A stretch of DNA of 31,041 nt from a virus: positions 1 through 31,041 of the IMG/VR virus record IMGVR_UViG_3300035698_019002. One strand, 5' to 3'. Position 1 is the first letter of the stretch. Every line of letters begins with the position of its first letter. Position numbers and translations under genes: made by a program. Shown here one piece after another: positions 1-31,041 of this stretch. The notes beneath the pieces were generated by a model. That model had not been told where the DNA came from. It ran no database searches and was given only the letters and a program-made list of their open reading frames with translations.

Positions 1-2
1 GG

Positions 3-143
3 CTCGAGTATTTAAGACAGGAGATCGAAAATTGTACCATTAGTACAATGGAAATTCTAGAGCTTCAAGATTTATCAAAGTTTATTGATAAACATGATGT
101 ACTACTCTTGGAGTGGGCAGGTGTACCGGAGGGCTGCGCATGA
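3..143 (+). CDS. C-terminal fragment of an unidentified protein (5' end outside window)
   Basis: The frame is open from the window edge and ends with TGA at 141-143, giving 46 residues. An internal ATG at 48 could be a start, but the frame is open upstream, so a fragment is more likely. The end contains IDKHDVLLLEWAG; the hydrophobic strand followed by E-W recalls the C-terminus of TsaE-type P-loop ATPases, but that is only a weak resemblance and I do not assign a function. The stop overlaps the next start as ATGA, so the two are translationally coupled. Confidence 0.45.
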   Translation, partial: LEYLRQEIENCTISTMEILELQDLSKFIDKHDVLLLEWAGVPEGCA

Positions 144-268
144 CAGAAAAACAATTATATATAACTGAGAGAATATTGCAACTTATAGAACTATCAAATA
201 GTGGCGAAGTAAGTACATCAGATATACAAGGAATAGCCGAATCAATAGCAATGGAAGCTACAAATTGA
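140..268 (+). CDS. Small hypothetical protein, 42 residues
   Basis: ATG at 140 overlaps the preceding stop (ATGA), and the frame runs to TGA at 266-268. The upstream GGAGGG at 128-133 gives a convincing ribosome binding site. The peptide is predicted mostly helical and acidic, with no cysteines and no membrane segment. Nothing in it identifies a family. The overlap and the binding site are the main support for it being real. Confidence 0.5.
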   Translation: MTEKQLYITERILQLIELSNSGEVSTSDIQGIAESIAMEATN

Positions 269-278
269 TTATATATAG

Positions 279-300
279 CCTTCTTGATTTTTCAAGAGGG
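279..300 (+). terminator. Hairpin upstream of the RadA-like gene, possible weak terminator
   Basis: TCTTGA at 282-287 pairs with TCAAGA at 292-297 around a TTTT loop, extended outward by T-G, C-G and C-G. It lies just after the 42-residue gene. No U-run follows (TTAGTATA), so it may be a weak terminator, an mRNA end, or an operator overlapping the -35 box at 284-289. Confidence 0.35.
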
Positions 301-312
301 TTAGTATATAAG
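284..312 (+). promoter_or_regulatory. Putative sigma70-type promoter for the RadA-like gene
   Basis: TTGATT at 284-289 and TATAAG at 307-312 are separated by 17 bp. Transcription would begin near 319, leaving a leader of about nine bases before the ATG at 328. The -35 box lies inside a hairpin sequence. Confidence 0.4.
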
Positions 313-327
313 TAATTATAAGAATAT

Positions 328-1140
328 ATGAATAATTTAATAAAATATAGCGAATCTAAAGAGTTTTACCCTAGTTTATTTGAAACAGGGCTTGATTACT
401 TTGATAGTATGCTAGGCGGTGGTATACCCCTTAACACTGGACTGGTGTTAGCTGGTCAACCTGGAGCTGGTAAATCAACACTAGCTAATCAATTAGCATC
501 TAAAATGAGCGATAAAGGCAAAAAAGTATTGTATGTATGCGGCGAGGAGGGAGCCGATATTATTAAGGGTAAGTTTAAGCGGTGGAATCTATCCGCTGAA
601 AATGTATACTTTTTGAATAAAAATGCAACTGTAGACCCAAGACCAGATAAATACAAGTTAATTAGTAATATAACCGTAGCAAATATACTAGATGCAGTTA
701 AGGAGATTAAGGCTGATATTGTCATAGTTGATAGTCTTCAAAAACTAACCGTTAAAGGTGGTGACTCGGCAAGTGAAAACCTCGAAGCAATTAAGCTAAT
801 CTATAACCACATTCAAAAAACGAGAAGCTTCACACTCCTAGCCATTGGTCAAGCTACTAAAGCGGGTGTCATGGCTGGATCAAATAAGATAGGTCATGAA
901 CTAGACGGTATCATGTTATTAAATAAAGGAATAGAAAATCATAATAACAGGGTGCTGGCACTGCAAAAATACAGGTTTGGAAGCATTGACACGGTAAAAC
1001 AATTAGTAATGAATAGTAATGGCATTAGTGAGCGCAAGCCCTGGGTTGAGCCAGTTGAGGAGATAGAGCCCGTTAATGAGTATCTTATTGATTCAATACT
1101 AGTAAGACAGCAACTTAAAAAACAATCCTCATTTTTCTAA
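328..1140 (+). CDS. RadA-like RecA-superfamily ATPase (recombination / branch migration)
   Basis: A 270-residue protein with one RecA-fold core. Walker A is GQPGAGKST at 43-51 and Walker B is IVIVDS at 131-136. LYVCGEEG at 68-75 corresponds to the conserved segment after the first ATPase strand in RadA/Sms, and IGQATKAG at 173-180 is sensor-like. KYRFGS at 214-219 matches the RadA KNRFG motif with N replaced by Y and the Lys and Arg kept. Cellular RadA is usually around 450 residues, with an N-terminal zinc finger and a C-terminal Lon-like domain; both are absent, so this is a core-only form. RadA extends D-loops during recombination. With the Rad52-like protein at 6298 it suggests recombination-dependent replication. 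A DnaB- or KaiC-like relative is the alternative, but KYRFG favours RadA. Confidence 0.8.
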   Translation: MNNLIKYSESKEFYPSLFETGLDYFDSMLGGGIPLNTGLVLAGQPGAGKSTLANQLASKMSDKGKKVLYVCGEEGADIIKGKFKRWNLSAENVYFLNKNATVDPRPDKYKLISNITVANILDAVKEIKADIVIVDSLQKLTVKGGDSASENLEAIKLIYNHIQKTRSFTLLAIGQATKAGVMAGSNKIGHELDGIMLLNKGIENHNNRVLALQKYRFGSIDTVKQLVMNSNGISERKPWVEPVEEIEPVNEYLIDSILVRQQLKKQSSFF

Positions 1141-1171
1141 TCATATCATTTCTTTTTTTTACATTCTTTAC

Positions 1172-1237
1172 GATGTGTAATAGATATGTAATAGATGTGT
1201 AATGGATATGTAATAGATGTGTAATGGATATGTATAT
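1172..1237 (+). repeat. Tandem 11-bp repeat array A (iterons)
   Basis: Six consecutive 11-bp units begin at 1172, 1183, 1194, 1205, 1216 and 1227, with form GATRTGTAATR. GATGTG and GATATG alternate, giving a 22-bp higher-order period; the last unit ends TATAT. In the rotated phase starting at 1178 the unit reads TAATRGATRTG. The period matches about one helical turn, so every copy faces the same side of the helix. Confidence 0.85.
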
Positions 1238-1309
1238 TATTAGGAAAGAAAAAACCCTTCCTAAAATCATTTCTTTTATAGCTTTTCTTATATAGCCCTC
1301 TTCCTTAAC

Positions 1310-1364
1310 GCGCGTGTGCGTACGGTGTGCGTAGTGGGTGTGTAGTGGGTGTGTATGTTTGATG
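1310..1364 (+). repeat. Tandem 11-bp repeat array B, GT-rich version of array A
   Basis: TAGTGGGTGTG is perfectly duplicated at 1332-1342 and 1343-1353. It is flanked in the same 11-bp phase by degenerate units at 1310-1320 (GCGCGTGTGCG), 1321-1331 (TACGGTGTGCG) and 1354-1364. TAGTGGGTGTG differs from the array A unit TAATAGATGTG only by A-to-G changes at positions 3, 5 and 7, so both fit TARTRGRTRTG. A more degenerate GT-rich stretch follows at about 1450-1490. Confidence 0.65.
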
Positions 1365-1544
1365 TGTATCTTATGAATATTGTTAGGGTAAATTATGATT
1401 TATTTAGCAGATCTTAGGGATCACAAAGAATTATTGGTCTTCCTTAATGCGTGTGCGTGGGCATGGTGTTTGTGTTTGGTGTGAGTTGTTGATTATGTAA
1501 GTTGAAAAATAATGATGTGATGATTGAAGGGTATTTAATAGGGG

Positions 1545-1573
1545 TTGTATTAATGTTATAAATGTTGTATATT
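1545..1573 (+). promoter_or_regulatory. Putative promoter before a 38-residue ORF
   Basis: TTGTAT at 1545-1550 and TATATT at 1568-1573 have 17-bp spacing. Predicted transcription starts at about 1580, two bases before the ATG at 1582, so the mRNA would be essentially leaderless. Confidence 0.4.
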
Positions 1574-1581
1574 ATCAGTAT

Positions 1582-1698
1582 ATGAAAAAACTAACTCAAA
1601 CTATTAAAAATATACTAAATAAGGCAATCTTTAACATCCTAGTTTCAGCCAACCTTATACTGTATAAAATAAACTCTTTTCTTATTAATAGAAAATAA
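1582..1698 (+). CDS. Possible small basic peptide, 38 residues
   Basis: The frame runs from ATG 1582 to TAA 1696-1698. The peptide begins MKKLTQTIKNILNK, is basic, and has a moderately hydrophobic middle (AIFNILVSANLILYKI) that could be a short membrane or amphipathic helix. No Shine-Dalgarno site is visible, and support comes from the promoter ending just upstream. It could equally be a non-coding leader of the origin region. Confidence 0.35.
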   Translation: MKKLTQTIKNILNKAIFNILVSANLILYKINSFLINRK

Positions 1699-1860
1699 AA
1701 CAACCCCCCCCAAACTCTATATAGCTTTTCCCCTAATATGAATTTCAAAACAAAGACCAGGGGCTAACAAAGGGAGGGGCTAACCTTTTTACCTATTGAA
1801 TAACATTATGTGTTGTGATACACTTTTATTACTAAAAATAAGGGGAGGGGCTAAGTATAT
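1699..1860 (+). promoter_or_regulatory. Leader region of the HD-domain gene with purine-rich AGGGGCTA repeats
   Basis: The word AGGGGCTA occurs three times here, at 1759-1766, 1775-1782 and 1846-1853. The last copy is part of a GGGGAGGGG stretch about ten bases before the ATG at 1861 and can act as the ribosome binding site. A weak promoter candidate is TTGAAT 1796-1801 with TACACT 1819-1824 (17-bp spacing). A run of eight C lies at 1704-1711. No gene is seen in this stretch. Confidence 0.4.
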
Positions 1861-2481
1861 ATGAAAAATAGACGAGAAGAATTTAAGAAAAGATTAGTAG
1901 GGACTAACCGAGAAGGTGTTGATAAGTTGTTTGAATATTTAGATATGGGAACAGACTTCTTTACTGCTCCAGCATCTTCTTCATATCACAATAATGTTGA
2001 TCATGGTTTAGTAGACCACTCATTAAATGTTGCTGATAAAATGATTGAATTAAACGAGAGCCAGGGGCTAGAGATACCAATAGAGTCAATAGAACTTGCT
2101 GGCTTACTGCATGATGTTTGTAAGGCTAACTACTATAAGAAGGATGAACGATGGTTTAAGGATGATAATAACAAATGGCAGAGTTATAATGGGTATGTGG
2201 TTGATGAACAAATTCCCCTTGGTCATGGTGATAAAAGTATTATTGTTGTGAATAGATTTATTCAACTTAGTATACCAGAGATGGCAGCGATGCGCTTTCA
2301 TATGGGTGCATATGAACTTGGAACACAGATGCAATTTGATTTAAAGAATCAGTACTTTGAATGTGTAAAAAGATATCCAATCGTTACATTAATACAGGTA
2401 GCTGACTTATTATCTGCTAGATTCCTTGAAGAAGCAGTAGATTTAAAAGTAGTTAACCTTATACCAAAGAAGAAGTATTAG
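1861..2481 (+). CDS. HD-domain metal-dependent phosphohydrolase
   Basis: 206 residues. The N-terminal part carries a histidine-rich segment with H43, H48 and H53, and LLHDVCK at 82-88 supplies the His-Asp doublet of the HD superfamily. GHGDKS at 121-126 and H147 are candidates for the remaining metal ligands. The arrangement, with D-H-S-L-N-V before the HD doublet, resembles phage and YhaM-like HD hydrolases acting on nucleotides or nucleic-acid 3' ends. The actual substrate cannot be read from the sequence. The start follows a very strong purine-rich site (GGGGAGGGG). It is the first gene after the origin-like region and precedes a run of small unknown genes. Confidence 0.75.
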   Translation: MKNRREEFKKRLVGTNREGVDKLFEYLDMGTDFFTAPASSSYHNNVDHGLVDHSLNVADKMIELNESQGLEIPIESIELAGLLHDVCKANYYKKDERWFKDDNNKWQSYNGYVVDEQIPLGHGDKSIIVVNRFIQLSIPEMAAMRFHMGAYELGTQMQFDLKNQYFECVKRYPIVTLIQVADLLSARFLEEAVDLKVVNLIPKKKY

Positions 2482-2484
2482 TAT

Positions 2485-2835
2485 ATGTCAAAGTATCGAG
2501 CTAGACAATTTATGCTAATTATATTTGTTTTCTTCTTAGCTTCATTTATAAAAACTATCACCTTGTATGAGAGAATAGTAAAGGCTGAGGAAATAAAGTT
2601 AGTTCAAAATGCTATTACCTCAAGTGATCTGCCAGATTTAAAAGATACCAAGGTTGTTAATGTTTATTGTGTTTTTGATTCAGAGTATAAACCTATTAAA
2701 CCAGTATTAGGGGCTAATGCTGGGTTCAGGACTGGTTGTGAGTATTATGTTTTTGCTAGGGATCAGGAAGAATTAGATTTGAGAATGGATAACTTACAAA
2801 ATATAGCTTCAAAGAAGCGGGCAGGTTTTAAATGA
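2485..2835 (+). CDS. Hypothetical protein with an N-terminal membrane anchor
   Basis: 116 residues. A basic N-terminus (SKYRAR) is followed by a hydrophobic stretch FMLIIFVFFLASFI at about 9-22, typical of a signal anchor or uncleaved signal. The remainder is soluble and mixed alpha/beta, with two cysteines (in VYCVF and TGCEYY) that could form a disulphide outside the membrane. The start is three bases after the HD gene stop, and the stop overlaps the next ATG. No family is recognised. Confidence 0.55.
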   Translation: MSKYRARQFMLIIFVFFLASFIKTITLYERIVKAEEIKLVQNAITSSDLPDLKDTKVVNVYCVFDSEYKPIKPVLGANAGFRTGCEYYVFARDQEELDLRMDNLQNIASKKRAGFK

Positions 2836-3071
2836 GTCAAGTCAAAATTGAGATAACTGATTTTAGCATACAAGATATGTACTTCTCAAAAGGTAATGAT
2901 AGTATGTGGGGTATTAATGCCACTGTACATCTATATGATAAAGAAGGCGTATTTGTTTCTACTAAAGATATAGCATACCCAGGTGACTTTACACCAACAA
3001 GAGAATTAAATGATGTGTTTAGAAAGGTTATTCTAGAGATGGATTCAATAATAGAATCTCTACATCAGTAA
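2832..3071 (+). CDS. Hypothetical protein, 79 residues
   Basis: Begins by ATGA overlap with the preceding gene, so it is probably coupled to it. It is a small acidic protein, predicted largely beta in its first half (KIEITDF, INATVHLYD) and helical at the C-terminus. It has no cysteine or membrane segment. No family is recognised. Confidence 0.55.
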   Translation: MSQVKIEITDFSIQDMYFSKGNDSMWGINATVHLYDKEGVFVSTKDIAYPGDFTPTRELNDVFRKVILEMDSIIESLHQ

Positions 3072-3080
3072 TCTTCCTTA

Positions 3081-3116
3081 TTGCGTGTTGCAATAAATCG
3101 TCCTATAATATATAAT
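3081..3116 (+). promoter_or_regulatory. Double sigma70-type promoter, near-leaderless
   Basis: Two interleaved promoters share this segment. TTGCGT 3081-3086 pairs with TATAAT 3104-3109, and TTGCAA 3088-3093 pairs with TATAAT 3111-3116; both spacings are 17 bp. Transcription would start roughly at 3116 or 3123, only a few bases before the ATG at 3126. The CTTCCTTA word at 3073-3080 touches the first -35 box and is also seen at 1300 and 1439. Confidence 0.6.
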
Positions 3117-3125
3117 ACGCATTAT

Positions 3126-3533
3126 ATGAGCCACACAAATGAATCACCTGAACAAAAACTTCTTTTTGCTATTTGGACACAAGCATTAAAAGATATTAAT
3201 AAAGGATTTCTACTTGAGAGGGGAGTTCTTAGAGTTGATGATGGTGATGATAAGGCAGAACAAATTAGAACACATGCAACAGAAGCCCTTCATTGGGTAA
3301 CATCCACATCGGGTACATTTGGTTTAGTGGCAACCTCACTTGATAAGCCAGAGGATTTCTTTAGAGATAAAACACTAGAGGTTGTTGATAAAAATAAAGA
3401 AAAGATAAATAAAAGAAGCCAGATAACCACTCAATTCATTTATGCTACCGTAAGCAGATTTAGAAATTACGAAAAAGCATATCAAAAAAACAAAACCCAG
3501 GTGCTAACCTCTGGTAATTACCCCTTGACATAA
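3126..3533 (+). CDS. Hypothetical protein, 135 residues
   Basis: I start this at ATG 3126 (MSHTNESPEQ), because the longer frame from TTG 3081 would run through both promoter -10 boxes. The protein is predicted helical and charged, with no cysteine and no membrane segment. There is no Shine-Dalgarno site, consistent with a leaderless or short-leader message. Family unknown. A large amphipathic, basic C-terminal half (NKEKINKRSQ) would be compatible with nucleic-acid or protein binding, but that is only a guess. Confidence 0.5.
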   Translation: MSHTNESPEQKLLFAIWTQALKDINKGFLLERGVLRVDDGDDKAEQIRTHATEALHWVTSTSGTFGLVATSLDKPEDFFRDKTLEVVDKNKEKINKRSQITTQFIYATVSRFRNYEKAYQKNKTQVLTSGNYPLT

Positions 3534-3553
3534 CTCTTACAAATGTATATATT
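3513..3553 (+). promoter_or_regulatory. Promoter with adjoining palindromic operator candidate
   Basis: Consensus -35 TTGACA at 3525-3530 and -10 TATATT at 3548-3553 are spaced 17 bp, among the best promoters in the window. The perfect 10-bp palindrome GGTAATTACC at 3513-3522 sits two bases upstream of the -35 box and could bind a dimeric regulator. A Shine-Dalgarno site AGAAAGGG precedes ATG 3589. Confidence 0.6.
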
Positions 3554-3588
3554 AATGATATAACATTAAATATATTAAGAAAGGGTTT

Positions 3589-3903
3589 ATGCCAAAATTC
3601 AAAAACATAAAACCAAAGCCAGAAGCTAAGACTGGCGAGACAAAAACTGTCTCATTTAACCTTAGTAAAGTAGTAGGAATTTCATTCCTTGCTGGAGTAG
3701 TAGTATTAGCTTTCATCCTTGTTGGTTATATTATTCAAAAAGAGTACAACTCTTGGAGTAGTTCTTGGGATCAAGTTATGTTCGCAAAGAACAATCCTGA
3801 AATTGTTAAAGTTGTTAAGCTTGAGTATGAAGATGGACTAAGAGATCTTGATAAAAGATTCCTTGCGCCTGAACAAGTAGAGGAAGAAGCGTCAAAACTG
3901 TAG
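3589..3903 (+). CDS. Single-pass membrane protein, 104 residues
   Basis: A basic, proline-containing N-terminus (MPKFKNIKPKPEAK) is followed by one strong transmembrane segment, VVGISFLAGVVVLAFILVGYII, at about 28-49. The C-terminal half is soluble and acidic. Topology would be cytoplasmic N-terminus with the tail outside. It has its own strong promoter and ribosome binding site. The next frame downstream encodes a transglycosylase that lacks a clear start, so this protein might be its membrane anchor, either as a partner or through a -1 shift near the AAAA at 3894-3897. Confidence 0.65.
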   Translation: MPKFKNIKPKPEAKTGETKTVSFNLSKVVGISFLAGVVVLAFILVGYIIQKEYNSWSSSWDQVMFAKNNPEIVKVVKLEYEDGLRDLDKRFLAPEQVEEEASKL

Positions 3904-3926
3904 AGCGAGATGACACCACGCAAGAA

Positions 3927-4268
3927 GTGGTTCAGACTGGCACGCAAGAACCTTCTCAAAAATTAGCTTCTCATATAGTTGCACGACCAGACATTTGGGA
4001 AAAGATTCAAGTAGTATTCCCTGAAGATCCTATTAATGCGGGTGAGATTATAGCTAGAGAATCCAGCTTTAATCCTTCTATATATAATGTAATGAGTAAT
4101 GCGTGCGGTCTTGGTCAAGCATATCCATGTGATAAACAACCATGTGAGATTGTTGATACTCCTCAAGCGGCAGATTGCCAGTTACAATGGATAAGAGAGT
4201 ATGTTAATAATAGATATGGCGATTTTAATGAGGCAGTTGCATTCCATAATTTAAATGGGTGGTATTAA
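3927..4268 (+). CDS. Lytic transglycosylase-like (SLT / lysozyme-fold) domain protein
   Basis: The domain shows ARESSFNP, with the Glu in the position of the catalytic acid of the SLT family, then ACGLGQAYPC where many relatives have G-[LI]-[MG]-Q. It ends AVAFHNLNGWY, like the typical end of phage SLT domains. It should cleave peptidoglycan glycan strands. No ATG is available in frame. GTG 3927 is the nearest start but has only a poor ribosome binding site, and the frame is open upstream back to a stop at 3870-3872. Four cysteines lie in the domain (ACG, PCD, PCE, DCQ), which suggests disulphides and an extracytoplasmic site. It may be translated as an extension of the upstream membrane protein. 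Confidence 0.7.
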   Translation: MVQTGTQEPSQKLASHIVARPDIWEKIQVVFPEDPINAGEIIARESSFNPSIYNVMSNACGLGQAYPCDKQPCEIVDTPQAADCQLQWIREYVNNRYGDFNEAVAFHNLNGWY

Positions 4269-4283
4269 TTAGAAAGGGTACAT

Positions 4284-4418
4284 ATGAAATATAAAACATT
4301 AGAAGAACAGTATCAAGAAAAGTTAGATAATCCACCAGTGTGGTTGACTAAAATGATTTATGAAACCCAGTGTGCAAATTATTTGATCTTTGGATCAGGG
4401 GCTAGCGCTGAGTGTTAG
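4284..4418 (+). CDS. Small hypothetical protein, 44 residues
   Basis: ATG 4284 is preceded at good spacing by AGAAAGGG (4271-4278), a strong ribosome binding site, and the frame ends TAG 4416-4418. The peptide begins MKYKTLEEQYQEKLDNPP and is predicted helical at its N-terminus. It has two cysteines. No family is recognised. The segment includes one copy of AGGGGCTA at 4397-4404. Confidence 0.55.
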   Translation: MKYKTLEEQYQEKLDNPPVWLTKMIYETQCANYLIFGSGASAEC

Positions 4419-4432
4419 AAAATACATATAAG

Positions 4433-4447
4433 GCAACTACTAGTTGC
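4433..4447. promoter_or_regulatory. Palindrome, candidate operator or hairpin
   Basis: GCAACTA and TAGTTGC are perfect 7-bp inverted arms around a single C, located 13 bases before the ATG at 4460. As RNA the loop would be too tight without opening the inner pairs, so a DNA-binding site is as likely as a hairpin. Confidence 0.4.
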
Positions 4448-4459
4448 TATGGAGATTAA

Positions 4460-4705
4460 ATGAAAATAATTATAAAAACATATCAAGATGATTACGACTT
4501 TATTATGCATCACAGATTAATTATCAATGGAGAAGATAAAGCATTTATAGGAAGATGTGAGCCAGAGGATGCCATTATTGGAAGAGATCTAATTGATGCA
4601 CATGATATTGTTGAAAGAATGAAGGAAGCATATAAGGCTGGTGTTAATGGAGAAGAATTAAAAATTTCAGTAATAGAATGTAATAGTAAAGAATTTGAAG
4701 AATAA
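4460..4705 (+). CDS. Hypothetical protein, 81 residues
   Basis: Starts at ATG 4460 after GGAG at 4451-4454. The protein is small and acidic, beginning with a beta strand (MKIIIKTY), with a helix around residues 48-62 (DIVERMKEAYKAG). It looks like a compact alpha/beta domain. No cysteine cluster or membrane segment is present, and no family is recognised. Confidence 0.55.
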   Translation: MKIIIKTYQDDYDFIMHHRLIINGEDKAFIGRCEPEDAIIGRDLIDAHDIVERMKEAYKAGVNGEELKISVIECNSKEFEE

Positions 4706-4758
4706 AGATAAATAATATGGAAGAAACTATATAAATAACTAAAGAAGAATATAAAAAA

Positions 4759-5007
4759 TTGAAAAAAGACCGGAGTTGGCTTGAGATGTTGGAAGCACAC
4801 GGTGTTGATAATTGGGCAGGATATGAAATTGCATGGCAAGGACTAAGGGAGCAGAAGAATGAAGAGCTCCAAAAATTAGTTGACATAAGAGAAGGAATGA
4901 CTAGATCTCTAAAAGATATGAGTTCATCAGATACACAATATGGTGCTTTATGGAATGAAAGAATCGGCATCATTGAAAAAATTAATGAAATAGAAAGCGA
5001 GATGTAA
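4759..5007 (+). CDS. Conserved-looking small phage protein, start codon uncertain
   Basis: About 82 residues from TTG 4759. The centre (LEAHGVDNWAGYEIAWQ) resembles a recurring small phage protein of unknown function whose usual beginning is like ITKEEYxxL. That beginning is present here, just upstream, as ITKEEYKKL from 4735. However, the only upstream ATG in frame, at 4717, is cut off by TAA at 4732-4734 after five codons. Translation must therefore start at TTG 4759, at the non-standard ATA 4735, or by readthrough. The C-terminal half is helical and heptad-like. The stop is directly followed by the next ATG. Confidence 0.6.
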   Translation: MKKDRSWLEMLEAHGVDNWAGYEIAWQGLREQKNEELQKLVDIREGMTRSLKDMSSSDTQYGALWNERIGIIEKINEIESEM

Positions 5008-5008
5008 T

Positions 5009-5557
5009 ATGGGATACACAACAACATTCGAAGGACATGTAAAGTTTAGTAGAAAACTAACTTTAGATGAAAAAAATGATTTAGATCTGATAAGTGATAA
5101 CCATCATGATGATACTAAGTTCCCAGGGGCATATTGTCAATGGGTTACAGACAAATATGGCTATTACCTTGAGTGGGACGGCAAAGAAAAGTTCTATGAA
5201 TATATAGAGTGGCTTGAATGGTTAATTGAAAACAAATTTGAACAATGGGATATAGTTCTCAATGGGTCACTAGAATGGCAGGGTGAAGAGGCAAGAGACA
5301 GGGGCATAATTACTGTCAAAGATAATGTTGTCATTTATAAAAAGACATTAGTTACTTATGATGATGATAAAATAAAGAGATTAAGAGATCTACTTGCACC
5401 TCAACTAGAATGGTATGAAGAATATTCTAAGAAAGAATTATCAGGCGAAGTTGATGAAAGTTACATCTATGACATGGCTAGAGAAGAGTTTCTTTATGCT
5501 CCATTTGATGTCTTATTAAAGATACTTGCAGAGAAATCTGTAGAAAGTGATGAATAA
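5009..5557 (+). CDS. Conserved phage protein of unknown function (YCQW / EWDG-EKFY type)
   Basis: 182 residues. The signature GAYCQW near 40-45, then YYLEWDGKEKFYEYIEWLEW and VLNGSLEWQGEE, is one I recognise from many phages, where it is annotated as hypothetical. The domain is rich in Trp, Tyr and Glu and is probably a compact alpha/beta fold; the first residues MGYTTTFEG are also typical. The C-terminal 70 residues (helical, acidic) are more variable. It lies two bases after the previous gene and directly before the next, in a run of small early genes. No catalytic motif is evident. Confidence 0.65.
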   Translation: MGYTTTFEGHVKFSRKLTLDEKNDLDLISDNHHDDTKFPGAYCQWVTDKYGYYLEWDGKEKFYEYIEWLEWLIENKFEQWDIVLNGSLEWQGEEARDRGIITVKDNVVIYKKTLVTYDDDKIKRLRDLLAPQLEWYEEYSKKELSGEVDESYIYDMAREEFLYAPFDVLLKILAEKSVESDE

Positions 5558-5848
5558 GTGAGGACAATCAGATTTATTTTTATGGAAATAGACAGTTTAG
5601 AATTTTATCTTACAATAGGAAAAATATATAACAATATTTTTGGAATATCAATTGAATCATGGGAGGAAAGACGGGGGACTATCTTATTTGCAGCTGGAAT
5701 ACCCTTTTCAAGATGTGCATATTGTAAATTTGTAAATAAAAAGAAACATAATACTTGTCTTAATACATGGAAGGTGAGGTTTGAGAATATCTGTAAACCT
5801 GAATTAAAAATTAGTCATAGACTATATGGAAATTATAATATAAAATAA
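5558..5848 (+). CDS. Small protein with a possible zinc-binding cysteine cluster
   Basis: Read from GTG 5558, directly after the preceding TAA; ATG 5582 (MEIDSLEFYL) is the alternative start. The sequence CAYCKFVNKKKHNTC puts CxxC and a third cysteine within 15 residues, with a fourth in ENIC further on, suggesting a zinc-stabilised module. The C-terminus is basic. No family is recognised. Confidence 0.45.
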   Translation: MRTIRFIFMEIDSLEFYLTIGKIYNNIFGISIESWEERRGTILFAAGIPFSRCAYCKFVNKKKHNTCLNTWKVRFENICKPELKISHRLYGNYNIK

Positions 5849-5864
5849 CATTACAAGGAAAAAT

Positions 5865-6236
5865 ATGAAATGGAAAACACAGAAAAAAATAGTATTAACT
5901 AAAGAAATGATTGATGATGCAAAGCCTCATTCAGTCATACTAACTGGTGAAGGATTTATTGAACATCCCTGGTTTAATCATGCTACAAAAACAGTTGAAG
6001 ATGACGGTGTTAGTACAAGAGTAAACTTTGTAATATTTAGGGGTGGAATAGCTGATTGGTGTATATACCATTCAATGAGTTCTAACTTGGTGTTAGCTGA
6101 TTACTTTGATGATTCAAGCCATTTGCTAGAAAACTTTGATAGAGTTTTAAACCATGGTGCAAAAGTTCAAAGAGATAAAATTATAAAAGGATTAGTCGTT
6201 TGCACAGATGAAGTCATGAAAATGTACCGACATTAG
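5865..6236 (+). CDS. Hypothetical protein, 123 residues
   Basis: ATG 5865 is preceded by AAGGAA at good spacing. The sequence is mixed alpha/beta and soluble. A segment around residues 48-70 (GVSTRVNFVIFRGGIADWCIYH) looks like two beta strands. There is no metal cluster or membrane helix. It ends three bases before the promoter that drives the Rad52-like gene, so it is probably the last gene of this early run. Function unknown. Confidence 0.55.
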   Translation: MKWKTQKKIVLTKEMIDDAKPHSVILTGEGFIEHPWFNHATKTVEDDGVSTRVNFVIFRGGIADWCIYHSMSSNLVLADYFDDSSHLLENFDRVLNHGAKVQRDKIIKGLVVCTDEVMKMYRH

Positions 6237-6238
6237 AC

Positions 6239-6267
6239 TTGCCAAGTTTCATGTTTTAGGTTATAAT
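6239..6267 (+). promoter_or_regulatory. Putative promoter for the recombination cluster
   Basis: TTGCCA at 6239-6244 and TATAAT at 6262-6267 are spaced by 17 bp. The start point would be near 6274, with AAGGT at 6286-6290 as the ribosome binding site for ATG 6298. Confidence 0.6.
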
Positions 6268-6297
6268 AAGAACAGTAAATATAGCAAGGTATTTTAA

Positions 6298-6867
6298 ATG
6301 ATTGACAAAAAAACCCCCCCAAAGAAAACTGAAGTTAAAGAACCAACAACCTATGAACTACTGTCAAAACCATTTAAAGAAATAAAGTGGCGACCACAAA
6401 ATATTGTGTTTTCAACAAAAAACAATAAGTATTGGGGAATAATGATTCCTTATGCTGATACAAGACAATATATAGACAGATTAAATGAAGTAATTGGTAT
6501 TAACAAGTGGGATTTTACATGGGAGACATTACCAGCACCAAGGAAAATATATGGTGCTGATACTCATGAATTTGCTAACTTAGTAGTCAAGGGAAAACTT
6601 GAAATGCTGGGTTCAGTTAAAGAAGATGTTGGATACCCAAACAACATTAATAGTGATAGAGAACAACATTTGAAAGCATCTGCATCTGATGCACTCAAGA
6701 GATGTTGTGTTCACTTTGGTTTAGGAAGATTTTTATACGATTTAGATCAACAATTTGTTGAATATAACCATGATGGAAAAGGACAAAATAAAAATAAAGG
6801 AATACCTAAGCCTGTAGATGCAAAACAACTTGAAAAACTCGAAAACATGTTTAACACAAGCAAATAA
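6298..6867 (+). CDS. Rad52-family single-strand DNA annealing protein
   Basis: 189 residues. Two Rad52/22 hallmarks are present: the IPYADTRQYIDRLNEVIG segment at 49-66, leading into the WDFTW strand, and the KASASDALKRCCVHFGLGRFLYDL stretch at about 126-149, which matches the family's conserved helix and G-x-G-R-x-L-Y-D-L turn. It should form rings that anneal complementary strands, like the phage Sak group. The first 30 residues are a lysine- and proline-rich tail encoded by an A7-C7 run (6307-6320). The C-terminus is short and lysine/asparagine-rich, and is overlapped by the SWIM-protein frame. It has its own promoter. Confidence 0.85.
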   Translation: MIDKKTPPKKTEVKEPTTYELLSKPFKEIKWRPQNIVFSTKNNKYWGIMIPYADTRQYIDRLNEVIGINKWDFTWETLPAPRKIYGADTHEFANLVVKGKLEMLGSVKEDVGYPNNINSDREQHLKASASDALKRCCVHFGLGRFLYDLDQQFVEYNHDGKGQNKNKGIPKPVDAKQLEKLENMFNTSK

Positions 6868-7042
6868 GTGGCGTGTTAGAGATAAAAACAGCGATAAAAT
6901 AACATATAAAACAGTTAAAAAACTTACGATGAAGAATAAGTCTGAGTTTTTATGTAACTGTGATTATTTTAAGAGAAAAAATAAGTATTGTAAACACATA
7001 TGGCATATAATAATGAGGACAGCAAAATGGACATACAAATAA
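6818..7042 (+). CDS. SWIM zinc-finger protein overlapping the Rad52-like gene
   Basis: The frame encodes KWRVRDKNSDKITYK followed by FLCNCDYFKRKNKYCKHIW, an exact C-x-C-x(n)-C-x-H SWIM zinc finger. The W-x-V-x-S-like strand before it is usual for SWIM modules. The end is set by TAA 7040-7042. The start is uncertain: ATG 6818 or TTG 6830 would lie inside the Rad52-like gene with no clear ribosome binding site, and ATG 6929 falls just before the finger. The frame is +1 relative to the Rad52-like gene, so a +1 shift making a fusion is possible but unproven. SWIM proteins bind DNA or partners; eukaryotic Shu2/SWS1 SWIM proteins assist Rad51 filaments, which makes the neighbour notable. Confidence 0.7.
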   Translation: MQNNLKNSKTCLTQANKWRVRDKNSDKITYKTVKKLTMKNKSEFLCNCDYFKRKNKYCKHIWHIIMRTAKWTYK

Positions 7043-7569
7043 ACGACAAAAAAACACTACGAGCATTAGAAACATATCAGATTCCGCAAATAGTACAGGT
7101 AGACATGATTAGTAATTTTCTTGATGAGAGAATTGAATTCATGGATGAAGAAGAAATATTTGAAATAGGTAGAGAGGCACGAAACCTCAGAGACTTCTCA
7201 AACATAGTTATTGGAAGATTGGCATTAGCCCTCCAAACAAGATATGGTGAAGACTCTATTAGAACATTTGCTGAACAAATAGGATTAAAAGCTGGAACAG
7301 TTGCACAATATAGATGGGTTGCAAAAGCATTTCCACTACTTAAGTCATATGATGGGCTTAGCTTTTCATATTATAGAATAGCAGCAGGAACCAATAGCCC
7401 CCAAGAATGGATTGATAAAACAGTAGAGAACAACTGGAATGTTACACAACTTGAAAAGAAAATAAAAGGTAAGAAGCTCGCAAGTGAGTGTGAACATGCT
7501 GTACAAAAGACAGTAAAAATTACAAGATGTGATGACTGTGGAGTGATAACCAAAAGAGAGATAGTGTAA
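7027..7569 (+). CDS. Helix-turn-helix DNA-binding protein with C-terminal CxxC
   Basis: I choose ATG 7027 (MDIQINDKK) because GAGGA at 7015-7019 lies eight bases upstream; a longer frame from 7000 has no such site. The protein has 180 residues. FAEQIGLKAGTVAQYRWVAKAF around 90-111 of the shorter form is a clear helix-turn-helix of the kind in ParB- and KorB-like or phage DUF3102-like proteins. A helical region follows, with NWNVTQLEKKIKGKK. The C-terminus has H and C residues (CEHAV, then CDDCG) that could hold a zinc. It may be a regulator or an origin/partition-binding protein for the 11-bp repeats; that link is speculation. Confidence 0.65.
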   Translation: MDIQINDKKTLRALETYQIPQIVQVDMISNFLDERIEFMDEEEIFEIGREARNLRDFSNIVIGRLALALQTRYGEDSIRTFAEQIGLKAGTVAQYRWVAKAFPLLKSYDGLSFSYYRIAAGTNSPQEWIDKTVENNWNVTQLEKKIKGKKLASECEHAVQKTVKITRCDDCGVITKREIV

Positions 7570-7570
7570 T

Positions 7571-8014
7571 ATGCCTTATGAGGGAGTTGATCTAGGTCAA
7601 GACTGGCTTGCATTTGATATATATGAACAAACCAGGGGTGATGATACTGTTGAGGTAGATGAAAATGCCAATGTTATAGTTAGTAAGTCAAATGGATCAC
7701 TTTATAGAGCATCAAAACTATATGAAGAGGTAACGGGAAAAAGAATTAGCAGAGAAGGCTTGAGGCTTAAGATAGCTAGAATAAAAGAATTGAATGGACC
7801 ATCATATGAAATATATGATACCTTTACTTATAGGCTTGCTTGTATATTAGTTAGAAAACATAAACAAACTAAATTGCGATACATCCAGAAAAGACCCCTA
7901 AGCTGGTTTAAAAATAAAAAACAAATAGGTAAAAAATATCTAGAAGAAATTGCAGAAGTTAAGAGTAAGATTGATAGTGGAGAAATAGTTCCAAGGAAAA
8001 GAAGAAATGACTAG
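7571..8014 (+). CDS. Hypothetical basic protein, 147 residues
   Basis: Starts one base after the preceding stop and ends by an eight-base overlap with the phosphatase gene. The acidic N-terminal 45 residues are followed by a basic, helical body. ASKLYEEVTGKRISREGLRLKIARI at about 49-73 could be a winged-helix or HTH-like segment, and the C-terminus (PRKRRND) is strongly basic. Nucleic-acid binding is plausible, but no family is recognised. Confidence 0.55.
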   Translation: MPYEGVDLGQDWLAFDIYEQTRGDDTVEVDENANVIVSKSNGSLYRASKLYEEVTGKRISREGLRLKIARIKELNGPSYEIYDTFTYRLACILVRKHKQTKLRYIQKRPLSWFKNKKQIGKKYLEEIAEVKSKIDSGEIVPRKRRND

Positions 8015-8768
8015 ACACATTGTTTTTGGTGATGTACATGGACACTATGATGAGATGATGGCTTTATACGAAAAAGTTAAGGATGAATGGGGTGCGAGTC
8101 CTGTTCGCGATACTTTTGTATTCATTGGAGATTATGTTGATGGGGGAAATAAATCTAGAAAAGTTATTAATCAACTGATGCGGTGGGAAAGTGTATTTTC
8201 ACACTGGATTTTTCTTTATGGAAACCATGAGGATATGCTAAAAAATGCATATTACACACCCCATCAATTTCATCCCAACTTCAATTTATGGTATGACCAG
8301 GGTGGGAAAGCAACGCTGATGAGTTACCTAACAAAGACTGAGCAAAGAGATATGTTTAGGAGTAGAGATATTCAAAGACATCTTGATAAGAAACATTTAG
8401 ATTGGATTATGAATCTGAAAAAGTATCATGAGACTGAAGATTATATTTTTGTTCATGCTGGAGTGAATCCAGACACATGGAATGGAGATATGTCAAAACA
8501 ATCTGAGCAAGAAATGATTTGGATGAGACAGCCTTTCATAGATAGTCAGAAGGATTTTGGAAAGAAGATTATATTTGGACACACTACATTTAGGGAACCA
8601 CTGGTTATGAGGAATAAAATAGGAATAGACACCTTTTTTCTTAATGACAATGGTTTGACTGCCCTCTTACTACCTGATGAGAAGTTCATATTTCAGCCAT
8701 CTTTAACAAAAAGTGGCTCAGAGATTTGGGAAAAACAAGAAAAGAGTGGTAATTTTTCTAGTATATAA
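8007..8768 (+). CDS. PPP-type serine/threonine protein phosphatase (metallophosphoesterase)
   Basis: 253 residues with the full calcineurin-like metal signature: GDVHG at 8-12, GDYVDGG at 41-47, GNHED at 72-76, HAGVNP at 150-155 and GHTT at 191-194. These supply the Asp, His and Asn ligands of a two-metal centre and the catalytic His. The GDVHG-GDYVDGG-GNHE spacing is that of lambda NinI and bacterial PrpA/PrpE-like enzymes, which remove phosphate from Ser/Thr/Tyr or cleave dinucleoside polyphosphates. It overlaps the upstream gene, and its transcript probably ends at the hairpin at 8782. Confidence 0.88.
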   Translation: MTRHIVFGDVHGHYDEMMALYEKVKDEWGASPVRDTFVFIGDYVDGGNKSRKVINQLMRWESVFSHWIFLYGNHEDMLKNAYYTPHQFHPNFNLWYDQGGKATLMSYLTKTEQRDMFRSRDIQRHLDKKHLDWIMNLKKYHETEDYIFVHAGVNPDTWNGDMSKQSEQEMIWMRQPFIDSQKDFGKKIIFGHTTFREPLVMRNKIGIDTFFLNDNGLTALLLPDEKFIFQPSLTKSGSEIWEKQEKSGNFSSI

Positions 8769-8781
8769 ATTATAAATGCAT

Positions 8782-8807
8782 AGTCATCTTAAAGATGATT
8801 ATTTTTT
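8782..8807 (+). terminator. Rho-independent terminator after the phosphatase gene
   Basis: TCATCT pairs with AGATGA around a TAA loop, with an extra G-T and A-T pair outside, followed by ATTTTTT. It lies between the phosphatase stop and the RNR ribosome binding site AAAGGAG, so it may be partial. Confidence 0.7.
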
Positions 8808-8825
8808 AGTCGCTAAAGGAGCACT

Positions 8826-11012
8826 ATGGTTAACTATCGAAAATTATTCCCTGGAATGGGTGAAGCAGTTGCTAAAAGAACAATACTGAGAAAAAAAAGC
8901 AATGGACATTTAGAAACATGGGGAAATGTAGCTCATAGAGTAGCTGTTGGTAATGCTTTATTGACTAATAATACTAAAATAAAAAACAAAGAAGAACATA
9001 TACAAGTAGAGAAAGAAGAGCTTGAAAAGTATATAGCAAAGGGTGCTCTTTTAATGAGTGGTCGCCACCTACAGCACGGTGATGAGAATCAGATAAATAG
9101 AACAATGGAAATTTTTACAAATTGCTCGACTAGTTCATCATCTTTTATATTATTTTACTTATTAATGAACGGCTCTGGAGTTGGTAGATCTTACGATGAT
9201 GATTTAATGATTGTAAACTGGTCAGAGAATATGCCTCATATAAAAATAGTATTAGATGAATCACATGCTGATTTTGATTATACAATAATGGAGGGGACTA
9301 GAGAAGCTAAAAGAAAATATTCAACTGCCAAATGGTTTGAGGTTCCTGATAGTAGAGAAGGATGGGCACAGGCTGTAGAAAAACTTGAAGTAATGACTTT
9401 CCAAGAAAGGTTTAAAGACACTACTTTTGTATTAGATTTCTCGAAGATACGACCCAATGGATCTCCTATCGCAGGGATGCAAGGAAGACCGGCTTCTGGT
9501 CCTGTTCCTCTTATGAGAGCATTCCAGAGTATTATGAGTCTTAAAGGTTCTGACATGGATGTTTGGGAACAAAGTATGTGGGTTGACCACTATTTAGCAG
9601 AATGTGTGCTGGTTGGTGGTGCTAGAAGAAGTGCTAGAATTGCAACTAAACATTGGAAAGATAAAACAGTACTTGACTTTATTAAGGTTAAGCAGGGCGG
9701 ATTCTTATGGAGTGCTAATAATTCAGTTATGGCTGATGAAGAATTCTGGAAGCAAGATACAAAGTTTAAGAAAAATGTATTGGATTCAATACTAGGGGCT
9801 AGTTACAATGATGGTACAGGAGAGCCAGGGATTATTAATCAAGATAAGCTGGTACAAAAAGACCAGGGGCTAGAGGTTTTTAAGGATGGTAGATATGCTG
9901 AAAGTTTAAGATATAAGCCAACAAAGGGTGCGCAGGAATATATGAAGATTGTTGCAAGTAATGTTCTTTCAAAAAAATATACTCAAATAACTAACCCATG
10001 TGGTGAAATAAGTTTGAATATGATGGCTGGATATTGTGTGATAGCAGACACTGTTCCTTATTTAGCTGAATCTGATGAAGAAGCTGAGAATATTATGAGG
10101 GCTGCAACAAGAGCTCTTATCCGAGTTAACACTATGGATTCTCTCTATAAAAAAGAGGTTGTCAGAACCAATAGAATAGGTGTTGGTATGACTGGTCTTC
10201 ATGAGTATGCATGGAAAAGGTTTGGATACGGTTTTAGGGATCTTGTGGACGAAGAAAAGTCTAAAGACTTCTGGATGATGCTATCTAAATTTAAGAGAGC
10301 TATTGATGAGGAGTCAGAAACATACTCTGAGCTTCTTGGAGTAAATGTTCCGCATACGAATAGTACGGTTAAGCCTGCTGGAACTACAAGTAAACTATTT
10401 GGTCTTTCAGAGGGTGTTCATCTTCCTTCCATGAGAGAATATCTTAGATGGGTTCAATTCAGAACTGGTGATCCTATTGTAGCTGAATATGAAGCAAAAG
10501 GTTATCCAACCAAGGAACTAAAAACTTACAAGGGTAGTACTATTGTAGGATTTCCAACTCAACCAGAGATTTGTAGACTTGGTATGGGTAGCAAGTTAGT
10601 TACTGCTGGCGAAGCAACGCCCGAAGAACAATATAAATGGTTAATGCTTCTAGAGAAGTATTGGATTGTTGGAGTTGATGAGAATGAGAAACCGCTCACA
10701 AGCAACACTGGTAACCAAATATCTTACACACTTAAATATAAACCAGACTTAGTAGGATTTAATTCTTACTCTGATACATTTAAAAAATATCAGGCGCAAG
10801 TTAGATGTTGTAGTGTTATGCCTCAAGTTGATGCAACTGCTTATGAATATCAACCAGAACAGCAAATTACCAGAGACTACTATAATAAGTTAATGAGACA
10901 CATTGAGCTTGGTGGACCAAAAGAAGATGTTGACTTCGTTCATGTAGATTGTGTTGGAGGAGCTTGCCCAGTGGACTTTTATAAAGATGAGGTATTGACA
11001 GACACTGAATAA
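8826..11012 (+). CDS. nrdJ: Adenosylcobalamin-dependent (class II) ribonucleotide reductase, monomeric type
   Basis: 728 residues, the length of the Lactobacillus RTPR-like monomeric class II enzymes. It reduces ribonucleotides to deoxyribonucleotides using a cobalamin-generated thiyl radical and needs no second subunit. C100 in FTNCSTS and C404 in AGYC are the likely redox pair. NPCGE at 390-394 gives the thiyl-radical Cys392 and the catalytic Glu394. C-terminal C709-x4-C714 (CVGGAC) is the shuttle pair that passes electrons from thioredoxin, with the same four-residue gap as in RTPR. FYLLMNGSGVGRSYDDD just after C100 is also typical of the family. There is no intein or frameshift. A strong AAAGGAG site precedes ATG 8826, with terminators on both sides, so it forms its own unit. 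No nrdI, nrdH or nrdB partner is seen. Confidence 0.92.
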   Translation: MVNYRKLFPGMGEAVAKRTILRKKSNGHLETWGNVAHRVAVGNALLTNNTKIKNKEEHIQVEKEELEKYIAKGALLMSGRHLQHGDENQINRTMEIFTNCSTSSSSFILFYLLMNGSGVGRSYDDDLMIVNWSENMPHIKIVLDESHADFDYTIMEGTREAKRKYSTAKWFEVPDSREGWAQAVEKLEVMTFQERFKDTTFVLDFSKIRPNGSPIAGMQGRPASGPVPLMRAFQSIMSLKGSDMDVWEQSMWVDHYLAECVLVGGARRSARIATKHWKDKTVLDFIKVKQGGFLWSANNSVMADEEFWKQDTKFKKNVLDSILGASYNDGTGEPGIINQDKLVQKDQGLEVFKDGRYAESLRYKPTKGAQEYMKIVASNVLSKKYTQITNPCGEISLNMMAGYCVIADTVPYLAESDEEAENIMRAATRALIRVNTMDSLYKKEVVRTNRIGVGMTGLHEYAWKRFGYGFRDLVDEEKSKDFWMMLSKFKRAIDEESETYSELLGVNVPHTNSTVKPAGTTSKLFGLSEGVHLPSMREYLRWVQFRTGDPIVAEYEAKGYPTKELKTYKGSTIVGFPTQPEICRLGMGSKLVTAGEATPEEQYKWLMLLEKYWIVGVDENEKPLTSNTGNQISYTLKYKPDLVGFNSYSDTFKKYQAQVRCCSVMPQVDATAYEYQPEQQITRDYYNKLMRHIELGGPKEDVDFVHVDCVGGACPVDFYKDEVLTDTE

Positions 11013-11065
11013 GTGTTATTATATAAATATCTTATTAAACATAAGATAAATTAGAACTAGCAAAT

Positions 11066-11125
11066 AACCCCCAAGCGAATGTTGGATCCCCCTTTCACCA
11101 ACATTTATCAGGGGGTTGTTTGTTT
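11066..11125 (+). terminator. Two-level terminator hairpin after nrdJ
   Basis: Outer stem AACCCCC 11066-11072 pairs with GGGGGTT 11111-11117, inner stem AATGTTGG pairs with CCAACATT, and GTTTGTTTT follows. A second C5 run in the loop (11088-11092) could compete for the same G5 run. Confidence 0.8.
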
Positions 11126-11144
11126 TAGTCTTATAATGTATAAT
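11116..11144 (+). promoter_or_regulatory. Putative leaderless promoter embedded in the terminator tail
   Basis: TTGTTT 11116-11121 and TATAAT 11139-11144 are 17 bp apart, with another TATAAT at 11132-11137. The twin TATAAT boxes offset by seven bases repeat the arrangement at 3104-3116. Transcription would start at about 11151, which is the ATG itself. The -35 box overlaps the terminator stem and T-run. Confidence 0.45.
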
Positions 11145-11150
11145 ATAACA

Positions 11151-11588
11151 ATGATAAAACTTATAGAATCTTCTGTTGCTGATAAAAATGGAATACTTAT
11201 TATTATTAAGATGTATGTAGAGTGGAAACCTAGATTCTTCTTTAATGATAGACTGAATGATGTTATTGATTCAATTGAAAAATCTTTAATTTGTGTTCTA
11301 AGAGAATATGAATTTATAGAACTAATAAGAAAGGGAGATCTTGTTTCTAGTGAAATACTAAAGGATGCGAAGAAAACCCTTAAAAAGTTAAACATAGATC
11401 TTAAAACAGTTGAAATAAAATATGTCCGTGACTCAGTATATTCAAACGATGCTGTTAATGAATATAGAAAAGGAATTGTTGAGGGGCTTGTTCTTAGAGG
11501 AATAGCAGACTCAACAGGAAACAACTTAGACCAATTAGCCGAAGTTATAGCGAACAAGATGATGGAAAAAGAAGCTGTAAATGAGTAA
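11151..11588 (+). CDS. Hypothetical protein, 145 residues
   Basis: I start at ATG 11151 (MIKLIESSVADKNG). ATG 11136 and the upstream frame from 11079 run through the terminator and promoter and are less likely. The protein is helical and charged, with no cysteine cluster or membrane helix. The last part (NLDQLAEVIANKMMEKEAVNE) is a typical amphipathic helix. Its stop overlaps the next gene within ATGAGTAA. Function unknown. Confidence 0.5.
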   Translation: MIKLIESSVADKNGILIIIKMYVEWKPRFFFNDRLNDVIDSIEKSLICVLREYEFIELIRKGDLVSSEILKDAKKTLKKLNIDLKTVEIKYVRDSVYSNDAVNEYRKGIVEGLVLRGIADSTGNNLDQLAEVIANKMMEKEAVNE

Positions 11589-11958
11589 TCTTTACCTAAG
11601 TAAACCCAAAGCATTAGAAAATTATGGTAATGGTGTTAAGCCTGATGCTAATATTATTTGCTCTATTTGCAAGAATAACAAAGCACAGGTATTTTATAAC
11701 TCCCACCCATTATATAGGATAAATGTAGCAATGCCTTGCAAAGACTGCCAAATTGAAAGTGAGGCTGAAAATAGCCGATACTACGACAAAAATACAACAT
11801 CCCTATGGAAAAACAAACAAGGTAAAGAGATAGCTGTTGACCAAAGAGGGAATCAAATGAACAATCCTTATAAGAACAGGGAGTTTGACAAGCATGGATG
11901 GATGCAGACTAGTAAGAAGGAATATAAGAAACAACTTCAAAAGAAGGGCTATCTCTAG
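11581..11958 (+). CDS. Zinc-ribbon-like hypothetical protein, 125 residues
   Basis: Overlaps the upstream gene by eight bases. Residues about 27-56 contain CSICKN, then PCKDC, giving two CxxC pairs about 23 residues apart, a probable four-cysteine zinc site. The C-terminal half is lysine-rich and polar (KKEYKKQLQKKGYL), consistent with nucleic-acid binding. It is the last plus-strand gene before the convergent junction. No named family is recognised. Confidence 0.55.
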   Translation: MSNLYLSKPKALENYGNGVKPDANIICSICKNNKAQVFYNSHPLYRINVAMPCKDCQIESEAENSRYYDKNTTSLWKNKQGKEIAVDQRGNQMNNPYKNREFDKHGWMQTSKKEYKKQLQKKGYL

Positions 11959-12098
11959 CTATCTAGGGTCTATCTAGATAATTCTAGATTGGCAAAGTAG
12001 TCAAAGATCTGCCAATATGGGTATTATATCATTAATGCCTATACATCAATCATAATTTAATTCAAAAAAATAACAAATTATACCCAAATACTAATATC
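11959..12098. terminator. Convergent junction with several inverted repeats
   Basis: Plus-strand genes end at 11958 and minus-strand genes end at 12099. Between them ATCTAGA 11972-11978 pairs with TCTAGAT 11983-11989, TTGGCA 11989-11994 pairs with TGCCAA 12010-12015, and TGGGTAT near 12018 pairs with ATACCCA near 12081. None has a convincing U-run, so this may be a cluster of weak bidirectional terminators. CTATCTAG-like words recur at 11960-11978. Confidence 0.4.
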
Positions 12099-12488
12099 TT
12101 ATTGTATATTAGCAAACATCGGGGTTGTATCCATTCTCATTAGTTTTTTTATGTGTGGTTCGAAGTGTTTTTTGTGTCTTTTGTTTTTATGAAGATCTCT
12201 ATGGCAGTCAGTACAAAGAACTTGGCAATTGGCTAATGATTTTATAATAGTTGCTGATAATAATTCTAGCTCTCTTGCTATAAATATTGGAACGATGTGA
12301 TGTGCTTCAAGCTTTATATTATCATTGTAGGTGCTAAGTCCACAATCTTCACACCTTCCTTCTGACCTATAAATTGCAGTTTCTCTTGTTATTCTTTTAA
12401 ACTCAAAGGGCTTTCTTCTCTTATATCTCTCATGCCTTCTCCTTCTTTTCATTTCCTCCCGAGTTGGTTGCATCACTTCCCTGGACAT
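12099..12488 (-). CDS. HNH endonuclease
   Basis: 129 residues from ATG 12488 (MSREVMQPT), chosen because AAAGGAG lies just upstream at proper spacing; the longer frame from 12506 lacks a site. The HNH core is CEDCG, then LEAHHIVPI, then NCQVLCTDCHRDLHK: the first His pair, the Asn, the last His, and two CxxC zinc pairs. The N-terminus is strongly basic (MKRRRRHERYKRRK) and should bind DNA. It overlaps the MazG-like gene by 59 bases. In many phages an HNH protein assists terminase, but here it lies at the far end of the late region, so a free-standing homing or packaging nuclease role is open. Confidence 0.85.
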   Translation of the reverse strand: MSREVMQPTREEMKRRRRHERYKRRKPFEFKRITRETAIYRSEGRCEDCGLSTYNDNIKLEAHHIVPIFIARELELLSATIIKSLANCQVLCTDCHRDLHKNKRHKKHFEPHIKKLMRMDTTPMFANIQ

Positions 12489-12942
12489 CAAAGCTCCTTT
12501 TGTCAAAATCTATCATATACTTAGAATGCCCATTGTAGAAACCGTGGTTACCATTTCCAATAGACCAGTTTGATTTGGCTTTTTGTATAACATCATCATA
12601 ATCTTCATCTACATCACTAAACATTACGGCGGGATATTTAAGCATGTTTCTCATGTGTTTTTCCATCATTGCATAATATGGATCTGAACCAAGGACTTCA
12701 AAACAGGTAAAAAGAAGTATTCCTATATCAGCAAGCTCTTGCTCTATAGCAACATGGTTATCTTCTATGATCCCATCTCCATCTTCAACACTTTCTATTG
12801 CCTCACCTACTTCTCCAGCAAGTAGCTTAAGCACAGCTAAAAGAGAGCCATGGTTATGCTCTCTCATCAGTGGTCTATCAGTTAAAAAATTTGCACCTGT
12901 TTCTTTCAAAACACGGTATCTATCAAGGCTATTCTGGGTCAT
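12430..12942 (-). CDS. MazG-like nucleotide pyrophosphohydrolase
   Basis: 170 residues. LLAGEVGEAIE supplies E44-x2-E47, and EQELADIGILLF supplies E69-x2-D72. This is the ExxE...ExxD magnesium site of all-alpha NTP pyrophosphatases (MazG/dUTPase-2 type). Such enzymes hydrolyse (d)NTPs or alarmones to monophosphates, sparing phage DNA from odd nucleotides or blunting host starvation signals. The C-terminal 70 residues after the fold are polar and of unknown role. ATG 12942 has GAGGAA upstream. A terminator lies immediately 5' at 12956-12976, so it may need its own promoter or readthrough. Confidence 0.78.
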   Translation of the reverse strand: MTQNSLDRYRVLKETGANFLTDRPLMREHNHGSLLAVLKLLAGEVGEAIESVEDGDGIIEDNHVAIEQELADIGILLFTCFEVLGSDPYYAMMEKHMRNMLKYPAVMFSDVDEDYDDVIQKAKSNWSIGNGNHGFYNGHSKYMIDFDKRSFDVQGSDATNSGGNEKKEKA

Positions 12943-12955
12943 GAAATTCCTCTAT

Positions 12956-12976
12956 AAAAAAAGACTAATAGTCTTT
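12956..12976 (-). terminator. Rho-independent terminator on the minus strand
   Basis: AAAGACT 12960-12966 and AGTCTTT 12970-12976 form a 7-bp stem with a 3-base loop. On the minus strand the stem is followed by a continuing T-run (12962 down to 12956). It closes the holin and zinc-ribbon transcript. Confidence 0.75.
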
Positions 12977-13002
12977 AGTAATTTATATATAAAATATTAT
13001 AA

Positions 13003-13182
13003 TTATTTAATTTCTCTTTGGTATCTAATCTCTAAAACCTTAGTCCTAAACATTCCACACTTTTCACACAAAATACAAACAGCTTCTCTCATTGATGTGG
13101 GAGTTTTATCTATGAGTTCATTGAAAAAAGGATTCCAACAATGTTCGCAATTATCTATTTTATTTTTTGTTGATTTTAACAT
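13003..13182 (-). CDS. Small zinc-ribbon protein, 59 residues
   Basis: Minus-strand ATG at 13182, TAA at 13003-13005. The peptide contains CEHCWNPF near residues 12-19 and CILCEKCGMF near 36-45, giving two or three CxxC pairs that suit a compact zinc ribbon. It overlaps the end of the holin-like gene by 23 bases, and a terminator follows. Upstream ribosome binding is only moderate (GTGAGATAG before ATG). The strict CxxC spacing supports it as real. Confidence 0.65.
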   Translation of the reverse strand: MLKSTKNKIDNCEHCWNPFFNELIDKTPTSMREAVCILCEKCGMFRTKVLEIRYQREIK

Positions 13183-13435
13183 CTATCTCACTATCTTTAA
13201 ACCACATTCTGTATGCTGTTTGTGATGAAGCAAATACAAGTCCAAAAGAACCAAGTAGTTCTGTTGTATTAAATTCACCACTAACATATGTTGTTAATAA
13301 TCCAAGAATCATAGAAACAACGAGTGCTACTAAATATTTAGCTTTCTTTTTATTTTTTGAAATTCTGGAATTGATTAATTCAACAATGACTGGCATCAAT
13401 TGTCCAACTACTATTGATAAAACTTCTGTGTTCAT
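13160..13435 (-). CDS. Holin-like small membrane protein
   Basis: 91 residues. An N-terminal hydrophobic stretch (VLSIVVGQLMPVIVELI) is followed by a basic loop SRISKNKKKAK, then a clear transmembrane segment YLVALVVSMILGLLTTYV, then a weaker one around LLGSFGLVFASSQTAY, and a charged C-terminus. Two to three membrane segments in under 100 residues, next to a lysis protein, fit a phage holin. AAAGGAT precedes ATG 13435. It follows the C39-like gene with one base between. Confidence 0.7.
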   Translation of the reverse strand: MNTEVLSIVVGQLMPVIVELINSRISKNKKKAKYLVALVVSMILGLLTTYVSGEFNTTELLGSFGLVFASSQTAYRMWFKDSEIDVKINKK

Positions 13436-13436
13436 T

Positions 13437-14552
13437 TTAATCCTTTGTTAATTCATCTACTTTTTTAGCAATAATAGGTACTAGCTTGCCTAATCTACCT
13501 AAAAGAACGGAGAAAAGCTTAGATGTAGACATATTTGCACTGTTTCCACTCGAGGTGAGGCTTGTTAATTGTGTCAAAATCGTCTCTTCCTTATCCCATG
13601 CTTCTACTGGTATGTAAAAACTTTGGTATCCGACTCTTTTTACTATCTCCAATTGTCCCCGAGCCTTTGTAAGATCTATTGAAAGATTTTCTAGCTTTTC
13701 CGTAATTCTAATTAATTCATCTTCATTAGGGATTTGCATATTTAATGCTTCTTCTAATTCTTTATTAAGTTTGTTTATTTCAGATTGAAGAGTTTGGATT
13801 GTTTTTCCAAGATCATCTCTAATTTGTGTTTCTTTTGCAGATAACTTAGATTGACATTCATCTTCAGCTTTACTATTTTCTTCTTCTAAGCTTTTTACTT
13901 TAGACTTTAGCGAAATAACTTCTGCTTCATTAGAGCCTAGTTTTTCAACCTCTGACTTAGTAAGAACTTGTTTTCCATTTTGAACAACATCAGCCCATAA
14001 GTCTACAGCTACTTTAACTGAAGCCTTATTATCTAAATCTATTCCTTTATACATTTCCATATTTGTTTCTCCTGTATTATTATTATCTTCTTCACCCTGT
14101 ATTCCTGTTATGACAGCATATCCTGTAAGATATTTATAAGCATTTGTTGCTCTCTCTGTTCCATACCAGGGGTCGTTCATTTTCTGATTACCCTTAAATA
14201 CTACCCAATGTTTATCTTTTGGTGTTGACAATGTGTTATCCATGTCAACTTCAACAAGACACGGTAGGTTGCTAGAAACTAAGTTGTTGTCATATCCATA
14301 TCCTCTCCATTCAAATTTCATTCTATCCCATATTTTAGGAATAGCTGTCCAAACAAGTAGATTGGTATAAGCAAAGCCACCATTGTTTTTTAATTTGGTG
14401 TTAACTGTTGCAGGTGTTTCATTATATCCATAGTAGTTTAAAACCATAGTAAGACAAGTAATAGTACATCCATGACTGCCGATTGTGGTTGTTTTTGATG
14501 ATCCAAGAGGTGTATTATTCCATCTATTATCTCTTTGACTAAGTGGTTGCAT
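13437..14552 (-). CDS. C39-like cysteine peptidase with coiled-coil tail, probable lysis or cell-wall enzyme
   Basis: 371 residues. The N-terminal half is a papain-fold C39-like domain: SQRDNRWNNTPLG opening, Cys29 in GSHGCTITCL as nucleophile, His115 in KHWVVF, and N126-D127 in NDPWYG completing the site. This layout is seen in lysin A type endolysins of actinobacteriophages and in other peptidoglycan-associated cysteine peptidases. Residues about 200-300 form a long coiled coil (SLKSKVKSLEEENSKAE and repeats of that kind), and the C-terminus is a separate alpha region. No signal peptide is visible, so release would depend on the neighbouring holin candidates. Peptide cross-link cleavage is inferred from the family. 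Confidence 0.75.
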   Translation of the reverse strand: MQPLSQRDNRWNNTPLGSSKTTTIGSHGCTITCLTMVLNYYGYNETPATVNTKLKNNGGFAYTNLLVWTAIPKIWDRMKFEWRGYGYDNNLVSSNLPCLVEVDMDNTLSTPKDKHWVVFKGNQKMNDPWYGTERATNAYKYLTGYAVITGIQGEEDNNNTGETNMEMYKGIDLDNKASVKVAVDLWADVVQNGKQVLTKSEVEKLGSNEAEVISLKSKVKSLEEENSKAEDECQSKLSAKETQIRDDLGKTIQTLQSEINKLNKELEEALNMQIPNEDELIRITEKLENLSIDLTKARGQLEIVKRVGYQSFYIPVEAWDKEETILTQLTSLTSSGNSANMSTSKLFSVLLGRLGKLVPIIAKKVDELTKD

Positions 14553-14903
14553 TTATTTATTTTCCAGTTTATTTTTAATTAAGAAGAAAGACCATGAAGA
14601 GAATGTAAAGAATGAATTAATAACTAAATTTCTCATATTAAAAGCTACACCACCCACTAGGGGTATGAGGTTAAAATCAAAATTCAGGATTAATAGGAGT
14701 GAAAATAGTGCATTAAGAAATGCTCCCAAACCAATTCCAAAAAAAATAAGTCTTAATATTCTATTAATAGAAAGCATTTTTTCTGATTTAACCGGTATTA
14801 TCTTTGCTTCATTTTGTAATTCAAAAAACATAGCAACAGAGGCAGGTAATGCCATTAATGCTACTGTTGTATTTATTAATCTAAAAAAATCTACTAATTG
14901 CAT
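14553..14903 (-). CDS. Multi-pass membrane protein, 116 residues
   Basis: Three hydrophobic segments are visible: about 13-28 (ALMALPASVAMFFEL), 48-73 (ILRLIFFGIGLGAFLNALFSLLLIL) and 93-108 (INSFFTFSSWSFFLI). It lies between a BhlA-like protein and the C39-like gene, so a lysis-related or membrane-modifying role is likely. It belongs to no holin family I can name. Confidence 0.6.
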   Translation of the reverse strand: MQLVDFFRLINTTVALMALPASVAMFFELQNEAKIIPVKSEKMLSINRILRLIFFGIGLGAFLNALFSLLLILNFDFNLIPLVGGVAFNMRNLVINSFFTFSSWSFFLIKNKLENK

Positions 14904-14905
14904 GA

Positions 14906-15178
14906 TTACTTGGTTCCTTCTTTAAGTACTTCAAAAACTCTATTTGTTATACTAACTTCTAGTTTTTCAGCTATTTTAGTATTATTTTGAATTGCTGATT
15001 TTAATTCAGTGTTTACTTGCGTATTCTTTTCAAATGCATCTGCAACTTTATCTGCTAAGTCAGTGTATTGTTTATCTTTTCTAACCCATAAATATGCAAG
15101 TAATCCCGTTATTCCACCGACCCCCACCGTTGATAACATTTGTGTAATTGGATCAGCCAATGTTGATACTTCTGTCAT
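14906..15178 (-). CDS. BhlA/UviB-like holin candidate (one TM plus coiled coil)
   Basis: 90 residues. One transmembrane segment near residues 17-32 (VGVGGITGLLAYLWVR) is followed by a basic KDKQ turn and a long amphipathic helix (LADKVADAFEKNTQVNTELKSAIQNN). This order, TM first and coiled coil after, is that of BhlA/UviB-type holin-like proteins. Its position, immediately after the tail genes and before lysis genes, agrees. Confidence 0.6.
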   Translation of the reverse strand: MTEVSTLADPITQMLSTVGVGGITGLLAYLWVRKDKQYTDLADKVADAFEKNTQVNTELKSAIQNNTKIAEKLEVSITNRVFEVLKEGTK

Positions 15179-15187
15179 ATTTTTTCT

Positions 15188-16600
15188 TTAAAAGCCTGTC
15201 ATTCCTAAGAATTGAGCTCCACATCTATTATATCCACCCTGTTGAAAAGTGTATTTTCCGTATGTTGAAGATGTATCACCAGATAACGAACATGCCTCAA
15301 CACGAATCATTCCTTTACTTCCATCTCCACCATGTCCACCTAGGGAACCAGTTGCACCAGTTCCGCCATCGGCTCTTAAAAGGTCAGTGCCTATTATAGC
15401 ATTTATGCATTTTAGTAGTACTGAGCCACCAGCGCCGCCGCCGCCATTAGCACCAGAGTTTGTTCCATTACTACCATTGTTTCCTTTAGCAGAAAGACCA
15501 CCTGTTAGATTGAACTCCCTACAGAATACAAAAACAAGTCCGCCGCCGTTTCCACCAGCGCCGCCGCCACCTGCTTTATTTTGTGCATCATTTGCCATAT
15601 TTCCACCAGAGCCAGCGCCGCCGCCCATAAAACATATCGATAAATCATCCTCAGTTTCAACATTGGCACCGCCGCCGCCGCCGCCAGCTGCTGCTCCGGC
15701 ACCACTTTTTCCACTTCCACCTCTACCAGAATACCCTGGCTCGCCTGCTAGAGCTGTTCCATTAGTTCCTGCTCCACCATTAACACCAGAATCTCCCCCT
15801 GCAGAACCGTTTGCTTCTCCACTTCCACCGCCGCCGCCGCCATCAACAGCATTAGAATCTCCACCAACATCTCCCGAGCCAGTTGGGTTACTTCCATCAC
15901 CGTCTTTTCCAGATCCAGCACCACCGCCACCATAGTAGTGACCACCACCACCACCACCACCAGCTGTTTCATCTCCGCCAGTACCGCCACCACCACCAAC
16001 AGAGCCACCACCACCACCACCGGTGTAGAATTGAGAAGAGAGACCACCGGTTCCGTAAGACCCTCCATCACCACCACCACCACCGGCGGGGCTATTTCCA
16101 GACCAGCTACTGTTAAAACCACCTTGGCCAGAATATCCAACAAGTCCCTCTCCACCTTTTCCACCCGCTGTTGAAGAAGCACCTATAACTCCACCTCTAA
16201 ATCCATAACCATTTGCGTGAATTAACCCAGATCCATAAACTTGTCCACTAACAGCAATTGCCAAAATTCCACCAGTAGTTCCATCCCATGCTTTTGAGGG
16301 GACAAATGTTCCTGTAAGTTCACCACCAGTATATTGTGGCACTTTTACTGCTTGAGTATTAGATGAATATGTGTTTTCTAGAGGCGCTGTTATAACAAAG
16401 TTCCCTGATCCAACAGTTTTTACTACAACTAGTTCCTTTTCTCCACTTATTCTATTATGCAATAAAACCAGGTCGGTAGTTGTGACGGATAATGATGTAG
16501 TAATTGTCGTACCACTTGAGGTTGCTGTAGCATAACTACAAACAGACCCCCCGCCCACTGGTATTGTTCCGTTTTTTCCGTTTCCTAGACTAAATTGCAT
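15188..16600 (-). CDS. Polyglycine-rich tail protein, probable adhesin or receptor-binding protein
   Basis: 470 residues. The first 130 residues form a beta-rich N-terminal domain (TTITTSLSVTTTDLVLL onwards) that could attach to the tail. From about 130 to 430 the sequence is built of Gly-rich loops (repeated GGGGGGG, GGAGSGG, GGAGGNGG). A short C-terminal domain ends CGAQFLGMTGF. Such domains fold as bundles of polyglycine type II helices in T-even gp38-type adhesins and related fibres, where the loops contact the receptor. Many glycines are encoded by GGC runs, making this the most GC-rich DNA in the window. Opposite-strand proline-rich frames here are shadows. Confidence 0.7.
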   Translation of the reverse strand: MQFSLGNGKNGTIPVGGGSVCSYATATSSGTTITTSLSVTTTDLVLLHNRISGEKELVVVKTVGSGNFVITAPLENTYSSNTQAVKVPQYTGGELTGTFVPSKAWDGTTGGILAIAVSGQVYGSGLIHANGYGFRGGVIGASSTAGGKGGEGLVGYSGQGGFNSSWSGNSPAGGGGGDGGSYGTGGLSSQFYTGGGGGGSVGGGGGTGGDETAGGGGGGGHYYGGGGAGSGKDGDGSNPTGSGDVGGDSNAVDGGGGGGSGEANGSAGGDSGVNGGAGTNGTALAGEPGYSGRGGSGKSGAGAAAGGGGGGANVETEDDLSICFMGGGAGSGGNMANDAQNKAGGGGAGGNGGGLVFVFCREFNLTGGLSAKGNNGSNGTNSGANGGGGAGGSVLLKCINAIIGTDLLRADGGTGATGSLGGHGGDGSKGMIRVEACSLSGDTSSTYGKYTFQQGGYNRCGAQFLGMTGF

Positions 16601-16603
16601 ATT

Positions 16604-17038
16604 TTATACCGAACACTTTAAAACTACTGTAAGATCTGACCCAGCTATAGTGCTTCCCACTTGATCTACATCTAATGTTAAAATATCTCCCTCAGATAAT
16701 GAAGAGTTATCAAAAGATGTTTGACTTGTTGATTGGTTTGATACAGCAAATGTTAGCCTGCTTGCTTGTGTACTATCCCAAATAGAAGTTCCATTTACAT
16801 TTATGTCTACTATTAGTGTAGCCCCAGTTGGTGCTGTTTTTAGGTATCCATAACACTTTATTATGGTCATGTTTTGAGGAACGATCCATGTTAGAGTTTG
16901 ATTTTCTCCTGTACTAAGTCCACCAGATATTCCAAACCCAAAAGAGGGTCTTAAAACTGAATTAATATTTGTAAAGTTTGTGTTAACCTTACTTGATTCA
17001 GCTCTTGTATTTGGTGAAAAACTATTTATTGTAGCCAT
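16604..17038 (-). CDS. Small tail fibre-like structural protein
   Basis: 144 residues. The N-terminus INSFSPNTRAESSKVNTNFTNI resembles the attachment segment found at the start of many phage tail fibre or minor tail proteins (F-x-x-x-T-x-I/A...VNxNF). The rest reads as a beta sandwich: alternating strands with IIKCYGYLKTAPTGATLIVDI in the middle and a final strand DLTVVLKCSV. AGGAG-type ribosome binding is absent, but the gene follows the hub gene closely and its stop nearly touches the next start. A trimeric baseplate or fibre protein is likely. Confidence 0.6.
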   Translation of the reverse strand: MATINSFSPNTRAESSKVNTNFTNINSVLRPSFGFGISGGLSTGENQTLTWIVPQNMTIIKCYGYLKTAPTGATLIVDINVNGTSIWDSTQASRLTFAVSNQSTSQTSFDNSSLSEGDILTLDVDQVGSTIAGSDLTVVLKCSV

Positions 17039-17047
17039 GATATTCTC

Positions 17048-19741
17048 CTATGTTGGTCCTACTGGATTATTTTCTGTTTGTGAGTCTTGTAGATTTTTAT
17101 TAATATCTTCTATTCTTTTAGGAACTTCTGGCAATCTAGATGATGCCTCTAAATCAATATGATTTGGATAATAAGTAATACTTAATATCTGAATAACATC
17201 TGCTGCACTTGATGATAGGGTTTGATCCCAAACATCCATATCCCACTCCATTTGATCCCAATAAGATATACTTTTTACATCTTCCCTCAACCCTTTAATA
17301 GACATCGTGTCACCAACTCTGATTGATTCTATATCATATCCAAAGTTGCTTTTTTGACCATTTGAATCAGCTATTCTTATAATGGTTCTTATTTCTGGAT
17401 CTTTTCTTGTATTAATAATTCTATTTGATATTGTTTCAGCAGTATTTACATCTGTAACTCTTTGATCTATTACCTTTGAAGAGTATAATCCGTAAGTACC
17501 AATTGATCCGGTGTTTTCATAAATTCTATATAGCGATGGGTCACCACCACCAGTAAAATATACTCTATTAACAAGATCTTCTATTCTTCTAAATGTAGCC
17601 ATATTCACGACAGTTTTTTTAATAACAAATTCGTGGTCAGCTAATTCTGATTTATTATGTAAGTGAATGATATTATCTGGGGCTATATACCAGTACCAGC
17701 CAACAGGGCAAAGTTCAATAACTTTATCAAGTGCTTCTTTTACTGTACTGCTGTTAAATGTATATGATACACTAGTTCCTGTCAAATCAATTGAGTCATT
17801 ATCATAGTATATTGTTCCACCATCTGCGCGGTATTTGTCTATGATATCGGTTAAGATATCTGAAGGATCTTGACTTGAATAAACTATGGTAGTGTCTCCA
17901 CTCCCATCTCTTAACATAAATCTTTGAGTTTCAGCTATATAATTTAAGACAGTAACTTCAACATACTCTTTTGAATTTTCTAAAACTGGTCTATAGCCAG
18001 TTATATATCCACTATATATTAGCATTCCCGAAGGTGTTTCTCTATCAGAAACCCATATTTCAACTCTATTATTTAGTTTCACATCAATATCTTCTCCAAA
18101 ATCATCGAAGTTTCTGTCAAGACGGACGCTTAATTCTCCAAATCCACCATTAATAACTCCTCTAAATCCTGGTTCATTTAATATTTCATTAGCCCAAGAT
18201 GCAACAAATTCTTCACCATCATATACTCTGTAAAAAAACTTCTTTTTTCCATATTGTGCTGATATATTTGCTTTAGCACAACCTGATTTTACTCCAGCTA
18301 TTCTTGCTTTTGAACTATAATTATTTGATTCAGATCTAGATATACTTGCTTTAACTTGATTTCCAACATAATTAAATGTTTCAAATATTGCTACTACATC
18401 AGCTGCGTGTGTCCAAGATACTTCATCATCTGTAGAATATTCATATAATCCATCTGGATAAGTTGGAGACGATACATCAATTCCAACTATATATCCTCTG
18501 TCTGGGGACGATGATGTTGTTGTTGAACCAGAGGATCTCCAGGTAAAGTGATAGGTATCACCTGGAACAACAGTGGTTCCTCCCATATCAAAATCTACCC
18601 ATTTAATATCAGTATTATTAGTTCCATCAGGAATTTGATTTGATGGAATACTTATTGTGTATATTACATTTCCAGGATCTCCGCCATCATCCTCATGTAT
18701 TTTAATAAGAAAGTCGTCGGTTGCCCCACTTTCTTTCCACATATAAAGTCTTAATTTTGAAATGTTGTTTTGATCTGGAATAAATTCTTGACCACCTATC
18801 CAGCCTGATGTTGCTATGTCATCAATATTTCCATCAAAATTTGAATCATCATATTGTTGATCTACTGGTTGTACATCACCATTTATTATTGTTTTGACAA
18901 TGCTTGATTTTGCACTTGATTCTAAATTAACAAAAGAACCAGTTAAATATCTAACAATAACAACACCACTTCCACCAGCTCCAGATGTTGCACTACCACC
19001 ACCAACAGCAGCTCCTCCACCAGAGCCAGTATTTGCTGTTCCAGAACCGGCAGTTCCACCACTGCCATTACCATTACCACCGCCACCTGATCCACCAAAA
19101 CTTGTGTCACTTGAACCAGTTCCAGCTCCTCCTCCTGCTCTAGTTACAGCTGATCCTGTGATTGAGCTAGATAATCCAGAGCCACCATCTCCTGGGTTAT
19201 TATCACTAGCATTTCCTCCAGCAGACCCAGCTCCCCCTCCACCACCGCCTGCTCTATCTTGTTCAACACCAGTTGATGTAGTACTACCTCCAGAATTTCC
19301 TTGTCCACCAGTAGCACTACCACCAGTTTGGAAAGCTCCACCAGTTGAACCACCACCACCTGATCCACCACTTCTACCATTACTTCCTGCTTGAGCACCA
19401 CCACCACCACCATCTGCAGTTATTGTTCCAAAAATTGAGTCTCCACCATCTGATCCAGCAACATTTCCTGTTGTTTTTGCTGCACCGCCCGCTCCTACAG
19501 TTACCGTGATGGGAGTATTTAAAAAAACTTCATATCCAGTGTCTGTAAGATAACCACCAGCTCCTCCACCGCCTAAACCGAATGCAGTTCCAGCGTCTCT
19601 TGCGCCAGACCCACCACCAGCAATAACAAGGTATTCAACCTCACCACTACCAGATATTGGTGTGAATGTTCCGCTTGATGTAAAGGTGTGTATGGTATAA
19701 CTACCATTTGTAGTTATTGTTCCACCTGTTGCGTCAGCCAT
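17048..19741 (-). CDS. Tail hub (gp37-like) protein with N-terminal polyglycine domain
   Basis: 897 residues from ATG 19741, chosen because it forms a TAATG overlap with the Dit gene and has AAGG upstream; an ATG at 19789 lies inside the Dit gene. Residues about 1-280 form a glycine-rich domain opening YTIHTFTSSGTFTP and VEYLVIAGGG and closing SGVVIVRYL, the standard Gly-rich fibre module. Residues about 300-450 look like a lectin/CBM-like beta domain (FIPDQNNISKLRLYMW...). The C-terminal half resembles siphovirus ReqiPepy6 gp37-like tail hubs, with FFYRVYDGEEFVASW, a GYITGYRPVLEN strand and WYWYIAPDN. It would close the tail tip after Dit. Adhesive modules are usually at the other end of hub or Tal proteins, so this fusion is odd. 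Confidence 0.7.
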   Translation of the reverse strand: MADATGGTITTNGSYTIHTFTSSGTFTPISGSGEVEYLVIAGGGSGARDAGTAFGLGGGGAGGYLTDTGYEVFLNTPITVTVGAGGAAKTTGNVAGSDGGDSIFGTITADGGGGGAQAGSNGRSGGSGGGGSTGGAFQTGGSATGGQGNSGGSTTSTGVEQDRAGGGGGGAGSAGGNASDNNPGDGGSGLSSSITGSAVTRAGGGAGTGSSDTSFGGSGGGGNGNGSGGTAGSGTANTGSGGGAAVGGGSATSGAGGSGVVIVRYLTGSFVNLESSAKSSIVKTIINGDVQPVDQQYDDSNFDGNIDDIATSGWIGGQEFIPDQNNISKLRLYMWKESGATDDFLIKIHEDDGGDPGNVIYTISIPSNQIPDGTNNTDIKWVDFDMGGTTVVPGDTYHFTWRSSGSTTTSSSPDRGYIVGIDVSSPTYPDGLYEYSTDDEVSWTHAADVVAIFETFNYVGNQVKASISRSESNNYSSKARIAGVKSGCAKANISAQYGKKKFFYRVYDGEEFVASWANEILNEPGFRGVINGGFGELSVRLDRNFDDFGEDIDVKLNNRVEIWVSDRETPSGMLIYSGYITGYRPVLENSKEYVEVTVLNYIAETQRFMLRDGSGDTTIVYSSQDPSDILTDIIDKYRADGGTIYYDNDSIDLTGTSVSYTFNSSTVKEALDKVIELCPVGWYWYIAPDNIIHLHNKSELADHEFVIKKTVVNMATFRRIEDLVNRVYFTGGGDPSLYRIYENTGSIGTYGLYSSKVIDQRVTDVNTAETISNRIINTRKDPEIRTIIRIADSNGQKSNFGYDIESIRVGDTMSIKGLREDVKSISYWDQMEWDMDVWDQTLSSSAADVIQILSITYYPNHIDLEASSRLPEVPKRIEDINKNLQDSQTENNPVGPT

Positions 19742-20535
19742 TATAGATACCTTGGTTGATAAGATAGTGTTACTAGTCCGCCAGTCCAATCACCTACTCC
19801 TGAAAAAGTAACTGTGAAATTCCTCTCCCCTGGCTCCCATTCTGCAAAAGATCCGGAGCTTTTTTGAGTTGATGAATTCCTTAAAATTAATTGGGTATTA
19901 TAGTCTATTTGTAAGCTGTCTCCATAACTTATATTTTCTTCACTGACTCCACCAGACCAAACAACTGTTTCACCAGTTGAAACATATGCGAAATCAATTC
20001 TCTGAGTTTGTGTGTATCCTGCCCCAGCATCGACTTGAAGCGTTAATGATGGAGATGCAAAGTATGATCCTGATATTGTTATTTCTTCTGTGTGACTGAT
20101 TTCCCCAGATGCTATTGTAAACTCAACACTATGTTGATTGTCGTAGAAAAAGGGATCAGTCATTAATAACTCCATACTAAATGGAACATAGTCTGTGTTA
20201 TAGGGGTTTTCACTAAAGTCTAATCTTTGTAGTGTTGCAGTCCCAACTCTATCACTACTGAGTGCAAAAGTTGCCTCTGGAACAGATGAAACATTTCTAT
20301 GTAATGCATCTATTTTATCTCGTAGATCCATTGGTGAATTAGCTAGGATATATCCATCAATACGGATAGTCTTATTTCTATATTCATCATTAAGTATTCT
20401 TGACCCTGGTCTTCTTGCGATAGGTTCAAACTCCAAAGATCTCTCTGGAGCATGGTATTTTTTTACATTACTAGTAATAATACCAGTTGTCACTAAGTCT
20501 TGTAGTGAGTATGAGTTAAATTCTGGAAATGCCAT
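19741..20535 (-). CDS. Distal tail protein (Dit)
   Basis: 264 residues, with the size and layout of siphovirus Dit proteins. The N-terminal half (residues 30-130) is a split-barrel tail-tube-like domain with LNDEYRNKTIRIDGYILAN, then a DLRDKIDALHRNV helix and the FSMELLMTDPFFYD strand, all typical. The C-terminal half is a galectin-like beta sandwich (SGSYFASPSLTLQVDAG through SGDWTGGLVTLSY). It forms the ring at the tail end beneath the tape measure protein. It sits exactly where expected, between the tape measure and hub genes, and overlaps the hub start by one base. Confidence 0.85.
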   Translation of the reverse strand: MAFPEFNSYSLQDLVTTGIITSNVKKYHAPERSLEFEPIARRPGSRILNDEYRNKTIRIDGYILANSPMDLRDKIDALHRNVSSVPEATFALSSDRVGTATLQRLDFSENPYNTDYVPFSMELLMTDPFFYDNQHSVEFTIASGEISHTEEITISGSYFASPSLTLQVDAGAGYTQTQRIDFAYVSTGETVVWSGGVSEENISYGDSLQIDYNTQLILRNSSTQKSSGSFAEWEPGERNFTVTFSGVGDWTGGLVTLSYQPRYL

Positions 20536-20542
20536 GTTGTCC

Positions 20543-23083
20543 TTATGATAATGCTACGCCAAATCGAGCTAACTCGTTTTGTCTGCCTAGTCTTTTTTCA
20601 ACCATACTTACTAATTCGTCTACTCTTTGTGTTGAGTCCATATTTACTGGGCCATTAAAGCTTATGCTTATTCCTCCACCGCCACCTGATGATCCACCTG
20701 ATGAATCAACACCTGTTCTTGGTGTTATTCTTTCACCACCATGAGCGATCATTGGAACTGGTTGACCGATAGGTCCAGGGACTATTCCGCCGTGCTCTCT
20801 ATTTTCAAGATTTGGGCTTCCTCCCCCTCCTCCACCATCCAAGCCAGACCACTCTCTGAACTTACTGATGGCATCACCTATTTTTCCGGTTATTCCACTC
20901 CATGCTTCCCTTACATTATCTAAGCTTTTTATTAATCCACCAGATGAAGCTTCTAGGTCTGCCTGTACTTCCATAATTTCTTCTTCAGCTTCTCTAGTAT
21001 TATTAACACTTTCTTCAACTTTATTTTGTGCCTCAGATAAATCATCAGCTGACTTTCTAACATTCATATTTGTTTGTTCAAGTCTAATTTCTGCTCCTTC
21101 AAGATTCATGGCTGCTTCTTCTGCTTGTTCTGAATCTTCTCCGTATTTTTTTATTGCTTCAGAGAGTCCTTCTTTAGCAGTTTGATAATTTTTTGTTGAT
21201 TGTGTTTGATTAAAAAGAAGCTCTCTGTGTCTTAATTGTAGTTCTTCAAGATTTCTAGTTGCTCCAGCGAGTTCGTCTTGTGCTGTTTTTAGATCTCTTT
21301 CAGCCGCAGCTGCTCTAGTTGCTTGGACTCCAATGCCTTCAAGAATCCATGCAAAAGAACTAAATCCCGGAATAGTTCTTCCTATCGATCCAGCTAATGT
21401 GAGCATAACACCGTTAAAAAGTGCTGTTTCGTTTTTTGCAAGGTAGATTGCAGCTGGAATTGTTACTAGTGCTCCGATTAAGAGTGTTAGTGGAGCAAAG
21501 GCAACGGCTGCTGTAATTCCCATAGCGCCCAAAACAACACTAAGTGCTGTAATTATTGGGGTTATTGTTATAATTACTGCTGATAAAGTTCCAATAACTG
21601 CTATTGTTCCTAATATTGCTACTATTACTTGTGGATGCTTACTCGCAAACTCAGCAAACTTTTGAACCATCGGAGTTATTATCTTTACAAGACTATTTAT
21701 TGCTGGTAGTAATGCATTTCCTATTTCTATTGCAACTAAATTAAAATTATTCTTTAAAATTTCTAGCTGTGCTTCAGTTGTTGCTAATTTCTTTTGATAT
21801 TCTATCTCTAATGCGGTGTTATCCTCATAAGCTTTACCAGATCTATCCATAGCATCTGCTAGCTGGTCAACTGCGCCAACCTGTGCTAGGGTTGTCATGA
21901 TTGCTCGAGCATTTTCTATTCCTGCATCTTCAAGCATCGCAACAAAGTTTTTTCCTTCATCTTTAGCTTTAGCCATTGATTGAACCATTTTTACATAGAC
22001 TGATGCTGGATCTTTTTTGAACATTTCGGTAAATTCACCGTTAGTTACTCCAAGTATCTTTGCAAAACCATTTACATTGGGAATTAATTTCCCATGTGTT
22101 GCATTAAGTCCTACTAATGTTGAATCTAATTCTCCTGCTTTTCCTTCAAGCTCACCTTGGGTTAGAGCTAGATTTTTATAGGTAGCTGTTCCCTCTTTTC
22201 CACTGTTTTTCAATTCTTCAAGTCTATTATTGTTTTTTTGCATTGAAATAGCATTTTTAGCAAGGCTTTCAGTGCTTTTATCAATGGCTTTAGTATTATT
22301 AATGACTTCACCAGCAGACCCCGATGCAGCTGCCTGCATAAGTAAGAATGTTGTTTGCATTGCAGTTGCACCTGCTTCAGCTCTAATTCCAGACGCAGCA
22401 GTTGCGGCGCCGAGAGCTAAAACTTGAGCGGATGTCATATCAAATGCTGATCCTATTGGGGCTAAACGAGCTGCAAAGTTAACTATTTCTTGTTCGTTAA
22501 CAGCAAAATTATTACCAAGATCAACAACACTTGATGCGAGACGATCAACATCATCAAGACTATCTCCCATAACATTGGATATTCTTGCAAATGCAACGGC
22601 TGCTTGTTCTGATGTAAGATTAGTTGTAACACCTATTTTTGAAATAGTTTGAACAAACTTCTCAATATCTTTATATCCAACACCGAGTTGTCCACCTATT
22701 TCTGCTATTTTTGCAAGCTCAGTAGCTGACTCTGGAATAACAGATGACATTTCTCTGAATTTTTTGTTTAAATTTTCAAGTTGAGTGTCTGATAGATCCT
22801 GCATCGTTTTATTAACACCGGCCATTGCAGATTCATATTCTATAGCAGACTTTGCAGCAAGTCCCATAGCGCCGATAGAAGCTGCGCCAACTACAGCAAG
22901 GGAGGTACCAAGTGTTGAAAGTGAGGATTTTAGTTTTTTGTTTTGTTCTAACTGCTTTTTGTTTAAATCATCCATTGATTTTGCTAAAGCTTTGTTTTGT
23001 TTTTCTATGTTGTTAGAGACTTCTTTAATAGTTTTCGAGGCATTGTCTTTTGCCTCAATGACTATTTCTGCTTTTTGTGACAT
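20543..23083 (-). CDS. Tail tape measure protein (TP901 family)
   Basis: 846 residues. It begins with a coiled coil (about 1-55), followed by the TP901 core containing AGVNKTMQDLSD, ELAKIAEIGGQLGV and AFARISNVMGDS. Strongly hydrophobic segments at about 480-580 (VIVAILGTIAVIGTL and neighbours) are the usual membrane-interacting region. A second coiled coil lies around 590-720, and the C-terminus GGIVPGPIGQPVPMIAHGGE is typical of these proteins. By the usual rule of about 0.15 nm per residue the tail would be near 125 nm. ATG 23083 has GAAGG upstream and lies two bases after the stop of the frameshifted chaperone. Confidence 0.93.
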   Translation of the reverse strand: MSQKAEIVIEAKDNASKTIKEVSNNIEKQNKALAKSMDDLNKKQLEQNKKLKSSLSTLGTSLAVVGAASIGAMGLAAKSAIEYESAMAGVNKTMQDLSDTQLENLNKKFREMSSVIPESATELAKIAEIGGQLGVGYKDIEKFVQTISKIGVTTNLTSEQAAVAFARISNVMGDSLDDVDRLASSVVDLGNNFAVNEQEIVNFAARLAPIGSAFDMTSAQVLALGAATAASGIRAEAGATAMQTTFLLMQAAASGSAGEVINNTKAIDKSTESLAKNAISMQKNNNRLEELKNSGKEGTATYKNLALTQGELEGKAGELDSTLVGLNATHGKLIPNVNGFAKILGVTNGEFTEMFKKDPASVYVKMVQSMAKAKDEGKNFVAMLEDAGIENARAIMTTLAQVGAVDQLADAMDRSGKAYEDNTALEIEYQKKLATTEAQLEILKNNFNLVAIEIGNALLPAINSLVKIITPMVQKFAEFASKHPQVIVAILGTIAVIGTLSAVIITITPIITALSVVLGAMGITAAVAFAPLTLLIGALVTIPAAIYLAKNETALFNGVMLTLAGSIGRTIPGFSSFAWILEGIGVQATRAAAAERDLKTAQDELAGATRNLEELQLRHRELLFNQTQSTKNYQTAKEGLSEAIKKYGEDSEQAEEAAMNLEGAEIRLEQTNMNVRKSADDLSEAQNKVEESVNNTREAEEEIMEVQADLEASSGGLIKSLDNVREAWSGITGKIGDAISKFREWSGLDGGGGGGSPNLENREHGGIVPGPIGQPVPMIAHGGERITPRTGVDSSGGSSGGGGGISISFNGPVNMDSTQRVDELVSMVEKRLGRQNELARFGVALS

Positions 23084-23085
23084 TA

Positions 23086-23678
23086 TTACCTTCTTCTATT
23101 CATCTTCTGATTAGACCTTCTAGAGCTTGCCTGAATTTCTTGAAACATTATTAACCTTATTTCATCTAAGAAAAAACTAGGCTGAGATTCATATGTGTAA
23201 TAATCCCATCCCATTTCCTTACAAATAATATATCTAAAATATACTTCTGATCTTCCCTGTTTTCCATTTAGTATGGGAAGAATTTCTTTAATTATTTTTT
23301 TTTTGAATTATCAGTTAAACTTGATGTGTTCATAATATCTGTGCATTTATCTCTAACAACCATTGCGTCTGGGGCAGGGAGTTTATCCAAAAAATCAGAA
23401 GCGTTTTCTACTTCTATTTTTTCTCCATTACTGCTAGCACTTACAAAGAGGAATTCAAAGAGTTTATTGCTGATTTCTAAAAATCTTATTGCTTTAGAAC
23501 CAGAGCTCTCGATGTTTTCTTTCATCTTTTCTTCATTTGTTGAAAGTTTTACATCTGTCTCTAAAAGCATTTTTTGCAAATCTTTTGTTTGACCATATGT
23601 CAAATATCTAGAGACTTCTATTTTTATTTCTGTTATTGGTAGACTAAAATCTACTCTTGGAAACCATTTTTCGTTCAT
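23086..23678 (-). CDS. Tail assembly chaperone G-T fusion made by -1 frameshift
   Basis: The short frame ends TCA AAA AAA AAA TAA, but slipping back one base on the A-run continues as ATA ATT AAA for about 69 more codons to TAA at 23086-23088, two bases before the tape measure start. The extension contains ICKEMGWDYYTYESQPSFFL and a following helix IRLIMFQEIQASSRR. The W...QP...L-x-E pattern is the one found in the T part of lambda gpGT-type chaperones of siphoviruses. The T frame has no start codon of its own in a good context. The fused product would be about 197 residues and would bind the tape measure and tail tube proteins during assembly. Confidence 0.82.
23292..23678 (-). CDS. Tail assembly chaperone, short form (gpG-like)
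   Basis: 128 residues from ATG 23678, which has AAGGA upstream. The helical protein is the usual size of gpG-like chaperones, lies between the tail tube and tape measure genes, and ends NSKKK at the stop right after the A10 run. It is the zero-frame product of the frameshifting gene and should be made in excess over the fusion. It is not expected in the mature virion. Confidence 0.8.
   Translation of the reverse strand: MNEKWFPRVDFSLPITEIKIEVSRYLTYGQTKDLQKMLLETDVKLSTNEEKMKENIESSGSKAIRFLEISNKLFEFLFVSASSNGEKIEVENASDFLDKLPAPDAMVVRDKCTDIMNTSSLTDNSKKK
23295..23304 (-). other. Slippery A10 run for -1 programmed frameshift
   Basis: Ten T on the plus strand read as ten A in the mRNA, immediately before the zero-frame UAA. 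Tandem lysine tRNAs can re-pair in the -1 frame at any position of such a run. The stop codon directly after the run would add a pause. No obvious strong downstream stem is seen. Confidence 0.8.
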
Positions 23679-23702
23679 TTTTTTATTCCTTTATTAATTA
23701 GT

Positions 23703-23723
23703 GGGGAGGGGGTTACCCTCCCC
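23703..23723. terminator. Strong GC hairpin between tail tube and chaperone genes
   Basis: GGGGAGGG 23703-23710 pairs perfectly with CCCTCCCC 23716-23723 around GGTTA. On the plus strand it is followed by T6 and further T-rich DNA, a classic terminator against antisense transcription. On the minus strand, where the genes run, no U-run follows, so there it is probably a partial terminator or an mRNA-stabilising end for the tail tube message. Confidence 0.7.
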
Positions 23724-23740
23724 TTTTTTGTTTTTATTTT

Positions 23741-24715
23741 TTAGTAAACAGTTGCTTTATCGTTTTGTAGTCTAACATCGATTAATCTAACTCCGCTGTC
23801 AACTGCTCCACCTCCACCAACTATGTCTTCTGCTGTAAACTCAGTTCCGATTACGAAGAAATCATCGATTCCTGTTGAAACTTCTGCTTCATTTAATCTG
23901 AACCTTGGAATTCTAATTCTTAATTCTTCATTAGCATTTCCTGTGAGTTTAATTTCCATTGCTCTTTTGTTTAATGAGTAATAAGCATTCTTATCTACCT
24001 CATTTTCAAAGAAAACAGTGTAATTTCCAGTAACCTGGAGGCTTTTTGATCTAATAGCTGCTATAGTTGAAGATCCTGTTTGGTGAATTACTTCTAAGTT
24101 ATTGTTTATAGTTAAACTAAACTCATTTACAGGTGTTGCTGATGCTCCAGCTGCGTCTGCTAAGTCATCACCTAGTCTCATTTCAAAGTTAGGGAATGCA
24201 AATACTGTACCAGATGTAACCGTTGGTGCTTGTGCTGCTACACTAGATGGAAAGTCTGCCATTATTGATGCGCTAAGTGTTGCAAGGCCGTCTGAAACTT
24301 CTAATGTTAATTCGTTAATAGCTCCATAGCTATATCTTTGATCGTCTGCTTGTCTGCCAAAAAACATTGTTGCTGTTTTAGGTGTATTACCAGAGGTTGT
24401 TGTATAAAATTCGTGATTATTTGGTGTTCCAGTTGTTAAAACTTCGTTTCCAAGTGCCATTTTCCATAGGTATCCTGACATATTTGTGTCTAAGTCAACA
24501 CTAATATCTCCTTCTGCCCATTTTTTACCTGTTACAGATGATCTATCCATATATCTAGAAGATGTCGTGCCAATTACCTCAATTGGTTCATGGTGACCTC
24601 TAAGTGATATGTCTGTATAGTTTATGTATTCGTCTACTGTGACTGGTGTTCCCGGTGTTGATTCTAAACCAATACCAAGATATCCTAGTCTTCCAATCGT
24701 TGCTGATGCTGCCAT
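23741..24715 (-). CDS. Major tail tube protein
   Basis: 324 residues. Beta-rich sequence opening IGRLGYLGIGLESTPGTPVT, with the usual G-x-E-x-x-x-G-T-P tube-protein N-terminus, then GDISVDLDTNMSGYLWKMALG and IRIPRFRLNEAEVS near the end. It lies between the tail terminator and the chaperone genes. AAGGAG before ATG 24715 is a near-consensus ribosome binding site, and the following hairpin fits a highly expressed gene. The polymer should form the non-contractile tube. Length is within the range of Phage_TTP-like proteins. Confidence 0.85.
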   Translation of the reverse strand: MAASATIGRLGYLGIGLESTPGTPVTVDEYINYTDISLRGHHEPIEVIGTTSSRYMDRSSVTGKKWAEGDISVDLDTNMSGYLWKMALGNEVLTTGTPNNHEFYTTTSGNTPKTATMFFGRQADDQRYSYGAINELTLEVSDGLATLSASIMADFPSSVAAQAPTVTSGTVFAFPNFEMRLGDDLADAAGASATPVNEFSLTINNNLEVIHQTGSSTIAAIRSKSLQVTGNYTVFFENEVDKNAYYSLNKRAMEIKLTGNANEELRIRIPRFRLNEAEVSTGIDDFFVIGTEFTAEDIVGGGGAVDSGVRLIDVRLQNDKATVY

Positions 24716-24731
24716 AATTCTCCTTAATTCT

Positions 24732-25154
24732 CTAAGATGCTGATACTAACTCTTTCGTATCTAATTGTATTTCTAAAGTTCTAATATCGTGCTCTCTATT
24801 TCTGTATGTATAATTTACCGATATAGGTTCACAATATTGCACAACTCCAGAGAGTGTTGTGTCCATGTCAAATGCTTTTTCTATTTCATCAGCCAGATTT
24901 GCGATTATTCTTTCTGCTTGTTCTGGTCCTTGACCTATTTTAGAAACTTCCTGATAAACTCTGATCCAGTAGCTTCTTGTTCTTAAGTTACAAGCTGTTG
25001 ATCTAATTTGTGCACTAGATCTTCTGAGAGTAACTGTTGCTAATGGATATTTTCCATCTATGTTTCCTACTGGGTAACCTGAAACAGTTTTTAAGCCTTG
25101 CATGGCGTTTAATTTTGTTATAATCTGGTTTTTTATATCTAAAGAGCTACTCAT
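24732..25154 (-). CDS. Tail terminator / tail completion-like protein
   Basis: 140 residues. Predicted alpha/beta: an N-terminal helix (SLDIKNQIITKLNAM), strands with ATVTLRRSSAQ and YWIRVYQE, the helix ERIIANLADEIEKAF, and a final strand RTLEIQLDTKEL. This is the shape and position of tail terminator proteins, just upstream of the tube gene. It overlaps the HK97 gp10-like gene as TAATG. Confidence 0.65.
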   Translation of the reverse strand: MSSSLDIKNQIITKLNAMQGLKTVSGYPVGNIDGKYPLATVTLRRSSAQIRSTACNLRTRSYWIRVYQEVSKIGQGPEQAERIIANLADEIEKAFDMDTTLSGVVQYCEPISVNYTYRNREHDIRTLEIQLDTKELVSAS

Positions 25155-25654
25155 TAAAAATCTTTCACTAGTTTCTTTAAGCCCTTGTTGAATATATCTT
25201 CAACCGAACCTACTATTTCTTTAAATGTTCTTTCTACAAATGGATTTGGTCTATTTGCATTTGAATTTCCCATTTTAATATTCATCGCAATTTTTTGTGC
25301 CACCGCTGTTGACAGCCCCTTAGCACTTGCCCATGCAATTATTGATGAAATTGGAGGTGCTTTTCCAGCTGGTCTTCCTTTTTCAACATAAAATGCATAT
25401 TCTTCTCCGTCTGCATTTTCTGCACTTGACTTAATGGTTACTTTTCTTGACGAACCACTTTTTTCAAGCTTATAATCTATTTCTGATTTTAATTTTCCAG
25501 TTCCGACTGGGGCTTCTGCCTTCATCTTCTTTGTTGTCTCTTGCCCTATTTCTTCTAGGCTATCATCTGTTACATTGTTAAAGTCAAATTCCATTTTTTC
25601 TAATGCATTGACCACATCGTCATATTTTGCAAAAAAGCTTAGGCTTACTGACAT
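25154..25654 (-). CDS. HK97 gp10-like neck/tail completion protein
   Basis: 166 residues. The family signature is readable: KMKAEAPVGTGKLKSEI, then YAFYVEKGRPAGKAPP, then PNPFVERTFKE, corresponding to the A-P-V-x-T-G-x-L-R, V-E-x-G-T and P-F-x-R motifs of HK97 gp10. It is joined by TAATG overlaps to both neighbours. Confidence 0.82.
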   Translation of the reverse strand: MSVSLSFFAKYDDVVNALEKMEFDFNNVTDDSLEEIGQETTKKMKAEAPVGTGKLKSEIDYKLEKSGSSRKVTIKSSAENADGEEYAFYVEKGRPAGKAPPISSIIAWASAKGLSTAVAQKIAMNIKMGNSNANRPNPFVERTFKEIVGSVEDIFNKGLKKLVKDF

Positions 25655-25995
25655 TATATGTACTCATTTTCCAAAAATTCTGTTAATGTTAATTCATAAT
25701 GTGGAAGATCAAGCATATTCCAATCTTCAATTCCCTTTATAACAAAATCTCTTGTTATATTTTGAGAAAAACCAGAGACTGTTATTTTGTCTCCTGATCT
25801 AATCCCTGATTCTGTAGTGAATCCTATCCATGCCTGAGAAAAAGTTCCATCAGATAAAATAGTATCCTCCGCTGCACCTGGCTGTATATTGATAGCAACC
25901 TGTGCTAGTCCTGCATCAGCTGTAAAAGACTCTTTATCAGCATTATCAGTGTCTTTGGTGAGGTGATAAACTTGGCATATTCTATCTAAGATCAT
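25654..25995 (-). CDS. Head closure / head-tail joining protein
   Basis: 113 residues, mostly beta. It begins MILDRICQVYHLTKD, has an exposed middle loop, then IRSGDKITVSG and FVIKGIEDWNMLDLPHYELTL, which is the D-H/W-x-x-D-x-P-H-Y-E-L type end of SPP1 gp16-like stopper proteins. Its place between the connector adaptor and the gp10-like gene supports this. The N-terminus lacks any membrane segment. Confidence 0.72.
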   Translation of the reverse strand: MILDRICQVYHLTKDTDNADKESFTADAGLAQVAINIQPGAAEDTILSDGTFSQAWIGFTTESGIRSGDKITVSGFSQNITRDFVIKGIEDWNMLDLPHYELTLTEFLENEYI

Positions 25996-26002
25996 ACTAG
26001 TT

Positions 26003-26695
26003 TTATCCCATCAACCAACCAGATGTTCTCACATATGGTCTTAGTAAGCTCATAGCATCTTTTCTTAAATCACTATCAGCATCTTTTCTTTGGAAGTACT
26101 CTTTAGTTACTCTTCCTTGCTGTATCATTGACAGCCCATTCTTGTTTTCATGTCTTAATGCATAATCTGATGCAATCATTGCTGTTGCCATGTTTATTGG
26201 CCCTGGGACTGTTTCATATCCAGCAACATATGTTAACCTAGTTAAAAACTTTCTGTATTTAATATCTCTAAAACCACTTATTGCTATTGAGGCTGATGTT
26301 GTTGAAATCTCACCCTCTGGATAGTAAATGTAGTTTCTTGGCTCTGGAATGTTGTATCTTGTTTCAGAACCGGATGTTAAGCTAAGGCTTATCGTTGATG
26401 ATCCTGATATAAGCTCTATTTTTGAAACAGAGCTGACTGGTCTTTTTCTAGGATAAATAACCAGGTCGTTATTTGCGTCAATTGTTCCTGACTCACTTAC
26501 TTCATCAGTTATTTGTTCATTTAAAACTCCTGATGCTGTTGTGTAGCCAAGGAATTTGTTAACATCGTCTTCTGCTGCTACTAACCAGTTATCAACCTGG
26601 GGGCTGAAAGAATCATTTATATCTATTAACAAAAGATTTTCTATATCTTCTTCTGTTGCATAGTATAATGGTGTTCTTAAATTAGTTATAGCCAT
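26003..26695 (-). CDS. Head-tail connector adaptor (gp6/gp15-like)
   Basis: 230 residues. An N-terminal helix pair (TEEDIENLLLI and VDNWLVAAEDDVNKFLGY) is followed by a beta domain (YPRKRPVSSVSKIELISG and FRDIKYRKFLTRLTYVAGYE). A C-terminal helical part, INMATAMIASDYALRHENK, ends with a long tail. P-I-N-M-A-T-A-M is the strongly conserved adaptor position. It forms the ring beneath the portal. It is the first gene after the capsid-gene hairpin. Confidence 0.75.
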   Translation of the reverse strand: MAITNLRTPLYYATEEDIENLLLIDINDSFSPQVDNWLVAAEDDVNKFLGYTTASGVLNEQITDEVSESGTIDANNDLVIYPRKRPVSSVSKIELISGSSTISLSLTSGSETRYNIPEPRNYIYYPEGEISTTSASIAISGFRDIKYRKFLTRLTYVAGYETVPGPINMATAMIASDYALRHENKNGLSMIQQGRVTKEYFQRKDADSDLRKDAMSLLRPYVRTSGWLMG

Positions 26696-26717
26696 TGTTA
26701 TCCATTTATAAGTATTT

Positions 26718-26778
26718 AAAGTTCAGTGTTTCTATGGTTGCCCCCCTCATAGAAACGAGGGGGGGCAAACCGAACTTT
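26718..26778 (-). promoter_or_regulatory. Intergenic nested and alternative hairpins after the capsid gene
   Basis: Three stems are possible in 61 bases: outer AAAGTTC 26718-26724 with GAACTTT 26772-26778; TTGCCCCCCTC 26738-26748 with GAGGGGGGGCAA 26757-26768 (one bulge); and GTTTCTATG 26728-26736 with CATAGAAAC 26748-26756. The second and third share one base and interlock, so they cannot easily coexist. It resembles an attenuator or an mRNA-stabilising element. No long U-run follows. Confidence 0.65.
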
Positions 26779-26783
26779 ACTTT

Positions 26784-27806
26784 TTAAGCTCCTGTGTTGA
26801 ACTTGAATTGGTAAATTTCTGAAATAACTTTCAAAGCAGTCATTTCTAATACAAACGATGTGTACGAGAAATTACTTGATGGGACATCAACTCTGCTCAT
26901 GCTAATTAAATCTTCCATTGAGATCCAAGCTTCACCAGCTGGAGATTTCTCAGTTAAGAGTAATCCACCGTAGCCGACATATCTTGAAGGTTTAACATCA
27001 ATCACTGATTGTGTAACTGGGTTAACAATTTGTGATAATGCGAATCCACCAGTGATACCAGTGTTAGCTGCGCCGTTTACAACAGTGTTTCTGATTAAAG
27101 AACCAGAACCGTCGAGGTCGTTAGCTAATGCTTGAAGCTGTCTTGCACTTGTTAAAAGAAGTGTAGGGTCAGCACCATAACCATAAAGGGTTGTAGCCCA
27201 AGATCCAACTCCAGAGTAAGTTACGAATGTAGTATTACCTGAATTTGTAGTGATTTGGTCATTCAAACCGTTAAATTGAGATGAATTATTGTCAGCATCA
27301 CCAGCGATGATTGCTTCTTCTTCACCAACCATTACTTCATAGATTTTGACTCTTTCTCTCTCTTTTTGCATGTCTGGTTGACCTGCTCTACCTTGTGATG
27401 ATGCTAAAGCACCGCCACCTACTTCTAATTTTCTACCCAAAAGCTTATATACAGCTGTAGCTGTTGTATAAGTTTGTGTAGTCTCATTAGGAGCTGCTGC
27501 ATCAGCAAAAAATATTGATGTTGCGCTTCCTGTTTGAGGAACATTAGATGCTGGGTGCATTCCTGAATTAACTGAGCTTGTCATTTTCTTCCAAACTGCT
27601 GCTTCTCCCATACCCTGCGTTCTAGGCAATCTCTCTCTTAGAGGGGTGTCGATTGGGGTGATATATTTTATCTCCTCATCTAAATTCTCTGGAGAGAAAA
27701 TTGATCTAGCTGCTGGGTCAAATGTATTTGTTGTTTTTACCTCTGCTGCCTTCATGATTTCTTCACGAATGCTAATCAGGGCGTTGTCTACCATTGGACT
27801 TAACAT
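26784..27806 (-). CDS. Major capsid protein (HK97 fold)
   Basis: 340 residues from ATG 27806 with AAGGAG upstream. The position (after protease and scaffold, before connectors) and character fit a major capsid protein. It has an N-terminal helix, then IDTPLRERLPRTQGMGEAAVW, repeated small hydrophilic loops, and an A-domain-like end with LLLTEKSPAGEAWISMEDL and LEMTALKVISEIYQF. T-P-L-R near residue 54 is common in capsid proteins of siphoviruses. No delta domain is visible, matching a separate scaffold gene. Confidence 0.82.
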   Translation of the reverse strand: MLSPMVDNALISIREEIMKAAEVKTTNTFDPAARSIFSPENLDEEIKYITPIDTPLRERLPRTQGMGEAAVWKKMTSSVNSGMHPASNVPQTGSATSIFFADAAAPNETTQTYTTATAVYKLLGRKLEVGGGALASSQGRAGQPDMQKERERVKIYEVMVGEEEAIIAGDADNNSSQFNGLNDQITTNSGNTTFVTYSGVGSWATTLYGYGADPTLLLTSARQLQALANDLDGSGSLIRNTVVNGAANTGITGGFALSQIVNPVTQSVIDVKPSRYVGYGGLLLTEKSPAGEAWISMEDLISMSRVDVPSSNFSYTSFVLEMTALKVISEIYQFKFNTGA

Positions 27807-27815
27807 ATTTTCTCC

Positions 27816-28868
27816 TTATTCTTTGTTACTTGTAGGGATTTGGTATTCCCTAATATATTTTCTATCTTTTACCAGTTGGTATGCTTCTTTTTGAAGCGAG
27901 TCGCTTTTTGCGAAAACCATTGGCGTTTCTAATTTAATTTTATCTATTTCTGCTAATCTTGCATCAATTTTTGATAACTCAGCTTCTGGTTTATCAAATA
28001 TCTCTACACCTTTTGCAATTGCGAATGGTGTAACAACTTTAGATGGTCGAGCCTTTTCTAAGATTGCTGTGTGTGCTTTATTAAGCTCTTGATATGACTT
28101 TTGGAGTTGTGAGTAATCACTTTCCATTTTAGCGAGCTTACCTTCTAGATTAGCTTTATTAAGATCAGTTGATGTATCTGATTTTTCTGCTACTGGAGCA
28201 GGTTTTTCTTCCTCATCTTCTTTTTCAGTCTCAACTTCTTCTTCAGTAGCTTCAGTTACTTCTTCAACAGCTTCTGCTTCCTCGACTTCTTCAGTCTCTG
28301 CTTCATCTGCTTCTTCTGCAACTTCCTCTTGCTCATCTGCTTTGGTCATTGATTCTGCCATCTTAGTAATCATATCCTCTAACTTAGTGATTCTAGAATT
28401 TAAGTCTGCTTTTTCTGTTTCGTCTGTTGTAGACTCTTCAGTAGCTTTCTCTTCTTCTTCATCTTTTACCTCTACTTCATCGGCAGCTTCTTCAACTACT
28501 TCTTCTGTTTTAGTAACATCTTGATCTGTATCTGATTTTTCAGAAGTTTTTTTATCTTCTTTTTTATCTTTTACAGTTTCTTTTGCTTCTTCTTTAGTTT
28601 CTTTGGCATCAGCCTTAGTCTCTTTAGTTTCAGCTTCTTCTACTTCTTTAACATCTTCTGTTTTTGTAGACTCTTCTTCTTTTTCTTCAACTTCTGTTTC
28701 AACTTCTGCCTCAGCTGCTTCACCTTTGATTTCTTTTAACTCATCAACAGTTACGCCTCTGTCTCGTGCATCTTCTTCTTCGGTTGACATAATTTCTTTA
28801 CCAGCAAGGTCAACAGTTGTCTTCGTAACTGCATCCTCTGGCTTAAGGTCTTTATTTTTCTCTGTCAT
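27816..28868 (-). CDS. Acidic scaffold-like protein
   Basis: 350 residues from ATG 28868 (MTEKNKDLK), chosen over 28892 because AAGGAG lies just upstream. Residues about 45-235 are extremely rich in Glu, Lys, Thr and Ala with low complexity (EEKEEES, ETKETKAD and similar) and would be disordered or a long charged helix. A coiled coil (LEGKLAKMESDYSQLQKSYQ) lies at about 245-280, and the C-terminal 70 residues look folded. The position between protease and capsid genes is that of the capsid scaffold, expected to be cut out by the protease. The extraordinary acidity is unusual in extent, and the function remains inferred. Confidence 0.62.
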   Translation of the reverse strand: MTEKNKDLKPEDAVTKTTVDLAGKEIMSTEEEDARDRGVTVDELKEIKGEAAEAEVETEVEEKEEESTKTEDVKEVEEAETKETKADAKETKEEAKETVKDKKEDKKTSEKSDTDQDVTKTEEVVEEAADEVEVKDEEEEKATEESTTDETEKADLNSRITKLEDMITKMAESMTKADEQEEVAEEADEAETEEVEEAEAVEEVTEATEEEVETEKEDEEEKPAPVAEKSDTSTDLNKANLEGKLAKMESDYSQLQKSYQELNKAHTAILEKARPSKVVTPFAIAKGVEIFDKPEAELSKIDARLAEIDKIKLETPMVFAKSDSLQKEAYQLVKDRKYIREYQIPTSNKE

Positions 28869-28971
28869 GCTTCTCCTTTTGCTTATAAACAAGTTCTTTT
28901 TTTCAATTTAAACTATAGCAAAACAATTATTGCTATTATTGGATTAATTAAATCCTTTTGTATCTGTATAT

Positions 28972-29001
28972 ATAATATTATAGGACACTACTGCTTGTCA
29001 A
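28972..29001 (-). promoter_or_regulatory. Putative promoter for the scaffold and capsid genes
   Basis: On the minus strand a consensus TTGACA (29001-28996) is followed after 18 bp by TATTAT (28977-28972). TATAAT is also present at 28982-28977, but only 13 bp from the -35. Transcription would start near 28965, giving a leader of about 95 bases before the scaffold start. No gene is seen in 28869-29007. Confidence 0.55.
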
Positions 29002-29007
29002 GTTGGG

Positions 29008-29169
29008 TTAGTTTTTAACCTCATCAATAACAATATCACCTGGTACAAGAGTGCTATAGTCAACAGTATCTGCATTAAATATTCTTCCACCAACTATTTT
29101 CTCTTTTTTATCTGTTTCTTTTTTTTCTTTGTAAGACTCTATCTCTTTTTCAGTGCTTTTTTTAATCAT
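29008..29169 (-). CDS. Small hypothetical protein, 53 residues
   Basis: Minus-strand ATG 29169 is preceded by AAAGGAG at ideal spacing, and the stop is TAA 29008-29010. The first 24 residues are a Lys/Glu-rich helix, followed by GGRIFNADTVDYSTLVPGDI, a compact non-helical end. It begins one base after the protease stop, so it is coupled to it. It could be a minor capsid or head-assembly factor; no family is recognised. Confidence 0.7.
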   Translation of the reverse strand: MIKKSTEKEIESYKEKKETDKKEKIVGGRIFNADTVDYSTLVPGDIVIDEVKN

Positions 29170-29170
29170 T

Positions 29171-30211
29171 CTACTCCTTTGGATTAGCCATATTTTTTAC
29201 ATCAACATCATACGAGTAGTAAGACTTCATCACTTCACCAGTTAGTGGTTCAGTTGAAGCATTATTTATAAATTGGCTTGATCGTACGCCGTATTTTTCA
29301 GCATTCGCTTTAATAACTCTTGCTGCCAATACTCTAAAGTCATTGTGAGCAAAGCTTGTTTTCATAAAGTTAGTTACTGATTTTTCAACCATTTCTTTGT
29401 CAGCTATAGGAAGGCTTTTTACTCCCTCTGGAGATACATATGCAAATTTATTAACATCTAGGGTATTCATTTGTTTAGCAAGGCTAATTAAGCCATCTAT
29501 TTTATCAACTCCAGTGTCACCAAGTATTTTAGATGCAGCAGATTTTAATTTTTCTGTTGCAGCCTCTAAGTCAGAGGTATCTTTTCCAGCGTAAATTCTA
29601 TCAACTATCATATAAATAAGATAATGAACCATTTCTATTACTTGGCTTACCTCTGCAATTGAAACCTGGTTTTCTAAGAAGTCAGCAACTTTACCATGTC
29701 TAGTTTCCATTTCCATCATTTCTTCATCACTTATTTCTGAAATCATTATTCTTCCATCTGTTGGTTCTTGGCTATCTGATTTAGAAAGTCCATCAAACTT
29801 TACCATTGTGAATACTGATTGTTGGTTTGCCGGTCTATCAACTAGTGATATTTCACTTAAAGTTAGATCTTTTATTCTATTCCCAACTCTAGTGTTTGCT
29901 CTTCCACCAATGGAAAAGCCGTTATATACACCTTCTTTTACTTTTGCCCAAGCATTATCATCAACAACTTTAACAGAAATAAATAATCCATTATCATCCA
30001 TGTCTGCTGTTTGTGTTTTTCCAACAGCACTAGGTTGATGCATTTCTCTTATGTTTGCGAACTTCATATAATCTGGAAGTGCTCTAAGTATTGCTTCTTT
30101 TTCTACAATTTCCCCTTGAGAATCAACTGATTCAGTTGAGGCATAGCCATAAACCATTCTCTCTTCATCATTTCTTTTTTCAAAAGGAATAAAAATATTA
30201 GTGTCATTCAT
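29171..30211 (-). CDS. Prohead serine protease (XkdF / S78-like)
   Basis: 346 residues, with the protease in the first 140. VYGYASTESVDSQGEIVE at 20-37, His58 in REMHQP, Ser100 in YNGFSIGG and SLVDRPAN at 122-129 reproduce the herpesvirus-like prohead protease fold and catalytic His/Ser positions. The remaining 200 residues are largely helical and unusual in size; such extensions can act as a scaffold in protease-scaffold fusions. GGAG precedes ATG 30211. It would cleave the scaffold and capsid proteins during maturation. Confidence 0.8.
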   Translation of the reverse strand: MNDTNIFIPFEKRNDEERMVYGYASTESVDSQGEIVEKEAILRALPDYMKFANIREMHQPSAVGKTQTADMDDNGLFISVKVVDDNAWAKVKEGVYNGFSIGGRANTRVGNRIKDLTLSEISLVDRPANQQSVFTMVKFDGLSKSDSQEPTDGRIMISEISDEEMMEMETRHGKVADFLENQVSIAEVSQVIEMVHYLIYMIVDRIYAGKDTSDLEAATEKLKSAASKILGDTGVDKIDGLISLAKQMNTLDVNKFAYVSPEGVKSLPIADKEMVEKSVTNFMKTSFAHNDFRVLAARVIKANAEKYGVRSSQFINNASTEPLTGEVMKSYYSYDVDVKNMANPKE

Positions 30212-30306
30212 TTTTGTTCTCCATAGTAACTATGCTGCTCTTCTACAATAAATTTTCGTTTAGTTTTATCTTTTTTACCTGAAATAGGAAAAAGTCTTCC
30301 CTACAT

Positions 30307-30334
30307 CCTATAACTTTATACTATATCTTGTCAA
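30307..30334 (-). promoter_or_regulatory. Possible promoter before the protease gene
   Basis: Minus-strand TTGACA at 30334-30329 is followed by a weak TATAGG at 30312-30307 with 16-bp spacing. It lies in a 126-base gap (30212-30337) where no gene is seen. Confidence 0.4.
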
Positions 30335-30337
30335 ATA

Positions 30338-31041
30338 TTATGATCTATCGCTATAAGGACTCTTCTTTTTTGAATACTTAGTTGTAATATCATTATATGG
30401 TGTTGCTTTAGACTCAAATGGCTTTCCTATGTCTTTATAGGGAGTAAATCCTTTATATCCTGGATAAGATCTATACACCTGTCCATTTATTCTTATTCTT
30501 GCCTTAACCAGGTTTTTTGTGCTGATTGGTGGTATAAAGATGTCTGCCTTAACATTGCTGTGTACAATAATAACATTGGCAATTTTTGCTTTAACATTAT
30601 TATTAAAATAACTTGAAACTAATATATTTGATTTAACAAATACTTCTTCTTGTATAGTAAGTATAATATTTGCTTTAGAGCTCAATTCTATTGCTCTTGT
30701 ATTAACAATAGATGATTTAGAAAGATTGTCTAATATATTAGTAACTTCTATGTTTGCTTTTATCTGATTTTCATTCAGATTAGTTACTTCTATATTTGCC
30801 TTAACAACATTTACTGCCAATTCTGTAGAAACTATTTGTGCTTTTGTATTTAAAGCATTTAAAGCAGTTATAATTATATTAGATTTAGCTTGATTGTTTA
30901 TACTATTATCTACAACAATACTTGCTTTTGCATTATTTTCAAAAATTATAGTATTTACAATGTTGGCTTTAGAACTATTTTCGATGAATGCAGGTTTGAG
31001 TATATTAGCTTTTGAAGAATTAATTACATTAGCTGTACTTA
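30338..31041 (-). CDS. Tandem 14-residue repeat protein, 5' end outside window
   Basis: The minus-strand frame is open from 31041 to TAA 30338-30340, about 234 residues; a TTG at 30820 can look like a start, but the repeats continue upstream of it. About thirteen near-perfectly phased repeats have consensus [K][A/S][N/x]I followed by ten residues. Examples are KANIVNTIIFENNA, KASIVVDNSINNQA, KANIEVTNLNENQI, KANIEVTNILDNLS and KSNILVSSYFNNNV. All are 14 long except one of 15. Alternating hydrophobic residues suggest a beta-solenoid. The C-terminal 45 residues are basic with PYKDI, PYNDI and PYSDR. It may be a fibrous structural or head-associated protein; no family is recognised. Confidence 0.7.
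   Translation of the reverse strand, partial: STANVINSSKANILKPAFIENSSKANIVNTIIFENNAKASIVVDNSINNQAKSNIIITALNALNTKAQIVSTELAVNVVKANIEVTNLNENQIKANIEVTNILDNLSKSSIVNTRAIELSSKANIILTIQEEVFVKSNILVSSYFNNNVKAKIANVIIVHSNVKADIFIPPISTKNLVKARIRINGQVYRSYPGYKGFTPYKDIGKPFESKATPYNDITTKYSKKKSPYSDRS

Follow-up and report, generated by a model that had tools for sequence, protein, structure and literature searches.

What is encoded by the repeat gene that runs off the edge of an uncultured phage contig, and which part of the virion, if any, would its product build? The window (the whole stretch of DNA analyzed here) is a linear IMG/VR virus fragment that comprises 31,041 bases in its entirety, and the gene in question occupies its last 0.7 kb (Table 1). 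The reading frame provides 233 residues with no start codon ahead of the contig edge. The answer that we favor, with a probability of about 0.7, is that the gene specifies the C-terminal half of a large, modular protein of the virion, in which the repeat units would serve as the shaft or spacer of an adhesin.

Table 1. Positions of the features of the window discussed in the text
Feature	Position	Strand	Basis and remarks
Repeat-protein gene, 3' part	30338..31039	-	233 codons and end; N-terminus missing; ORF list with open ends
Array of 13 K-[A/S]-x-I anchored units	30494..31012	-	12 spacings (14 residues, 11 times; 15 residues, once); autocorrelation, DNA pattern
C-terminal tail, 51 residues, Tyr/Pro/Lys-rich	30338..30493	-	Composition and comparison with tails of L110, L062, and L059
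Prohead (S78-type) protease gene	29171..30211	-	PF14550 E 3.4e-9, PF04586 E 9.3e-7; PHROG head maturation protease
Dit (distal tail protein) gene	19741..20535	-	phrog_33 E 3.1e-9, phrog_202 E 3.7e-9; fixes identity of tail-tip region
Tail protein after Dit	17048..19789	-	Gly-rich N-terminal domain, conserved hub-like C-terminal part; PF21722 E 2.3e-22
Three units KASI, KARI, and KANI	18233..18352	-	Directly before hub-like part of tail protein; positions 480, 494, and 506
Single unit KSSI	18869..18910	-	Tail protein, residue 294, between Gly-rich domain and next domain

The 14-residue unit and its family

A preliminary description, made from the sequence alone, had reported about thirteen repeats with a strict 14-residue period anchored on K-A-N-I, one of them 15 residues long, and it proved correct in each detail open to checking. 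The K-[A/S]-x-I anchor falls at residues 10, 24, 38, 52, 66, 80, 94, 108, 122, 136, 150, 164, and 179 of the frame, with the single 15-residue spacing between the last two. BLOSUM autocorrelation of the frame gave z = 9.1 at lag 14, 7.2 at lag 28, and 7.4 at lag 42, and the lag-14 value was matched at any lag by none of 2000 shuffles. A DNA pattern requiring three KAxI units exactly 14 residues apart occurred twice in the window, against 0 expected from shuffles. The description had also held that the copies are diverged in DNA and that the repeat has been kept at the protein level. The unit copies share a mean base identity of 52% (maximum 67%) and a mean residue identity of 35%; the fixed Lys (AAA/AAG), Ala (GCA/GCT/GCC), and Ile (ATA/ATT/ATC) are written with mixed codons, and third-base agreement at the fixed positions is 0.45 to 0.82.

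When the window ORF served as query in a tblastn-type scan of viral contigs, no relative emerged, because the window units are diverged. The DNA pattern matched 56 contig stretches in viral contigs, and its KAxI/KGxI version listed 85. The unit profile over all loci covers 73 arrays and 1313 units at 37 loci (a few of them doubtful), nearly all of which are uncultured viral contigs; the unit is found in large proteins of surface type from dozens of uncultured viruses. Consensus positions 1 to 4 are K (83%), A/G/S, R/N, and I (88%); positions 5 to 14 are variable, variable, T, variable, variable, Q/K, T, I/L/V, variable, and A/G. Spacings between units are 14 residues in 1113 cases, 15 in 106, 16 in 8, 12 in 6, 17 in 5, and 13 in none. 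Arrays of 6 to 73 units, the longest uninterrupted one at locus L088, are interleaved with non-repeat domains in proteins that reach ~3000 residues (3080 residues and 113 units in L104). Almost every unit is distinct (681 of 683 in the first set), and, family-wide, the similarity of neighbors (0.400) does not exceed that of arbitrary pairs drawn from one array (0.397), leaving no trace of recent unit duplication. The view that the repeat is not a recent expansion is thereby upheld and, to judge from these comparisons, the arrays are old and maintained unit by unit.

Not every similar repeat was counted in the family. Among the matches listed by a genome scan, most were other 14- or 7-residue repeats (KADIATN, KAAIELR, and similar) and were set aside; a contig of a Blastocatellia MAG (L198) carries a real array. 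L079 and L101 (KANIANTTAEAGFA) and L111 (DDATDLYGL) resemble other repeats and were excluded from the clear members, and the doubtful loci L206, L074, and L095 were left out of the covariation tests. The 14-residue repeat on a contig of a Bathyarchaeota MAG (L152, 2-1792) is a different one, although its anchor is similar (KAVIRHSDTAELLG) and it may be distantly related to the family. At L087 (7465-10275, minus strand), an 11-unit array follows ~690 residues of a low-complexity stretch of the Ser-Pro-[VI]-Ser type, which is possibly another kind of stalk in one protein.

No credible match to the array was found in Pfam, PHROGs, or NCBIfam, and profile searches of PDB sequences returned only weak heptad-type matches and no describing family, in agreement with the earlier remark that the motif belongs to no recognized family. 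HMMER matches of arrays to SMC, exonuclease VII, beta-lactamase, and death-domain models scored below curated cut-offs and are repeat artefacts; weak PDB matches to galactose oxidase and spike HR1 were given no weight. A tblastn search with array proteins as queries detected no array among 50,697 annotated phage records and gave only weak matches to other parts of the proteins, with the proviso that the BLAST low-complexity filter may hide some arrays; judging from this search, the unit is likely absent from cultured phages. No account of the repeat was found in open-licence papers. At the level of sequence, then, the repeat is genuine, old, and widespread in uncultured tailed phages, and it is undescribed in the libraries searched.

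Gene neighborhood and companion domains

The first gene downstream of the array gene encodes a prohead protease, as the preliminary description had proposed. Three contigs, G001 (103,296 bases), G002 (22,132 bases), and G003 (17,396 bases), come from the phage group of the window, with major capsid proteins 66 to 67% identical to that of the window, and in each of them array proteins occupy the same place. The order array gene, protease, scaffold-like gene, capsid, and connector genes is kept in all four, with a 109-codon ORF between array gene and protease in G003; the tape measure, Dit, and tail protein come next in G001 and G002. The array gene thus sits in the structural gene block of the window and its three relatives, and gene order and relatives together point to a structural placement of its product. 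No array was found in the loci around 57 relatives of the protease, so the slot is not filled by an array in most relatives. The unrelated array phages L092 and L065 likewise have the array gene on the downstream side of a portal or adaptor gene, with the capsid gene further downstream in L092; L100 has it flanked by terminase and portal.

The same description had called the position portal-proximal. The adjacency to the protease stands; closeness to the portal is imprecise, as array genes occupy more than 13 kb ahead of the protease in G001 and the portal of that phage (phrog_2662, E 2e-63) is a separate gene. Like the terminase (E 8.3e-114) and a minor head-type gene of G001, this portal is free of repeats, and the array protein is therefore not the portal. 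The window ORF has no match to a PHROG portal and one weak match to an unnamed PHROG (E 0.031).

Several other features of these contigs were observed. In G003 (locus L242, 4167-7058, plus strand), a block of 28 tRNA genes and a tmRNA separates the scaffold-like gene from the protease and is read in the opposite direction to the structural genes; the window lacks tRNA genes altogether. In the window, array gene and protease are 126 bases apart (30212-30337, minus strand), and this gap includes a promoter-like site, TTGACA-18-TAGGAT (30334-30305), which may be a chance occurrence: the region holds 14 promoter-like sites against 10.1 in shuffles. The window and its three closest relatives each end within an array gene; this is partly expected for long genes on short contigs, and strain variation or repeats that break assemblies could play a part. 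Beside early-type genes on the plus strand of the window (8826-11012), a 728-residue ORF reads like the large chain of ribonucleotide reductase.

Candidate binding domains accompany the arrays of relatives. Laminin_G_3, a concanavalin A-like lectin domain, was detected in array genes of G001 (E 1.6e-15) and G003 (E 5e-17); none is visible in the window protein, whose N-terminus lies outside the contig. DUF2341 was found in array genes of G001 (E 5.5e-8) and reached 20.9 bits in G003, below the cut-off of 23.4. A PHROG minor tail protein domain occurs in L067 (E 6.7e-8) and in a gene of the G001 array cluster (E 2.4e-9).

The unit also recurs in a second protein of the window, the tail protein encoded after Dit, which is 42 to 45% identical to its counterparts in G002 and G001. 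Two of its units stand at exact 14-residue spacing (0 expected for the DNA pattern), and units precede the conserved C-terminal part alike in the window, G001, and G002. Presumably this C-terminal part faces the virion, with the units just before it. The best explanation is that the 14-residue unit acts as a linker in the tail-tip protein and is a general construction element of the surface proteins of this phage.

In the array protein, the repeats are followed by a C-terminal tail that had been described as basic, with three P-Y-x-D motifs, and as a possible dock to the capsid or DNA. The motifs are PYKD, PYND, and PYSD, and the tail has a net charge of +7 and a pI of 9.8. A Tyr/Pro-rich basic tail after the array is common to L110 and L062 and less clear in L059, which fits a role as virion anchor. 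By analogy with the tail protein after Dit, where units precede the virion-facing part, the tail of the window protein is probably the anchor and its binding domains would be N-terminal.

The head-gene setting allows another interpretation, in which the protein is associated with the capsid (as a decoration, internal, or scaffold-assisting protein) and uses its basic array and tail to bind capsid or packaged DNA. The position among head genes directly before the protease, and pI values of 9.6 for the array and 9.8 for the tail, agree with such a role; however, we consider it unlikely, since the same unit is present in the tail protein after Dit, lectin-like domains occur in the array genes of relatives, and the proteins extend to ~3000 residues. 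Head fibers would fit both a capsid-associated protein and an adhesin.

Predicted structure of the unit

The preliminary description noted a regular hydrophobic alternation in each unit and suggested a new beta-solenoid. The alternation was confirmed: from position 11 through to position 6, the hydrophobic moment has its maximum at 180 degrees (1.53 in the family, 1.33 in the window) and is low at 100 degrees (0.38 and 0.37, respectively), which supports an extended strand. Charges at unit positions 3 and 5, neighbors on one face of such a strand, compensate each other (z -10.5) and support the same assignment. The strand is nearly symmetric around Lys1 (I12-x-A14-K1-A2-x-I4). Extended beta structure of the units is therefore supported at the level of hydrophobic pattern and charge compensation; the solenoid itself is not established. 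The AlphaFold model of the window protein (pLDDT 62, pTM 0.46) is all beta, the units of its first half having for the most part a single strand each, and that of L097 (pLDDT 55) is partly helical or mixed, with a helix at residues 23-67. Searches with the low-confidence window model gave a best PDB match of E 0.39 in Foldseek, a loose fit to hexapeptide beta-helices in VIA-align (Z 12.8 but rmsd 10), and a best match in BFVD to an unnamed viral protein (E 1.5e-3). Single-chain structure prediction can fail on an obligate oligomer. Covariation between adjacent units did not discriminate between modes of stacking: the parallel in-register arrangement had p 0.002 and one antiparallel register had p < 0.002, with both values uncorrected for 28 tests. 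The array may fold as a solenoid, a trimer, or a meander. Tentatively, and at rather less than even odds, the unit may define a novel shaft fold of a roughly ten-residue strand and a four-residue turn, with a mid-strand ladder of lysines flanked by Ala/Gly and Ile (I-x-A-K-A-x-I), exchangeable in head-region and tail-tip proteins of a broad set of uncultured tailed phages.

Low model confidence (pLDDT 62 and 55) and polar, Thr/Asn-rich turns are also what a disordered spacer with no fixed fold might give. This is improbable in view of the strict period, in which a 13-residue spacing is never seen, and of the conservation of Ile4 (88%) and Lys1 (83%) among units that are otherwise diverged. An alpha-helical coiled coil with two heptads per unit would account for the period (14 = 2 x 7), the weak PDB profile matches to helical heptad-repeat (HR1) peptides (best E 6e-5, no single stretch passing), and the helix in the L097 model, but it is likewise improbable, given a moment of 0.37 to 0.38 at 100 degrees versus 1.3 to 1.5 at 180 degrees, Gly or Ala at positions 2 and 14, Thr-rich turns, frequent 15-residue units, and the all-beta window model.

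A proposed modular adhesin shaft and its known counterparts

In the adhesin that we propose, the units would build an extended, beta-structured shaft that keeps binding domains of lectin-like or jelly-roll type at a distance from the virion. By analogy, those of the window protein would be expected N-terminal, beyond the contig edge, with the short Tyr/Pro-rich basic tail probably attaching the protein to the virion; the phage would reuse the unit as a linker in its tail-tip protein. The number of units varies freely and the unit itself does not (1113 spacings of 14 residues, 106 of 15, and none of 13), as expected of a length-variable shaft. The sequences directly show the repeat with its distribution, the order of the genes, and the domains that accompany arrays in relatives; for the array protein, we infer presence in the virion, direction of anchoring, receptor binding, and oligomeric state. 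As this widespread repeat has no entry in the family libraries, genes containing it receive the annotation hypothetical; with a profile of the unit, surface and host-range genes would be flagged in viral metagenomes. A structure of the unit would tell whether this is a new shaft fold, which could also find use as a rigid, length-adjustable spacer.

Several known systems offer partial parallels. The window model follows an elongated, beta-solenoid-like path similar to those of the tapirin beta-helix (VIA-align Z 10.7, rmsd 3.4, 180 residues aligned) and the RsaA beta-roll (Z 9.4, rmsd 4.2, 182 aligned), although the model is of low confidence and there is no sequence relation to either. YadA-type head repeats (Hep_Hag) form a left-handed parallel beta-roll with 14 residues per repeat, and the array shares with them its period, the expected beta structure, and a likely place in a surface stalk or head. 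Unlike them, it has Lys at the anchor and lacks the conserved glycines of the YadA motif, and the Hep_Hag Pfam model gave no match at E ≤ 1 for the window ORF or at E ≤ 0.1 for six relatives. Triple beta-spiral fiber shafts of the adenovirus type have a period of ~15 residues and are likewise beta-rich and length-variable. However, the array unit has one alternating hydrophobic run rather than two short ones, its turn (positions 7-10) is rich in Thr, Ser, and Gln with no conserved Gly or Pro, and neither the window ORF nor the six relatives matched the fiber shaft Pfam model. In functional class, the parallels are phage tail fibers and fibrillar adhesins, which are also encoded by large modular genes in the structural region and combine a long repeat stalk of variable repeat number with lectin-like domains; the array differs from these in its diverged, rather than near-identical, units and in a K-[AGS]-x-I unit present in none of the libraries searched. 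The kind of part proposed here, a repeat shaft, is already known, and the repeat itself is new to the libraries searched.
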